Source: Leucobacter sp. Psy1
GTDB lineage: Bacteria > Actinomycetota > Actinomycetes > Actinomycetales > Microbacteriaceae
Assembly: GCF_020096995.1 (NCBI RefSeq)
Contig: NZ_CP083692.1
Location: forward strand, 1,674,001-1,738,000
Direction: 5' to 3'
DNA length: 64,000 bases
In this document: one piece after another, positions 1 through 64,000 of the stretch
Layout of the letters: every line of letters starts with the position of its first letter
Numbering within the stretch: position 1 is the stretch's first letter
Notes under the pieces: model-generated
Told to the model about the DNA's origin: nothing
Databases searched by the model: none
Seen by the model: the letters and a program-made list of their open reading frames with translations, nothing else
Position numbers and translations under genes: made by a program

Positions 1-369
1 ACCCATGTGCTCGACACCGCCGGCGACGGCGAGGTCGTACTGGCCCGAGCCGATCGCGCTGCCCATGAAGGAAGCGACAGTCATTGCACCGGCGCACATG
101 CGGTCGAGCGCGAAGCCGGGCACCGACTGCGGCAGTCCGGCGAGCAGCGCTACCGTGCGGCCCAGGGTCAGCCCCTGGTCGCCTTGCTGAGTGGTCGCCG
201 CAATGCCGACATCGTCGATGCGCTCGACGGGGACCTCTGGGTTCCGCTCGAGCAGACCCTGCAGCGCCTTGACCGCGAGGTCATCGGCCCGTGTTCCCCA
301 GTACATGCCCTTCTCACCGGCGCGTCCGAACGGGGTACGCACCCCGTCCACGAACACGACGTCTCTCAT
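1..369 (-). CDS. fadA: Acetyl-CoA acyltransferase (thiolase), N-terminal part, runs off the window
   Basis: The first 123 codons of a thiolase lie on the minus strand from an ATG at 369. The protein begins MRDVVFVDGVRTPFGRAG and includes the active-site stretch DRMCAGAMTV, whose Cys is the acyl-accepting nucleophile of the family, followed by AGGVEHMG at the window edge. Thiolases cleave 3-ketoacyl-CoA in beta-oxidation or condense acetyl-CoA. The N-terminus resembles the FadA type of Actinobacteria. A GGAGG lies 13 nt before the ATG, a long spacing. The gene follows RNase D on the same strand with an 80 bp gap. The C-terminal catalytic His and second Cys are outside the window, so chain length and subtype cannot be judged. 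Confidence 0.9.
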   Translation of the reverse strand, partial: MRDVVFVDGVRTPFGRAGEKGMYWGTRADDLAVKALQGLLERNPEVPVERIDDVGIAATTQQGDQGLTLGRTVALLAGLPQSVPGFALDRMCAGAMTVASFMGSAIGSGQYDLAVAGGVEHMG

Positions 370-448
370 TGTGGCCACTATGCCTCCATCGGATCGGGTA
401 CCAATACGGAATCCATCTTAGGAAAGCGACAGCTGGGAGGGTCTCCAG

Positions 449-1636
449 TTATGCGATTCCTACAAAAGCTTCGGTGAGAATCGGGGCCGTGATCGAGCGC
501 TGCCACTCACGTGCACCGAGCTCTTCCAACCGCGCGTCCACTGCCTCCACCGTCAGCGGTTCCGGCGGCTGCCACGCGAGTCGCCTGAGCACCTCGGGCG
601 TGAGCAGGTTCTCGCGCGGAATGTTCCAGCGCTCGCACGCCGCGTCGAGGGCCTCGCGAGCAGCCTGGAGGCGCGCCGCAGCATCGGGATGCCGATTCGC
701 CCATGACCGGTGCTGGGGCAGTGTGCCCGGCTCGCGATATCGCAGCTCGGGCAGATCGGTGGTCGTCTTCCCCGCCATGATCGCCTGCCACCATCTCTCC
801 AGTTCGGATCGGCTCGTACGTCCGGAGAAGGATCGGAGCCCCGCCAATGCGCCGGGCGAGCGCGGCCCGGCGGCTGCGGCCGCGACGATCGAGGAGTCAG
901 GGAGCAGCCTGCCGGGAGCCACGTCGCGCTCGCGCGCGAGAGCGTCGCGCGCGAGCCACAGCTCCCTGGCCACCGCGAGATCCCGGGGCGAGCGCAGCTT
1001 GCTGAGGCCGGAGAGCCGACGCCAGGGCTGCTCCGCCGGCGGCTTCGGGGTGCGCACCAGGATGTCGGCGAACTCCTGCCTGACGAACTCGCTCTTCTCA
1101 GCGCCTTCCAGGTCAGCGGCGATCGCGTCGCGCAGGTCGGGAAGCAGTGCCACGTCGAGCGCTGCGTACTCCAGCCAGGACTCCGGGAGCGGTCTTCGAG
1201 ACCAATCGGCCGCTGAATGCGCCTTCGCCAGCGTGATGCCGAGCTTGGCCTCCACGAGCGCACCGAGCCCGACACGCTCGTACCCGAGGATGCGCGCGGC
1301 GAGCTCGGTGTCGAAGAGGTCGGGCGGGTGCAAACCGAGTTCGTCGAGGCAGGGGATGTCCTGCGTCGCGGCGTGCAGCACCCACTCGGCATCCGCGAGC
1401 GCGCGGGCGAGCGGAGCGAAGGATTCGATGCCGAGAGGATCGAACAGGAACGTTCCGGAGCCTCTCCGGAACACCTGCACGAGATACGCGTCGCCGCCGT
1501 AGCGGAACCCCGAGGCCCGCTCGGTGTCGATGCCGATGGGCCCCGCCCCCGAGGCAAGAGTCTCTGCGGCCGCGGCCAATGCGGTGTCGTCCTCGACCAT
1601 GGTCCACGTCAGTGCGAGATCGGTCTGGTCAACCAC
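449..1636 (-). CDS. rnd: Ribonuclease D (3'-5' exoribonuclease with HRDC domain)
   Basis: A DEDD-family exonuclease expected to trim the 3' ends of tRNA and other stable RNA. All three Exo motifs are visible: the D-x-E of GIDTERASGF, the Asp of LHAATQDIPCLDEL, and the Y-x3-D of YAALDVALLPDLRD. An HRDC-like helical region follows in the C-terminal half. I chose the GTG at 1636, giving 395 aa and an 8 bp overlap with the DUF3000 stop, because homologues keep several residues ahead of MVEDDTALAAA. An ATG at 1600 is the alternative. It is very probably translated from the DUF3000 message by coupling. It is normal in length and motifs. Confidence 0.92.
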   Translation of the reverse strand: MVDQTDLALTWTMVEDDTALAAAAETLASGAGPIGIDTERASGFRYGGDAYLVQVFRRGSGTFLFDPLGIESFAPLARALADAEWVLHAATQDIPCLDELGLHPPDLFDTELAARILGYERVGLGALVEAKLGITLAKAHSAADWSRRPLPESWLEYAALDVALLPDLRDAIAADLEGAEKSEFVRQEFADILVRTPKPPAEQPWRRLSGLSKLRSPRDLAVARELWLARDALARERDVAPGRLLPDSSIVAAAAAGPRSPGALAGLRSFSGRTSRSELERWWQAIMAGKTTTDLPELRYREPGTLPQHRSWANRHPDAAARLQAAREALDAACERWNIPRENLLTPEVLRRLAWQPPEPLTVEAVDARLEELGAREWQRSITAPILTEAFVGIA

Positions 1637-2261
1637 GTGAGCGCAGCCCCCGATCCGAACCGGGGCGCCGCGTCGCCGCGTGCGCCTGCAACGACGCCAC
1701 GCCCTCGTGATGCGGGAGCCCCGCGAGCAAGCACAGCAGTTCCGACCACGCCGCCGCATGGGCGTCGAACGTCGTGCCGAGCGGGGTCCACGATGCGCGG
1801 AGTTCCAGCTGGGCACCGTCGCCCTGAGACGCGAGCGTTCCGAAGCCGGAGGAGAGCGTCTTGGTCGCCGTTCCGGAAGCGGCGGTGTATTCGGCGTCTC
1901 GGGATTCCAGGGCGTCCACGAGCCATGACCATGCCACGTCGACAATGAACGGGTCGACGCCGAGCTCGATCTCCAGGGGAGCCTGGGCGTAGCAGACGAT
2001 CCGGAACTCGCCGCCCCACTCGGCGGCGGACTCCGGATCGTGCAGGAGCACCAGGCGGCCGGCACCATCGGGGGAGTCGACCGTGGCATTCTCAGCAGCG
2101 GCACCTGGCCTCACCCCTGCCGCGAACGCGACGGCGTGCGGAGCGATGTTGTCGGGAGCGGCGATCTCGCGAACGAGCAGTTCGCTCCGGTATCGCGCTC
2201 GACGCAGTTGCTCTGCAGCCTCCGCGAACGCTTCCGGAAGACCTCGGTCTGTCGCTATCAC
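1629..2261 (-). CDS. DUF3000 family protein
   Basis: A conserved actinobacterial protein of unknown function (DUF3000), about 210 aa, rich in Ala and Glu, without membrane segments or a signal peptide. The reading frame is open up to an ATG at 2300, but a TAGTGT box 7 nt before the GTG at 2261 suggests a leaderless start there, so that start is used. The gene is the first of a minus-strand unit with RNase D, whose start codon overlaps its stop. DUF3000 next to rnd is a recurrent actinobacterial arrangement, which hints at an RNA-related role, but no catalytic motif is visible and no function is claimed. Confidence 0.8.
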   Translation of the reverse strand: MIATDRGLPEAFAEAAEQLRRARYRSELLVREIAAPDNIAPHAVAFAAGVRPGAAAENATVDSPDGAGRLVLLHDPESAAEWGGEFRIVCYAQAPLEIELGVDPFIVDVAWSWLVDALESRDAEYTAASGTATKTLSSGFGTLASQGDGAQLELRASWTPLGTTFDAHAAAWSELLCLLAGLPHHEGVASLQAHAATRRPGSDRGLRSRG

Positions 2262-2274
2262 ACTCGGAACACTA
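2262..2274 (-). promoter_or_regulatory. Leaderless promoter -10 of DUF3000 gene
   Basis: TAGTGT (2274-2269 on the minus strand) is followed after 7 nt by GTG. That spacing would place the transcription start on the start codon. It faces the zapE promoter about 80 bp away. Confidence 0.45.
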
Positions 2275-2353
2275 GAGTTCCCTGAGAGTCCCATGAGCAT
2301 GCCACGCCGGGAAGCGGCGATCCGGGCGTGCTCCGCGCCCGCGCCCGAGCGGT

Positions 2354-2366
2354 TAAGCTTGCTCCG
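2354..2366 (+). promoter_or_regulatory. Leaderless promoter -10 of zapE
   Basis: TAAGCT at 2354-2359 lies 7 nt before the ATG at 2367. No Shine-Dalgarno sequence lies between them. This fits a leaderless mRNA. Confidence 0.5.
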
Positions 2367-3428
2367 ATGGCTTCAGACGCTCAGCACAGCTCCGCACGAC
2401 TCGTCCAGCGATCCCCTCGGATCTCGGGTCCAGAACTCGTGGCGACCCTCGTGCCCCCTCCGCAGTTCGACCGCGCGACGTTCGACTCCTACCGTCCCGA
2501 TCCAGACCACCCTTCGCAGGAGGAGGCCAGGGATACCCTGCGCGCCTTCGCGGGGCCGGCGGCCCCCGTCTCGCGGGGCGGTTTCCTCGGGTTCGGCAAG
2601 AAGAAGGCGGAGGCGCGTCAGGGAAGCCCCACCCGTCCAGGTGTGTACCTCGACGGCGGCTTCGGCGTGGGGAAGACGCACCTGCTGGCTGCGACCTGGC
2701 ACGCTACCGCCGGGCGAAAGTACTTCGGCACCTTCATCGAGTACACAGCGCTCGTGGGAGCGCTCGGGTACACGGGGGCGCTCGGAGTGCTTCAGGGGGC
2801 GAAACTCATCTGCATCGACGAGTTCGAACTCGATGATCCGGGCGACACCATGCTGATGACTCGGATGATCGGCGATCTCACCTCAACTGGCTCCCGGATC
2901 GTTGCGACCTCGAACACGCCGCCTAACGCGCTCGGGGAGGGGCGGTTCGCAGCATCGGACTTCATGCGCGAGATCCAAGCGATGAGCGACCGATTCGTCA
3001 CCATCAGGATCGATGGCTCCGACTACCGTCAACGCGAGCTCGACGGCGACGCCGTGGTGCTCAGCGACGATGCGTACCAGTTCGCGCTCGCCGATGCCTC
3101 AGCGGCCGGCGAGCGTATGACGGACGACGACTTCAGCGAGCTGATCGCCCACCTCGCAACCGTCCATCCGTCGAGCTATGCAGGGCTGTTGGACGGCGTG
3201 CAGGCGATCGGCCTCCGCGGCGTCCACGAACTCACCGACCAGTCGGCGGCGCTCCGCTTCGTCGCGTTCGTCGATCGTGTCTACGACGCGCAGATCCCGA
3301 TCGCGGCGACCGGCATTCCGCTGACCACCGTCTTCGGCGGCGGCATGCTCGACGGGGGGTACCGGAAGAAATACCTCCGCTGCATGTCGCGCCTCAACGC
3401 GCTCACGGCCGAGCAGGTGGCCACCTAA
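2367..3428 (+). CDS. zapE: AFG1/ZapE family P-loop ATPase
   Basis: A 353-residue AFG1-type AAA ATPase. The Walker A motif GGFGVGKTH is at about residues 97-105 and Walker B is in LICIDEFELDD. The arginine-rich stretch ATSNTPPNALGEGRF is typical of the family. In Escherichia coli the homologue ZapE acts at the division site; mitochondrial AFG1 assists turnover of respiratory proteins. The actinobacterial role is not established. The ATG at 2367 is chosen over the open frame extending to 2328 because of the adjacent -10 box. It converges with pdxY, leaving only 18 bp between the stops. Confidence 0.88.
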   Translation: MASDAQHSSARLVQRSPRISGPELVATLVPPPQFDRATFDSYRPDPDHPSQEEARDTLRAFAGPAAPVSRGGFLGFGKKKAEARQGSPTRPGVYLDGGFGVGKTHLLAATWHATAGRKYFGTFIEYTALVGALGYTGALGVLQGAKLICIDEFELDDPGDTMLMTRMIGDLTSTGSRIVATSNTPPNALGEGRFAASDFMREIQAMSDRFVTIRIDGSDYRQRELDGDAVVLSDDAYQFALADASAAGERMTDDDFSELIAHLATVHPSSYAGLLDGVQAIGLRGVHELTDQSAALRFVAFVDRVYDAQIPIAATGIPLTTVFGGGMLDGGYRKKYLRCMSRLNALTAEQVAT

Positions 3429-3446
3429 CCGCCACCTCGCTCTCCG

Positions 3447-4298
3447 TTACTGAACGCGACGGACGTCGAACTGCATCGCCGGGTGCGCGTAGTGTTCCTG
3501 AGCCTCGACCAGCTGGAGCTCTCGCGCTCCCGACTGCAGCGTGGTCTCGAGCAAACCGTACACGCTCGAGGTCGTGCGTGCGAGCGCGTCGGCGACATCT
3601 CCCGTCCGACGGAAGTGTGCGGCGAACAGCGCCGCGGTCACGTCGCCTGAGCCGTTCGCCTTGAACGGAAGGTGGGGGGTCTGCACGATCCACGCCTCAC
3701 TTCCGGTAACCGCCAGCATCTCGATGGTCCCTTCCGGTCGGTCGGGACGCTCGACGCTCGTCACGAGTACCGTGCTCGGTCCGAGATCGCGCACGAGCTC
3801 GACCGACGCGAGCACGTCGTCGAGCGTCTCAGGCGCGGTCCCCGTGAGGAAGCCGAGCTCGAACTGGTTCGGCGTGATGACGTCGGCTTTCGGGACGACC
3901 CGATCCCTGATGAGATCCTGCACCTCCGGCGCGACGAAGCAGCCCGAAGTCGCGTTGCCGAGGACCGGATCGCAGCTGTAGAGCGCATCGGGACTGTTGC
4001 GTTTCACCCGCTCGACGGCGTCGAGGATCGCGTCGCCGATGTCATCGCCACCCTGGTAACCGGAGATGACGGCGTCCACGCCCTCGAGCCCTCCGCGCTC
4101 CTCGATGCCTGAGACGATATCGCGCACATCGTCACCCGTGAGCATGGGCCCTTTCCACGAGCCGTAGCCCGTGTGATTGGAGAAACAGACGGTGTAGACG
4201 GGCATGACCTCGACACCGATGCGCTGCAGCGGGAAGACCGCGGCGGAGTTACCGACATGACCGTACGCGACCGATGACTGGATGGAGAGGATCTTCAT
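3447..4298 (-). CDS. pdxY: Pyridoxal kinase
   Basis: An ATP-dependent ribokinase-fold enzyme that phosphorylates pyridoxal to pyridoxal 5'-phosphate in B6 salvage. It is 283 aa, normal for PdxY/PdxK. Visible motifs are GYQG (80-83), CDPVLG (109-114), the TPNQFE strand (142-147) and the anion-hole and catalytic GSGD (216-219, Asp219 as base). The AGAGGA ribosome-binding site 8 nt before the ATG supports the start. It lies 67 bp downstream of the choline oxidase gene on the same strand, separated by a strong inverted repeat, so it may be an independent unit. PdxY and PdxK cannot be separated with certainty by reading alone. Confidence 0.92.
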   Translation of the reverse strand: MKILSIQSSVAYGHVGNSAAVFPLQRIGVEVMPVYTVCFSNHTGYGSWKGPMLTGDDVRDIVSGIEERGGLEGVDAVISGYQGGDDIGDAILDAVERVKRNSPDALYSCDPVLGNATSGCFVAPEVQDLIRDRVVPKADVITPNQFELGFLTGTAPETLDDVLASVELVRDLGPSTVLVTSVERPDRPEGTIEMLAVTGSEAWIVQTPHLPFKANGSGDVTAALFAAHFRRTGDVADALARTTSSVYGLLETTLQSGARELQLVEAQEHYAHPAMQFDVRRVQ

Positions 4299-4321
4299 GC
4301 ACCGATCCTCTCACCGGTCCA

Positions 4322-4362
4322 GAGCGTGGTCCACTCGCGCTCGTTCGGAGTGGACCACGCTC
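4322..4362 (-). terminator. Perfect 15 bp inverted repeat downstream of choline oxidase
   Basis: Arms 4322-4336 and 4348-4362 are perfectly complementary around an 11 nt loop, and the repeat begins 3 bp after the choline oxidase stop. No T-run follows on the minus strand. It is probably the terminator of the betaine operon; a regulatory operator upstream of pdxY is possible. Confidence 0.6.
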
Positions 4363-4365
4363 GAA

Positions 4366-5928
4366 TCAATTCCCCTTGCGGATGAGGTCGGCGCACTTCT
4401 CGCCGATCATCATCACCGTGATGTTCGGATTCACCGTCACGATCTCCGGCATGACCGAGGCGTCAGCGACCCGGAGGCCCGTGACCCCCTTCACGCGCAG
4501 CTGCGGATCGAGCGGCGCCTCGGGGTCACCTGCGGCGCCCATGCGCACCGTGCCCACCGGGTGGTAGACGGTGTTGTGGGTCGTCCGCACGTACTCGGCC
4601 AGCTGCTCATCGGTCTGTGCGTCGGCGCCGGGCGCGAGCTCGGTGCCCGCCCACTCCGACATCGCGGGCTGAGCCATGATCTCTCTCGCCGTTCGGATGC
4701 CGGCGATCATGACCCGCATGTCGTGCCCGTCAGGGTCCGTGAAGTAGCGCGGATCGACGCGCGGCTTATCGCGGAAGTCTCGGGAGCGCAGCCGTACGGT
4801 GCCCTTCGAGCGGGCGTGCGTCACGTTCGGCGTCAGGCAGATCATCTCGTCCGCCGTCGGATAACCCGCACGGTACGTGTGCATATCGAAGGGCACGGAG
4901 CCGTAGTGCATCATGAGGTCGGGCCGGTCGAGTCCCTCTTCCGTGTTCGCGAAGATCCCGATCTCCCACCACTGCGTCGACTCGCGCACCATCCGCTGCT
5001 TCGACTCCCACTGGACGACGCCCTCGGGGTGGTCCTGCAGGTTCGAGCCGACACCGGGGGCGTCGACGCGCACGTCGATTCCGTGTTCCTCGAGATGCTC
5101 GCGCGGGCCGATACCCGAGAGCATGAGCAGCTGCGGCGTATTGATGGCGCCGGCCGAGAGGATCACCTCGCGATTCGCCGCGATCCGCGAAGCCCGGCCG
5201 AACGCGTTGTCGACCACGTGCACTCCGGTGCAGGCACCTGAGTCGTCGAACTCGAGCTCGCGCACCCACGCATCGGTGATGATGGTGAGATTCTTCCGAT
5301 CAGCAATCGGATGCAGGTACGAGACCGAAGACGAGGAGCGGGTGCCGTCGTCCTTCCGGTTCACCTGGAAGAAGTTCGCGCCGCGGACGACCGTCTGCCC
5401 GGTGTTGAACTGCGTCCGGGGGATCCCAGCCTCCTCGCACGCCTCGAGCAGCGCGACCCCACAGGGGTCGGCGGGAGGAACGTTCATCAACCGCACCGGG
5501 CCCTCGTGACCGTGCAGCGGCCCGTCGTCATCGTTGTTCTCGAGCCGGGTGTAGAGCGGGAAGGTGCGCTCCGACTCCCATCCCTCTGCGCCATACTTCT
5601 CCGCCCATTCGTCGAGGTCCTCCGCGGGGGCCCAGAAGGCGATGCAGGAGTTGTGGGAGGAGCAGCCACCGAGCACCTTGGCGCGCGCGTGACGCATGAA
5701 CGAGTTCCCGTTCTCCTGCGGCTCGATGGGGTAGTCCCAGTCGAAGCCAGATTCGAGCAGCTCCATCCAGCGGTCGAGCTGCAGCACCACGTTGTGGTCG
5801 GCGTCGTTCGGACCCGCCTCGAGCAGGCCGACCGAGACCTCTGGATCCTCGCTGAGTCGTGCGGCCACGGCGGCGCCTGCCGAGCCGCCTCCGACAATGA
5901 CGTAGTCAAACGTATGCGCGGTGTTCAC
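4366..5928 (-). CDS. codA: Choline oxidase (GMC flavoprotein)
   Basis: Oxidises choline to betaine aldehyde and on to glycine betaine, producing hydrogen peroxide. The 520-residue protein has the FAD-binding GGGSAG at 13-18. It carries GGCSSHNSCIAFW, in which His92 corresponds to the covalent FAD-linking His99 of Arthrobacter globiformis choline oxidase, and LDRWMELLES, which is diagnostic of that enzyme. Expected active-site residues are present: Glu302, His341, His456 in YHPVGTVRMG and Asn502 in NPNITVMM. This is much closer to CodA than to BetA dehydrogenase. The GTG start at 5928 follows AAGGAG at a 9 nt spacing. It is the last gene of the transporter, aldehyde dehydrogenase, oxidase cluster, 22 bp after betB. 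Confidence 0.9.
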   Translation of the reverse strand: MNTAHTFDYVIVGGGSAGAAVAARLSEDPEVSVGLLEAGPNDADHNVVLQLDRWMELLESGFDWDYPIEPQENGNSFMRHARAKVLGGCSSHNSCIAFWAPAEDLDEWAEKYGAEGWESERTFPLYTRLENNDDDGPLHGHEGPVRLMNVPPADPCGVALLEACEEAGIPRTQFNTGQTVVRGANFFQVNRKDDGTRSSSSVSYLHPIADRKNLTIITDAWVRELEFDDSGACTGVHVVDNAFGRASRIAANREVILSAGAINTPQLLMLSGIGPREHLEEHGIDVRVDAPGVGSNLQDHPEGVVQWESKQRMVRESTQWWEIGIFANTEEGLDRPDLMMHYGSVPFDMHTYRAGYPTADEMICLTPNVTHARSKGTVRLRSRDFRDKPRVDPRYFTDPDGHDMRVMIAGIRTAREIMAQPAMSEWAGTELAPGADAQTDEQLAEYVRTTHNTVYHPVGTVRMGAAGDPEAPLDPQLRVKGVTGLRVADASVMPEIVTVNPNITVMMIGEKCADLIRKGN

Positions 5929-5950
5929 GATGCTTCGCTCCTTCGGTGAG

Positions 5951-7429
5951 TCAGTTCGTGTGCTCGGGGAACCAGCCCGAGACAGCGGGGGAGAGGTTCT
6001 GGTAGATGTGCTTCGGCTCCTGGTACTCGGCGAGTCCGGTCGGTCCGAGCTCGCGCCCAAACCCCGACTGGCCGAATCCGCCCCACTCGGCCTGAGGCAG
6101 GTAGGGGTGGAAGTCGTTGATCCAAATCGTCCCGTGCCTCAGGCGCCTGGCGATGCGCTGCACCCGACCGGCGTCCTGCGACCAGACAGCGCCCGCCAGA
6201 CCGTAGATGGTGTCGTTGGCGGTGGCCACCGCCTCATCCTCCGTCGTGAAGGTCTCCACCGTCACCACGGGTCCGAACGCCTCATCGGTGACGACTGACA
6301 TGCCCCGCTCGACACGATCGAGCACGGTCGGCAGATAGTAGACGCCGGATTCGAGGTCGCCCTCGCCCCATTTGCCACCGCACCGCAGACGCGCGCCCTC
6401 GGCGATGCCGGCCTCGACATACGCGGTGACCTTGTCTCGATGGGCGGCAGAGATCAGGGGGCCGGTCTCCGCGTCCTCGTCGAACGGTCCGCCGAGCCGG
6501 ATCGCCTCAGCGCGACGCACCAGGGCGTCGGTGAATCGCTCGGCGATGGACTCTTCGACGATGAGGCGCGCACCTGCCGAGCAGACCTGGCCGGAGTGGA
6601 CGAACGCCGCATTGAGCGCGTTGTCGACCGCTGCGTCGAAGTCAGCGTCGGCGAACACGACGTTGGGGTTCTTGCCACCGAGTTCCAGCGCCACCTTCTT
6701 GACCGTCGCCGCGGCGTTCGCCGCGATGATGCGGCCAGTGACGAGGCCACCGGTGAAGGACACCATGTCGACATCCGGGTCCGTCGACAGCGGCGTCCCG
6801 CAATCGGCGCCAGCACCCAGGACGAGGTTCGCAACTCCGGCGGGAAGACCGAGGTCATCGAGCAGACGCATCGTGAGGATCGCCGTGTGGGGCGTCAGCT
6901 CCGCCGGCTTGAGCACGAAGCTGTTACCGGCGGCGAGTGCCGGAGCGATCTTCCATGCCGCCTGCAGCAGCGGGTAATTCCATGGAGTGATCAGCGTGCA
7001 GACGCCCACGGGCTCGTAGACGATCTGCGAGACCACGTTCGGGTCATTCGCATCGACCATGCGGCCTGCGTCCTGCCCGGCGAGCTTGCCGAAGTAGTCG
7101 AAGCAGGCGGCGATGTCGTCCATGTCGATGCGGGACTCGACGATGCGCTTCCCGGTGTCGAGCGACTCAGCTCTGGCGAACTCCTCCTTCCGGTCGCGCA
7201 GTCCGGCGGCGACGCGGAGGAGGAAGTCGCCGCGCTGGGGTGCGGGTACCTCCGACCATACGCCGGAGTCGAAGGAGCGGCGAGCCGCCTGGATCGCCGC
7301 GACCGAGTCGCGGTCGTCGGCCTCGTCGACCGTGGCGACGAACGCGCCATCGGCTGGGCAGTGGATGTCGCGAGTGCCTCCGCCGATGGCCGAGGTCCAC
7401 TTGCCATCGATAAACAGGGTGTCTGGCAT
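5951..7429 (-). CDS. betB: Betaine-aldehyde dehydrogenase family protein
   Basis: An NAD(P)-dependent aldehyde dehydrogenase of 492 aa that should convert betaine aldehyde to glycine betaine. Motifs are TPWNYPLLQAAWKIAPALAAG (cofactor pocket Asn), the catalytic general base Glu in VALELGGKNP, the nucleophile Cys in HSGQVCSAGARL, and SFTGGLVTGR. The ATG at 7429 has AAGGAG 9 nt upstream, inside the 3' end of the transporter gene, and the two genes are 6 bp apart. Between a choline importer and choline oxidase the substrate assignment is well supported. Because the oxidase can do both steps, this enzyme may serve to clear released betaine aldehyde. Confidence 0.9.
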   Translation of the reverse strand: MPDTLFIDGKWTSAIGGGTRDIHCPADGAFVATVDEADDRDSVAAIQAARRSFDSGVWSEVPAPQRGDFLLRVAAGLRDRKEEFARAESLDTGKRIVESRIDMDDIAACFDYFGKLAGQDAGRMVDANDPNVVSQIVYEPVGVCTLITPWNYPLLQAAWKIAPALAAGNSFVLKPAELTPHTAILTMRLLDDLGLPAGVANLVLGAGADCGTPLSTDPDVDMVSFTGGLVTGRIIAANAAATVKKVALELGGKNPNVVFADADFDAAVDNALNAAFVHSGQVCSAGARLIVEESIAERFTDALVRRAEAIRLGGPFDEDAETGPLISAAHRDKVTAYVEAGIAEGARLRCGGKWGEGDLESGVYYLPTVLDRVERGMSVVTDEAFGPVVTVETFTTEDEAVATANDTIYGLAGAVWSQDAGRVQRIARRLRHGTIWINDFHPYLPQAEWGGFGQSGFGRELGPTGLAEYQEPKHIYQNLSPAVSGWFPEHTN

Positions 7430-7435
7430 GTCCGT

Positions 7436-9556
7436 CTACTCCTTCGAACTGGTCTGGTCGGTGTCAGGCAGTGTGAAATCATCCTGCCAGTCGGTGATGA
7501 TCGGTTCATCCTCGCCCGTCGAAGCATCGACCACTCCGTCTGATATGCGCAGGTACTCGAGATGGGACTCGAAGTGCCCGATAACGTCGGCGATGAGACG
7601 GTCGGAGCTGTACCCGTACACGTCGTAACCGTGGGAGCCCGAGGCCGAGAACACCTCGAGCCGGTAGTAGTGCTCCTCGCCGCGCTTCCGAGCCGGGGCG
7701 AAGGTCGGGGTCTCGTGCGCAACCGGGTAGATCTGGTAGCTGAACGACTGGTGGTCGTCGAGCCTCGCGCTGATGAGCAGCGAATCTACGTCGGGGACGG
7801 GGCATTCGCCGCGCTCGACCAGGCAGTCCACACCGGCCTGCTCGAGTTCGGACCTGACCTCCTCCAGCGCAGGTTCCGCTATGCCGTTCAAGTACTGCGA
7901 GACCTGCGCCGCTGACGGGTACACCGTCGACTGCCGCAGGCGCTTCCGCCAGTTGGACTCGGCGTGACCGAAGCGAATAGGCATGGTCGCGGTGTACCCC
8001 TCGCGATGCTGTGACTCGTTCCGCAGGGCACGGAACATCGAGATCATGACCAGGTACAGGAGGAGTGAGACTGGGAGACCAATGACCACGGTTGCCGCCT
8101 GGAGGGTCGGCACGCCGCCGACGAGCAGCATCGCGAGCGTGAGGAGGCCCGTGGCGAGCGCCCAGAAGATGCGCAGGCTCTTCGCCGCATCCTGCTTCGG
8201 ATCGTCGATCTTCGACGACAGGTTCGCGAGCACCAGCGCACCGGAGTCGGCCGACGTGACATAGAACAGCAGGCCGGTCAGGAGCGCAACGGCGATGACC
8301 ACCGGCGCGCCGGGGTACTGCTGCAGCAGGTCGAAGAACGCTTGCTCCGGAACGGATACCGCAGTCTCGGCGAACTCGCGGTCGCCTCCGACGACGAGTT
8401 CGAGAGCGGAGTTCCCCAGGATCGAGATGAAGATCGCGATGAATGCGAAGGGAATGACGAGTACGCCGACGACGAACTGGCGCAGACTCCGGCCCCGCGA
8501 GATGCGTGCCAGGAACAGTCCGACGAACGGCGCCCAGGCAACCCACCAGGCCCAGAAGAAGAGCGTCCACGCCTGCATCCAGTCGTCGGGCCGGTCCCAG
8601 GCGTAGGTATCGAGCACCATGCTCGGGAAGCGTGAGATGAAGTCGCCGACGTTCATGACGAAGCCGTCGAACAGTCGACGGGTTTCGCCCGTGATGAGGA
8701 TCCAGAGCAGCAGCAGCACCGCGAGAACGACGTTCGCCTCAGAGAGGCGCCGAATGCCCTTCTCGACGCCCGAGACCGTCGAGATCGTCGCCATCGCTAC
8801 CGCCAGCACGATGAGCGCGATCTGCATCGCCACTCCGTTCGGCGTGCCGATGAGGACGTGGAGGCCGTACGCGAGCTGGACCACGCCGATACCCAGGGTC
8901 ACCGAGATACCGAAAACAGTGCCGAGAACCGCCAGAATGTCGACCGAATGGCCCGCCCACCCGTCAAGACGTTTCCCGAACAGGGGCGTCAGCAGCGAGC
9001 GGATGTTCAGCGGGAGATTCCGCCGATAGGCGAAGTAGGCGAACGCGCCACCCATCAGCGCATACATCGCCCACCCGACGGGCCCGTAGTGGAAGAGCGT
9101 CCAGACGATGGCCTGGCGCGCCGCCTCGACCGTCTCGGCTTCGCCCGCGGGCGGGCCGGTGTACTGCGCAACCGGCTCGGCGACCGCGAAGAACATGAGG
9201 TCGATACCGATGCCTGCGGCGAACAGCATCGAGGCCCAGGTGAAGAGATTGAACTGCGGCTTCGAGTGATCGGGGCCGAGCTTCGTCTTCCCCGACGAGG
9301 AGAAGGCGAGGAAGAGCGTGAAGGCCACCACCACGCCAGCAGTCAAGATGAAGTACCACCCGAAGGTCGTAGACGCCCAGACCACGGCGTTCCCGATGAC
9401 CGCGCCGGCCTGATCCGGTGCGAGCATCGCCCAGAGGGCGATGGCGATGATCGCGGTGCCAGAGCCGATGAGGACGGGCCAGCGGATGCGAGCCTCCGCG
9501 GTCGGTACTGACCCGGTTGTGCCGTGCTGGGCAGAGATGCTTTCCATATTGGGCAT
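7436..9556 (-). CDS. betT: BCCT family choline/betaine transporter
   Basis: A 706-residue betaine/choline/carnitine transporter. It has about 12 hydrophobic membrane segments, with the conserved tryptophan-rich stretch WTLFFWAWWVAWAPFVG and the LFHYGPVGWAMYAL region of the substrate site. A hydrophilic cytoplasmic C-terminus of about 170 residues, longer than in many BCCT members, resembles the osmosensing tail of BetT. It is predicted to import choline for the two oxidising enzymes downstream. The ATG at 9556 is preceded by GGGAAGG. A TATGTT box about 55 bp upstream (9616-9611) is a possible -10. It is divergent from gluQRS. Confidence 0.9.
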   Translation of the reverse strand: MPNMESISAQHGTTGSVPTAEARIRWPVLIGSGTAIIAIALWAMLAPDQAGAVIGNAVVWASTTFGWYFILTAGVVVAFTLFLAFSSSGKTKLGPDHSKPQFNLFTWASMLFAAGIGIDLMFFAVAEPVAQYTGPPAGEAETVEAARQAIVWTLFHYGPVGWAMYALMGGAFAYFAYRRNLPLNIRSLLTPLFGKRLDGWAGHSVDILAVLGTVFGISVTLGIGVVQLAYGLHVLIGTPNGVAMQIALIVLAVAMATISTVSGVEKGIRRLSEANVVLAVLLLLWILITGETRRLFDGFVMNVGDFISRFPSMVLDTYAWDRPDDWMQAWTLFFWAWWVAWAPFVGLFLARISRGRSLRQFVVGVLVIPFAFIAIFISILGNSALELVVGGDREFAETAVSVPEQAFFDLLQQYPGAPVVIAVALLTGLLFYVTSADSGALVLANLSSKIDDPKQDAAKSLRIFWALATGLLTLAMLLVGGVPTLQAATVVIGLPVSLLLYLVMISMFRALRNESQHREGYTATMPIRFGHAESNWRKRLRQSTVYPSAAQVSQYLNGIAEPALEEVRSELEQAGVDCLVERGECPVPDVDSLLISARLDDHQSFSYQIYPVAHETPTFAPARKRGEEHYYRLEVFSASGSHGYDVYGYSSDRLIADVIGHFESHLEYLRISDGVVDASTGEDEPIITDWQDDFTLPDTDQTSSKE

Positions 9557-9686
9557 AGTGCCTTCCCACCGCCCGGATCGGATCAGGGCAGCTGTGCCGA
9601 TGCTGCAAAGAACATAACAGAGTCCGCGCAGGCGCCCGGCGACCTTCGCGGAACCGTTGCCGATCGGTGACCGGCCTCGATCGCAG

Positions 9687-9698
9687 TAGCCTGGACGA
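9687..9698 (+). promoter_or_regulatory. Leaderless promoter -10 of gluQRS
   Basis: TAGCCT at 9687-9692 is 6 nt before the ATG at 9699, with no ribosome-binding site between. Confidence 0.5.
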
Positions 9699-10652
9699 AT
9701 GGACAACAGCGGAAGCCTGCGGGGCGCTGGGAGATACGCCCCCACCCCCTCGGGCGACCTGCACCTCGGAAATCTCCGTACGGCGCTGCTCGCCTGGTTG
9801 TTCGCACGCACCTCGGGCCGGGCGTTTCTCATGCGCATCGAAGATCTCGATCGCGCCAGGGACGCGGGAAGCGCGGAGCAGCAGCTCGCCGATCTCTCGG
9901 CGATCGGCATCGACTGGGTTGGCGAAGCCATGAGGCAGTCCGCCCAGGCGGAGGCGCACGCCGCGGCCATCGAGCGCTTGCGCGCGAGCGGCCTCGTCTA
10001 CGAGTGCACCTGTACCCGACGCGAGATCCAGGCCGCGCCGTCCGCCCCGCACGGGGCTCCCGGCGCATACCCCGGCACCTGCAGGGAACTGAGCGACGCC
10101 GAACGGCGGGCCGCCCGCCAACGCATCGCCCCGCGTCATCCTGCGCTGCGGCTCCGCGCTCCGGAGGAGTATCTGCGCGGCGGAGTCGCATTCCACGACA
10201 GAGTGCTCGGCGAACGTCGCGGGGACGTGGACGATCTGGTGCTGCAGCGCGGCGACGGCACGGTCGCCTACAACCTCGCCGTCGTGGTCGATGACGCGGC
10301 GTCCGGCGTCGATCAAGTGGTGCGCGGCGACGACCTCGCCCCGTCCACGCCGCGTCAGGTGATGCTGCAGCGTCTCCTCGGGCTCCCCACGCCCGAATAC
10401 GCGCATGTGCCTCTGGTGCTCGGGCCGACGGGTGCCCGTCTTGCGAAACGCGACGGCGCGGTCACGCTGCGCGATCTCTCCGCCTCAGGCATCGGACCAG
10501 AGGACGTGCTGGCACTCCTCGCACGCTCGGTCGGGCTGGCACGGTCCGGTGAGCGACCGAGCGCATCCGCGCTGCTCGAGCGGTTCGATCCGGCAGTGCT
10601 CTCGAGTGCGCCGTGGACGTTCAGTCCAGACGCACTCGAGAGCGACGGCTGA
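9699..10652 (+). CDS. gluQRS: Glutamyl-Q tRNA(Asp) synthetase
   Basis: A truncated glutamyl-tRNA synthetase paralogue (317 aa) without an anticodon-binding domain. The family attaches glutamate to queuosine in tRNA(Asp). The HIGH-type signature is HLGN (22-25) after PTPSGD. A zinc-binding cluster is formed by ECTCTRRE plus YPGTC, and a KMSKS-like LAKRDGAV sits near the C-terminus. It starts at the ATG 12 nt after the first base of a -10 box. The neighbours (betT divergent, GerW-like protein convergent) are not functionally linked. Whether this organism makes queuosine cannot be told from the window. Confidence 0.92.
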   Translation: MDNSGSLRGAGRYAPTPSGDLHLGNLRTALLAWLFARTSGRAFLMRIEDLDRARDAGSAEQQLADLSAIGIDWVGEAMRQSAQAEAHAAAIERLRASGLVYECTCTRREIQAAPSAPHGAPGAYPGTCRELSDAERRAARQRIAPRHPALRLRAPEEYLRGGVAFHDRVLGERRGDVDDLVLQRGDGTVAYNLAVVVDDAASGVDQVVRGDDLAPSTPRQVMLQRLLGLPTPEYAHVPLVLGPTGARLAKRDGAVTLRDLSASGIGPEDVLALLARSVGLARSGERPSASALLERFDPAVLSSAPWTFSPDALESDG

Positions 10653-10660
10653 GGCTCGGG

Positions 10661-11008
10661 TCAGCGCTTGCCGCGCAGGCCGCGCAGGATGCGGCCGACT
10701 GCTCGACCGGTCACCCAGACGAAGGGGATGCCGACGGCGAGGAGGGCGATCGTGTTCGGCTCGAAGCGGGTCCGCCCGTCGCGCGTGACGTACGCGCCGA
10801 CCGGAACGGAAGCGCCGCCACCGCCGCCTCCGGCGCCTTCGCCCTTGCCCGAGTCGTTCCCTGCGTCGCCTTCACCGCCTCCGAAGCCGTACCAGGTTGC
10901 TGCCACCGGCACGATGGTCGTGCCGTCGACATCGACGGGATCTCCGTAAGCGGAGGAGACTCCGACGGTGGACACGGTGTCTGCGATTTGCTGCGTGAGA
11001 TTGGCCAT
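10661..11008 (-). CDS. GerW/YtfJ-like family protein
   Basis: A 115-residue protein with an N-terminal domain (TQQIADTVSTVGVSSAYGDP), a glycine-rich linker of about 25 residues, a beta segment (SVPVGAYV) and a C-terminal hydrophobic stretch TIALLAVGIPFVWVTGRAVG that could be a membrane segment followed by a basic tail. The pattern matches the GerW (YtfJ) family, named from Bacillus spores but widespread in non-sporulating Actinobacteria. The function is unknown. The ATG at 11008 has a TATGCT -10 box 6 nt upstream. It lies downstream of the SGNH hydrolase on the same strand and converges with gluQRS. Confidence 0.72.
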   Translation of the reverse strand: MANLTQQIADTVSTVGVSSAYGDPVDVDGTTIVPVAATWYGFGGGEGDAGNDSGKGEGAGGGGGGASVPVGAYVTRDGRTRFEPNTIALLAVGIPFVWVTGRAVGRILRGLRGKR

Positions 11009-11020
11009 GCCCTCAGCATA
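11009..11020 (-). promoter_or_regulatory. Leaderless promoter -10 of GerW-like gene
   Basis: TATGCT (11020-11015 on minus) is 6 nt before the ATG at 11008. This suggests separate transcription from the upstream hydrolase gene. Confidence 0.48.
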
Positions 11021-11049
11021 CGGGCTCACCCGGAGCAGGGATAGGCGGG

Positions 11050-11925
11050 CTACGACTCCTGCGGCTCGGCCCCGACGGAGTTGCGTGCGACATCCGATGC
11101 AGGTTCGGCGCTCCCGTGGCGAGCGCCGCGAAGGCTCGTCGCGTCAGGACGCTTCGGCTCGATCCCGTCGCCCGACGACTGGTGCCGGATTCGGCGCAGC
11201 ACCCACGGGACGAGGTGCTCCCTGGCCCAGACGATGTCGCCGCGACGCGCTTGCCGCCAGGTGAGGCTCGGCAGGGGAGGAGGATCCTGCGGCACCAGGT
11301 CGTGCGGCACATTCAGCGCGTCGAGCGCTGCCCGGGCAATGGTGTGGTGGCCGAGCGCGTTGAGGTGCAGCCGATCACCCGACCAGTAGCGCGCGTCCTG
11401 GAGCTCTTCAAGCGCCCACTGATCGACTACCACGCAGTCGTGGCGCCTGGCGATGCGCCTGATGTTCTCGTTGTAGATCGCCACCTTTCCCCTGATAGAG
11501 CGGAACACCGGCTGAAAGGCCACGTCCACACCCGTGAACAGCATGACTGTCGCACCGCCGGAGCGCAGGCGCTCGACGGCGCGCTCCAATTCGGCGGCGA
11601 CCTCGTCGGGGTCCGTATTCGGGCGGATGACGTCGTTCCCGCCGGCACAGATGCTGATGAGGTCGGGGCGCAGCTCGAGCGCCGCATCGATCTGCTCGTT
11701 CGCGATCTGCCGGATCAGCTTGCCGCGGACCGCGAGGTTCGCGTACGCGAAATCTTCGTTGTGCTGCGCCATCACCTCGGCGAAGCGATCGGCCCACCCG
11801 CGGAGACCTCCCGGGCTGTCGGCCTCGGGGTCGCCCACCCCCTCGGTGAAGGAGTCTCCGAGGGCGACGAACCGGCTCCAGGGGAGGTCGATCGGATCCG
11901 GCACCGATACTTGCGAGTCGTCCAT
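11050..11925 (-). CDS. SGNH/GDSL-family hydrolase
   Basis: A 291-residue serine hydrolase of the SGNH superfamily with no signal peptide, so probably cytoplasmic. Block I is ALGDSFTEGVGD (Ser25 nucleophile), block III is GGNDV, and the catalytic Asp-His pair is in SGDRLHLNALGHH. About 60 residues at the C-terminus are charged and probably disordered. The ATG at 11925 is preceded by AGAGGA. Substrates of such esterases/lipases cannot be deduced. It is divergent from the helicase gene. Confidence 0.85.
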   Translation of the reverse strand: MDDSQVSVPDPIDLPWSRFVALGDSFTEGVGDPEADSPGGLRGWADRFAEVMAQHNEDFAYANLAVRGKLIRQIANEQIDAALELRPDLISICAGGNDVIRPNTDPDEVAAELERAVERLRSGGATVMLFTGVDVAFQPVFRSIRGKVAIYNENIRRIARRHDCVVVDQWALEELQDARYWSGDRLHLNALGHHTIARAALDALNVPHDLVPQDPPPLPSLTWRQARRGDIVWAREHLVPWVLRRIRHQSSGDGIEPKRPDATSLRGARHGSAEPASDVARNSVGAEPQES

Positions 11926-12043
11926 TGCGTTCCTCTCGGTCGCCTCGTTCGGGGAGGCGACGTGGTCCTTCCGGCCCTCAGGCAACGCTCGTCGATGATC
12001 ACTCGCTGTGGAGACGCTGTCCATGCGCACCGGTCATTACCGG

Positions 12044-12057
12044 TATTCTAGAACGTT
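12044..12057 (+). promoter_or_regulatory. Leaderless promoter -10 of SF2 helicase gene, overlapping an opposite -10
   Basis: TATTCT (12044-12049) is 8 nt before the GTG at 12058. On the other strand TAGAAT occupies 12050-12045, so two divergent -10 boxes share the same bases. Confidence 0.42.
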
Positions 12058-13869
12058 GTGACAGACGCGGAACTCGAACTCCATCTCCCGGGGACGAGTG
12101 CCGCCGAACATCTGCCTCCCGCCTATCCCGAGCGCGCCGCCAGGGGCACGGCGGGCAACCTCCGCGCCTGGCAGGAGGAGGCGATCCGGCGGTACCTCGA
12201 TACCGAGCCCCGGGACTTCCTCGCATCCGCGACGCCGGGGGCAGGCAAGACGACATTTGCCCTGAGGCTCGCGGCGATCCTCCGGGCGAACCGGACGATC
12301 GAGCAGATCATCGTGGTCGCCCCGACGGAGCACCTGAAGACCCAGTGGGCGGATGCTGCCTCGCGCGCGGGCATCAGGTTGAACCCCGACTACTCGAACA
12401 GCGGCGGACTGAACTACGGTGCCCACTTCCACGGGGTGGCAGTGACCTACGCGCAGGTCGCGATGAAGCCCGTCCTGCACCGGCTCCTCACGGAGGCTAC
12501 CGACACCCTCGTGATTCTCGACGAGGTGCATCACGGCGGCGACGCGCTGAGCTGGGGGGACGCCATCCGCGAGGCGTACGGCACCGCGAAGCGGCGTCTC
12601 TCACTTACCGGAACACCGTTCAGGTCCGACGACGCCCCGATCCCGTTCGTCGAATACGCACCCCAGGGCGACGGCTCGCGCGTGTCGGTGACCGACTACG
12701 ACTACGGATACGGGCGCGCCCTCGCAGACGGCATCGTCCGCCCCGTCATCTTTATGGTCTACGCCGGCAAGATGCGCTGGCAGACGTCGGCCGGCGAGGA
12801 GATGGAGGCGAGCCTCGGGGAGGGCAACACCAAGGACATCACCTCTCAAGCGTGGCGGACGGCGCTCGACCCGAACGGTGACTGGATCGCGAAGGTGCTG
12901 CAAGCGGCCGACCGACGACTGAGCGAGGTGCGGCACCAAATTCCGGACGCCGGGGGACTGGTCATCGCCACCGACCATGCTTCGGCGAAGTCCTACGCCG
13001 CCCAGCTGCAGGCGATCACCGGTGAGGAGGTCGCCCTCATCCTCTCCGATGACGCCGGTGCGAGCGAGCGGATCGACGAGTTCTCAGCGGGAAGCTCGCG
13101 GTGGATGGTCGCCGTGCGCATGGTGTCGGAAGGGGTCGACGTGCCTCGACTCGCCGTGGGCGTGTACGCCACGAGCTCGTCGACGCCGCTCTTCTTCGCG
13201 CAGGCGATCGGTCGCTTCGTACGCTCCCGGCGTCGCGGAGAGGTCGCTTCGGTCTTCATTCCCAACGTCCCGGCGCTCATGCTCCTCGCCGCTGAGCTCG
13301 AGAAGGAGCGCGGTCACGTGCTCGAGGGGCCGAAGAGCGCAGAAGAGATGTGGGACGCGGAGGCCGCTCTCATGGCGGAGGCTGAACGAGAAGATCGGGC
13401 CTCGTCCGAACTCGAGGAGGAGGGGCACACCTATCAGGCGCTCGGATCTGACGCCCACTTCGACCGCGCCGTCTTCGACGGGGCCGAGTTCGGAGGGTAC
13501 GCCGAGGTCGACACCGAGGAAGAGCTCGACTTCCTCGGGTTCCCCGGCCTGCTGGAGCCGCAGGAGGTCAAGGCACTTCTGCAGCAGCGCCAGGCGAAGC
13601 AGGCACGACGCAGTGCGGCTAGGCAGGGGATCGTCGAGCACGCCCCCGAACGGTCCGAGGCTCCCCAGGCGCTGCATCGTACGCTGGGCGAGCAGCGGAA
13701 GCTTCTGAACAGTCTGGTCGGCATGTGGTCGCGCGCCTCAGGAGAGCCTCACGGCGCGGTGCACACCGAGTTGCGACGCGTCTGCGGGGGCCCGGCCGTC
13801 GCCCAGGCATCCGTGACCCAGCTGCAGAAGCGCATCGAACTGTTGCGACGCCGCTTGGGCCAGCACTGA
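12058..13869 (+). CDS. Superfamily 2 DEVH-box helicase
   Basis: A 603-residue SF2 helicase found in Actinobacteria. Walker A ATPGAGKTT is at about 58-66, motif II is DEVH (ILDEVHHGG), motif III-like is SLTGTPFRSD, and motif VI is QAIGRFVRSRR. The C-terminal third (from about residue 430) is acidic then helical and matches no domain I recognise. The substrate could be RNA or DNA. The GTG start is supported by the -10 box just upstream. A tRNA gene follows 100 bp downstream. No partner genes (nuclease, methylase) are adjacent, so it does not look like part of a restriction or defence locus. Confidence 0.85.
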   Translation: MTDAELELHLPGTSAAEHLPPAYPERAARGTAGNLRAWQEEAIRRYLDTEPRDFLASATPGAGKTTFALRLAAILRANRTIEQIIVVAPTEHLKTQWADAASRAGIRLNPDYSNSGGLNYGAHFHGVAVTYAQVAMKPVLHRLLTEATDTLVILDEVHHGGDALSWGDAIREAYGTAKRRLSLTGTPFRSDDAPIPFVEYAPQGDGSRVSVTDYDYGYGRALADGIVRPVIFMVYAGKMRWQTSAGEEMEASLGEGNTKDITSQAWRTALDPNGDWIAKVLQAADRRLSEVRHQIPDAGGLVIATDHASAKSYAAQLQAITGEEVALILSDDAGASERIDEFSAGSSRWMVAVRMVSEGVDVPRLAVGVYATSSSTPLFFAQAIGRFVRSRRRGEVASVFIPNVPALMLLAAELEKERGHVLEGPKSAEEMWDAEAALMAEAEREDRASSELEEEGHTYQALGSDAHFDRAVFDGAEFGGYAEVDTEEELDFLGFPGLLEPQEVKALLQQRQAKQARRSAARQGIVEHAPERSEAPQALHRTLGEQRKLLNSLVGMWSRASGEPHGAVHTELRRVCGGPAVAQASVTQLQKRIELLRRRLGQH

Positions 13870-13933
13870 CGGCACGCCCGGCCGACGCGGCGGAACTGCG
13901 CGGATTCGATCCGCACCAGGATCCGTGCTAAGT

Positions 13934-13939
13934 TATTCT
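13934..13939 (+). promoter_or_regulatory. Possible -10 of the tRNA-Leu gene
   Basis: TATTCT about 30 bp upstream of the mature tRNA 5' end. It implies a short 5' precursor to be removed by RNase P. Confidence 0.4.
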
Positions 13940-13969
13940 CTGTTCGGCCGATGAGGTTCCGGATCATTC

Positions 13970-14055
13970 GCGCGGGTGGCGGAATAGGCAGACGCGCTAG
14001 CTTGAGGTGCTAGTGCCCGTATTAGGGCGTGGGGGTTCAAGTCCCCCCTCGCGCA
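13970..14055 (+). tRNA. tRNA-Leu (anticodon GAG)
   Basis: An 86 nt class II tRNA with a long variable arm. The 7 bp acceptor stem GCGCGGG pairs with CTCGCGC with one G-U, the discriminator is A, the anticodon GAG sits in CTTGAGG, and the T arm is GGGGG-TTCAAGT-CCCCC. It reads CUC/CUU leucine codons. CCA is not encoded (ACG follows), so it needs CCA-adding enzyme. A perfect terminator hairpin starts 12 bp after the gene. Confidence 0.96.
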
Positions 14056-14066
14056 CGCGAATGAAG

Positions 14067-14115
14067 CAAGCCCCTGATCAGAGACAGAGTTCTCGAGATC
14101 AGGGGCTTGTTGCAT
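14067..14115 (+). terminator. Intrinsic terminator of tRNA-Leu
   Basis: The 13 bp arms 14067-14079 and 14097-14109 are perfectly complementary, with a 17 nt loop, followed by TTGC. It lies between the tRNA and the convergent SRPBCC gene, so it may work in both directions. Confidence 0.75.
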
Positions 14116-14143
14116 GCTGGGCGCGGGCTGCGGATCGGCCAGG

Positions 14144-14809
14144 CTAGGCGCCCGACACCTGACCCGCGTAGAACCCGTAGGTGGCATCGGCGGCCGCCTG
14201 CGCCGCCACGGGATCCGCGCCCGCAGCCACGTGTGCCGCACCCCAGCGGTCTGCTGCTCCGCGATAGAAGGCACGCCCCTCGTCCGTCGTCGCCCAGGCA
14301 GCGGCCTCGTCGGGGGCGAGTACCCCTTCCACGGCGCCGACATGGAGGGAGAGCCCCAGCAGGCCGCCGTCCCAACCGACACCGGTCGCGCCGGGCCCGA
14401 AGGTCTCCCACATACCGTCGGGGAAGTCCGCGACGCGTGCGATGTGCTCGAGCTCGAACCGAGTCTCCTCAGCCCCCTCTGCCGCGAGGCGAACATTCAC
14501 CCACGAGACGCCGCCCCCGAACTCCCAGGTGATCGCGTATGCGGCGACACCGCCCGACGGAGTCGTGCACGAGATGACCTCACCGCCGGCGTTACCCTGG
14601 AGCTGATAGCGGCCTCCCACCGACAGGTCCCCGCTCACTGGGAGGAACCAGCGCGCGATGCGCTCCGCAGTCGTCGTCGCCTCCCAGAGGTCCTCGATTC
14701 CAGTGGGGTACGTCTGTGCGATCGTCTGCACGCGCACGGGCGCACCGTCGACCTCTTCAGCGCGAACGGTGCGCGTGACGGCGGCGATCTGAGCGGGGAC
14801 GTCAACCAT
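14144..14809 (-). CDS. SRPBCC (AHSA1-type) family protein
   Basis: A 221-residue START-like protein. The segment TYPTGIEDLWEATTTAERIARWFLPVSGDLSVGG is the AHSA1 signature region, and the C-terminal half (about residues 130-221) is a helical extension. The family binds hydrophobic ligands or acts as co-chaperone-like factors; the actual ligand is unknown. It starts with an ATG at 14809, overlapping the stop of the ArsR gene by 8 bp, so the two are translationally coupled. ArsR plus SRPBCC pairs are common in Actinobacteria. Confidence 0.85.
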   Translation of the reverse strand: MVDVPAQIAAVTRTVRAEEVDGAPVRVQTIAQTYPTGIEDLWEATTTAERIARWFLPVSGDLSVGGRYQLQGNAGGEVISCTTPSGGVAAYAITWEFGGGVSWVNVRLAAEGAEETRFELEHIARVADFPDGMWETFGPGATGVGWDGGLLGLSLHVGAVEGVLAPDEAAAWATTDEGRAFYRGAADRWGAAHVAAGADPVAAQAAADATYGFYAGQVSGA

Positions 14810-15185
14810 GGTGTTTCCTCTCTTCAGGGGTATCGTCGCAATCAGTGCGACGGGTCTGTGTGCGTCGCTGCCGCTTGCCGCGCGCGACTTCGGTGTCGAG
14901 CGCGGCAAGCGGACCCCGCCAGAATCGCTCGAAGGGCGAGAGCCACTCGCTCGCCTCCGTGAACCCTGCAGGCGCAACCGCGTAGCGGCGATGAGTGCCG
15001 ACAGGTCGGACCGCGGCGAAACCGTGCTCGCGGAGGACGCGCAGGTGCTGCGAGACCGCCGGTTGACTGATCCCGAACTCCTCGGCGATCCGCGTCGCGA
15101 TTTCGCCCGCGGTGCGTTCACCCGTACCCAGCAGCTCGAGGATGCGCCGTCTGACCGGATCACCGAGAACATCGAACGCGTGCAT
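14802..15185 (-). CDS. ArsR-family transcriptional regulator
   Basis: A 127-residue winged-helix repressor beginning MHAFDVLGDPVRRRILELL, with the recognition helix in ISQPAVSQHLRVLREHGF and the wing in RPVGTHRRYAVA. No cysteine-rich metal site (ELCVCDL-type) is seen, so it is probably not a metal sensor; it groups with ArsR proteins partnered with SRPBCC genes. The upstream region has a 16 bp-period ATATAAG repeat over its own promoter, which suggests autoregulation. Confidence 0.88.
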   Translation of the reverse strand: MHAFDVLGDPVRRRILELLGTGERTAGEIATRIAEEFGISQPAVSQHLRVLREHGFAAVRPVGTHRRYAVAPAGFTEASEWLSPFERFWRGPLAALDTEVARGKRQRRTQTRRTDCDDTPEERKHHG

Positions 15186-15234
15186 AGAGCCATATTTTCA
15201 GTCGAACTTATATTAGTCAACGCTTATATTTCAG
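15186..15234 (-). promoter_or_regulatory. arsR promoter with direct-repeat operator candidate
   Basis: On the minus strand TTGACT (15220-15215), a 17 nt spacer and AAATAT (15197-15192) end 6 nt before the ATG at 15185, a leaderless layout. ATATAAG occurs twice 16 bp apart, once upstream of the -35 and once inside the spacer, as expected for a repressor site. The region is AT-rich against a GC-rich background. Confidence 0.5.
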
Positions 15235-15260
15235 GACTCGCGCCGGTAAGCGACGGGCAC

Positions 15261-15266
15261 TAGACT
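15261..15266 (+). promoter_or_regulatory. Possible -10 of the metal ABC transporter operon
   Basis: TAGACT about 50 bp before the GTG at 15318. The predicted leader of about 45 nt carries GGAGG at 15309-15313. Confidence 0.4.
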
Positions 15267-15317
15267 TTATGTTCGACGCACCAAACATTTGAATTCGTCT
15301 CATCTCATGGAGGAACA

Positions 15318-16280
15318 GTGACCGCAATCCGTTCGATCCGCCTCGGTTTGGCCGCCACGGCGATCACGGCCGTCGTCCCTCTCGCCGCCGGGTGCGCGGC
15401 GAGTGAGCTGTCCGCATCAGGTGACACCCCGATAGAGGTCTATGCGACGACCGGATACTTGGCCGACGCGGTGACGAACATCGCACCGGATGCGCGAGTG
15501 ACCACGATGGTGGGGCCGGGTGGCGATCCGCACACCTATCAGCCATCGACGCAGGACATCACGGCCATGCAGGAGGCCGACCTTGTGGTGTGGAACGGGC
15601 TGCATCTCGAGGCCCAAATGATCGATCAGCTCGAGAGTCTCGGCGATCGTCAGCTCGCGGCGGGGGAGGAAGTCCCGCGAGCTCTGCTGCTGTCCTGGCC
15701 GGAAACCGACGATGCTGGCAACGCACTCTTCGACCCGCACGTCTGGAACAGCCCTGAGGCCTGGAAAGTCGTCGTCACCGCGGTCGCCGACAAGCTCGCG
15801 GTGATCGACCCGGACGGGGCCGACACCTACGCGGCTCACGCGGACGGATATCTCGCAGAGATCGACGCGGCAGCTGCCGAAGCGGCCACGCTTCTCTCCG
15901 CCGTCCCCGAGCCCAGGATGCTCGTTACGGGACACGACGCCTTCAACTACTTCGGCGAGGAGTATGAACTCGAGGTGCACGCCACCGACTTCGTCTCCAC
16001 CGACGCCGTGATGAGCGCAGAGGAGATCAGCGAACTGGGCGCGCTCATCGCCCGACACCGGGTCCCCGTCATCTTCCAGGACAATCAGGCGAATCCGCAA
16101 GCGATCACGAGTCTCCGCGAAGCGGTGCAGGCACGAGGGTGGGAGGTGGCGATCTCGGAGGAGGAGCTCTACGCCGATTCGCTCGGCTCGGAACCGGGTG
16201 TCGACACCTATCTCGGCGCGTTCAGCCACAACGCTCGCGCCGTGGCCGAGGCGCTCGGCGCGAGCGAGGTAACATCGTGA
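15318..16280 (+). CDS. Metal ABC transporter substrate-binding lipoprotein (manganese/zinc, cluster A-I)
   Basis: A 320-residue TroA/PsaA-type binding protein with a lipoprotein signal peptide: a hydrophobic core and lipobox LAAGC, with Cys26 lipidated. Candidate metal ligands are the His of GGDPHTYQPS, the His of FDPHVWNSP, an acidic or His residue in ELEVHATDF and the Asp of FQDNQANP. No His-rich loop is present, which favours manganese (or iron) over zinc, but this is an inference. The GTG start follows GGAGG. Its stop overlaps the ATPase start in GTGA. The operon continues with the ATPase and two permeases. Confidence 0.88.
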   Translation: MTAIRSIRLGLAATAITAVVPLAAGCAASELSASGDTPIEVYATTGYLADAVTNIAPDARVTTMVGPGGDPHTYQPSTQDITAMQEADLVVWNGLHLEAQMIDQLESLGDRQLAAGEEVPRALLLSWPETDDAGNALFDPHVWNSPEAWKVVVTAVADKLAVIDPDGADTYAAHADGYLAEIDAAAAEAATLLSAVPEPRMLVTGHDAFNYFGEEYELEVHATDFVSTDAVMSAEEISELGALIARHRVPVIFQDNQANPQAITSLREAVQARGWEVAISEEELYADSLGSEPGVDTYLGAFSHNARAVAEALGASEVTS

Positions 16281-17050
16281 CGTCGCTCCCAGCGTGCCGA
16301 GCCGAACGCCTGAGCGTCGCCTACCGCTCGGAACCGGTGCTCCGCAACGTCGACTTCGAGGTACCACTCGGCGTGGTCATGGGCATCGTGGGCCCGAACG
16401 GTGCCGGAAAATCGACGCTCATCAAGGCGATGCTCGGGTTGGTCTCACCGCTCACCGGGCGATCGGAGTTCTTCGGCGCGCCGCTGCGCCGCGTCAGACA
16501 GCGCGTCGGATACATGCCTCAGGCAACGTCGGTCGACTGGGACTTTCCGACGACCGTGCTTGATGTCGCGACCATGGGAACGTACGGTCGCCTCGGGTGG
16601 ATCCGGCGCCCGGGAGCCGCGGAGCGGGCGCAGGCGCATGCCGCGCTCGAGCAGACGGGCATCGCCGATCTCGCCGCGCGACAGATCGGGGAGCTCTCGG
16701 GCGGGCAGCGCCAGCGGGTGTTCCTGGCCAGGGCGCTCGCGCAGGATCCCGATCTGTTCTTCATGGACGAGCCCTTCCAGGGCGTCGACGCGAAGAGCCA
16801 AGGAGCGATCGTACGCGTGCTGCACCGGCTCCGCGAGGCGGGGAAGACCGTGGTCATCGTTCACCATGACCTCGCAACCGTCAGGGAGTACTGCGACCAC
16901 GTCACACTGCTGAACGGCCGGGTGATCGCCTCGGGTCCAGCCGATCTCGCCTTCACGACCGAGAACATCCGCGCGGCGTACGACCTCGGCGCCGACGGAG
17001 CGCTTTCGGCGGAAGCGGGCGACCCGGAGCGGCGCCATGACCCCCGCTGA
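16277..17050 (+). CDS. Metal ABC transporter ATP-binding protein
   Basis: A 257-residue ABC ATPase. Walker A GPNGAGKST is at 39-47, the signature is LSGGQRQR, Walker B is LFFMDEPFQGVD and the switch His is in VIVHHDL. It energises import of the divalent metal bound by the upstream lipoprotein. The GTG at 16277 overlaps the preceding stop by 4 bp, and its 3' end overlaps the first permease by 14 bp, showing a translationally coupled operon. Confidence 0.92.
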   Translation: MTSLPACRAERLSVAYRSEPVLRNVDFEVPLGVVMGIVGPNGAGKSTLIKAMLGLVSPLTGRSEFFGAPLRRVRQRVGYMPQATSVDWDFPTTVLDVATMGTYGRLGWIRRPGAAERAQAHAALEQTGIADLAARQIGELSGGQRQRVFLARALAQDPDLFFMDEPFQGVDAKSQGAIVRVLHRLREAGKTVVIVHHDLATVREYCDHVTLLNGRVIASGPADLAFTTENIRAAYDLGADGALSAEAGDPERRHDPR

Positions 17051-17972
17051 GTTCTTCGCCGACCACACCTTCCGCATGGTCTTCCTCGGAACGACCGTGA
17101 TCGGTCTCGTCGCCGGCGCTCTCGGCGCCTTCGCCTACCTGCGCAAGCAGTCGTTGATCAGCGATGTGATCTCGCATGCGGCACTGCCCGGGACGTTGCT
17201 AGCGTTCCTCGCCGGCGTGGTCATTTTCGGTATCGATGGGCGCAACATGATTGCACTGATCGTGGGGGCTGTGCTGGTCGGCACCGCGGCCGTGCTCATG
17301 GCGAACGGTGTTGCGCGTCGATCCAAGATCCGCATCGACACTGCCATGGCCATCGCGCTCACCACGACATTCGGCGCGGGCATGCTGCTGCTCCGGGTGA
17401 TCGCGAACGGCACGTTCCCGGGGAAGGGCGGCATCCAGGACTACCTCTTTGGGAATGCCTCGGTCATCACTGTGGCGGATCTCGTCACCAGTATCACGAT
17501 CGGCTCCATCGCGATCGGTCTCATGCTGGTGTTCTGGAAGGAGTTCGCAATCGGCACGTTCGATCCCGGCCACGCGGCAGCGCTCGGGTTCCGCGAGCGC
17601 ACGGTCGACGCACTGCTCTTCACGACCATCGTCATCGCGACGGTGATCGGTGTCAAAGCGGTCGGACTGGTGCTGATGGTGGCGTTCGTCGTGACCCCAC
17701 CGGCTGCGGCGCGCCAGTGGACGCGCACTCTCGGCGCCACCGTCGCGCTTTCGGGAGCCTTCGGCGCTATCGGCAGCGGGGTCGGCGCCTACCTGTCGAT
17801 CCAGTGGGGCGGCGTCCCGACGGGACCGCTCATCGTGCTGACGCTGTTCGCCATCCTGCTCATCTCACTGCTCGCTGCGCCACGACGCAGCCTCATCGCT
17901 CGCGGCGTCGCGCGTCGGCGAGCCCGAGAGGCGCTCCGACGCGAACTACTCGCCGAGGGGAGTACCAGATGA
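17037..17972 (+). CDS. Metal ABC transporter permease
   Basis: A 311-residue ABC-3 family permease with about eight hydrophobic segments, starting MTPAEFFADHTFRMVFLG. It contains the family-typical AYLRKQSLISDVISHAALPG near the N-terminus and VGLVLMVAFVVTPPAAARQW toward the C-terminus. It pairs with the second permease gene to form a heterodimeric channel. Overlaps with both neighbours (14 bp upstream, ATGA downstream) indicate coupled synthesis. Confidence 0.92.
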   Translation: MTPAEFFADHTFRMVFLGTTVIGLVAGALGAFAYLRKQSLISDVISHAALPGTLLAFLAGVVIFGIDGRNMIALIVGAVLVGTAAVLMANGVARRSKIRIDTAMAIALTTTFGAGMLLLRVIANGTFPGKGGIQDYLFGNASVITVADLVTSITIGSIAIGLMLVFWKEFAIGTFDPGHAAALGFRERTVDALLFTTIVIATVIGVKAVGLVLMVAFVVTPPAAARQWTRTLGATVALSGAFGAIGSGVGAYLSIQWGGVPTGPLIVLTLFAILLISLLAAPRRSLIARGVARRRAREALRRELLAEGSTR

Positions 17973-18871
17973 GTTTCCTCGTCGGCACGATCCTCCTCGC
18001 GGTGGTCACGGCCGTCGCCTGCGCGCTCCCCGGCGTCTTCGTCGTCCTGCGTCGGAACTCGATGCTCGTCGACGCGATCAGTCACGCCGTGCTCCCCGGC
18101 ATCGTCGTGGGGTACTTCTTCACCCGCTCGTTCGACTCGCCGCTCCTCATCATCGGGGCGGCGCTCGCGGGACTCCTCGTGGTGCTCGGAAGCGAGTGGC
18201 TGACGCGCACGGGCCTCATCACGGGTGATGCGCCGCAAGGCCTGATCTTCCCGGCCCTGTTCAGCGTGGGCGTGATCCTCGTGACCACGAACTTCGCGAA
18301 CATCCACCTCGATGTGCACGCCGTGCTCGTCGGAGATCTGAACCTGGCGGCGTTCACGCCGATCGTGATCAACGGCGTCTCGGTGGGGCCCGCCTACCTC
18401 TACATCATGCTTGCCGTACTGGCGGTCAACATCGCGTTCATCGCCTGCTGCTACCCGCGGCTGAAGCTGACCACTTTCGACCCCGAGTTCGCGGCGGCAA
18501 TCGGAGTGCCACGCGGGCGGCTCGGCATCGCGTTCATGTTCCTCGTGTCCCTCACGGTGACAGCGGCGTTCAACGCAGCCGGAGCAATCCTCGTCGTCGC
18601 ACTCGTCGTCATCCCCGCCGCCACCGCGTACCTCATCAGCATCCGACTGTCGGCGATGCTCTGGCTGACCGTCGTATTCGCGGCCGGAGGAGCCCTCGCA
18701 GGGTTCTGGATCGCCTACGTCACGAACACCGCGACGAGCGCGGGCATGGCTGTCCTCTACGGGCTACTCTTCGCGATCGTCTTCGCCGTAACACGAATTG
18801 CGAGAGGCGCGCAGCGACGCCGGGTGCGGGCCGCCGCGCGCCTCGAGCCATCCTCCCCGCAGGGGAGCTGA
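17969..18871 (+). CDS. Metal ABC transporter permease, second subunit
   Basis: A 300-residue ABC-3 permease (MSFLVGTILLAVVTAVACAL), with RRNSMLVDAISHAVLPG and AAGAILVVALVVIPAATAYL as the family landmarks. Its ATG lies in the ATGA overlap with the first permease; the longer open frame upstream is out of register with that gene and is not used. A short basic tail ends the protein. Systems with two permeases are typical of manganese/iron importers of Actinobacteria and Gram-positive bacteria. Confidence 0.92.
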   Translation: MSFLVGTILLAVVTAVACALPGVFVVLRRNSMLVDAISHAVLPGIVVGYFFTRSFDSPLLIIGAALAGLLVVLGSEWLTRTGLITGDAPQGLIFPALFSVGVILVTTNFANIHLDVHAVLVGDLNLAAFTPIVINGVSVGPAYLYIMLAVLAVNIAFIACCYPRLKLTTFDPEFAAAIGVPRGRLGIAFMFLVSLTVTAAFNAAGAILVVALVVIPAATAYLISIRLSAMLWLTVVFAAGGALAGFWIAYVTNTATSAGMAVLYGLLFAIVFAVTRIARGAQRRRVRAAARLEPSSPQGS

Positions 18872-18883
18872 CCGGCCGGCGAA

Positions 18884-19081
18884 TCAGTGATCGCGAAGAT
18901 CGTCCTTCAGCTCGTTCCGCTTCTGCACCGAATCGCGCTCGGCCTCGGCACGCTTGACCTCGGCCTCGGCGCGAGCCTCGTCGGCCTTGTCCTGCAGCTT
19001 GTCCACGCCGTCTTCGACCGCGCGTCCGACCTTCTTCGCAGCGGCGCTCGCCGTTTCCTTGGCGTCGTCGATGAATCCCAC
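18884..19081 (-). CDS. Small charged helical protein, function unknown
   Basis: A 65-residue protein almost entirely made of Ala, Lys, Glu, Asp and Arg, predicted to be one or two long helices (from about residue 5 to 60), with no Cys or Trp. It resembles small stress or CsbD/LEA-like proteins in composition, but this is only a resemblance. The GTG start at 19081 has AGAGGA at an 8 nt spacing. It converges with the metal transporter operon (12 bp gap) and is divergent from the ileS leader. Confidence 0.65.
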   Translation of the reverse strand: MGFIDDAKETASAAAKKVGRAVEDGVDKLQDKADEARAEAEVKRAEAERDSVQKRNELKDDLRDH

Positions 19082-19202
19082 AGTGCACGTCCTCTCGTCA
19101 TTTAACAGCGGGTGATGCTTACTGTAGCGCGCGCGAACGACCGTCCGGGTGAGGGTCTGCTGAGACCCGTGGCGTCGCTGGGATCCGGGGTGCAGCGGCG
19201 TG

Positions 19203-19208
19203 TAGAAT
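19203..19208 (+). promoter_or_regulatory. -10 box of the ileS T-box transcript
   Basis: TAGAAT just upstream of the T-box stem I region. The transcript would begin around 19214-19216. Confidence 0.5.
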
Positions 19209-19213
19209 CGTGG

Positions 19214-19425
19214 GCAGCGACGATGATCCACAATCAATGGGGAGTCCCCGGAAGAACAGTGTCCGCCTCGGCGGGTGCTCAGTAGAACCGGGCGGGTAGG
19301 GCCCGTCATCGCCCGAATGAGGGGCCGCCGGTTTCGGCGGCAAGCGGGGTGGTACCGCGGGGCCTGCAACCGTGCAGGGCTCGTCCCGGCGATCCGATGA
19401 GCACGCAGAACGATCAGGATCAGGA
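19214..19425 (+). promoter_or_regulatory. T-box riboswitch (isoleucine) of ileS
   Basis: The leader of about 215 nt holds the conserved T-box GTGGTACCGCGG at 19349-19360 followed by CTCGTCC, which pairs with the GGGG before the T-box in the antiterminator/antisequestrator fold. A specifier ATC (Ile) is at 19226-19228 within GATGATCCAC in a short stem I. The 3' part has a hairpin and the AGGA ribosome-binding site at 19422-19425, and no U-run terminator lies before the ATG at 19431. This matches actinobacterial translational T-boxes, in which uncharged tRNA-Ile opens the ribosome-binding site. Confidence 0.9.
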
Positions 19426-19430
19426 CCTCC

Positions 19431-22400
19431 ATGGCGTACCCCCAGCAGCAGACCCCCGCTTCGCAGAACTCCCCGGCAGAGTCGGGAGCCGCGTTCGGCG
19501 TCACCGCCTCACCCCGGCTTCCCGAGATCGAGCAGCAGGTGCTCGGCTTCTGGCAGGAGGATGACACCTTTCGCGAGTCCATTCGACGCCGGGAGGGTGC
19601 CGAGGAGTGGGTGTTCAACGACGGGCCGCCGTTCGCCAACGGCCTTCCGCACTACGGACACCTCCTCACGGGCTACGCGAAGGACGTGTTTCCCCGCTTC
19701 CAGACGATGCGGGGCAAGAGGGTCGAGCGTCGGTTCGGCTGGGACACTCACGGGCTCCCAGCCGAGCTCGAGGCGATGAAGCAGCTCGGTATCACTGAGA
19801 AGAGCGAGATCGAAGCGATGGGGGTCGCGGCGTTCAACGCGAAGGCACGCGAATCCGTGCTTCAGTACACGAAGGAGTGGGAGGAGTACGTCACCCGCCA
19901 GGCGCGGTGGGTGGACTTCGACCACGACTACAAGACGCTCGACCTCAGCTACATGGAGAGCGTGATCTGGGCGTTCAAGCGGCTCTACGACCAGGGCCTC
20001 GCCTACGAGGGGCAGCGGATCCTGCCCTACTGCTGGCGCGATGAGACGCCGCTGTCCAACCACGAACTGCGCATGGACGACGACGTGTACCAGATGCGTC
20101 AGGATCCCTCGGTGACGGTGACATTCCCGCTCATCGGCGCCCGCGCAGGGGAGCTCGGCCTCACGGACGTGCGCGCGCTCGCGTGGACGACCACGCCCTG
20201 GACCCTCCCGACGAACGCCGCACTCGCGGTCGGACCCGAGATCTCGTACGCCGTGCTCCCCGCCGGCCCGAACGGCGCCGCCGACGGCGGCGGTGCCGGT
20301 GAGACGCGTTACCTGCTCGCTGCCGACCTCCTCGCCGGTTACGCGAAGGACCTGGGCTACGAATCCCCGGAGGACGCGCAGGCCGCCGTCGCATCGACCG
20401 TACCGGGAGCCGAACTCGCTGACGTCGAGTACACCCGCCTCTTCGATTATTTCGCCGACGCGGAGACGTGGGGGACCGAACGGTACTGGCGGATCCTGGT
20501 CGACGACTACGTCTCCACCACCGACGGCACCGGCATCGTCCACCAGTCACCGGCCTACGGCGAGGACGACCATCGCATCACAACGGCGGCCGGCATGCCG
20601 ACGATCCTCAGCGTCGATGACGGCGGACGGTTCATCGCGGCCGTCTCGGACGTCGCGGGTGAGCTCTGGATGGACGCGAACCTGCCGCTCATCCGTCTGC
20701 TGCGCGGATCGCAGCGGATCCTCCGTGAGCAGAGCTACGTGCACTCGTACCCGCACTGCTGGCGCTGCAGGAACCCCCTCATCTACCGCGCCGTCTCGAG
20801 CTGGTTCGTGCGCGTCACGGACATCAAGGAGCGGATGCTCGAGACCAACGAGCAGATCACCTGGGTGCCCGAGAACGTCAAGCACGGCCAGTTCGGCAAG
20901 TGGCTCGAGGGTGCGCGCGACTGGTCGATCAGCCGGAACCGCTACTGGGGCAGCCCGATTCCCGTGTGGAAGAGCGACGACCCCGAGTACCCGCGCATCG
21001 ATGTCTACGGATCCGTCGACGAGCTGGAGCGCGACTTCGGGGTGCTGCCCCGGAACGCCGACGGCGAGGTCGATCTCCACCGCCCGTACATCGACGATCT
21101 CACCCGCCCGAACCCCGACGACCCGACCGGCCGATCCACGATGCGACGCATCGAGGACGTGCTCGACGTCTGGTTCGACTCCGGTTCGATGCCGTTCGCC
21201 CAGGTGCACTACCCGTTCGAGAACCAGGACTGGTTCGAGACGCACCAGCCGGCTGACTTCATCGTCGAGTACATCGGCCAGACGCGCGGCTGGTTCTACG
21301 TGCAGCACGTCCTCGCGACCGCGCTGTTCGATCGCCCTGCCTTCACGAATGTGATCAGCCACGGAATCGTGCTCGGGTCCGACGGCAACAAAATGTCGAA
21401 GTCGCTGCAGAACTACCCCGATGTCAACGAGGTCTTCGACCGCGATGGCTCGGATGCGATGCGCTGGTTCCTCATGGCCTCGCCGGTCGTGCGAGGCGGC
21501 AATCTCGTCGTCACGGAGGAGGGGATCCGCGAGGGCGTCAGGCAGTTCCTGCTCCCGCTCTGGAACACGTGGTACTTCTTCAGCCTCTATGCGAACGCAG
21601 ACGGATACACCGCACGCTGGCGCACCGACTCGGAAGATCCGCTCGACCGCTACATCCTCGCGAAGACCGGGGCCCTGGTCAGCGAGGTCGAGGGTCACCT
21701 GGACGGCCTGGACACCACCTCGGCGGCCGAGGCGCTGCGCGCCTACGCCGAAGTGCTGACCAACTGGTACGTGCGACGATCCCGCGATCGCTTCTGGGAG
21801 GGAACGACCGGAGTGAACGGCCGCCCCGCGAACGCCGACGCGTTCGACACGCTCTATACGGTGCTCGAAACGGTCTCCCGGGTCGCGGCTCCGCTCGCAC
21901 CCCTGACAACGGAAGCGCTCTGGCGCGGCCTCACGGGCGAACGGTCGGTGCACCTCACCGATTGGCCGGACGCCGGTGCATTCCCCGCGGACGATGTACT
22001 CGTCGGCGCCATGGATGAGGTCCGTCAAGTCACCTCGCAAGCCCTCGCCCTGCGCAAAGCGCGCCGCCTGCGGGTGCGTCTCCCGCTCGCAGAGCTCACG
22101 GTCGTGACGGCGCAGCCCGCAGCACTCGAACCGTTCGCGGCGATGCTCCAGGACGAGCTCAACGTGAAGCACGTCCGGTTCGTCCAGCAGACCGAGACGA
22201 GCGCCGCGGAGCACGGCATCGTGCACACGCTCGCGGTCAACGCCCGAGCGGCGGGCCCCCGCCTTGGCAAGCAGGTGCAGGTCGCGATCAAGGGCGCGAA
22301 GTCCGGCGACTGGTCCGAGCAGGACGGCGTCGTCACGGCGGGCGGCATCGCACTCGAGCCGCACGAGTACGAGCTCACGCTCCAAACCGCTGACCGCGCC

Positions 22401-22832
22401 GACGAGGGAGCCGCGCTCGCCCTCCTGCCGGGGGGCGGGTTCCTCCTCCTCGACACCGAGACAACCCCCGAACTCGCAGCCGAAGGCGTGGCGCGCGACG
22501 CCATACGCGCGGTGCAGGAGGCCCGCAAGAACGCGGGCCTCGACGTCACCGATCGCATCGTGCTGGCCCTGCACGCGGCTCCGGAACACGTCCCGGCGCT
22601 CGAGACCCACTCCGACTTGATCTCTGCGGAAACGCTCGCCGTCGCGTTCACCGTCAGCTCCAGCGATGATGTCGCGGCAGTGGCTGCAGCGCAGCTCGAA
22701 GGCAGGGAGCCGAGCGCTCGCGTCTCCCGCAGCAGCGCAGACGCGCTGGGCGCCGCGAAGGCTCCGCTCGCGATCACCATCGAAGCTGCGGGCGCACGCC
22801 CCAGCAGTCACGCAGAGGAGGCAGGCGCATGA
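19431..22832 (+). CDS. ileS: Isoleucyl-tRNA synthetase, long (eukaryote-like) type
   Basis: Charges tRNA-Ile with isoleucine. It is 1133 aa, longer than the E. coli type (about 940). It carries the HIGH variant HYGH at 74-77, KMSKS at 654-658 and a cysteine pair in [16 protein letters not shown]. These are marks of the IleRS2 form that is naturally less sensitive to mupirocin in many bacteria (an inference here). The editing domain lies between the two signatures. The ATG at 19431 follows AGGA. The last codons overlap folC in ATGA. Expression is expected to respond to uncharged tRNA-Ile through the leader. Confidence 0.95.
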
Positions 22833-24199
22833 GCCCGCTCGAGATCGACGACCGCCCGCACGCCGACCCCGCACGCCGCGTCTACGAGGAGCTGCTGCAG
22901 CGCGTGGGAGAGGCGAACCCGAGACCCCGGATCGAACCGGTCCGCCGCCTCGCCGAACTCGCCGGTTCTCCGCAGCTGTCGTACCCGGTGATCCAGATCG
23001 CGGGCACGAACGGCAAGACCTCGACGAGTCGCGCGGTCGAGTCACTCCTCCGTGCGCACGGACTGCGCACCGGCCTCTTCACGAGCCCGCACCTCGTCGA
23101 CTTCACCGAGCGGTTCCAGATCGACGGCGAACCGGTGAGCGGCAGCGCCCTCGCCGAAGCCTGGGGTGAACTCCGGTTGCCGCTCGAGGTCGTCGACCGT
23201 GAGCTCTCCGCGGCCGGCCTGGGACCGATCACCTTCTTCGAAGCGCTCGCGGTGCTCGCATACGCGGTCTTCTCCGACGCACCGGTCGAGGTTGCCGTGA
23301 TCGAGGTCGGCATGGGCGGCGAGTGGGACGCGACGAACATCGCCGATGCGACGGTAGCGGTCTTCACTCCCGTGGGGCTCGACCACACCGATGTCCTGGG
23401 GCCAGACATCGAGACGATCGCCAGAACCAAATCGGGCATCGTGAAAGCCGGCAGCGCCGTCGTGTCCGCCGAACAGGACCAGGCGGCGCTCCCCGCGATC
23501 CTGGATGCGGCCGAGGCAGTCGGCGCCCGCGCCCGCGTGGCCGGGCGTGACTTCGCTCTGCTGGAGGACCGGCTCGCCGTGGGCGGTCGGCAGATCCAGG
23601 TCAGAGGCACCACAGGACACGAATACGACCCGGCATTCGTGCCGCTCTTCGGCCACCACCAGGCCGAGAACCTCGCTCTCGCCATGGCGGCCGTCGAGAT
23701 CTTCCTCGGCGGAGAGCGGCCGATCCCCGAGGAAGTGCTCGACGAGGGTCTCGGCCAGCTGACCTCGCCCGGTCGGTTCCAACTCATCGGCAGCGACCCG
23801 GTCGTCTACGTCGATGCGGCGCACAACCCGCACGGGGCGGCTGCATTCGTGCGCACCGTCGAGGAGTCGTTCCAGTTTGACGAGATCGCCCTCGTCGTCG
23901 GCGTGCTCGGGGAGAAGGACGCGGGCGGCGTGCTCGCCGCGCTCGCACCCGTCGCGCACGAAGTCTTCGTGACCGCCGTCGACTCGCCGCGCACGCTGGA
24001 TGCCGCCGCGCTCAAGCGTCTCGCAGAGGAGGCGATCCCCGGTACGCCGATCCACGTCGCCACCGGACTGCCTGACGCACTCGATCGGGCTCGGGCCTGG
24101 GCAGGGGGAGCCGAGGGGCGCGCCGTGTTCGTCGTCGGCTCGGTGCTCCTGGCCGGCGAGGCCATCGCCCATGCCGGCGCCGAAGGGTGGAACGTCTGA
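22829..24199 (+). CDS. folC: Bifunctional folylpolyglutamate/dihydrofolate synthase
   Basis: A Mur-ligase-like enzyme of 456 aa that adds glutamate to dihydropteroate and folates, using ATP. The P-loop AGTNGKTST is at about 58-66. The carbamylated-lysine region and the C-terminal domain with [15 protein letters not shown] (the conserved D-AHNP motif) are present. The ATG overlaps the ileS stop by 4 bp and the stop overlaps the DUF4233 ATG by one base (TGATG), so the genes form a coupled operon. The ileS-folC-DUF4233-ndk order (valS or ileS, then folC, then ndk) is usual in Actinobacteria. Confidence 0.95.
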
Positions 24200-24663
24200 T
24201 GTCCGCCGAGGAGCCCGATCTCGAGCTGTCGCCCTCCGAGCGCATGGCACACAATTCGGCGATGCGGATCTCGGGTGCGGCGCGCGGTCGTCACCGCACC
24301 CAGCACGCTCTCGCCTCGATCGTGCTCGGGTTCGAGCTCATCATCGTCGTCCTCATCGGGCTCGCGATGTTCGGTCTCAGCGTGCTCGAGCCTCGCGAAC
24401 TCGGCCTGTACATCGGGGGCGGGCTCGCGATCCTCATCATCGTTGGTCTGGCGCTCATGCGCCGGCCGCGCGCCGGTATCATCGTCGGGTGGATCGTGCA
24501 CGCGCTGATGCTGCTGACCGCGTTCATCCTGCCGATGGCGCTCATCGTCGGCGTGCTCTTCACGGCGCTCTGGGTGTACTGCATGGTCAGAGGCGCCCGG
24601 ATCGATCGCGACCGTGCCGCGTGGATGGCGCAGTTCGAAGCGAGCGCAGCCGACGGCGACTAG
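24199..24663 (+). CDS. DUF4233 membrane protein
   Basis: A 154-residue protein with four hydrophobic segments (approximate residues 40-62, 70-90, 95-115, 115-135) and a charged N-terminus of about 35 residues. Homologues sit between folC and ndk in many Actinobacteria, but the function is unknown. The ATG overlaps the folC stop. Its stop codon TAG is the first half of the predicted -10 box of ndk. Confidence 0.82.
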   Translation: MSAEEPDLELSPSERMAHNSAMRISGAARGRHRTQHALASIVLGFELIIVVLIGLAMFGLSVLEPRELGLYIGGGLAILIIVGLALMRRPRAGIIVGWIVHALMLLTAFILPMALIVGVLFTALWVYCMVRGARIDRDRAAWMAQFEASAADGD

Positions 24664-24666
24664 GAT
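24661..24666 (+). promoter_or_regulatory. Possible -10 of ndk
   Basis: TAGGAT starting at the DUF4233 stop codon. A leader of about 29 nt with AAGGAG at 24691-24696 leads to the TTG start of ndk. Confidence 0.4.
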
Positions 24667-24701
24667 GGAACACGTATCTGACACCTGCAGAAGGAGCGCA
24701 A

Positions 24702-25130
24702 TTGTCCGCTGACGCGACGACCGAAGAGACCCTCATCCTCGTGAAGCCCGACGGGGTCGAGCGCGGCCTCACCGGCGAGATCCTTCGCCGCATCGAGGCG
24801 AAGGGGTACCGGCTCGTCGACGTGCGACTGGTGCACGCCGACCGGGAGCTCCTCGCGGCGCACTACGCCGAGCACGAGGGCAAGCCCTTCTACGAACCGC
24901 TCGTCGAGTTCATGATGTCGGGGCCGACGGTCGCGGTGCGCGCCGCCGGTCACCGGGTGATCGAGGGGTTCCGCTCGCTCGCCGGCACCACGGATCCGAC
25001 GACCGCTGCACCCGGGACCATTCGCGGAGATCTCGGCCGCGACTGGGGTCTCAAGGTCCAGCAGAACCTCGTGCACGGTTCGGACTCGCCTGAGTCGGCG
25101 GCCCGCGAGCTGGGTCTCTGGTTCGCCTGA
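24702..25130 (+). CDS. ndk: Nucleoside-diphosphate kinase
   Basis: Transfers gamma-phosphate between NTPs and NDPs through a phosphohistidine. It is 142 aa, with LILVKPDGVERGL at the N-terminus and the active-site His in NLVHGSDSPESAARE. I place the start on the TTG at 24702: it follows AAGGAG by 5 nt and matches the family N-terminus (SADATTEETLILVKPDG), and no suitable ATG or GTG exists. The open frame continues upstream only as a read-through of the DUF4233 region. A strong terminator follows. Confidence 0.93.
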   Translation: MSADATTEETLILVKPDGVERGLTGEILRRIEAKGYRLVDVRLVHADRELLAAHYAEHEGKPFYEPLVEFMMSGPTVAVRAAGHRVIEGFRSLAGTTDPTTAAPGTIRGDLGRDWGLKVQQNLVHGSDSPESAARELGLWFA

Positions 25131-25149
25131 GCTCAATGATCTCTCGCGG

Positions 25150-25189
25150 GGGAGCGGGTGCCTGATCATCTGATCCGGCACCCGCTCCC
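25150..25189 (+). terminator. Terminator after ndk
   Basis: The 13 bp perfect arms 25150-25162 and 25177-25189 (GGGAGCGGGTGCC and complement) close a 14 nt loop, followed by a T-rich GCTGTGTCT. This ends the ileS-folC-DUF4233-ndk unit. Confidence 0.75.
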
Positions 25190-25209
25190 GCTGTGTCTGG
25201 GGTGACCGC

Positions 25210-25221
25210 TACCGTAGATCC
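25210..25221 (+). promoter_or_regulatory. Leaderless promoter -10 of the YcaQ-like gene
   Basis: TACCGT (25210-25215) is 6 nt before the ATG at 25222. Confidence 0.45.
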
Positions 25222-26424
25222 ATGCCTGCACAGACTCGCGCATCGCTGAGTGCCGCCGAAGCTCGTCGCGTCGCCTTGGCGGCGCAGGGGTTCACGAATG
25301 CACCTCGACTGCGACAGCGTCGTCCATTCGATCCGGCGCTCGAGCGCCTGCACGTTCTGCAGATCGATTCCGTCAACGTCTTTGCGCGCAGCCACCATTT
25401 GCCGGTCTTCTCCCGGCACGGCGAGTACGCACCCTCAGCGCTGGACGCCCACCTGTGGGAGAGCGGACGATTCACCGAGTACTGGGCGCACGAGGCCGCC
25501 TTCATTCCCGTCGAGGATCGACCGCTCTTCGGCTGGCGCATGGATGAGTACCGCGAACGGCATCGGCGAACCGGACGGGCCCACGAACTGGGTGCCGACC
25601 TCGAGCGCGTGCGCGCTCAGCTCCGGGCGGAGGGCCCCCAGTTCGTGGGCGAGCTCGAAGACGGCCCTTCGGGCACCCGTGGCCCCTGGTGGGACTGGAG
25701 CCATACGAAACGCGCGGTGGAGATGCTGTTCGCGACCGGTGAGGTCGCCGTCGCGGGCAGACGCTCCTTCCAGCGCCGATACGCGCTCGCAGAACACGTG
25801 CTGCCCCAGCGCGCGCTGGTGGCCCTCCCGCGGGAGGAGGCGCAGCGACGACTCGTGGAACGTGCAGCACAGTCGCTCGGTATCGGCACGCTCGCCGATC
25901 TGGCGGACTATCACCGCCTCAAGAGCACCGACGCAAGAGTCGCGGTGCGCGCGTTGGAAGCGGAGGGAATCCTGATCCCCGTGTCCGTGCGGGGATGGCG
26001 CAACGGTCGCGGCGACCCGGAACCCGCATGGATGCATCGCGAGGCCAGGACACCAGGCCGCCTCGCTCCCGATGCCCTGCTCACGCCCTTCGATCCGGTC
26101 GTCTGGTTCCGACCGCGCGCCGAGCGGATGTTCGATTTCCACTACCGCATCGAAATCTACACGCCGAAGGAGCAGCGGGTGTACGGCTACTATTGCTTGC
26201 CGCTCATGGTCGCCGGGCGGCTGGCGGGACGCATCGATCTGAAGGCCGACCGGCAGAACCGAGAGCTCCTGGTGCAGGCTGCGTGGCAGGAGCCCGGCGC
26301 GCCGGCCCGCACCCCCGAAACCGCGGCAGCCCTGCTGATGAGTGCTGCCCATTGGCAGGGTCTCGAACGGGTGCGCTGGACGGGAGCGGGGAACCTCCCG
26401 CTCCCCGGCGTCATCGTCGCGTGA
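25222..26424 (+). CDS. YcaQ/AlkX-like winged-helix DNA glycosylase
   Basis: A 400-residue member of the HTH_42 (AlkZ/YcaQ) family. The key motif is LHVLQIDSVNV at about residues 43-53, that is the Q-phi-D form that marks the AlkX/YcaQ branch, in contrast to Q-phi-Q in AlkZ. E. coli YcaQ removes alkylated bases and unhooks interstrand crosslinks, so a repair role is expected. Three winged-helix repeats would span about 10-350; WFRPRAERMFDFHYRIEIY is the conserved C-terminal core. It stands alone between two terminator-like sites. Confidence 0.82.
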   Translation: MPAQTRASLSAAEARRVALAAQGFTNAPRLRQRRPFDPALERLHVLQIDSVNVFARSHHLPVFSRHGEYAPSALDAHLWESGRFTEYWAHEAAFIPVEDRPLFGWRMDEYRERHRRTGRAHELGADLERVRAQLRAEGPQFVGELEDGPSGTRGPWWDWSHTKRAVEMLFATGEVAVAGRRSFQRRYALAEHVLPQRALVALPREEAQRRLVERAAQSLGIGTLADLADYHRLKSTDARVAVRALEAEGILIPVSVRGWRNGRGDPEPAWMHREARTPGRLAPDALLTPFDPVVWFRPRAERMFDFHYRIEIYTPKEQRVYGYYCLPLMVAGRLAGRIDLKADRQNRELLVQAAWQEPGAPARTPETAAALLMSAAHWQGLERVRWTGAGNLPLPGVIVA

Positions 26425-26509
26425 GCTCCCGATCGACCTCTTCGGGCACGACGCATCGCGCGTCTGCGGTTGCCGGGCCCGTGCTGCGAGCGAACTTTTT
26501 TCGCGGCCC

Positions 26510-26536
26510 TGTCGATCTCGTCGAGTCCCGTGCGTC
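26510..26536 (+). promoter_or_regulatory. ECF42-type promoter of the YCII-sigma operon
   Basis: TGTCGA at 26510-26515, a 17 nt spacer, then CGTC at 26533-26536, 80 bp before the YCII start. From memory, the published ECF42 target motif has TGTCGA at -35 and CG(A/T)C at -10. The match therefore suggests autoregulation by the sigma factor encoded downstream. Confidence 0.6.
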
Positions 26537-26615
26537 ATGATGGTGTCGGGCCACTCGGTTCGACATCACACCCCTCTCGGCGACGCAGCCGGAGCGGAAG
26601 ATGCGAGGAGGAATC

Positions 26616-26963
26616 ATGAAGTACGCGCTCATGCTCATGGGCCACGTCAACGATCCGGCGTGCGGCGAGGAGGGCGGGGCGAGTCCCGAAGAGTTCTTCG
26701 CCTTCGACCAGGAGATCACTGCCGCCGGGGTCGTGGTGTCGTCATTCGCACTTGAGGATCCGGATCAGACGGTGATTGTCAGGAGCGACGATCAGGGGGA
26801 CCGCATGGTCACGTCTGGTCCGTTCGCCGAGGTGCAGGAGTTCGTCGGCGGGGGATACATCATCGATGTCCCGAACGTCGATGAAGCCATCGCCTGGGCG
26901 CGCAAGAGCCCCGCTTCGGCGCCGGGCGGGCACGTCGAAATTCGCCCCCTCGCCCCGTACTGA
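26616..26963 (+). CDS. YCII-related (DGPF-type) protein
   Basis: A 115-residue YCII-domain protein (MKYALMLMGHV), with the DGPF-like stretch TSGPFAEVQEFVGGGYIIDV at about 69-88 and RPLAPY at the C-terminus. The biochemical activity of the family is not settled. The ATG at 26616 has AGGAGGA; an upstream ATG at 26601 lacks a good ribosome-binding site. It lies 3 bp before an ECF42 sigma gene; genes for DGPF/YCII proteins are the standard targets of ECF42 sigma factors. Confidence 0.85.
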   Translation: MKYALMLMGHVNDPACGEEGGASPEEFFAFDQEITAAGVVVSSFALEDPDQTVIVRSDDQGDRMVTSGPFAEVQEFVGGGYIIDVPNVDEAIAWARKSPASAPGGHVEIRPLAPY

Positions 26964-26966
26964 GTC

Positions 26967-28292
26967 GTGGATCTTCTGAGCGGCCCGTCGGCGTCGGCGC
27001 ATCAGGCCGCCCGGCGGGCCGTCAGGGGGATCGACCGCGACGGCCGCGTCCGCATCCTCGCCGCCGTCGCACACCGTGTCGGCGACCTCGACCTGGCGGA
27101 AGACGCAACGCAGGAGGCGCTCCTCCAAGCGTTGAGAACGTGGCCGGAGACCGGAGTGCCCAGGTCGCCGTTGGCGTGGCTCACGACGACGGCGAAGCGG
27201 AAAGCGCTCGACGTGGTGCGACGAGAGCAGGTCCTGGCGCGCAAGCTCGTGCGGCACGGGCGCGCATCCGAACGCGACCCGGCTCCCGCCGGGCTGGATG
27301 ACCCCGCTGAGCAGCATCCGCCCGACGGGCTCGACGACGACCGTCTCGGTCTCTTCTTCGCCTGCGCGCACCCGGTACTGAAGCTCGAAGACCGATTGGC
27401 GCTCACCCTCCGTTTCGTCGCGGGACTCGACTCTGTCGCCGTCGCCCACGCGCTGCTCTTTCCGCTGCCCACCCTGCAGCAGCGTCTGGTCCGCGCCAAG
27501 CGCCGCATTCGCACGCTCGGCGTGCCCTTCACAGCCCCTGCACGGGAGCACCTCGCCGAGCGGCTCACCGATGTGCAGCGCGTCATCTATCTGCTCTACT
27601 CCGAGGGTTTCGCGCGTTCGACGGGAGACGTGCACACCCGAGACGACCTCACCACAGAAGCGATCCGGCTGACACGGGTGCTCCACGAGCTCGTGCCGGC
27701 AACTGCAGAAGTCATGGGAATGCTCGGCCTCCTCCTGCTCACCGAGGCGCGCCGACCGTCACGGATCGACCCGTCGGGGGCGCCGATCCCTCTCGCCGCC
27801 CAGGATCGAACCAGATGGGACCAGCGGCTCATCTCCGAGGGCATATCGCTCACCGAGGCAGCCGCGTCATCGCCGCAGGCTGCCGGATACACGATCCAGG
27901 CTGCCATCGCCGCGGTGCACGCCGAGGCCACGCACTTCGACGCGACCGACTGGGCGCAGATCGCGGTGCTCTATCGGCTCCTGGAGGCGCACGAACCAGG
28001 CCCGGTCGTCCGGTTGGGCCGCGCTGTGGCCCTCGGCAAGGCGCACGGACCGAAAGCAGGGATCCGCCACCTCGACGCACTTGCCGGGGATCCCGTGCTC
28101 GACCGGCTCCGTGCCTTCCACATCGCCCGCGCGGTGACCCTCGAGGCGCTCAAGGACGGTCCCGGCGCTGCCGAGGCCTATCGCCTGGCGCTCTCGGTGC
28201 CGGGTAACACCGCCGAGGACAACTATCTCACTGCCGCCCTTGCGGGCGTGGAGGCGCCTGCCGGGGATCCGGATGTCAGACCCCCGGAGTAG
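26967..28292 (+). CDS. ECF42-group RNA polymerase sigma factor
   Basis: A 441-residue sigma factor. Region 2 is at about 30-95 ([18 protein letters not shown]), region 4 is at about 135-190 ([18 protein letters not shown] then [12 protein letters not shown]). A C-terminal extension of about 240 residues, TPR-like with [13 protein letters not shown], is the hallmark of ECF42 and is required for activity in studied members. No anti-sigma gene is adjacent. The GTG start is 3 nt after the YCII stop. It should drive its own promoter at 26510. The inducing signal is unknown. Confidence 0.88.
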
Positions 28293-28302
28293 GCTCGTTC
28301 CT
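28290..28302 (+). promoter_or_regulatory. Leaderless promoter -10 of uvrB
   Basis: TAGGCT (28290-28295), overlapping the stop codon of the sigma gene, is 7 nt before the uvrB ATG at 28303. Confidence 0.48.
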
Positions 28303-30387
28303 ATGGAACCGACCCGCAGCGTCCGCCCCTTCGAAGTGGTGTCAGAGTACGAGCCCAGCGGCGATCAGCCCGCCGCCATCGAGGAGCTCGCGAAGCGCAT
28401 CAACGCCGGTGAAACCGACATCGTCCTCCTCGGTGCCACCGGTACGGGCAAGTCCGCCACCACCGCATGGCTCATCGAGGCCATCCAGCGCCCCACCCTC
28501 ATCCTCGCGCACAACAAGACCCTGGCGGCCCAGCTCGCGAGCGAGTTCCGGCAGCTCATGCCGAACAACGCCGTTGAGTACTTCGTCAGCTACTACGACT
28601 ACTACCAGCCGGAAGCCTACGTGCCGCAGACGGACACCTTCATCGAGAAAGACTCCTCGGTCAACGCCGAAGTCGAGCGACTGCGCCACTCGACGACGAA
28701 CTCGCTGCTGAGCCGGCGCGATGTCGTCGTGGTCTCAACCGTCTCCTGCATCTACGGCCTCGGCAAACCCGAGGAGTACTACGAGGCGATGGTGCCGCTC
28801 ATCGTCGGCGACCGGATCGACCGAGACGTGCTCCTCAGGCGGTTCGTCGACATGCAGTACCAGCGGAACGATATCGAATTCGTTCGCGGCAACTTCCGCG
28901 TGCGCGGGGACACCGTCGAGATCATCCCGATGTACGAGGAACTCGCGATCCGCATCGAATTCTTCGGCGACGAGATCGAGTCCCTCTACTACCTCCACCC
29001 CCTGACCGGTGAGGCGATCAAGCAGGTCGACACGGTTTCGGTGTTCCCCGGATCGCACTACGTGGCCAGTCGGCAGGTGATGAATCGTGCCATGGGCAGC
29101 ATCGGCGAAGAGCTCGATCAGCGACTCGCCGAGCTGAAACAGCAGAACAAGCTCGTCGAAGAGCAGCGCCTGCGCATGCGCACCACATTCGACCTCGAAA
29201 TGATGGAGCAGATCGGCTTCTGCTCCGGCATCGAGAACTACTCCCGCCACATCGACGGCCGGGCGCCGGGGGAGGCCCCGCACTGCCTGCTCGACTACTT
29301 CCCCGACGACTTCGTCGTCGTCATCGACGAGTCCCACGCCACTGTTCCGCAGATCGGGGCGATGTTCGAGGGCGATGCTTCGCGCAAGCGCACCCTCGTC
29401 GACCACGGATTCCGCCTTCCCAGCGCGCTCGACAACCGCCCCCTCAAATTCGGCGAGTTCAAGGACCGCGTCGGGCAGACCGTCTACCTTTCGGCGACAC
29501 CGGGTTCGTACGAACTCGAGCGCGCAGACGGAGTCGTCGAGCAGATCATCCGCCCGACGGGTCTCATCGACCCCGAAATCGTCGTCAAGCCCAGCAAGGG
29601 GCAGATCGACGACCTCCTCGAAGAGGTCAGAGCGCGTGCCGAGCGCGACGAACGCGTCCTCGTCACCACGCTCACGAAGAAGATGGCCGAGCAGCTCACC
29701 ACCTTCATGGAGGAAGCCGGGGTCCGCGTACGCTACCTGCACTCCGACGTCGACACCCTCAAGCGCGTTGAACTTCTCACCGAACTTCGCGCAGGCGTCT
29801 ACGACGTCCTCATCGGCATCAACCTGCTGCGCGAGGGCCTCGACCTGCCCGAGGTCTCACTCGTCTCGATCCTCGACGCCGACAAGGAAGGCTTCCTGCG
29901 CTCCTCCACGTCGCTCATCCAGACGATCGGACGAGCCGCCCGCAACGTCTCCGGCCAGGTCCACATGTACGCCGACACCGTCACCCGATCCATGCAGGCG
30001 GCGATCGACGAGACCAACCGTCGACGCGAGATCCAGATCGCGTACAACACGGAGCACGGCATCGACCCCACACCGCTGCGCAAAAAGATCGGTGACATCA
30101 CCGAAATGCTCGCGCGCGAGGCCGCCGACACGGACGAAGTACTCGGATCGCGTACCAAGTCCGGTCAGAAGGGTTCCACGCAGCGCGCCAAGGGCAAGGC
30201 CTCACAACGCAGCGGAGCCATTGCAGAAGAAGGGGCCGCCCAGCTCGAAGAACTCGTCGCGGACCTCACTCAGCAGATGCTCGCCGCCTCCGAGGAGCTC
30301 AAATTCGAGCTCGCCGCACGCCTGCGCGACGAGGTCGCCGACCTCAAGCGCGAACTGCGCAGCATGGACGCCGCCGGCCATCGGTAG
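28303..30387 (+). CDS. uvrB: UvrABC excinuclease subunit B
   Basis: The damage-verifying helicase-like subunit of nucleotide excision repair, 694 aa. Walker [12 protein letters not shown] is near residue 45. The beta-hairpin region [22 protein letters not shown] is characteristic, as are the DESHAT motif II and the C-terminal UVR domain ([23 protein letters not shown]) that binds UvrC. The ATG at 28303 is preferred because of the adjacent -10 and the conserved beginning [19 protein letters not shown]. uvrA and uvrC are encoded 2.6 kb downstream. Confidence 0.96.
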
Positions 30388-30413
30388 CCAGCGTGCTCGC
30401 GTGCTCGCGTGCG

Positions 30414-30572
30414 TTCACGTTCCGCTCGGTTTCCACGCTCGGCTCGATCGACACGCCGAACAGGACCGAGCGGAGCCTCAATATCGAGCGGAACGTGAAT
30501 GGCCGCGGACTGAGCAGGGCAGCACGTGAATGGCCGCGGACGGAGCGGAACGTGAACGACCGCGGGCTGCAC
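30414..30572. repeat. Intergenic repeat cluster: three tandem imperfect units plus an inverted copy
   Basis: Three units built on ACGTGAATGGCCGCGGAC occur at about 30492-30515, 30522-30546 and 30550-30572 (the last diverged to GTGAACGACCGCGGGC). Two are preceded by GAGCGGA. The inverted partner TTCACGTTCCGCTCGG is at 30414-30429, complementary to 30485-30499. The cluster fills the gap between uvrB and the convergent molybdoenzyme gene. It could form alternative hairpins and act as a bidirectional terminator, or be a mobile palindromic element. Confidence 0.65.
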
Positions 30573-30586
30573 CCCGGTCGCTCGGG

Positions 30587-32956
30587 TCATGAAGAGCGAG
30601 GGGTCTGTGGAGCCGACCCTGAGACACCTCGTGGCACCTCGGCGGTCACCGTGACCGGCGCGGCGGTGCCCGTGAAGCGCTCCACCTCGACGAGGGCGGT
30701 TTGAGCAGACGATCCCTGTCCGAGTTTCGATGTGCCCTGATCGCGGGTGAGCACGTTCGGGTTGCCGTGGACCTCGAGCGGGTTCGCGCCACGGCCGAGC
30801 GCCCCGGCACCGCCCGCAGCGGCTTCGTACCAGGCACCCGTCGACAGTTGGATCACTCCGGGGCGTACGGCATCGCTCACCACGGCCCCGGCGAGGCAGA
30901 TTCCACGATCGTTGCGGAGCAGAACGGTGTCGCCGTCCGTGATTCCGCGCTCGGCGGCGTCCTGGGGGTTGAGTCGGCACGGCTCCCGACCGGCTACCTT
31001 CGCCGACTGAGCGGGAGCTGCCATGTCGAGCTGGCTGTGCAATCGGTGGGCTGGCTGGTTGGAGATGAGATGCAACGGGTACCTCGCTGTTGCTGGAGAG
31101 CCGAGCCACTCAGCGGGCTCCAGCCAGGTCGGGTGTCCGGGGCAGTCGTCGTAGCCGAATCCGGAGACGACGTCTGAGAAGAGTTCGATGCGCCCGGACG
31201 GCGTGTGGAGAGGATGGGCTTCGGGATCCTCACGGAACTCCTGGAACAGCACGAAACTGTTCCGTTCGATCTCTACCGCGCCGCGCGCCCAGAAGTCCTC
31301 GAACGACGGCAGGTCGACGCCCTGCGCCGCCGCGTCGCCACGGGTGGTCTCGTAGAGACGACTGATCCAGCCCATCTCGTCCAGGTCTTCGGTGAATGCG
31401 CGGCGAACGCCGAGCCGTTCGGCGAGGGCGGCGAAGATCTCGAAGTCGTTGCGGGCCTCGTGCTGCGGTTCGACCGCCCTGCGCATCGCGACGATCGCGG
31501 AGTCCTGTGCGGCCGCACCGATGTCGTTGCGTTCCAGGGTCGTGGTCGCCGGGAGGACGATGTCGGCGTGCCGCGCGGTCGCCGTCCACCAGGGCTCGTG
31601 GACGACGACGGTCTCGGGTCTCCGCCATCCGCTGATCAACCGGTTCAGGTCCTGGTGATGGTGGAAGGGGTTGCCGCCGGCCCAGTACACGAGCCTGATG
31701 TCGGGGTACTCCCTCCGCTGGCCGTTGAAGTCGTACGACCCGCCAGGATTGAGGAGCATGTCCGCCATGCGCGCAGCCGGAATCGCGGTGCGCGTAGCAT
31801 TCACGCCCGCCGGTAGCACGGGAGCGGGGAAGGGGTATCGCGGCTGCCCGGTCGTTCCGGTCGATCCGTAGGCGAACCCGAAGCCGCCTCCCGGAACCCC
31901 GATCTGACCGAGCGCCGCGGCCAGCGCGATCGCCGCCCAGTAGGTCTGCTCGCCGTGGTCGCCGCGCTGCAGCGACCAGCTCACCGAGATCATGGTGCGC
32001 TGGGAGACCATACGCCGCGCGAGATCACGGATCACGTCAGCGTCGAGACCCACGATCTCTTCGGCCCACGTCGCGCTCTTCGGAGTTCCGTCGCCCTCGC
32101 CGAGCAAGTACGACGCGAATCGTTTCCACCCGACGCAGTACCTGTCGAGGAACGCGGCATCGTGCAGCCCCTCGTCGAGCAGCGTGTGGGTGAGCGCCAG
32201 CATCATCGCGGTGTCGGTTCCTGGCCTGGGCGCGAGCCACTCGGCGCGAGCCTCGGGCGGAGCGTCGTCGCGCAACGGCGACACCGATACGAAGCGGGTA
32301 CCGTTCTCAGCGATCCGCGACACCCACTGGCGTGCCGTGTGCTGCGTGATACCGCCTGACTCGAGCTGCGTGTTCTTCAGCGGCAGTCCGCCGAACAGCA
32401 CCCACAGGTCGGTCTCGCGCTCGAGCACATCCCAGCTCGTGGTCCTTCCTGACGCCAGAGCGGCGGAGCCGACGATGTGGGGCAGGATCGCGGCCGCGGC
32501 GCCGAAGCTGTAGTTGCCGATCTGATCGGTGTGCCCGCCGATCGTGTTCAGGAACCGATGCAGCTGCGTCCGCGCGTGATGGAATCGGCCGGCACTCGAC
32601 CACCCGTAGGAACCACCGAAGATCGACGCGTTCCCGTGCAGCCGGCGGACGCGTTCCAGTTCTCCCGACACGAGGTCGAGAGCCTCGTCCCACGAGACCT
32701 CGACGAATGCGTCGTGCCCCCGAAGTTCGGTGCGCGGATCCTCACCCGTGCGCTGAGCGCGCAGCCAGCTCTCGCGGACGGCTGGGCGCCGCACCCGCAC
32801 CCGCGAGTGGAAAGCATCGGGGATCCCGTGCACCAGCGGTGACGGATCGGGATCGGGGGAGTGCGGCTCGATCCCGACGAGCGTCCCCTGATCCACCAGG
32901 GCCTGAAAGCGCCCCCAGTGCGAGCTGTGCGGGACGCTGCTCGGGGAGGCGTTCAT
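30587..32956 (-). CDS. Cytoplasmic molybdopterin oxidoreductase, BisC/TorZ type
   Basis: A 789-residue DMSO-reductase-family enzyme containing bis-MGD molybdenum. The typical SYGWSSAGRFHH is at about 116-127, with Ser121 as probable Mo ligand. No N-terminal 4Fe-4S cysteine motif and no twin-arginine signal are present, so it is a cytoplasmic single-subunit reductase like biotin or methionine sulfoxide reductase BisC. The electron donor and substrate cannot be deduced; S- or N-oxide reduction is likely. No cofactor-biosynthesis or chaperone gene is nearby. Divergent from uvrA; convergent with uvrB. Confidence 0.85.
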   Translation of the reverse strand: MNASPSSVPHSSHWGRFQALVDQGTLVGIEPHSPDPDPSPLVHGIPDAFHSRVRVRRPAVRESWLRAQRTGEDPRTELRGHDAFVEVSWDEALDLVSGELERVRRLHGNASIFGGSYGWSSAGRFHHARTQLHRFLNTIGGHTDQIGNYSFGAAAAILPHIVGSAALASGRTTSWDVLERETDLWVLFGGLPLKNTQLESGGITQHTARQWVSRIAENGTRFVSVSPLRDDAPPEARAEWLAPRPGTDTAMMLALTHTLLDEGLHDAAFLDRYCVGWKRFASYLLGEGDGTPKSATWAEEIVGLDADVIRDLARRMVSQRTMISVSWSLQRGDHGEQTYWAAIALAAALGQIGVPGGGFGFAYGSTGTTGQPRYPFPAPVLPAGVNATRTAIPAARMADMLLNPGGSYDFNGQRREYPDIRLVYWAGGNPFHHHQDLNRLISGWRRPETVVVHEPWWTATARHADIVLPATTTLERNDIGAAAQDSAIVAMRRAVEPQHEARNDFEIFAALAERLGVRRAFTEDLDEMGWISRLYETTRGDAAAQGVDLPSFEDFWARGAVEIERNSFVLFQEFREDPEAHPLHTPSGRIELFSDVVSGFGYDDCPGHPTWLEPAEWLGSPATARYPLHLISNQPAHRLHSQLDMAAPAQSAKVAGREPCRLNPQDAAERGITDGDTVLLRNDRGICLAGAVVSDAVRPGVIQLSTGAWYEAAAGGAGALGRGANPLEVHGNPNVLTRDQGTSKLGQGSSAQTALVEVERFTGTAAPVTVTAEVPRGVSGSAPQTPRSS

Positions 32957-32968
32957 CCCCTCAGGCTA
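32957..32968 (-). promoter_or_regulatory. Leaderless promoter -10 of the molybdoenzyme gene
   Basis: TAGCCT (32968-32963 on minus) is 6 nt before the ATG at 32956. The six-base spacer GAGGGG could also act as a very close ribosome-binding site. Confidence 0.42.
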
Positions 32969-33002
32969 GCTGAACGCCACCTTCGATTCTTCGGACATAT
33001 AT

Positions 33003-33037
33003 TCGACTTCCCATCTCGGCTCGCGTAGAATGCACTG
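33003..33037 (+). promoter_or_regulatory. uvrA promoter, leaderless
   Basis: TCGACT (33003-33008), a 17 nt spacer and TAGAAT (33026-33031) end 6 nt before the GTG at 33038. No LexA-type SOS box (GAAC-N4-GTTC) was seen here. Confidence 0.52.
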
Positions 33038-35968
33038 GTGACTTCGCAGACTCCCGCACCCGTCCGCTCGTCCGCCGCACACGCTCACATCAGCGTGCAG
33101 GGCGCCCGCGTCCACAACCTCCGAAACCTCGATCTCGACATTCCTCGCGACTCGATGGTCGTATTCACCGGTCTGTCGGGGAGCGGGAAGTCGAGCCTCG
33201 CGTTCGACACGATCTTCGCCGAGGGGCAGCGCCGATACGTCGAGAGCTTGAGCGCGTACGCGCGCCAGTTCCTCGGCCAGGTGGATCGCCCCGATGTGGA
33301 CTTCATCGAGGGGCTCAGTCCGGCCGTCTCGATCGATCAGAAGTCGACGAACCGCAACCCGCGATCCACCGTCGGCACGATCACGGAGATCTACGATTAC
33401 ATGCGTCTGCTCTGGGCGCGCATCGGGGTGCCGCACTGCGCCGTCTGCGGTGAGCGGATCGCGTCCCAGACGGTGCAGCAGATCGCCGATCAGCTCATCG
33501 AGCTGCCCGAACGCACGCGTTTCCAGGTACTCGCACCGGTCGTGTCGAAGAAGAAGGGGGAGTTCGTCGACCTCTTCCAGGATCTCGCGGCGAGCGGATA
33601 CTCGCGCGCGATGGTCGACGGAGAGATGGTGCAGCTGTCGGATCCGCCGAAGCTGAAAAAGCAGGTCAAGCACGACATCTCGGTCGTCGTCGACCGTCTC
33701 GTGGCCGACCCCGACGGGCTCGGCCGACTGACCGACTCACTCGAAACGGCACTGAAACTGGCGAACGGGGTCGTGCTCATCGACTTCGTCGATCGCGACG
33801 CAGACGCAGACGATCGTCAGCAGCAGTTCTCGGAGCACCTGTCGTGCCCGAACCAGCACCCGGTGCAGCTGACGGAGATCGAACCGCGCACCTTCTCGTT
33901 CAACGCGCCATTCGGGGCGTGCGCGACCTGCTCCGGGCTCGGCACCAGCATGCAGGTCGACGAGGATCTGGTGCTCGGCGATCCTGAACTCTCGCTCACC
34001 GAGGGCGTCATCGTGCCCTGGACGAGCCAGGGGAAGAGCCTGTACCAGTACTACGAGCGGCTGCTCACCGGTCTCGCGAAGGACCTCGACTTCTCCCTCG
34101 ACACCGCATGGGGCGACCTCCCCGAGAGCGTCCGCGAGGCCGTGCTCTACGGGAACGACTTCTCCGTGAACGTCCGCTGGAAGAATCGCTTCGGGCGCGA
34201 AGTGAAGTACACGTCTGGCTTCGAGGGGGTCATCCCGTTCATCGAGCGGCAGTACGCCGAGGCCGAATCGGACAACAAGCGCGATCGCTGGTCGGAGTTC
34301 CTGCGCGAAGTACCGTGCCACGCCTGTCAGGGCCAAAGGCTCAAGCCCGAGGTGCTGGCGGTGACGGTGGACGGCGAGTCGATCGCCGGTGTCACCGAGT
34401 ACAGCCTCACCGACGCGCAGGCGTTCTTCGACCGCGTTGAACTCTCCGAGCGGGAGGCACGGATCGCGGCCCAGGTCCTACGTGAGATCCGCCTCCGCTT
34501 CGACTTTTTGATCGAGGTGGGGCTCGGGTACCTCACGCTGGCCCGAGCGGCCGGAACGCTTTCGGGCGGGGAGGCTCAGCGGATCCGACTCGCCACCCAG
34601 ATCGGCTCCGGCCTGACCGGCGTGCTGTACGTGCTCGACGAGCCGAGCATCGGCCTCCACCAGCGCGACAACCGGCGCCTCATCGAGACGCTGCTGAAGC
34701 TGCGGGACCTCGGTAACACGCTCATCGTCGTCGAGCACGACGAGGAGACGATTGAGTCCGCCGACTGGGTCGTCGATATCGGGCCTGGCGCGGGTGTCGA
34801 GGGCGGGACGGTCGTGCACTCGGGCGACTACACGAGCCTGCTCGAGAACCGCGAGTCGATGACGGCGGACTACCTCGCCGGCCGGCGCGAGATCGAGACG
34901 CCGAAGCGTCGACGAAAGCGCGAGAAGGGGCGTGAGCTCAAGGTCGTCGGAGCGCGCTCGAACAACCTGAAGAACGTCGACGCGACGTTCCCGCTGGGCG
35001 TCATGACGGCGGTCACGGGAGTGAGCGGGTCGGGCAAGTCCACGCTCGTCAACGACATCCTGTACCGAGTGCTGGCGAACCGCTTGAACGGTGCCCGCAT
35101 GGTCCCCGGCAAACACACCAGGGTCACTGGTCTCGAACACCTCGACAAGGTCGTGCACGTCGACCAGGCGCCGATCGGCCGCACTCCGCGCTCGAACCCG
35201 GCGACCTACACCGGCGTCTTCGACAAGATCCGTACCCTGTTCGCCGAGACGCAGGAGGCGAAGACTCGGGGTTACCTGCCCGGCCGATTCAGCTTCAACG
35301 TCAAGGGCGGTCGGTGCGAGGCGTGCGCCGGCGACGGCACCCTGAAGATCGAGATGAACTTCCTTCCAGACGTGTATGTCGCCTGCGAGGTCTGCGGCGG
35401 AAAGCGCTACAACCGCGAGACGCTCCAGGTGCGCTACAAGGGGAAGAACATCTCGGAGGTGCTCGAGATGCCGATCGCGGAGGCGGAGCAGTTCTTCGAG
35501 CCGATCTCGAGCATCCACCGCTACATGAAGACCCTCGTCGACGTCGGGCTCGGGTACGTCCGTCTCGGTCAGAGCGCCACGACGCTGTCAGGGGGCGAGG
35601 CTCAGCGAGTGAAGCTCGCGACGGAGCTGCAGCGCCGTTCCAACGGCCGAAGCATCTACGTGCTCGACGAGCCGACGACCGGCCTGCACTTCGAGGACGT
35701 GCGCAAGCTCCTCCTGGTCCTCAACGGTCTAGTGGAGAAGGGCAATACGGTCATCACGATCGAGCACAACCTCGATGTGATCCGGAGCGCCGACTGGGTC
35801 ATCGACCTCGGACCAGAGGGCGGTTCGGGGGGCGGCACGATCCTTGCGACGGGCACGCCCGAGCAGGTCTCGAAGCTGCCGGAGAGCCACACGGGCCGCT
35901 TCCTCGCGGAGGTGCTGAATGGTCACGCCGCGAAGTCACGAGCGGCTGCCGAGCTGAAGTCAGCATGA
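33038..35968 (+). CDS. uvrA: UvrABC excinuclease subunit A
   Basis: The damage-recognition ATPase of nucleotide excision repair, 976 aa, with two ABC cassettes. N-terminal Walker [15 protein letters not shown] is near residue 48, the zinc site is in HCAVCGE and CPN, and the signature [14 protein letters not shown] follows. The second cassette has [14 protein letters not shown], the zinc finger [14 protein letters not shown]...CEVCGG and [14 protein letters not shown]. The GTG start is set by the -10 box. uvrC follows after 4 bp, giving a repair operon uvrA-uvrC-rapZ-whiA. Confidence 0.96.
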
Positions 35969-35972
35969 CGTC

Positions 35973-37904
35973 ATGATGGCGGCGAACGACCACCGCGCAT
36001 CGTTCCGCCCGGCGGCGGGGGAGATCCCGACGAGTCCCGGCGTCTACCGGTTCTCCGACCGGCACGGGCGCGTGCTCTACATCGGCAAGGCGAAGAACCT
36101 CCGCGCGCGGCTCTCGAACTACTTCCAGCCGATGCACGCGCTGATGCCGCGCACGCAGCGGATGCTCACCCTCGCCGCGCGCGTCGATTGGACGGTCGTC
36201 GCGACCGACACCGAGTCGCTCGTGCTCGAGCACACCTGGATCACGGAGTACAAGCCGCCGTTCAACGTGCAGTTCAAGGACGACAAGTCCTACCCGTACC
36301 TCGCCGTCACGCTGAAGGACGAGGCGCCCCGCTTGCTCATCACCCGCAACGAGAAGATCAGGGGGGCCAGGTACTTCGGGCCGTACCCGAAGGTCTGGGC
36401 GCTCCGGGAGACCACGGCTCTGCTGCAGCAGGCGTTCCCGATTCGGACGTGCAAGGAGAGCGACTACCGCCGTGCCATGGACACGGGACGCCCGTGCCTG
36501 GCAGGGCAGATCGGCCGGTGCCACGGCCCATGCTCCCAGCTCGTCACGATCGAGGAGCACCGCGCCCGCGTGAGCGAGCTGGTGTCGTTCCTTGCTGGAA
36601 ACGACACCTCCCATCTGCGTCGACTGCAGCGGGAGATGCGCGACGCGGCGGCGGAGCAGCGCTACGAGGACGCCGCCCGCCTCCGCGATCAGGTGCAGGC
36701 CGTCGAGCACGTCATGGAGAAGAACGCGATCGTGCTCGGCCACGACGTGTCGCTCGACGTGTTCGGCCTCCGCGCCGACGAGCTCTCGGCGGCCGCGCAC
36801 CAGTTCATCATCCGCGGTGGGAGGATCAGGGGCGAGCGCAGTTGGATCGTCGACGTCGAGCTCGACGATTCGCCGAGCACGCTCCTCGAGCAGGTGCTGC
36901 AATCGGCGTACGAGGAGACCGATCCTCCGCCCCAGATCCTCGTGCCGCAGATCCCGGAGAACAGCGGTCCGCTCGAGGAGGCGCTCAGCACGAAACGCCC
37001 GCGACGCGGCCGCGTCCACTTGCGGGTTCCCGAGCGCGGGGACAAGGCGCAGCTCATGGATCGCGCCACGAGGAACGCGGGGGAGCACCTCCTCCGGCAC
37101 AAGCTCAAGCGCGCAGCTGATCTGACCGCCCGCACCGACGCTCTCGCCGAACTGCAGGACGCGCTCGGGATGACCGAGGCACCACTGCGGATCGAGTGCA
37201 TCGACGTGTCCCATCTCCAGGGCACGGGCGTCGTCGCCTCGCTCGTGGTGTTCGAGGACGGACTCCCCGCCAAGGGTGCCTACCGGAAATACCGCGTCGA
37301 ACACACCCGCGACGACACCGAGTCCATCCACCAGGTCGTCAGCCGACGCGCGGCCCAGCTCAACCAGATCGCGGCTTCCGGGGAGCAACCCTCTGGCGTC
37401 TACCGAGATCGACCGCAGCTGCTCATCGTGGACGGCGGTGCGCCTCAGGTGCAGGCCGCCGCGCGCGCGCTCGCCGAGGCGGGGATCGACGACATCGCGC
37501 TCTGCGGGGTCGCGAAGCGACTCGAAGAGATCTGGCTGCCAGACGATCCCTTTCCGGTGATCCTGCCCCGCACGAGCGAAGCACTCTTCCTGGTCCAGCG
37601 GATCCGTGACGAGGCGCACCGGTTCGCGATCACCTTCCAACGCCAGCGCAGGAGCACGTCCATCTCGACGCAGCTGAGCGACGTGCCCGGGCTTGGCCCG
37701 AAGCGCGTGCAGGCGCTTCTCAAGCATTTCGGTTCCGTGAAGCGTCTCAAAGCCGCTTCGGTGCCTGAACTGGCCGCGGTCGCCGGCCTCGGCCCGCGCC
37801 TCGCCGAGCAGGTGCACGGGTTCCTGCGTGGAGCAGAGGAGCCGAGTCAGGGTAAACTGGTCTCCGAGCCGGAAACGACGCAGGATGGAGGGCCGAGCGA
37901 GTGA
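35973..37904 (+). CDS. uvrC: UvrABC excinuclease subunit C
   Basis: The dual-incision nuclease of nucleotide excision repair, 643 aa. The GIY-YIG domain is at the N-terminus (PTSPGVYRF and VLYIGKAKNLRARL). The UVR domain (DAAAEQRYEDAARLRDQVQA) is near 225, an RNase H-like endonuclease domain has CIDVSHLQGTGVVASLVVF and LIVDGG, and the helix-hairpin-helix pair is in DVPGLGPKRVQALL and AVAGLGPRLAEQV. Its stop overlaps the rapZ GTG in GTGA. Confidence 0.95.
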   Translation: MMAANDHRASFRPAAGEIPTSPGVYRFSDRHGRVLYIGKAKNLRARLSNYFQPMHALMPRTQRMLTLAARVDWTVVATDTESLVLEHTWITEYKPPFNVQFKDDKSYPYLAVTLKDEAPRLLITRNEKIRGARYFGPYPKVWALRETTALLQQAFPIRTCKESDYRRAMDTGRPCLAGQIGRCHGPCSQLVTIEEHRARVSELVSFLAGNDTSHLRRLQREMRDAAAEQRYEDAARLRDQVQAVEHVMEKNAIVLGHDVSLDVFGLRADELSAAAHQFIIRGGRIRGERSWIVDVELDDSPSTLLEQVLQSAYEETDPPPQILVPQIPENSGPLEEALSTKRPRRGRVHLRVPERGDKAQLMDRATRNAGEHLLRHKLKRAADLTARTDALAELQDALGMTEAPLRIECIDVSHLQGTGVVASLVVFEDGLPAKGAYRKYRVEHTRDDTESIHQVVSRRAAQLNQIAASGEQPSGVYRDRPQLLIVDGGAPQVQAAARALAEAGIDDIALCGVAKRLEEIWLPDDPFPVILPRTSEALFLVQRIRDEAHRFAITFQRQRRSTSISTQLSDVPGLGPKRVQALLKHFGSVKRLKAASVPELAAVAGLGPRLAEQVHGFLRGAEEPSQGKLVSEPETTQDGGPSE

Positions 37905-38776
37905 GCGAACGCGCGCCTGAGCAGGAGATCCTCATCGTGACGGGCATGTCGGGTGCCGGTCGGAGCACGGTGGCCAATGTCCTCGAGGACCTCGGCTGGT
38001 ATGTGGTCGACAATCTGCCGCTGCCGATGGTCAAGACGCTCGCCGATATGGCGGACCGATCCGGCGGAGCCCTTCCTCGCATCGCCGCCGTCGTCGATGT
38101 GCGCGGCCGCGACCTGTTCGCCGACATTCAGGAGACGGTGCGCGATCTCAGGCAGCATGCCACGGTCCGCGTCGTCTTCCTCGATGCCACCGATGACATC
38201 CTGGTGCGACGCTACGAGTCCGTGCGTCGGCCCCATCCGCTCCAGGGGGAGGAGTCGCTCCTCGACGGCATCCGTCTCGAGCGCGAGCGGCTGCAGGAGC
38301 TCCGTGCGTCCAGCGACGTGGTCATCGACACCTCGCGCTACAACGTGCACGACCTCTCGACCGCTACACGGGATCTCTTCAGCGACGAGGACACCCCGGG
38401 GCTGCAGCTCTCGGTCATGAGCTTCGGCTTCAAGTACGGCGCACCGACCGACGTCGACCTCATGGCCGACATCCGCTTCCTGCCGAACCCGTTCTGGGAG
38501 CCCGAACTCCGACCGCTCACCGGCGTCGACGCCGAAGTGAAGGACTACGTACTCAGTCGCGAAGGCGCCGCCGAGTTCCTCGACCACTATGTGGCAGCAC
38601 TCACTCCGGTGCTCGCCGGTTTCCAGCGCGAGAACAAGCGTCTGGCCTCCCTCGCCGTGGGCTGTACGGGCGGCAAGCACCGTTCCGTCGCCATGGCACG
38701 CGAGCTGGCCGATCGGCTGGCCGGCCTTCCCGGAGTCAGCGTAAATCTGCGGCACCGCGACCTCGGTCGCGAATAG
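37901..38776 (+). CDS. rapZ: RapZ family nucleotide-binding protein
   Basis: A 291-residue P-loop protein of the RapZ/YvcJ family. The Walker A motif is GMSGAGRS at 15-22, with Arg in place of the usual Lys, a variant also known from other Actinobacteria. The C-terminal domain has SFGFKYGAPTDVDLMADIRFLPNPFW and GCTGGKHRSV. In enterobacteria RapZ controls GlmS through small RNA decay and senses glucosamine-6-phosphate; in Actinobacteria the role is unproven. The GTG overlaps the uvrC stop. No yvcK-like gene lies between it and whiA, unlike many Gram-positive genomes. Confidence 0.9.
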   Translation: MSERAPEQEILIVTGMSGAGRSTVANVLEDLGWYVVDNLPLPMVKTLADMADRSGGALPRIAAVVDVRGRDLFADIQETVRDLRQHATVRVVFLDATDDILVRRYESVRRPHPLQGEESLLDGIRLERERLQELRASSDVVIDTSRYNVHDLSTATRDLFSDEDTPGLQLSVMSFGFKYGAPTDVDLMADIRFLPNPFWEPELRPLTGVDAEVKDYVLSREGAAEFLDHYVAALTPVLAGFQRENKRLASLAVGCTGGKHRSVAMARELADRLAGLPGVSVNLRHRDLGRE

Positions 38777-38828
38777 TTCCGCGCGCCGTCCCGTATTTCC
38801 TTCGTTTCCCTACGTGAGAGGATCATCT

Positions 38829-39809
38829 GTGCCTTCGACCCCCGACGTCAGAAGCGAGCTCGTTCGCGTCCCGGTGCAGCACACCGGCGAACGAGTCGCC
38901 GAAGTCGCCACCGTGCTGCGCTTCGCGGGCGGGCTGCACTCCATCTCGGGCCGCATCGCGCTCGAGGCCGAGCTGTTCACCCCGCAGATCGTGCAGCGTG
39001 TGCGGAAGGATCTCGCCGAGCTCTACGGCGTACGGTCGGAGCCCAAGCAGCTGTCTCCCTCGGCAACGCGGGCGGGTGCTCCGCAGTTCCTCGTCCGCGT
39101 GCTGGACGGGGAGACCCTCGCGCGTCAGCTCGGCCTGCTGGATCAGCGCCGCCGCCAGATCCGCGGACTCCCGAACCGGCTCACCACCGGTGCGCCGGCT
39201 GAACTCGCGGCCATCCTCCGCGGCGCCTTCCTCGCACGCGGAACGCTGACGCCCCCCGGGCGCTCGGCCAGCCTCGAGATCGTGTGCCCGACCAACGAGG
39301 CGGCGATGGCTCTCCAGGGTGCCGCTTCGCGCATCGGGGTGCAGGCGAAGAACCGGGAAATCCGCGGGCAGCACAAGCTCGTCATCCGCGACAGCGAGAT
39401 GATCGGCGAAGCGCTCGGCGCCATGGGTGCCACCGAGAACCGCGCGACGTGGGATGAACTCCGGTTGGCGCGCGAGACTCGAGCGACCGCGAATCGCCTC
39501 GTGAACTTCGACGACGCGAACCTCCGGCGCTCGGCACAGGCATCGGTGGCCGCGTGCGCGCGCGTCGAGCGCGCGCTCGAGATCCTCGGCGACGGCGTAC
39601 CCGAGCACCTCCGGTATGCCGGGGAACTCCGGCTGAAGTTCCGCGAAGCGAGCCTCGACGACCTCGGCGCGCGCGCCGACCCGCCGCTCACGAAGGATGC
39701 GATCGCCGGGCGCATACGCCGTCTGCTCGCGATGGCCGACAAGGAGGCGCAGGCGCGCTCCGTGCCCGGCACCGAAGCCAGCCTCCCTGAAGAACTCGAC
39801 ACGATGTAG
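38829..39809 (+). CDS. whiA: DNA-binding protein WhiA
   Basis: A 326-residue LAGLIDADG-like plus helix-turn-helix regulator. In Streptomyces it works with WhiB to trigger sporulation division; in unicellular Actinobacteria it is linked to cell division. Conserved segments are [34 protein letters not shown], and the C-terminal [33 protein letters not shown]. The GTG at 38829 follows GAGAGGA; an upstream GTG at 38814 is also open. A 52 bp gap separates it from rapZ. Confidence 0.93.
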
Positions 39810-39869
39810 CGCGGCTGGGCGGTCCCTCCGGATCGTCCGTCCCATTGCCCTCAAGCGGCTTTCGAGGCA

Positions 39870-39875
39870 TAGACT
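39870..39875 (+). promoter_or_regulatory. Possible -10 of sod
   Basis: TAGACT about 40 bp before the ATG, with TTGCCC 19 nt upstream as a weak -35. Confidence 0.4.
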
Positions 39876-39910
39876 TGGGGCACACACGGAATCCAGAACG
39901 AAGGAGATAT

Positions 39911-40540
39911 ATGTCCACGTACACACTTCCCGAGCTTCCGTACGACTACTCGGCGCTGGAGCCGCACATCAGCGGCAAGATCATGCAGCTGCACCACGAC
40001 AAGCACCACCAGGCATATGTCACCGGCGCGAACACCGCTCTCGAGCAGCTCGAGGCCGCGCGCGACGCCGAGGATCTCGGTGCGGTGAACAAGCTGGAGA
40101 AGGATCTCGCGTTCAACCTCGGCGGTCACGTCAACCACACGATCTTCTGGAACAACCTCTCACCGGAGGGCGACGGACGTCCCGAGGGCGAGTTGGCCGC
40201 CGCGATCGACGAGTTCTTCGGCTCCTTCGAGAAGTTCCAGGCGCACTTCACCGCCGTCGCCACCGGCATCCAGGGCTCGGGCTGGTCCGTCCTCGCCTGG
40301 GACTCGATCGGCCAGCGCCCCGCGATCTTCCAGCTCTTCGACCAGCAGGCGAACGTGCCGCTCGGCCTCACGCCGCTGCTGATGCTCGATATGTGGGAGC
40401 ACGCGTTCTACCTCGACTACCTCAACGTCAAGGCGGACTACGTCAAGGCGTTCTGGAACATCGCGAACTGGCAGGATGTCGCGCAGCGCTTCGAAACCGC
40501 GCGGACGCAGACCCCCGGTCTGATCCAGGCGAGCGCGTAG
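39911..40540 (+). CDS. sodA: Superoxide dismutase (Mn/Fe family)
   Basis: Dismutes superoxide to oxygen and hydrogen peroxide. It is 209 aa, normal length. Metal ligands are visible: the His of [11 protein letters not shown], the His in [11 protein letters not shown], and Asp and His in [25 protein letters not shown] is the family core. The AAGGAGATAT ribosome-binding site right before the ATG is one of the strongest in the window, suggesting high expression. Mn or Fe cannot be decided by reading. It stands alone between a -10 box and a perfect terminator. Confidence 0.95.
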
Positions 40541-40544
40541 TCGA

Positions 40545-40574
40545 GAGCGGGCCGGTCGTGCGACCGGCCCGCTC
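40545..40574 (+). terminator. Terminator after sod
   Basis: The 14 bp perfect arms 40545-40558 and 40561-40574 (GAGCGGGCCGGTCG and complement) have a very short loop. It lies 5 bp after the stop codon. Confidence 0.75.
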
Positions 40575-40671
40575 ATCGGTTTCCGGTGCCTCTCGGCATC
40601 GGTCGCCCGGTCACCGGGCACCCCGTACGACGACCGTCGCACGGTTCACCCTCCAGTTGAAAGGCACGTGA

Positions 40672-41682
<1,011 letters not shown>

Positions 41683-41698
41683 GGAGCCTCTCACCGCC

Positions 41699-42901
41699 AT
41701 GCGCACCATCGACAGCCTGGGTCCGCTGCGATCACGGACCGTGATCGTCCGCTGCGACCTCAATGTGCCGCTCTCCGACGGAGTGATCACCGATGACGGG
41801 CGGATCCGCGCGTCTCTCGGGACCATCTCGGAACTCAGGGAGGCCGGCGCGCGCGTCGTGCTGATCAGTCATCTGGGACGCCCGAAGGGCGAACCGGATG
41901 AACGCTACTCCTTGCGGCCGGTTGCGGTGCGCATGGCGGAACTGCTCGGCGCGCCAGTCGAGTTCGTGGGTGAGACCGTGGGTCCCGAGGCGGAGGCGGC
42001 TGTCGCCGCGCTCTCCGACGGCGATGTCGTCCTCCTCGAGAACCTCCGTTTCAACCCGGGGGAGACGAGCAAGGACGACGCCGAGCGGCGTGCCTTCGCC
42101 GAGCAGATCGCCGCGCTCGGCGACGCATTCGTCTCTGACGGTTTCGGCGTCGTGCACCGTCGCCAGGCGAGTGTGACCGATCTCGCAGAGCTGCTTCCCA
42201 GCGCCGCCGGTCGACTCGTCGCAGACGAGCTCGAGGTGCTCACGCGTCTCACCGATGCTCCCGAGCGTCCCTTCTCGGTGGTGCTGGGGGGTTCGAAGGT
42301 CTCCGACAAGCTCGGGGTCATCTCGCACCTCATCGAACGGGTCGACACGCTGCTGATCGGCGGGGGAATGCTGTTCACGTTCCTCGCTGCGCAGGGCCAC
42401 GACGTCGCCGCCAGCCTTCTGGAGTCGGATCAGCTCGACACGGTACGTGATGCGCTGGCGCGCGCTGAAGAGCGCGGCGTGACCATCGTGTTGCCGACCG
42501 ACGTCGTCGTCGCCGAGCGCTTCGCCGCCGACGCCGACCACGAGGTCGTCGCAGCCGACGCGATCGCCGCTTCGAGCTTCGGCGCGAACGGTATCGGCCT
42601 CGACATCGGGCCTGAGTCCGCCCGGCATTTCGCGGAGGTCATCAAGTCGTCAGCCACGATCTTCTGGAACGGCCCGATGGGCGTCTTCGAGATGGACGCC
42701 TTCGCAGCGGGGACGCGCACCGTTGCCGAGGCCCTCACCGAGACTCAGGGATTCACCGTCGTGGGAGGCGGCGATTCGGCAGCAGCGGTGCGGGCGCTCG
42801 GCTTCGCTGACGATCAGTTCGGTCATATCTCCACCGGTGGCGGTGCGAGTCTGGAATTTCTCGAGGGGAAGTCGCTTCCCGGTTTGGAGGTGCTGGCATG
42901 A
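41699..42901 (+). CDS. pgk: Phosphoglycerate kinase
   Basis: Converts 1,3-bisphosphoglycerate and ADP to 3-phosphoglycerate and ATP. It is 400 aa, with the [11 protein letters not shown] start, [11 protein letters not shown], the hinge and nucleotide-binding [14 protein letters not shown], and GGGDSAAAV near the C-terminus. It overlaps tpiA by 4 bp (ATGA). Confidence 0.97.
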
Positions 42902-43680
42902 GCCGCACACCGTTCATTGCGGGCAACTGGAAGATGAATCTCGACCATCTGCAGGCCATTGCGCTTGTGCAGAAGGTCGCCTGGGCGCTGAAGGATGCCC
43001 GGCACGACTCCTCGGAGGTCGAGGTCGCCGTCTTCCCGCCGTTCACCGATCTGCGTTCGGTGCAGACGCTGATTTCAGCGGACAAGATCGCTCTGGGTCT
43101 CGGCGCGCAGGACGTCTCCCCGCACGAGTCCGGTGCCTACACCGGTGATGTCTCCGCACAGTTCCTCGCGAAGCTCGATGTGCAGTACGTGATCGTCGGC
43201 CACTCCGAGCGTCGCGCTGGTCATCAGGAGACCGATGAGGTCGTCGCCGCGAAGGCTCTGGCCGCACATCGCGCCGGTATCGTCCCCGTCATCTGCGTCG
43301 GGGAAACGGCAGAAGACCTCGAGGAGCACGGTGCCGCCGCGATTCCCGCGGCGCAGTTGCGCGCCGCGATCGCCGAACTGCCGAAGGATGCCGAGTTCGT
43401 CGTCGCCTACGAGCCCGTCTGGGCGATCGGAACGGGCAACGCCGCTACGCCTGAGCAGGCGCAAGAGGTGTGCCGAGCACTGCGCGACGTTCTCCGAGAA
43501 GAGCGCGGAGACGAGACCGCCGAGGCGACCCGAGTGCTCTACGGCGGTTCGGTGAGCAGCCAGAACGTCGCCGCCTACCTCCGTCAGACCGACGTCGACG
43601 GCGCGCTGGTCGGCGGAGCCAGCATCAAGGCCGACGAGTTCTCACGGATCGTCCAGTTCAAGAAGCATGTCGCGGTATGA
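42898..43680 (+). CDS. tpiA: Triosephosphate isomerase
   Basis: Interconverts dihydroxyacetone phosphate and glyceraldehyde-3-phosphate. It is 260 aa, with the substrate loop Asn/Lys in AGNWKMN (9-15), His102 in VGHSERR, catalytic Glu172 in [10 protein letters not shown], and the phosphate loop GGSVSSQN. The ATG overlaps the pgk stop. The secG promoter lies in its last codons. Confidence 0.97.
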
Positions 43681-43681
43681 T
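43676..43681 (+). promoter_or_regulatory. Possible internal -10 upstream of secG
   Basis: TATGAT across the tpiA stop codon; a start site near 43689 would give a leader of about 36 nt. Confidence 0.35.
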
Positions 43682-43724
43682 GGAGGTTGGTACCCACCCC
43701 GCCCCGCGTGAAAGGTAAGCAAGC

Positions 43725-43973
43725 TTGCTTGTTCTCAACATCGTGCTGATCAGCCTGCTCGTGATCACGAGCCTGCTGCTCATCCTCTTCATCCTCCTGC
43801 ACAAGGGCAGGGGCGGTGGACTCTCCGATATGTTCGGCGGGGGCGTGACTTCGAGCCTCGGCTCCTCCGGCGTGGCTGAGCGCAACCTGAATCGCATCAC
43901 CATCGTGGTGGCGCTGGTCTGGTTCCTCTCCATCGTCGCACTCGGCGTCATCGCACGCTTCTCCGTCGCGTGA
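43725..43973 (+). CDS. secG: Preprotein translocase subunit SecG
   Basis: An 82-residue membrane protein with two hydrophobic helices (about 3-25 and 58-78) separated by the conserved loop LLHKGRGGGLSDMFGGG and SSLGSSGVAERNLNRIT. It is part of the SecYEG channel. The start is a TTG at 43725, preceded by AAAGG; no ATG or GTG is available in frame nearby. Its place after tpiA is standard in Actinobacteria. Confidence 0.92.
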   Translation: MLVLNIVLISLLVITSLLLILFILLHKGRGGGLSDMFGGGVTSSLGSSGVAERNLNRITIVVALVWFLSIVALGVIARFSVA

Positions 43974-44003
43974 GCGCCGGGCCCCGGCCCGACCCCCAAC
44001 GCG

Positions 44004-44041
44004 CCGCGCGCAAACGCGGCACACCGCACGCTCCGGCGTGC
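44004..44041 (+). terminator. Two short hairpins after secG
   Basis: CCGCG-N6-CGCGG (44004-44019) and GCACGC-TCCG-GCGTGC (44026-44041). They lie between secG and rbpA and may terminate the glycolytic operon. No T-run follows. Confidence 0.4.
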
Positions 44042-44069
44042 AGCAGACCCCTAGATAGGAAGTGTTTTC

Positions 44070-44432
44070 GTGGCAGGCAGTAACGCCATTCGCGGCGCCC
44101 GCGTCGGTTCCGGCCCCATGGGCGAGATGGATCACGGCGCTCGCGCCGAGCGCATCGAGATCTCCTACTGGGACGAACTCGGCAACGAGACCGTCCGATA
44201 CTTCTCGGCCGACGTGCCTGAGGAAGAGATCCCCGAGCAGATCGACTCACCGACGAGCGGACTCCCCGCGGGTCGTGATCGGAAGAACCCGCCGTCGCTC
44301 TCGAAGAACGAGCCCTACAAGACGCACCTCGCCTACGTGAAGGAGCGCCGAACGCCCGAGGAGGCCGAGGAACTGCTCGAGCAGGCACTCCAGAAGCTCC
44401 GCGAACGCAGGGGCACCGCCCGCAAGGGATAG
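44070..44432 (+). CDS. rbpA: RNA polymerase-binding protein RbpA
   Basis: A 120-residue actinobacterial transcription factor that binds RNA polymerase and the principal sigma factor and stabilises the open complex. The ISYWDELGNETVRYFSADV core domain and the basic linker SGLPAGRDRKN followed by the sigma-interaction domain (residues about 75-118, EPYKTHLAYVKERRTPEEAEELLEQAL) are present. The GTG start follows AGGAAG. It converges with pgl. Its presence fits the -10-driven promoters found here. Confidence 0.95.
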   Translation: MAGSNAIRGARVGSGPMGEMDHGARAERIEISYWDELGNETVRYFSADVPEEEIPEQIDSPTSGLPAGRDRKNPPSLSKNEPYKTHLAYVKERRTPEEAEELLEQALQKLRERRGTARKG

Positions 44433-44475
44433 TCGCTCTCGGGACGCGGCCGGCTCAGCGGTGCGCCGCGCCTCC

Positions 44476-45180
44476 TCAGGAGGCGAGCGCCGCCCGATCA
44501 GCCCAGACCACGGTCTCTTCGCGCCCCTCCACGAGCGCGGCAGGAAGCCCCCGCTCCGCAGCCAGTATGCCGCGGATTGCGGGGGCTTTCTCTGCGCCGG
44601 CGGCCAGCAGCCAGACGGCGTGCCCACGTCGCAGCGTCGACAGGGAGAGCGTGACCCGCTCCGGCGGCGGCTTCGGCGACTCGCGCACGGGAAGCGCAGC
44701 CGGACCGTCCTCACGGAGCAGGTCGTCACGGCCGGGGAAAAGCGATGCGACGTGGCCGTCCGGCCCGACACCGCAGAGGACGACATCGACCCGGTCGATC
44801 CCGTAGACCAGCTCGGCGTACGATCGCGCCGCATCATCGAGCGACAGGCCGGAGTCCGACGCTGGTACCCGATGAACCAGCGCGCCGTCGACACGCTGCC
44901 GCGAGAACAGGAGCTCATCGGCGAGACGATCGTTCCGCTCAGGATCGCCAGCGGGGACCCAGCGTTCATCTCCCCAGAGGAAGCGCACGCGATCCCACTC
45001 GATCAGAGCAGCGCGAGGATGACGGCCCAACGCACTCAGCGAGGCCTCTCCCATGCTGCCGCCGGTCAGCACGATGCAGGGGATCTCCCCGAGCTCCTGC
45101 CGCGCTGCAAGCACGTCGATGCAGGCGTCCGCGAGATCCTCGGCGAGACGAGCCCGGTCGTCAGCAGTGTGGATACGCAT
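44476..45180 (-). CDS. pgl: 6-phosphogluconolactonase
   Basis: Hydrolyses 6-phosphogluconolactone, the product of Zwf. It is 234 aa of the DevB/SOL type, with VLTGGSMGEASL, the RVRFLWGDERWVP motif and GVGPDGHVASLFPG. The ATG at 45180 sits in a TGATG overlap with the opcA stop. It is the last gene of the tkt-tal-pgi-zwf-opcA-pgl operon. A CGCCTCC/GGAGGCG stem spans its stop codon and may help termination. Confidence 0.93.
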   Translation of the reverse strand: MRIHTADDRARLAEDLADACIDVLAARQELGEIPCIVLTGGSMGEASLSALGRHPRAALIEWDRVRFLWGDERWVPAGDPERNDRLADELLFSRQRVDGALVHRVPASDSGLSLDDAARSYAELVYGIDRVDVVLCGVGPDGHVASLFPGRDDLLREDGPAALPVRESPKPPPERVTLSLSTLRRGHAVWLLAAGAEKAPAIRGILAAERGLPAALVEGREETVVWADRAALAS

Positions 45181-46169
45181 CAGCGCTCCTCCCCGAACTC
45201 CGAGTCGAGCAGCGGGAGTCCCTCGGTGATGACGCGGCCGTAGAGCGTGTCGGGACGCAGCAGCCTGAGGTCTTCGATAAGGCACTCCGAGACGCTGCGG
45301 CGGGGGAGCGGTACCTCGAGGCGAGGGTGCCCAGGCTGCGTGATCGCTGCGAACACTCCGCGGGTGCGCGCGATCGAAATGTCTCCGGCTGCCGTGTGGA
45401 TCTCGACGGAGTGGATGCCCCACGCCCGGCGATCCTCATCGGGTCCCTGCTCGGGCATCTGCTGTTGATCGACCGGCACGCCGAGCTGCAGTCGGAGCCA
45501 AGCGGCGAGCAACAGAGTGGAGGAGGACCGAGGCGTCCCTCTGACGGTCGCACCGGTGATGCGAGAACGAGGATCGGATCCGCCGGGGACGTTGTCGAGC
45601 GCTGCTGCGAGCTGGGCGCGCCAGAGCGTGAGTCTCGACCATGCCAGGTCCGTGTCGCCCGGGCGGTACGAGGCCGAGGTCGCGCGCAGGCGAGCGGGGG
45701 CGTCACCGACGCCTCCGCTATCGACGATGCGCCGCTGCGCGAGGCGCCCAAGGGAGGTCTCGGAGGCCCGCGATGGGGCGTCGCCGGCCCACCAGACGAC
45801 CACCGGTGCATCGGCGAGGAGCAAACCGCTCAGCAGCTGATCGGCGTTGCGACCCGCGGCACCGTGCGGATGGAGCACGATGACATCTCCGGCTCCCGCG
45901 TCGGCACCGACGCGGATCTGTCCGTCGAGTCGCGGCGCGACGTCCGCCGCTGCACCATGCTCCGTCGGCTCCGCGAGGGCGATGATCCGCATGGGGTGCT
46001 CGCGTGACGCCACGTTCGCCGCCGAGATCGCGTCCTCGATCTGGTCGGAGGGGGCGACGATGACCAGCGTCAGCACGCGGCCGAGGGTGGTCGCACCTCC
46101 CTCCCGGCGCAGCAGGACGAGACGCTTGCTGATGCCGCTCACGGTGGTGCCGGGCAGATCGACGATCAC
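45180..46169 (-). CDS. opcA: Glucose-6-phosphate dehydrogenase assembly protein OpcA
   Basis: A 329-residue OpcA homologue; in Actinobacteria and cyanobacteria OpcA is needed for active G6PDH oligomers. It starts MIVDLPGTTVSGISKRLVLLR and contains ADAPVVVWWAGDAP. No catalytic motif is present, consistent with an accessory role. The GTG overlaps the zwf stop in GTGA and its stop overlaps the pgl start, so stoichiometry may be coupled. Confidence 0.93.
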   Translation of the reverse strand: MIVDLPGTTVSGISKRLVLLRREGGATTLGRVLTLVIVAPSDQIEDAISAANVASREHPMRIIALAEPTEHGAAADVAPRLDGQIRVGADAGAGDVIVLHPHGAAGRNADQLLSGLLLADAPVVVWWAGDAPSRASETSLGRLAQRRIVDSGGVGDAPARLRATSASYRPGDTDLAWSRLTLWRAQLAAALDNVPGGSDPRSRITGATVRGTPRSSSTLLLAAWLRLQLGVPVDQQQMPEQGPDEDRRAWGIHSVEIHTAAGDISIARTRGVFAAITQPGHPRLEVPLPRRSVSECLIEDLRLLRPDTLYGRVITEGLPLLDSEFGEER

Positions 46170-47683
46170 GGTTGCCTCCAGGTGCGTCCATCACGGCTCA
46201 GCATGCGCTCCGCGCTCGGCGGCCCCCACCGACCGGGAGGATACTGTTCCGGGGCGCCGGCATTCTGCCACGCCGCCACGATCGGGTCGAGGATGCGCCA
46301 AGAGAGTTCGACTTCTCGCTGGCCAGGGAAGAGCGGCGGGTCGCCGAGAAGGACGTCGAGGATCAAGCGCTCGTAAGCCTCGGGGCTCGCCTCGGTGAAC
46401 GCGTGCGAGTAGCCGAAGTCCATCGTCACCTCACGAGTGTCCCGGCCAGGGCCCGGCACCTTCGAGTTGAAGCGGATGGTCACGCCCTCGTCCGGTTGCA
46501 CGCGGATGACGAGCGCGTTCGCGCCGACGTCCTCGCGCTCGCCCAGTGGAGCGGCCGACCGTTTGAAGACGATGGCGATCTCGGTCACCCGGCGCGCCAG
46601 TCGCTTCCCGGTACGGAGGTAGAACGGCACACCGCGCCAGCGGTCGGTGTCGACTCCGAGGGTGATCGCGGCGAACGTCTCCGTCCGGGAGTCGGGCGCC
46701 ATGCCCTCCTCGTCGAGGAAGCCGGTCACCTCGCGTCCACCCTGCCATCCACCCGCGTACTGCCCGCGTGCCGTCGTCTGCTCGAGGTCGTCGGGCACCC
46801 GCACCGCCGCGAGCACGTGCTCCTTGGCCGCTCGCAGATCATCGGCCTCCGCGGAGTCCGGTCGTTCCATGGCGGTGAGGGCGAGGAGCTGGAGGAGGTG
46901 GTTCTGGATGACGTCGCGTGCCGCGCCGATCCCGTCGTAGTACCCCGCCCGACCCGCAACGCCGATGTCCTCGGCCATGGTGATCTGCACGTGGTCGATG
47001 TACGACGCGTTCCAGATCGGTTCGTAGAGCACGTTCGCGAAGCGAAGGGCGAGGATGTTCTGGACGGTCTCCTTGCCGAGGTAGTGGTCGATGCGGAAGA
47101 CGTGCTCCGGCGGGAACACGTCGTCGATTGCCTTGCCGAGCGCCTGAGCACTCTCGAGATCGTGCCCGAACGGCTTCTCGATCACCACGCGCCGCCACGA
47201 CTCGTCGTCCGAAGTCGCGAGACCGGCGTCGCGCAGATGCGCGCTCACCGTCTGGAACGACCGGGGCGGAATCGACAGGTAGAACGCCGCATTGCCACCG
47301 GTGCCGCGATCGCGAGCCAGTTCCGCGAGCGTCCAGCTCAGGCGCTCATATGCGTCGGCGTCGTCGAACGCCCCGCTGACGAAGCGGATCCCGCTGCTGA
47401 ACTGCTCCCAGACGTCAGCGTCGAACGGCGTCCGCGCGTGCGCGTCCACCGCCTCCCGCACCACGGAGACGAAGTCGGCATCGCTCCAGTCGCGGCGCCC
47501 GAAGCCGACGAGGGCGAAGCCAGGGGGCATGAGCCCCCTGTTGGCGAGATCGTAGATGGCGGGAAGCAGTTTCTTGCGCGCCAGGTCACCGGTCACACCG
47601 AACAGCACGAGCGCGCTCGGGCCGGCGACCCGGGCGAGCCGCCCGTCGTCGGACGACCGCAGCGGGTTGATGCCCTCGGTCAT
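46166..47683 (-). CDS. zwf: Glucose-6-phosphate 1-dehydrogenase
   Basis: The NADP-linked first step of the oxidative pentose-phosphate pathway, 505 aa. The coenzyme site GVTGDLARKKLLPA is near residue 29 and the active-site motif is RIDHYLGKETVQN. The protein ends WGPPSAERMLSRDGRTWRQP, a common actinobacterial tail. It overlaps pgi upstream (ATGA) and opcA downstream. Confidence 0.96.
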   Translation of the reverse strand: MTEGINPLRSSDDGRLARVAGPSALVLFGVTGDLARKKLLPAIYDLANRGLMPPGFALVGFGRRDWSDADFVSVVREAVDAHARTPFDADVWEQFSSGIRFVSGAFDDADAYERLSWTLAELARDRGTGGNAAFYLSIPPRSFQTVSAHLRDAGLATSDDESWRRVVIEKPFGHDLESAQALGKAIDDVFPPEHVFRIDHYLGKETVQNILALRFANVLYEPIWNASYIDHVQITMAEDIGVAGRAGYYDGIGAARDVIQNHLLQLLALTAMERPDSAEADDLRAAKEHVLAAVRVPDDLEQTTARGQYAGGWQGGREVTGFLDEEGMAPDSRTETFAAITLGVDTDRWRGVPFYLRTGKRLARRVTEIAIVFKRSAAPLGEREDVGANALVIRVQPDEGVTIRFNSKVPGPGRDTREVTMDFGYSHAFTEASPEAYERLILDVLLGDPPLFPGQREVELSWRILDPIVAAWQNAGAPEQYPPGRWGPPSAERMLSRDGRTWRQP

Positions 47684-49299
47684 GCCTCGATCTCACCCGC
47701 GCGGAGAAGTTCGTCGACGAGCACCGCAGGATCGGCGGCACGCAGCGCGAACACCGGTCGGCCGGCGCCGGAGAGCACGTCACGATCGCCCTGGGCCTGA
47801 GCGGAGAGGAGTGCGGCGAAGCCTCCCTCCGATCCCGGGATCGCGAGGTCGGGTGTCGCATCGTCCAGGATCTGGAGGAACACGCCCCGTTTCGGCCCGC
47901 CCTTGTGGAACTGACCGGTGGAGTGCAGGTAACGGGGGCCGAACCCCAGCGCGACGGGGACCCCGAGAAGCGACGCGAGTCTGGCGCGCAGCTGCGCGAG
48001 CGGGGCTGCTGCGCGATCGTCACGGTCCAGATACGCCTGGATGACGAGGTAGTCATCGGCCCCGACCGTCTCCTGGAGGGAGGCGATGAGGCTCGCGGCG
48101 TTCGTCAGCACCGAGCCGGACGGTGCGGCGAGCAGGGATACCTGGGACTCGCTCGAGAGCGTCCCGATCGCCGGGGCACTGCCCGCCGATGTACCGAGGA
48201 CCTCGCGCGCCGCGACCTTCGCGGACTCCACGTCGGGCTGGTCGAACGGATCGATGCCGAGTAGCCGCCCGAGCACGGCGGTCGCCGTCTCCCAGACGAT
48301 GAGCTGCGCACCGAGGGGAGCCGTGACCACGATAGCCCGATCCGGAGCGGCCGATCCCGACCCCTCTGGACCCACGAGCGTCAGGGGAGCGGGACCGGCG
48401 TAGTCGTCACCGACCTCAGGATCGTCTGCACCCACCGCGATCGGCAGCAGTCCACGACCCTGCTTGCCGGTGGACTCCGCGATCAGCTGCTCGATCCAGT
48501 CGGCGAGACCCCAGGCAGTGCTGTGGCGCGTCTCGGCGACCGCGGTCGTGTACACCTCGGGCGCGCCCTGCGCGTACGCTGCGGCGAGCACGAGTGCCGG
48601 GTTCTCGATGTCGTCGGATGCGACGAGACCGACGACTGTCCTGGCTTCAGCGACAACCGCGGCGACGTCGGCACCGGCGAGTGCCGAGGGCACGAGTCCG
48701 AACGCGGTGAGCGCCGAATAGCGGCCCCCGACATTCGGGTCGGCGAGGAAGACCCGCTCGCCGCGTTCGCGCGCGTGCGCCTCGAGAGCGGAGTCGGGAT
48801 CGGTGACGATGACGATGCGCTCGGCCGGGTCGATTCCCGCCGCCGTGAACGCCTCCTCGAAGAGGGCCAGCTGGCTTCGCGTCTCGATCGTAGAGCCAGA
48901 CTTCGAGCTCACGACGACGGCGGCGCGCTGCAGGTCCGTTTCGACGGCCCGTCTCACCTGCGCGGGGTGGGTGGAGTCGAGCACGACGAGGTCGACCCCT
49001 GCCGCGCGGGTGATGACCTCGGGTGCGAGGCTCGAACCCCCCATACCGCAAAGCACGATCCGATCGACGCCGAGCTCTGCGAGGCCGCCCGCGTGCGCGA
49101 GCACTTCGGGAATCAGCGCGTCCGCACGATCGAAGACATCGGTCCAGCCGAGCCGAATCCGCGCTTCAGCCTCCGCCTCGCTGCCCCAGAGCGTCGGATC
49201 CTGCGCGAAGATCCGACTCGCGACACGATCCGCGACCAGCTGTTCGATGCTCTGCACGGCATCCGCGCTCAAGCGCGGCGTGCGCACCTCGACGGTCAT
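47680..49299 (-). CDS. pgi: Glucose-6-phosphate isomerase
   Basis: Interconverts glucose-6-phosphate and fructose-6-phosphate. It is 539 aa, with the two SIS-type phosphosugar domains and landmarks [28 protein letters not shown] (phosphate loop) and the C-terminal [19 protein letters not shown]. This is the form found inside pentose-phosphate operons of Actinobacteria and is diverged from the enterobacterial Pgi. The ATG overlaps the tal stop by 4 bp. Confidence 0.92.
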
Positions 49300-50402
49300 C
49301 GCGCGGCCCTCAGGGCGTCGTCGACGGTGGCGAGGAGTTCGTCCCAGGAGGCGTCGAACTTCTGCAGACCCTCCTTCTCGAGCTTCGTCACGACCTCGAC
49401 GTAGTCGATACCGATGCCGTCGATGGCGCTGAGCACGCGATCGGCTTCCCGGTACTCACCCCGGATCGTGTCGCCGGCGATCTCGGCGTGATCGAACGTC
49501 GCCTCGAGCGTCGCTTCCGGCATCGTGTTCACGACGCCGGGGGCCACGAGCTCGGTGACGTAGAGCGTGTCGGGCAGCGAGGGATCCTTGACCCCGGTCG
49601 AGGCCCAGAGCGGGCGCTGCGGGTTCGCCCCGGCATCGAGCAGCAGTTTCGCGCGCTCGGTGTCGAACGCCTGCTCGAAGACCTCGTAGGCGAGGCGCGC
49701 ATTCGCGATCCCTGCCTGCCCGCGGAGTGCGAGCGCCTCATCCGTACCGAGCGCCGCCAGACGACCGTCGATCTCCGTGTCGACGCGCGAGACGAAGAAC
49801 GAGGCGACGGAGTGGATCGTGCTGAGGTCGATCCCGGCCGCCCTCGCCTGCTCGAGACCGGTCAGGTAGGCATTGATCACCTGGCGGTAGCGCTCGAGAC
49901 TGAAGATGAGGGTGACGTTCACGCTGATACCTGCCGCGATCGTCTCCGTGATCGCGGCGAGCCCCTCCTCGGTGGCGGGGATCTTGATCATCGCGTTCGG
50001 CCGGTCGACGCGCGCCCAGAGCCGGCGGGCCTCTGCCGCGGTGCCCGCGGCATCACGGGCAAGACCGGGCTCGACCTCGATGGACACGCGTCCGTCAAGC
50101 CCATCGGTGCTGGCGTACACATCGGCGAGCAGGTCGCAGGCCTGGGCGACATCGTTGGTGGTGAGTTCGATCACCGTCTCGGATGCGTCGAGGCCGCGCG
50201 AGGCGCAGTCCGCGATCCGCTCCTCATAGCCTTCACCGCGCCCGATGGCGCCGGCGAAGATCGTCGGGTTGGTGGTGACGCCGACGACGTCGCGCTCCGC
50301 GAGGAGCGTGCGAAGGTTGCCGGAGGAGATCCGGCTGGCGGAGAGATCGTCGAGCCAGATGCTGACTCCGGCGGCGCTGAGCGCTGCGGTCGGGGAGGTC
50401 AT
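49296..50402 (-). CDS. tal: Transaldolase
   Basis: Transfers a dihydroxyacetone unit between sugar phosphates in the non-oxidative branch. It is 368 aa (long TalB-like actinobacterial form), with [13 protein letters not shown] at the N-terminus, the Schiff-base Lys in [13 protein letters not shown], and [14 protein letters not shown]. The ATG follows AAAGG. The gap to tkt is 60 bp, the largest in the operon. Confidence 0.95.
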
Positions 50403-50462
50403 GTGCTCACCTTTCGATTGCGTGGAACTCGATTGCGTGAATCCGCTGGGCGGGGACCGTGG

Positions 50463-52565
50463 TCAGGCCCCGAGCGTCGCTCGGGCAGCCTCGATCACGG
50501 CATCGGTCGTGATGCCGAACTCGCGGAAGAGGGTCTCGTAGTCGGCGGAGGCGCCGAAGTGCTCGATCGAGACCGAGCGCCCGCGATCGCCGACGTACCT
50601 GGCCCAGCTCAGCGAGAGTCCCGCCTCGACGCTGACGCGAGCGGTCGTCGCAGCGGGGAGGACGCTCTCGCGGTACTCGGGGGACTGCTCCTCGAACCAC
50701 TCGAGGCATGGAACCGAGACGACGCGCACGCCGATGCCCTCGCCGGCGAGGCGCTCCCTGGCCTCGACGGCGAGCTGCACCTCCGAGCCGGTCGCGAGGA
50801 TGATCAGGTCGAGCGTGTCGGTCGGCGAGTCCGCGAGTACGTAGGCTCCGCGACGTACCCCCTCCGCCGACGCGAGGGCTTCACCGGCATCGGTCGCCTC
50901 GGGGCCGTCGACCCTGGCGAAGACCGGAACGTTCTGACGCGTGAGCGCGAGCCCGGCTGGCCCACCGCGACGGGTCAGGAGCTCGCTCCAGGCGACCGCG
51001 ACCTCGGTGGCGTCGGCGGGGCGGACGACGGAGAGGTTCGGGATCGCGCGGAGCGACGCGAGCTGCTCGATCGGCTGGTGCGTCGGCCCGTCCTCGCCGA
51101 GCGCGACGGAGTCGTGCGTCCAGACGAAGATGCTCGGAATGTTCATGAGCGCCGCGAGTCGCACGGCCGGCCGCATGTAGTCGCTGAAGATCAGGAACGT
51201 GCCGCCATATGCGCGCGTCTTGCCGTGGAGCTGGATCCCGTTGAGGATCGCCCCCATGGCGTGCTCGCGGATGCCGAAGTGGAGCACCCGGCCGTAGGGG
51301 TCGCCCTGCCACGACGCGGTCGAGTGCTCGACCGGCACGAACGAGGGCACGTCGGGGATCGTCGTGTTGTTCGAGCCGGCGAGGTCGGCCGAGCCGCCCC
51401 ACAGCTCGGGCATGACGGGGCCGAGCCCGGCCAGCACCTTGCCGCTCGCGGCGCGCGTGGCGACGCTCTTGCCCGGCTCGAACGTCGGCAGCGCCTCGGC
51501 GAAGCCCTCGGGGAGTTCACCCGCCTCGAGACGATCGAGCAGCGCCTTCCGCTCCGGCTCGCGACCCGCCCACGCCTCGAAGTCGGCCTGCCACGCGGCA
51601 TGCGCCTCACGGCCGCGGTCGACGGCCTCGCGAGCGTGCGCGAGCACCTCGTCCTCAACTGCGAAGTGCTGCTCGGGATCGAAGCCGAGGCGCTCCTTGA
51701 GAGCCGCGAGCTCATCCGCACCGAGCTTGGCGCCGTGGATGCCGCCGGTGTTCTGCTTCCCGGGGCTCGGCCAGCCGATGATCGTCTTCAGCACGATGAG
51801 CGAGGGCTTCGCGGTCTCCTCCTGCGCCGACTGGATCGCGGCGTAGAGCTCCGCGAGATCCTCGACGTACTCGCCGGTCCGCTTCCAATCGACGGTGATG
51901 ACCTGCCAGCCGTACGCCTCATAGCGAGCAGCGACGTCCTCGGTGAAGGAGATGTCGGTGTCGTCCTCGATCGAGATCTGGTTCGCGTCGTAGATCGCGA
52001 TGAGGTTGCCGAGCTCCTGGTGCCCGGCGAGCGAGGAGGCCTCGCTCGTCACGCCCTCCTGGAGGTCGCCGTCGCTCGCGATGACGTAGATGCGGTGGTC
52101 GAAGGGGCTCGTGCCCGGCGCCGCCTCGGGGTCGAACAGACCCCGCTCGTAGCGGGCCGCGTAGGCGAAGCCGACGGCTGAGGCGAGGCCCTGACCGAGG
52201 GGGCCCGTCGTGATCTCGACACCGGGGGTGTGACCGTACTCGGGGTGGCCCGGGGTCTTCGACCCCCAGGTGCGGAGCGCTTCCAGATCGGCGAGCTCCA
52301 GGCCGTAGCCGCCGAGGTACAGCTGTACGTACTGCGTGAGCGAGGAGTGCCCCGCTGAGAGGATGAACCGGTCACGGCCGATCCACGCGTGGTCAGAGGG
52401 GTCGTGGCGCATCACCTTCTGGTGCAGGAGATACGACACGGGAGCCAGGCTGATCGCGGTACCGGGGTGGCCGTTCCCGACCTTCTCCACCGCGTCCGCC
52501 GCGAGTACTCGCGCCGTATCCACGGCCCGGTCGTCCAGCTCATTCCACTGCAGGTCGCTTGCCAA
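50463..52565 (-). CDS. tkt: Transketolase
   Basis: The thiamine-diphosphate enzyme that moves two-carbon units among sugar phosphates. It is 700 aa. Visible are [13 protein letters not shown], the thiamine motif [19 protein letters not shown] with [11 protein letters not shown], and the pyrimidine-domain [16 protein letters not shown] chose a TTG start at 52565, giving [20 protein letters not shown], because the in-frame ATG at 52607 lies in the leader hairpin region and adds residues foreign to the family. It is the first gene of the pentose-phosphate operon. Confidence 0.93.
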
Positions 52566-52585
52566 TAGCCCAGCCTCTCTCACTC

Positions 52586-52622
52586 GGTGCGCACCGCCGC
52601 GGTGCACACCCTGCCCAGCCTA
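52586..52622 (-). promoter_or_regulatory. tkt promoter and leader hairpin
   Basis: On the minus strand TAGGCT (52622-52617) is a likely -10. The leader then holds a 12 bp inverted repeat (52586-52597 with 52599-52610), one pair being a wobble, about 20 nt before the TTG start. Confidence 0.45.
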
Positions 52623-52635
52623 CAGGGGAGCACGG

Positions 52636-52648
52636 TAGGATGGACATG
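52636..52648 (+). promoter_or_regulatory. Leaderless promoter -10 of ctaB
   Basis: TAGGAT (52636-52641) is 7 nt before the ATG at 52649, favouring this ATG over those at 52640 and 52646. Confidence 0.48.
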
Positions 52649-53581
52649 ATGTCCACCGAGATTCCCACCTCATCCGCGGTTCGCGCGACTCCCGCCCGTC
52701 CGACCTTCGGTCGCACGCTGAAAGCCTACGTCGCACTCACGAAACCGCGTGTCATGGAGCTGCTGCTCGTCGTCACGGTTCCGGCGATGATCCTGGCGCA
52801 GCAGGGTCTGCCGAATCTCTGGCTCGTCGTCGCCACCCTCATCGGCGGCGCTATGAGCGCCGGTTCGGCCGGCGCGTTCAACTGCTACCTCGACCGCGAC
52901 ATGGACCGCAAGATGCGGCGCACGAAGAATCGCCCGCTGGTGACGGGCGAGATCTCCGACCGCAGCGCGCTCGTCTTCGCCTGGGTGCTCGGCGCGGCCT
53001 CCATCGTGTGGTTGTACGCCACCACGAACTGGGTCGCCGCGGCGCTCTCCGCAGCCGCGATCTTCTTCTACGTCGTCGTCTACACGCTCCTCCTGAAGCG
53101 TCACAGCGAGCAGAACATCATCTGGGGCGGTATCGCGGGCTGCTTCCCGGTCCTCATCGGGTGGGCGGCTGTCACGGGAGACGTCGGCTGGCCCGCGTGG
53201 GCGTTCTTCCTCATCATCTTCCTTTGGACTCCGGCGCACTACTGGCCGCTCTCCATGCGGTACCGCGAGGATTACGCAGCCGCTGGGGTGCCGATGCTCG
53301 GCGTCGTCCGCGGACGGGTGACCGTCGGCCTGCAGATCATCCTCTACGCGTGGGCGACGGTGGCCTCGAGTCTGCTGCTGATCCCTGCCGCCGGAATCGG
53401 ATGGGTTTACACCATCGTGGCCGTGCTGTCCGGGGCGTACTTCATCCTGCAGGCGCATCGCCTGTACGGCAGCGCCATCCGCGGGCAGGAGGGCAAGCCG
53501 ATGCAGGTCTTCCACGGCTCGATCTCTTATTTGTCGATCCTCTCGATCGCCATCGCCGTCGATCCGCTGCTTCCGTTCTGA
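52649..53581 (+). CDS. ctaB: Protohaem IX farnesyltransferase (haem O synthase)
   Basis: A membrane prenyltransferase that makes haem O for cytochrome oxidase. It is 310 aa with about eight or nine membrane helices. The two Asp-rich motifs are [20 protein letters not shown] near residue 80 and [14 protein letters not shown]. The divergent order with tkt is usual in Actinobacteria. The partner haem A synthase (ctaA) is at 56841. Confidence 0.95.
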
Positions 53582-53688
53582 TCGCTGCGCGCCAGACCCG
53601 GTCGCGATTGAGTCGAGCGATACTGGGGGATCGCTGAGAGATTCCTCGTCTCACGGCAGACTCGGGGAGTGCCGACCCGCCTGAGGCG

Positions 53689-53700
53689 TACTGTGACGCT
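53689..53700 (+). promoter_or_regulatory. Leaderless promoter -10 of the APC permease gene
   Basis: TACTGT (53689-53694) is 6 nt before the GTG at 53701. Confidence 0.45.
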
Positions 53701-55668
53701 GTGATCACGAACGATGTCGTCGGACAAACCTCGACGGCCGCGCCCGCAGGGCCCGTCCGCAGGTGGCTCCTCGCCTCCACGGTCGAGGACCCGGGGAGTC
53801 ACACAGGCCCCCACGGCCGCCCGCGACCCGACCGTGGCCGCCCCTGGTGGCAGGTGATGTGCCTCACCGGTGTCGACTACTTCTCGACGCTCGGCTACCA
53901 GCCCGCGCTGGCCGCAGTCGCCGCAGGGGCGATCGCACCGGTGGCGACGATCGTGCTCGTGCTCGTGACGTTGTGCGGCGCGCTTCCGGTCTACCGACGC
54001 GTCGCCCGCGAGAGCCCGAACGGCACGGGCTCACTCGCCATGCTCGCAGCGCTCTTCCCGCACTGGCGCGGCAAGCTCATCGTCCTCGTGCTCCTCGGGT
54101 TCGTCGCGACGGACTTCATGATCACGATGACGCTTTCGGCGGCTGACGCCACGGCTCACCTGGTAGAAAATCCGGCCGTCGCTCGGATGTTGGGAACTTC
54201 CGAGTCCGGCGCGACCCGGGTAGGGGAGGGGCCGCTCGGCATCGTCATCACCATCGGGTTCCTCACGGCGCTCGCACTGGTGTTCCTGCGCGGGTTCGCG
54301 GAGGCGATCCGGCTCGCGTCGGTGCTCGTCGCGCTCTTCCTCGCACTCAACGCCGTCGTGATCGCCGTCTCGCTCGGTCAGCTCGCAGCGCAGCCGCCGG
54401 TCGTCACCGACTGGTGGAGCACGCTGACAACTCAGCACGGCGACCCCTGGCTCGTCGTGGCGATCGCCCTGCTCGTCTTCCCGAAACTCGCACTCGGTCT
54501 GTCCGGTTTCGAGACGGGCGTCGCCGTGATGCCGCAGATCCGCGGCGACCGGATCGCCGGCGCGCGCAAACTCCTCGCCACCTCCGCCGCGATCATGAGC
54601 GTCTTCCTGGTCACCTCGTCCCTCGTCACGGTCACGCTCATCCCCGCGAGCGCGTTCGGCCCGGATGGCGAAGCACACGGTCGCGCGCTCGCCTACCTCG
54701 CCCATCAGTATCTGGGCGAGGGTTTCGGCAGCGTCTATGACGCGACGACGATCGCGATCCTCTGGTTCGCCGGGGCATCGGCGCTCGCCGGTCTCATCAA
54801 CGTCGTCGGCCGCTATCTGCCTCACTACGGCATGGCTCCGGCGTGGACCAGAGCCACACGTCCACTCGTGCTCGTCCTCCTCGGCGTCGCCATCCTCGTC
54901 ACCCTGGCATTCGGCGGAAGCGTCGAAGCCCAGGGTGGGGCCTACGCCACGGGCGTGCTCGTACTCATCTGCTCGGCCGCTCTGGCGGTCACCGTCTCGG
55001 CGCACCGCGCAGGGCACCGCACAGCCGCCCGCGTCTACGGCGGGATCACAGCGGTGTTCGCTTATACGGCGGGCGCGAACATCATCGAGCGCCCCGACGG
55101 CATCAAAGTCGCCGCCTGCTTCATCGCGGGCATCCTCGTCGTGAGCGCCGTCTCCCGCATCGCCAGATCGACCGAACTTCGCGCGACTGCCGTCCACCTC
55201 GATGACGCGGCGCGCGGCCTCGTCGCGGGACCGGCGGATCAGCCGCTGCTGCTCATCGCGCACGATCCACGCGACTGCACAGCCGAACGGTATCGCGCGA
55301 AGCTCAGTCACGCCGAGGCGGCTCACGGACTCTGCGGGGCCGGTGCGATCTTCCTGGAAGTGTCCGTTCCCGACAGCTCCGAGTTCGAGCAGGAGCTGAT
55401 GGTGCACGGCACCCATCGTCACGGGTACCCGGTGCTCGAGGTCAGCGGCCCGACGGTCCCCAACGCGCTTGCCGCGGTCGCACTGAGCCTCAGGGACGCC
55501 TCCGGCAGAAAGCCCCACCTCTTCTTCCGCTGGACCGAGGGGAACCCGGTGCTCGAGGGACTCCGGTTCTTCCTGCTCGGCGAGGGCGAGATTGCTGCCG
55601 TGACCCGTGAAGTGCTTCGCGCAGCTGAGCATGATCCGACGCGCAGACCCTGGGTGCACGCCGCGTAG
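53701..55668 (+). CDS. APC-superfamily permease with C-terminal cytoplasmic domain
   Basis: A 655-residue transporter. After a hydrophilic N-terminus of about 50 residues comes WQVMCLTGVDYFSTLGYQPAL, an APC-fold first helix, then about 12 hydrophobic segments to near residue 480. A soluble C-terminal domain of about 150 residues follows. The family is annotated as amino-acid transport, but its length and tail also recall potassium transporters of the KUP/KimA kind; the substrate is not determined. The GTG start follows a -10 box directly. The neighbours do not point to a pathway. Confidence 0.75.
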   Translation: MITNDVVGQTSTAAPAGPVRRWLLASTVEDPGSHTGPHGRPRPDRGRPWWQVMCLTGVDYFSTLGYQPALAAVAAGAIAPVATIVLVLVTLCGALPVYRRVARESPNGTGSLAMLAALFPHWRGKLIVLVLLGFVATDFMITMTLSAADATAHLVENPAVARMLGTSESGATRVGEGPLGIVITIGFLTALALVFLRGFAEAIRLASVLVALFLALNAVVIAVSLGQLAAQPPVVTDWWSTLTTQHGDPWLVVAIALLVFPKLALGLSGFETGVAVMPQIRGDRIAGARKLLATSAAIMSVFLVTSSLVTVTLIPASAFGPDGEAHGRALAYLAHQYLGEGFGSVYDATTIAILWFAGASALAGLINVVGRYLPHYGMAPAWTRATRPLVLVLLGVAILVTLAFGGSVEAQGGAYATGVLVLICSAALAVTVSAHRAGHRTAARVYGGITAVFAYTAGANIIERPDGIKVAACFIAGILVVSAVSRIARSTELRATAVHLDDAARGLVAGPADQPLLLIAHDPRDCTAERYRAKLSHAEAAHGLCGAGAIFLEVSVPDSSEFEQELMVHGTHRHGYPVLEVSGPTVPNALAAVALSLRDASGRKPHLFFRWTEGNPVLEGLRFFLLGEGEIAAVTREVLRAAEHDPTRRPWVHAA

Positions 55669-55690
55669 CGCCGGTGCGTTTCTCTCGCGC

Positions 55691-55702
55691 TAATCTGGGC
55701 GC
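55691..55702 (+). promoter_or_regulatory. Leaderless promoter -10 of the MetB-like gene
   Basis: TAATCT (55691-55696) is 6 nt before the ATG at 55703. Confidence 0.5.
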
Positions 55703-56854
55703 ATGCACCCTGAGGAATCCGCGCACACCGACACCAGGCTCGTCGCACTCGGCCGTCCGGTCGCCGAGAACGCCGCCGCTCTGAATCCGCCGATCGTGCT
55801 CACATCGACGTTCCGGAGCGCCGGTGATCCGGAGGAGGGGGACCGCGTGTACGCGCGCTACTCCAACCCGACCTGGGAACCGCTCGAGGCGGCGATCGCC
55901 GATCTCGAGGGCTCCGAGGTCCCCGGCCTGGCATACGCCTCGGGCATGGCGGCCGTCGCGGCGGCCTTTTCGCTGGTGCCCGTCGGCGGGACCGTCGTCG
56001 TCCCGAGCGCCTCCTACAACGGCACCATCGGACTCGCGCGCGAACTCTCTGCAGGCGGTGCGCTCGTGCTCCGCGAGATCGACCCGCTCGATCTCGCTGC
56101 TACGGAAGCGGCCCTCGACGGAGCCGACCTCCTGTGGATCGAATCGCCGACGAACCCGATGCTCGACGTCGTCGACCTGCCTGCGCTCGTCGCGGCCGCT
56201 CGGGAGCGCCGGGTGACGGTCGTCGTCGACAACACCTTCAGCACCCCGCTCCGACAGCGACCGCTGCTCGTTGGCGCGGACGTGGTGGTCCACTCGGCGA
56301 CGAAGTACATCTCCGGCCATTCCGACGTGGTGCTCGGCCTCCTCATCGCCCGCGATGCGGATGTGCGCGAGCGACTGCTGCGCCAGCGGACCCTGCACGG
56401 CGCGATCCCCGGCCCGTTCGAGGCATGGCTCGCGCTGCGCGGGCTGCGCACGCTCGCCCTGCGCCTCGACCGCTCCGAGGCGAATGCGCACGAGCTCGCC
56501 CGGCGCCTTGAACACCACCCGGCACTGGCTCGGGTACGGTACCCCGGCTTGCCCGCCGATCCGAATCACGAGCGCGCGAGGGCGCAACTCGACGGGTACG
56601 GCGCGGTGGTCTCGATCGAGCTCGACTCGGTGGAGCGCGCCGACGCCGTTGTCTCGGCACTGCGCGTCTTCACCCCGGCGACGAGTCTCGGCGGCGTCGA
56701 ATCTCTCGTCGAGCGCCGGAGGCGGCACCCTGCGGAGCCCCGCGAAGTGCCAGCCGGACTGATCCGCCTGAGCATCGGCATCGAGCACGTCGACGATCTC
56801 TGGCGAGACCTTGAGCAGGCACTCGAGTACGCGACGGGGACTACGGGAGACTGA
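55703..56854 (+). CDS. PLP-dependent trans-sulfuration enzyme (cystathionine gamma-synthase/lyase family)
   Basis: A 383-residue Cys/Met-metabolism enzyme. The PLP-binding Lys is in HSATKYISGHSDVV, with YASGMAAVAAAFSLV and the Asp of VVVDNTFSTPL holding the cofactor ring. It may be cystathionine gamma-synthase (MetB), gamma-lyase or a homoserine sulfhydrylase; these are hard to tell apart by reading. It starts at the ATG next to a -10 box. Its 3' end overlaps that of ctaA by 14 bp in convergent orientation. Confidence 0.85.
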   Translation: MHPEESAHTDTRLVALGRPVAENAAALNPPIVLTSTFRSAGDPEEGDRVYARYSNPTWEPLEAAIADLEGSEVPGLAYASGMAAVAAAFSLVPVGGTVVVPSASYNGTIGLARELSAGGALVLREIDPLDLAATEAALDGADLLWIESPTNPMLDVVDLPALVAAARERRVTVVVDNTFSTPLRQRPLLVGADVVVHSATKYISGHSDVVLGLLIARDADVRERLLRQRTLHGAIPGPFEAWLALRGLRTLALRLDRSEANAHELARRLEHHPALARVRYPGLPADPNHERARAQLDGYGAVVSIELDSVERADAVVSALRVFTPATSLGGVESLVERRRRHPAEPREVPAGLIRLSIGIEHVDDLWRDLEQALEYATGTTGD

Positions 56855-57749
56855 CCTCGGCGACCGGGCGCTTCACGCGAAGCACATTGAGCGTCATTGT
56901 CGCCGCCGTCAGTGCGGCGAGCACCATGTGGATACCGACGGCGAGCGGGGGGAGTCCGGCATTGGCCTGGTAGATGCCGACCGCGATCTGCACGAGCAGC
57001 AGCGCGAGCAGCAGCGAGGCGGACGGCAGGGTCCTCAACCGTCTCGCCGAGGACCAGGCGACCAGCACGATCACCAGCACGAGCGTGATGTAGCCCGGCC
57101 AGGCGTGAAGGTGGCTCAGCAGCGTCGCGTCGAAGCCGTCGCGCACCACCGTCTCGTCGCCCGAATGCGGGCCGTTGCCGGTGGTGAGCACGCCCATGAA
57201 GACGATGATGGCCATGAACAGCGTCGTGACGTGGGTGAGGATCGCGTACCCCTTCGGAACCGCCCGCGCTCGGGCGCCGCCCGGCTCGCGCATCCGCACG
57301 AGGTACGCGGCGGTGACGCACACGATGATGAGCGACACGGTGTAGTGGAAGCCGACGAGCACGGCATCGAGCCGCTCCCACACAACGATTCCGCCGACGA
57401 CGGCCTGCAGCGCCACCAGCACGAGCACCACGATCGAGATCGCGAAGAGATCACGACGCTCCCGGCGGATGCGGAAGCTCAGGATCACGACGAGGATCGC
57501 GGCGAGCAGCAGCGGACCGCTGATCGTGCGATTGCCGAACTCGATCAATCCGTGAATGCCCATCTCCGGCGTGGGCGTCAGCGATCCCGGCACGCACGAG
57601 GGCCACTCACTGCACCCGAGACCCGATCCGGTGAGGCGTACCGCACCACCTGTAGCGATAATCGTCACGTTCAGAATGAACGAGATCCACGCCGTCACGG
57701 ACAGGAATCGACCGATATGCGGGCGCGTCGCGACTGAGGGTGATGACAC
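56841..57749 (-). CDS. ctaA: Haem A synthase
   Basis: Oxidises haem O to haem A. It is 302 aa of the CtaA/COX15 family with eight membrane helices in two repeats. The cysteine pair [12 protein letters not shown] lies in the first extracellular loop; histidines [16 protein letters not shown] and SHLHAWPGY are candidate haem ligands. The GTG at 57749 follows AGAGGAG. It is divergent from the suf operon and convergent with the trans-sulfuration gene; ctaB is 3 kb away. Confidence 0.93.
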
Positions 57750-57804
57750 CGAGGCTCCTCTCGAGGCACGGCATTCCCAGGAGATCATCCGAGAGTCCCT
57801 CACT

Positions 57805-57836
57805 ATTTCGCGAGGAAATCTGTAGAATGGGAAGCT
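57805..57836 (+). promoter_or_regulatory. suf operon promoter with a palindrome next to the -10
   Basis: TAGAAT (57823-57828) is preceded by the 5-5-5 inverted repeat ATTTC-GCGAG-GAAAT (57805-57819), an operator candidate between -35 and -10. No regulator gene is adjacent. The transcript would carry a leader of about 175 nt before sufB. Confidence 0.5.
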
Positions 57837-58028
57837 GTGGTTGCGTTCCGTGGCCCCGAGGTTCGGGCAAGATCCCGAAGCACCGGAGCCCGTTCGCATC
57901 CAGAATACTGCACCGCTGCAGGGAGCTCGACGAGTACTGGGCCGATCCCGCTGATGCGGGCCGACCCGGTGGAGCCGGCTCCCGCAGCGGGAACGATCGA
58001 GGGATGGAAACGATGCCAGAGGTGCTGA
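57837..58028 (+). CDS. Putative leader ORF upstream of sufB, ending in Cys-Gln-Arg-Cys
   Basis: A 63-codon ORF from a GTG 8 nt after the suf -10 box (leaderless layout) to a TGA at 58026-58028. Its tail overlaps the sufB start by 16 nt. The predicted peptide has three cysteines (25, 60, 63), two of them in the last four codons. Such placement resembles cysteine-responsive leader peptides known upstream of sulfur genes in mycobacteria. Coding potential is uncertain in this GC-rich leader, where open frames arise by chance. Confidence 0.3.
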
Positions 58029-59431
58029 TTGATCGGCCAGAGCTTGAGAGCCTGGGCCAGTACGAGTTCGGGTGGCACGACGCCGATGAGGCGGGTGCCA
58101 TCGCTAAGCGCGGCCTCAGCGAGCAGGTCGTGCGCGAGATCTCCGAGCTCAAGAACGAGCCGGAGTGGATGCTGCAGCGACGCCTGAAGGCCCTGCAGAT
58201 CTTCGGCCGCAAGCCGATGCCGACGTTCGGCGCCGATCTCTCCGAGATCGACTTCGACAACATCAAGTACTTCGTGCGCTCCACGGAGAAGCAGGCCACC
58301 ACTTGGGAGGACCTGCCCGAGGAGATCAAGAACACGTACGAGAAGCTCGGCATCCCCGAGGCGGAGCGCCAGCGCCTCGTTGCCGGCGTCGCGGCTCAGT
58401 ACGAGTCGGAGGTCGTCTACCACCAGATCCGCGAGGATCTCGAGGAGCAGGGCGTGCTCTTCCTCGACACCGACACGGCGCTGCGCGAGCACCCGGAGAT
58501 CTTCGAGGAGTACTTCGGGACCGTCATTCCATCGGGCGATAACAAGTTCGCCGCGCTCAACACCGCCGTGTGGTCGGGCGGCTCATTCGTCTACGTGCCG
58601 AAGGGCGTCCACGTCGAGATTCCGCTCCAGGCCTACTTCCGCATCAACACGGAGAACATGGGCCAGTTCGAACGGACGCTCATCATCGCCGACGAGGACA
58701 GCTACGTCCACTACATCGAGGGCTGCACGGCCCCGATCTACAAGTCGGACTCGCTGCACTCCGCCGTCGTCGAGATCGTCGTGAAGAAGAACGCCCGCGT
58801 GCGCTACACGACGATCCAGAACTGGTCGAACAACGTCTACAACCTCGTCACGAAGCGCGCCGTCGCGGAAGAGGGTGCGACGATGGAGTGGGTCGACGGC
58901 AACATCGGCTCCAAGGTGACCATGAAGTACCCCTCGATCTTCCTCACGGGTGAGCGCGCCAAGGGCGAGACGCTGTCGGTGGCTTTCGCCGGCCCCGGAC
59001 AGCACCAGGACGCCGGTGCGAAGATGATCCACCTGGCGCCCCACACCAAGTCCTCGATCCTCTCGAAGTCGATCGCGCGCGGAGGCGGGCGCACCGGCTA
59101 TCGCGGTGAGGTCCGCGTCGATGCCAACGCGCATCACGCCGCGAACTCCGTGGTCTGCGACGCCCTGCTCGTCGACACCATTTCGCGCAGCGACACGTAC
59201 CCCGCGATCGACATCCGCACCGACGATGCCGTGCTCGGCCACGAGGCGACGGTGTCGCGGGTGAGCGAGGAGCAGCTCTTCTACCTGATGAGCCGCGGGC
59301 TGGCCGAAGAAGAGGCCATGGCGATGATCGTGCGCGGCTTCATCGAGCCGATCGCACGCGAGCTGCCCATGGAGTACGCACTCGAACTGAACAAGCTCAT
59401 CGAGATGGGCATGGAAGGATCCGTCGGATAA
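58013..59431 (+). CDS. sufB: Fe-S cluster assembly protein SufB
   Basis: The scaffold subunit of the SufBCD complex, 472 aa. It has the conserved core beta-helix ([38 protein letters not shown]), [11 protein letters not shown] with a conserved Cys, and the C-terminal [19 protein letters not shown] with [19 protein letters not shown]. The ATG at 58013 is chosen because GAGGG sits 9 nt upstream; the ATG at 58004 has no suitable spacing. The stop overlaps the sufD start (TAATG). Confidence 0.95.
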
Positions 59432-60636
59432 TGACCGAAGCTGTCGCAACGAAGACTGCGGAGACCCCGGGCGGCACCGCCCAGCACGGACTGCAGGCGC
59501 ACTCGGACGGCGGGTGGGATTTCGGCGCTCCGGTGCAGACGCGCTCCGCGCGTTTCACCTCGACGGATGTCGCTGATTTCCCCGCCGTGACGGGGCGCGA
59601 GGGGAACTGGAAGTTCACCCCGGTGGCCGAGCTCGGCACGCTGCTCGACGGTGTCCTCGACGGTTCGCAGCCGAGCGATGACGCCTCGTCGATCGAGGGC
59701 CTCTCACTCGAGTGGATCGATGGTGACTCCGAGCTCATCGGACGCGCCGGAACGCCCGAGGACCGGGCGGCCGCGAATGCCTGGACCCACTTCGAGAAGG
59801 CGCTGTACGTGAACGTCAGCGGAGAGCACGACGAGGCCCTTACGCTCGACCGTCGCGGATTCGGCACCGAGGCGCGCGCGGCACACACCGTCATCGAGGC
59901 GGCGCCGCGCTCGAACGCCGTCGTGATCCTGAAGCACACCGGCCCCGCACACCTCACCGAGAACGTTGAGGTCGTCGTCGGAGAGGGTGCGCAGCTCACC
60001 CTCGTGTCGGTGCAGCAGTGGGACGAGGGCGCGATTCACCTCTCGAGCCACTTCGCCCAGGTCGGGCGCGACGCGAGCCTCAAGCACATCGTCGTCTCGC
60101 TCGGCGGCGGCATCGTTCGCGTGAACCCCACGATCCACCTCGATTCCGAGGGCGGCAACGGCGAGGCGCTCGGCGCATACTTCGCCGATGCCGGTCAGCA
60201 CTTGGAGCACCAGGTCTACATGGACCACAATGCCCCGCACACCCGCAGCCGGGTCACCTACAAGGGTGCGCTCCGCGGCGAGGGCGCGCACACCGTGTGG
60301 ATCGGCGACGTGCTCATCCGCAACAGCGCGAGCGGCACCGACAGCTACGAGCAGAACCGCAACCTCGTGCTCTCCGAGGGCACGCGCGCGGATTCGATCC
60401 CGAACCTCGAGATCGAGACCGGCGACATCGCCGGAGCCGGTCACGCCTCGGCCACCGGCCGGTTCGATGACGAGCACCTGTTCTACCTGCAGAGCCGCGG
60501 CATCTCCGAGGAGGAGGCGCGTCGACTCGTCGTGCGCGGCTTCCTGCTCGAGGTCATCCAGCAGATCGGTGAGCCCGACATCGAGGCGCAGCTCCAGGCC
60601 GCGATCGAGGCCGAGCTCTCCGAAAGCGCCGCGTAA
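59431..60636 (+). CDS. sufD: Fe-S cluster assembly protein SufD
   Basis: A 401-residue paralogue of SufB forming the SufBC2D complex. The N-terminus is variable; the C-terminal half has YMDHNAPHTRSRVTYKGAL, NRNLVLSEGTRADSIPNLEI and YLQSRGISEEEARRLVVRGF, including the conserved histidine region used in cluster assembly. It starts within the sufB stop and is followed after 3 bp by the Rieske gene. Confidence 0.94.
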   Translation: MTEAVATKTAETPGGTAQHGLQAHSDGGWDFGAPVQTRSARFTSTDVADFPAVTGREGNWKFTPVAELGTLLDGVLDGSQPSDDASSIEGLSLEWIDGDSELIGRAGTPEDRAAANAWTHFEKALYVNVSGEHDEALTLDRRGFGTEARAAHTVIEAAPRSNAVVILKHTGPAHLTENVEVVVGEGAQLTLVSVQQWDEGAIHLSSHFAQVGRDASLKHIVVSLGGGIVRVNPTIHLDSEGGNGEALGAYFADAGQHLEHQVYMDHNAPHTRSRVTYKGALRGEGAHTVWIGDVLIRNSASGTDSYEQNRNLVLSEGTRADSIPNLEIETGDIAGAGHASATGRFDDEHLFYLQSRGISEEEARRLVVRGFLLEVIQQIGEPDIEAQLQAAIEAELSESAA

Positions 60637-60639
60637 GCC

Positions 60640-60968
60640 GTGGCCCGACAGAAGGCACTCGCACTGAGCGACCTCGTCCAGGACCAGGCGACGCGCGTCG
60701 TCATCGACGATGTTCCGATCGCCGTCGTGCTCGACAGCGAGGGATCGGTCCACGCCATCGGCGACACCTGCAGCCACGGGCAGATCAGCCTGGCCGAAGG
60801 GTTCGTCGAGGGCGACACGCTCGAGTGCTGGGCGCACGGCTCGGCATTCTCCCTCTGCACCGGTATCCCGCAGAACCTGCCGGCGTACGAGCCGGTTCCC
60901 GTCTATGTCGTCGAGATCGTCGACGGCGATGTGTACATCGACCCCAACGTTACGAAAGAGATTCAACA

Positions 60969-60972
<4 letters not shown>
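60640..60972 (+). CDS. Rieske [2Fe-2S] protein of the suf operon
   Basis: A 110-residue single-domain Rieske ferredoxin. The ligands are Cys44 and His46 (TCSHGQ) and Cys63 and His66 (CWAHGSAF), all present. Homologues annotated as non-haem-iron oxygenase ferredoxin subunits are regularly found between sufD and sufC in Actinobacteria. A role supplying electrons for cluster building is plausible but unproven. GTG start; its TGA overlaps the sufC ATG. Confidence 0.9.
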
Positions 60973-61730
<758 letters not shown>

Positions 61731-61777
61731 ACTCGTCGACGCGAGTTCCGCAGCCGAATCCATCCGAGGAGGACCGC

Positions 61778-62122
61778 ATGAGTGAGACCATTCCGGCCAC
61801 GTCGATCGCCCCCGAGTTCCGGGAGCAGGCGATCGAGGCGCTGAAGGACGTCGCCGACCCCGAACTCGGCGTGAACATCGTCGACCTCGGCCTCATCTAC
61901 GACCTCGCGTTCGACGAGGAGCATGACGCGCTCGTCATCAGCATGACGCTGACGAGCGCCGGCTGCCCGCTCACGGACGTGATCGAGAACGACATCGCCG
62001 AGGCGCTCGACGGCCTGGTCACGGCCTTCCGCATCAACTGGGTGTGGATGCCGCCGTGGACGCCCGAGCGGATCACCGATGACGGGCGCGATATGATGAG
62101 GGCTTTGGGGTTCGCCATCTAA
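61778..62122 (+). CDS. sufT: Metal-sulfur cluster assembly factor (SufT/MIP18-like, DUF59)
   Basis: A 114-residue DUF59 protein. The DPELGVNIVDLGLIYD stretch (27-42) and the reactive Cys63 in TSAGCPLTD are the family marks; WVWMPPWTPERITDDGRDMMRALGF is the C-terminal block. It helps mature Fe-S enzymes. GAGGAGGA precedes the ATG. It may be read from the suf operon and from its own -10 box. Confidence 0.93.
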   Translation: MSETIPATSIAPEFREQAIEALKDVADPELGVNIVDLGLIYDLAFDEEHDALVISMTLTSAGCPLTDVIENDIAEALDGLVTAFRINWVWMPPWTPERITDDGRDMMRALGFAI

Positions 62123-62158
62123 GAGGGTTCGCCCGGCACCCAGCCCCGCCCCACCCCC

Positions 62159-62223
62159 GCAGATTCGGGTCAGTTCGGCACAGTGTTGCGCACGCGCACC
62201 CTGTCGAACTGACCCGAATCTGC
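62159..62223. repeat. Long perfect inverted repeat between sufT and the ABC-F gene
   Basis: The 19 bp arms 62159-62177 and 62205-62223 are perfectly complementary around a 27 nt GC-rich loop. It lies 36 bp after the sufT stop. It may be a terminator of the suf operon, but no T-run follows at once, and the arm length suggests a palindromic repeat element. Confidence 0.7.
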
Positions 62224-62254
62224 GTGTGAACACTGTTTTTGAGGAGAACGTTCC

Positions 62255-63853
62255 GTGATTATCGTCGAGGACCTCGCGATCGACGTCGGCGCACGCCGAC
62301 TCATGTCCGAGGTGTCGTTCCGCGTGAACCCCGGTGACAAGATCGGGCTCGTCGGGCGCAACGGCGCAGGGAAGACGACGCTCACGCGAACCCTCTCCGG
62401 GGAGCTCCAGCCCGCGGAGGGATCCGTCTCGGTGAAGGGGGAGCTCGGCTTCCTCCCGCAGGACACGCGGACAGGGGACCCCGAGCAGCTCGCCCGACAC
62501 CGCATTCTCGACGCGCGCGGTCTCGGATCGCTGACGAAGAACATCGCCCGCGCCACCGAGGAGATGGGCTCTGACGATCCCGCGAAGGCCGAGAAGGCGA
62601 TGAAGCGCTTCGGATCGCTCACGGACCGGTTCCAGGCTCTCGGTGGATACTCGGCCGAGGCAGAAGCCGCCTCGATCTCGCACAACCTCGGGCTGCCCGA
62701 CCGAATCCTGGATCAGCCGCTGAAGACGCTTTCGGGCGGCCAGCGTCGCCGTATCGAGCTGGCGAGGATCCTGTTCTCCGATGCCGACACCATGATCCTC
62801 GACGAGCCGACGAACCACCTCGACGCCGATTCGATCGTGTGGCTCCGGGAGTTTCTCAAGAGCTACAAGGGCGGCGTGATCGTGATCTCCCACGACATCG
62901 ACCTCGTCGGCGAAACCGTGAACCGGGTCTTCTACCTCGACGCGAACCGTCAGGTCATCGACGTCTACAACATGGGCTGGAAGCTCTACCAGCGCCAGCG
63001 CGCCGCCGACGAGGAGCGCCGTCGCAAAGAACGCGCCAACGTCGAGAAGAAGGCCTCAGCCCTCAAGGATCAGGCGGCGAAGTTCGGGGCGAAGGCCTCG
63101 AAGGCGGCCGCTGCACATCAGATGGTGGCGCGCGCCGAGCGGATGCTCTCCGGCCTCGAGGACGAGCGCCAGGTCGAGCGGGTCGCGAAGCTCCGCTTTC
63201 CCGAGCCATCGCCCTGCGGCAAGACGCCGCTGCAGGCGGAGGGGCTCTCGAAGTCCTACGGGTCGCTCGAGATCTTCGCGGGAGTCGATCTCGCCATCGA
63301 CCGCGGTTCGAAAGTCGTGGTCCTGGGGTTGAACGGCGCGGGCAAGACCACGCTGCTGCGCCTCCTCGCCGGCGTCGACGAGCCCGACACGGGAGGCATC
63401 GTCGCCGGGCACGGGTTGAAGGTCGGGTACTACGCCCAGGAGCACGAGACGCTCGATCACCGTGCGACGATCCTGCAGAACATGGTGTCGGTCTCCCAGC
63501 ATCTGACGGAGACCGAGGCGCGGAAGGTACTCGGCTCGTTCCTCTTCACGGGGGATGACGTGCACAAGCCGGCCGGCGTGCTCTCAGGCGGCGAGAAGAC
63601 GCGACTCGCTCTGGCGATGCTCGTGGTGTCGAGCGCCAACGTCCTGCTGCTCGACGAGCCGACGAACAACCTGGACCCCGCGAGCCGCGAGGAGATCCTG
63701 GACGCGCTCGCGCACTTCTCGGGCGCCGTCGTACTCGTGTCGCACGATCAGGGCGCCGTCGAATCGCTCAACCCGGAGCGGGTGCTCATCATGCCTGAGG
63801 CCACCGAGGACCACTGGTCGAAGGATTACCTCGAGCTCATCGAGCTGGCGTAA
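62255..63853 (+). CDS. ABC-F family ATPase
   Basis: A 532-residue cytoplasmic protein with two ABC cassettes and no membrane segment. The first cassette has GRNGAGKTTLTRTL and LSGGQRRRIELARIL with LDEPTNHLDAD; the charged linker (about 240-300) has RQRAADEERRRKERANVEKKA; the second has GLNGAGKTTLLRLL, LSGGEKTRLALAM and LDEPTNNLDPA. ABC-F proteins act on the ribosome as translation factors or in antibiotic resistance; this housekeeping-type member cannot be assigned a drug. The GTG start has GAGGAG 8 nt upstream. Confidence 0.92.
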   Translation: MIIVEDLAIDVGARRLMSEVSFRVNPGDKIGLVGRNGAGKTTLTRTLSGELQPAEGSVSVKGELGFLPQDTRTGDPEQLARHRILDARGLGSLTKNIARATEEMGSDDPAKAEKAMKRFGSLTDRFQALGGYSAEAEAASISHNLGLPDRILDQPLKTLSGGQRRRIELARILFSDADTMILDEPTNHLDADSIVWLREFLKSYKGGVIVISHDIDLVGETVNRVFYLDANRQVIDVYNMGWKLYQRQRAADEERRRKERANVEKKASALKDQAAKFGAKASKAAAAHQMVARAERMLSGLEDERQVERVAKLRFPEPSPCGKTPLQAEGLSKSYGSLEIFAGVDLAIDRGSKVVVLGLNGAGKTTLLRLLAGVDEPDTGGIVAGHGLKVGYYAQEHETLDHRATILQNMVSVSQHLTETEARKVLGSFLFTGDDVHKPAGVLSGGEKTRLALAMLVVSSANVLLLDEPTNNLDPASREEILDALAHFSGAVVLVSHDQGAVESLNPERVLIMPEATEDHWSKDYLELIELA

Positions 63854-63877
63854 AGGAGCGGTCGGGGGCCGTCGCGC

Positions 63878-64000
63878 TTAGGAGCGCCGTTCTTCGAGTC
63901 GCGTCAGCTGAGCGCGGAGCTCCCGAACTTCTGCGAGTATCTCCGGCGTGTGGTCGTGCTCCTCGAGCTCCTCGGTCTGGATCCGGTTCATACCCTCGAC
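63878..64000 (-). CDS. C-terminal end of an unidentified protein, runs off the window
   Basis: On the minus strand 40 codons and a TAA stop (63880-63878) are visible. The peptide contains MNRIQTEELEEHDHTPEILA and ends LRAQLTRLEERRS, a charged helix with heptad-like leucines that may form a coiled coil. The rest lies beyond the window, so the identity cannot be given. It converges with the ABC-F gene, 24 bp apart. Confidence 0.55.
   Translation of the reverse strand, partial: VEGMNRIQTEELEEHDHTPEILAEVRELRAQLTRLEERRS

Follow-up and report, generated by a model that had tools for sequence, protein, structure and literature searches.

Genes of the Operon

This locus raises the question of what starts transcription of a YCII-sigma factor gene pair that has no anti-sigma gene in its unit, and what form the resulting message takes. 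The pair lies on the forward strand of the window, i.e., the whole 64-kb stretch of DNA analysed here. Its coding parts were assigned as follows.

26606..26611, forward strand: Shine-Dalgarno sequence AGGAGG, before the YCII ATG at 26616 (read in the sequence)
26616..26963, forward strand: YCII-family protein gene, 115 aa (PF03795, 51 bits, cut-off 24, E 2e-13)
26967..28292, forward strand: ECF42-type sigma factor gene, GTG start, 441 aa, with a TPR-like C-terminal extension (Pfam, AlphaFold2)

The sigma GTG stands 3 nt after the end of the YCII gene. Relatives were grouped as clade A, the close subfamily, which comprises eight genomes of the 54 searched in the genus (its own included) and five in two other genera. 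The sigma factors of five relatives were 61-66% identical to the window sigma, against 28-45% for the 52 other rows of the sigma alignment A2. GGAG preceded the YCII start in all seven aligned clade A leaders.

In the Pfam search, the sigma ORF matched Sigma70_r2 (PF04542; 42.2, cut-off 24) and, at residues 199-299, DUF6596 (PF20239; 112.1, cut-off 27); Sigma70_r4_2 (PF08281) stayed under its cut-off (19.8 vs 25.7). When the A2 profile was compared with PDB sequences, solved ECF factors were matched over positions 4-169, the sigma part only. A first-pass annotation, made from the letters and open reading frames, had described a sigma factor with a long TPR-like C-terminal extension and without an anti-sigma partner. 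The AlphaFold2 model (pLDDT 91.3, pTM 0.86) agrees with the former, as its long C-terminal half is built of helical hairpins, and the structural matches of this half were headed by TPR proteins and consisted mostly of them (Z up to 14.4). Residues 305-433 were matched to the idealised TPR protein 1na0_A with Z 12.2 and rmsd 3.2 over 118 aligned residues. Because helical repeats reach high scores easily, "TPR-like" seems the safe word for the modelled half.

The latter description also held. Within the two-gene unit, which lies between an AlkZ-like gene and uvrB, no anti-sigma gene was found. The AlkZ-like glycosylase gene (Pfam) adjoins the unit on one side; on the other, an ORF starts with ATG 10 nt after the sigma end at 28292, and from reading this ORF we take it to be uvrB. 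Conserved linkage with DNA-repair genes was considered and rejected: the AlkZ-like and UvrB proteins of the window matched their own locus and none of the 13 relatives' loci. In the same comparison the YCII protein matched all 14 loci, with an upstream flank of about 1.1-1.5 kb or more in each and downstream room for UvrB in six only. Judged from these comparisons, the AlkZ-like and uvrB genes are probably not part of the operon. Between the uvrB end and a reverse-strand oxidoreductase ORF, the window also holds an imperfect array around GAGCGGAACGTGAATGGCCGCGGA at 30413-30565 (TRF, 30486-30565, period 31, 2.9 copies), and an inverted copy, GTTCACGTTCCGCTC, lies just ahead of it.

The YCII protein gave an AlphaFold2 model with pLDDT 86.7. 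The best solved match was PA1349 (1s7i; Z 12.8, 111 residues, rmsd 2.4), and HI0828/YciI (1mwq) was matched with Z 9.1. The DGPF signature reads SGPF in the window protein. This aspartate was replaced by serine in all seven clade A rows of alignment A3 and kept in 24 of the 26 other rows, and a regular expression found SGPF/Y in nine of the 13 clade A loci and returned nothing for the other four. Since clade A YCII proteins lack the DGPF aspartate, the role of that residue elsewhere is presumably changed here. Genome-wide, DUF6596 was matched once and YCII twice. The second YCII gene (C1:346771-347016) was set aside; it encodes a shorter YciI-type protein, showed no sign of a link to the sigma operon, and lies beside ORFs that, from reading, are presumably flavoprotein-like and alcohol-dehydrogenase-like.

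Promoter and Its Conservation

TGTCGA and CG(A/T)C form the published ECF42 promoter consensus. Upstream of the YCII gene, the following elements were read.

26510..26515, forward strand: -35 element TGTCGA of the predicted ECF42 promoter (read in the sequence; kept in 13/13 subfamily loci)
26533..26536, forward strand: -10 element CGTC, 17 nt after the -35 element (read in the sequence; same spacing in 13/13 subfamily loci)

The earlier annotation had placed TGTCGA-N17-CGTC 80 bp before the YCII gene, and the distance from the end of CGTC to the ATG at 26616 was found to be 79 nt. By string alone, this motif is at chance level: the window contains one match, and shuffles of this GC-rich sequence averaged 0.70, with one or more in 52 of 100. 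The looser form TGTCGA-N16-18-CG(A/T)C, which had been proposed for a genome scan to define the regulon, turned out not to be specific; it matched the 3.25-Mb genome 193 times (99+94), and the reversed pattern gave 15+17.

Such numbers would suit a chance match of the blocks, with the operon driven by some other promoter. We consider this explanation very improbable. TGTCGAT-N16-CGTC was found with identical spacing in all 13 clade A leaders (own included) of three genera, where the promoter begins 74 to 134 nt upstream of the YCII start; blocks, spacing and register were thus kept while the flanks diverged, and in the seven aligned leaders the sequence upstream of the promoter could not be aligned by eye. 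The predicted promoter appears convincing by this conservation, and not by the sequence string alone. The ECF42-YCII reading of the promoter, also made in the first pass, gains from the same 13/13 loci, and TGTCGA / CG(A/T)C is supported by Sinorhizobium meliloti promoters.

Narrower patterns were nearly unique in the genome. TGTCGAT-N16-CGWC had two matches, and the copy away from the operon falls within a same-strand open frame of 708 codons. The clade pattern TGTCGAT-N11-YCRTN-CGTC had a single match, the window promoter, and its reversed form had none. Because the refined promoter is nearly unique, the simplest regulon would be a single operon that regulates itself.

The wider family showed the same arrangement. 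A YCII gene was found just upstream of the sigma gene in 95 of 110 sigma-hit loci, a set that includes weak, non-ECF42 hits and one duplicate (L064, a duplicate of L040, left out of counts). Of the 94 wider ECF42-YCII loci, 86 carried a promoter with a score of 2 or better; as the score was chosen after the loci had been viewed, this hit rate is no independent test, and the score was applied unchanged to later sets. The wider promoters often read TGTCCGG...CCGAC. The operon belongs to the known ECF42-YCII kind.

Stem-Loop at the Predicted Message Start

Two features follow the -10 element.

26545, forward strand: predicted transcription start (G), ninth base after CGTC (extrapolated from S. 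meliloti SMc01149)
26541..26568, forward strand: stem-loop of 12 bp with a 4-nt loop at the predicted mRNA 5' end (26545-26564 if the start is 26545; folding)

Table 1 of PMC6180224 and its note place the RpoE10-dependent start of S. meliloti SMc01149, which was obtained with two methods, at the ninth base following CGTC. Column 9 after CGTC is G in 13/13 clade A leaders. By analogy with SMc01149, G26545 or a base close to it is the most likely start of the mRNA. With a start at this base, the first nucleotide of the message would be a G that pairs within a stem of 8 bp (26545-26552 with 26557-26564). An out-of-frame ATG at 26537 was considered as an upstream ORF and rejected because it precedes the predicted start.

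The stem-loop at 26541-26568 folded with -17.3 kcal/mol and z -5.21, and 0 of 200 shuffles were as good. Conservation extended beyond the -10 block in the aligned clade A leaders. In 11 leaders of the 13, an unbroken stem of at least 8 bp with a 4-nt loop stood at this position; the exceptions were L149, in which the stem is weak, and L041, in which it is mismatched. Over the nine-pair stem, 96.6% of 117 cells were standard pairs, against 24-44% with slid partners. Within clade A, pairing was no better than in a column shuffle, because nearly all changes were wobble changes, i.e., G-U to G-C or A-U, and an arm swap within the clade was not significant (n=6, z -1.4, 32/300 as low). The sense strand outfolded its complement in 12 of 13 clade A loci, L041 being the exception, with p 0.0005, a value that is flattering for related sequences. 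This better folding of the sense strand fits RNA, with its G-U pairs, better than DNA.

The L041 locus (2400-2760, minus strand), from a relative within the genus, is a decayed operon copy. Its YCII frame is broken near the start and its sigma frame contains a stop, with the promoter blocks intact and a mismatch in the leader stem.

Searched against Rfam, 26400-26700 gave no match even at E values up to 10, and 16 loci gave only tRNAs. In a Dactylosporangium record (L100, 890-2385), eleven consecutive tRNA matches lie upstream of the ECF42-YCII operon.

Stem-Loops at Other ECF42 Promoters

A set of 69 non-redundant promoters was drawn from the 110 loci. After 15 loci without YCII just upstream and the duplicate were removed, 94 remained, of which eight lacked a promoter at the score threshold (2 or better); 17 of the 86 left were redundant. 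The set retains six of the seven clade A loci known at that point.

GC-corrected folding z lay above about -0.5 from -90 to +150 nt around the -10 block, except in windows starting at +4 to +12, and it was lowest at +6 to +10 after the block (mean -1.7). Strong folding, i.e., z past -1.5 in the best of five windows, was found at 72% of the 69 promoters. The corresponding shares in the controls were 20% for 1380 random positions and 12% for 32 chance matches of the motif, spread over 30 other places in this genome; of ECF41-type sites, 0/7 passed. Swapping the arms between loci raised the mean from -13.0 to about -9.8 kcal/mol, and none of 300 swaps reached the native value (z -10.2 to -11.6; -9.4 to -10.3 without clade A). 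At five control offsets the swap gave z -1.9 to +0.4. The arm swap results indicate that the stem arms covary across ECF42 promoters. In pairwise compensation, true partners were not favoured overall (pairs preserved, 0.29 vs 0.36 slid; double changes, 0.15 vs 0.06). The fraction of stems of at least 5 bp (46/69 vs 14 to 37 at ten other offsets) was rejected as a measure, being too weak in GC-rich DNA.

A further 41 loci, unused in discovery, were taken from a family draw (18), a phylum draw (16) and plasmid records (seven, six of them from other phyla). Loci without YCII upstream, with a promoter score over 2 or with an N run (L189) had been left out, as had two redundant loci of 43. The family draw was assembled before the hairpin was first noticed, and its leaders were uninspected at that time. 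Strong folding was found in 16 of the 41, and the arm swap gave z -7.7 with 0/300 as low. By set, the swap z was -5.5 for the 18 family loci, -3.4 for the 16 phylum loci and -2.4 for the seven plasmid loci (3/300). The plain folding profile was weaker in these sets, with 39%, 24% and 29% strong at +8 in the family, phylum and plasmid sets, respectively; in the phylum draw the mean z was -0.27 (24% of 17 strong at +8). The stem-loop is common among ECF42 promoters and not universal.

Four loci of the same family (L154, L161, L162 and L170) carried a second leader type after CGTC, GGTGTCAGTATC or near it, without a strong hairpin. The GGTGTCAGTATC-type leader is possibly a conserved alternative at the place of the stem-loop. 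Inspection by eye showed no hairpin in the SMc01149-type leader from S. meliloti.

A stem-loop over the start site might also be a DNA dyad, i.e., an operator bound by a repressor or activator, with no RNA structure involved. Outside clade A the sequences themselves lend this reading some weight. The stems there are mostly near-perfect Watson-Crick, with 28 G-U among 333 pairs (background 250/2345), and sense and antisense folding showed no clear difference (63 loci, p 0.107). A site at the start point also suits a repressor. In all 69 loci, sense folding was better at +6 with p 0.0017, but the same test gave p 0.0065 at -40 and, in the opposite direction, p 0.041 at +100. The arms, however, are highly varied, the 50 strong stems having 31 different inner arms, unlike one operator, and in clade A G-U pairs are frequent (16/58) and the sense strand folds better in 12/13. 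We regard the DNA dyad as unlikely; that the stem-loop acts at the RNA rather than the DNA level outside clade A is what we infer.

Eight further ECF42-type motifs were found in the loci, and three of them precede an ORF with a ribosome site. Two of these three are followed by a stem-loop, namely those in L065 and L126; the one in L141 is not. In L065 (4220-4246) and L126 (4211-4237), the second ECF42-type promoter and its hairpin lie directly downstream of the sigma gene, ahead of ORFs of 222 and 217 aa, which are candidate further targets.

These cases bear on another reading of the RNA, namely that the stem-loop acts on translation or binds a protein, e.g., in YCII feedback or as a temperature or ligand switch, and has nothing to do with stability. 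The leader does lie between the start and the ribosome site, and as a whole it folds with z -2.8 in the window. However, the stem-loop excludes the ribosome site, and a second hairpin that would include this site was not evident by eye in the orthologous leaders. Feedback specific to YCII is also argued against by the stem-loops after two of the three further promoters before other ORFs. A translational or protein-binding role is therefore judged unlikely. In the window itself, pairing is possible between CCCCTCT and the ribosome site AGGAGG (26571-26611); this second leader hairpin was rejected as a conserved feature for the reason just given.

Proposed Mechanism

It is reasonable to consider the locus a two-gene, positively autoregulated ECF42 operon, with a sigma-driven promoter, a partner-gated extension and a 5' stem-loop protecting the mRNA; we hold this combined reading to be fairly probable. 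The sigma factor with RNA polymerase would start transcription at TGTCGA-N17-CGTC upstream of the YCII gene. One message would then yield the YCII protein and more sigma factor, i.e., positive autoregulation. Sigma dependence and autoregulation very probably apply.

Activity may be gated by the TPR-like C-terminal half, probably via a protein partner, with no dedicated anti-sigma gene in the unit. ECF42 extensions have been reported as essential for activity, and a published suggestion is that a partner suppresses it by binding the TPR part. The first mRNA bases, if the start is placed correctly, would sit inside the stable stem-loop. In its likeliest role, the stem-loop would make the 5' end double-stranded and so slow the 5'-end-dependent breakdown of a message that is scarce and self-amplifying. 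According to PMC3997798, 5' secondary structure is stabilising because RppH and RNase E depend on 5' ends that are single-stranded, and the mRNA-protection role is proposed on this ground.

One published result points to a different arrangement, in which the promoter is real, another factor is its main activator and the sigma factor of the operon serves other genes. In the RpoE10 results taken from PMC6180224, overexpression in S. meliloti raised neighbouring target genes and not the organism's own YCII gene. The reason suggested by those authors is that the YCII motif overlaps its mapped start. In the present genome there is one DUF6596 sigma and one match of the clade promoter, so little else is in sight for this sigma factor to serve. 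A separate main activator is thus improbable, and positive autoregulation by the operon's own sigma factor is preferred.

The autoregulated reading can be extended to the whole ECF42 class, in Actinobacteria and sporadically beyond. Its mRNAs, including those of non-YCII targets, may begin with a stem-loop that is free in sequence and fixed in position, and that protects or tunes self-amplifying transcripts. This extension is offered tentatively, with somewhat less than even confidence.

Comparison with Known Systems

The conserved stem-loop at the predicted message start is, provisionally, the new part of this work; the autoregulated sigma arrangement is already known. No description of a stem-loop at an ECF42 mRNA start was found in a literature survey that did not cover Liu 2018 and Wu 2019, and its novelty is provisional to that extent. 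ECF42 factors are widespread, and a stem-loop that is fixed in position and free to vary in sequence would, if true, be a second layer of control. Promoter and stem-loop together would also make a sharper signature when GC-rich genomes are searched for true ECF42 targets; in the present genome, 193 sites were found with the blocks alone.

Stem-loops of this kind have parallels outside the class. The E. coli ompA message carries a stabilising 5'-terminal stem-loop at or near its first base. Stabilising 5'-terminal structure is also treated in PMC3997798, whose reference list names papA; a place at or near the first mRNA base is that predicted here. In contrast to ompA and papA, the present stem-loop is tied to one sigma-factor class; its position is deduced from the predicted start, and its stabilising role is a proposal.

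The YCII protein shares its fold and PF03795 with PA1349 (1s7i) and HI0828/YciI (1mwq), but its clade has serine in place of the DGPF aspartate. Among sigma factors, the closest described systems are the ECF42 factors of Streptomyces venezuelae (Sven_0747, Sven_4377 and Sven_7131), Pseudomonas putida ECF-10 and S. meliloti RpoE10. According to PMC8999054 and PMC6180224, these have sigma2-sigma4 and a TPR-rich C-terminal extension, no anti-sigma gene, a YCII neighbour and a TGTC..CGTC-type promoter, as here. The window sigma differs from them in belonging to a close subfamily of its own genus and two other genera, in a predicted regulon limited to its own operon, in the stem-loop at the predicted 5' end, and in a YCII partner with SGPF for DGPF.
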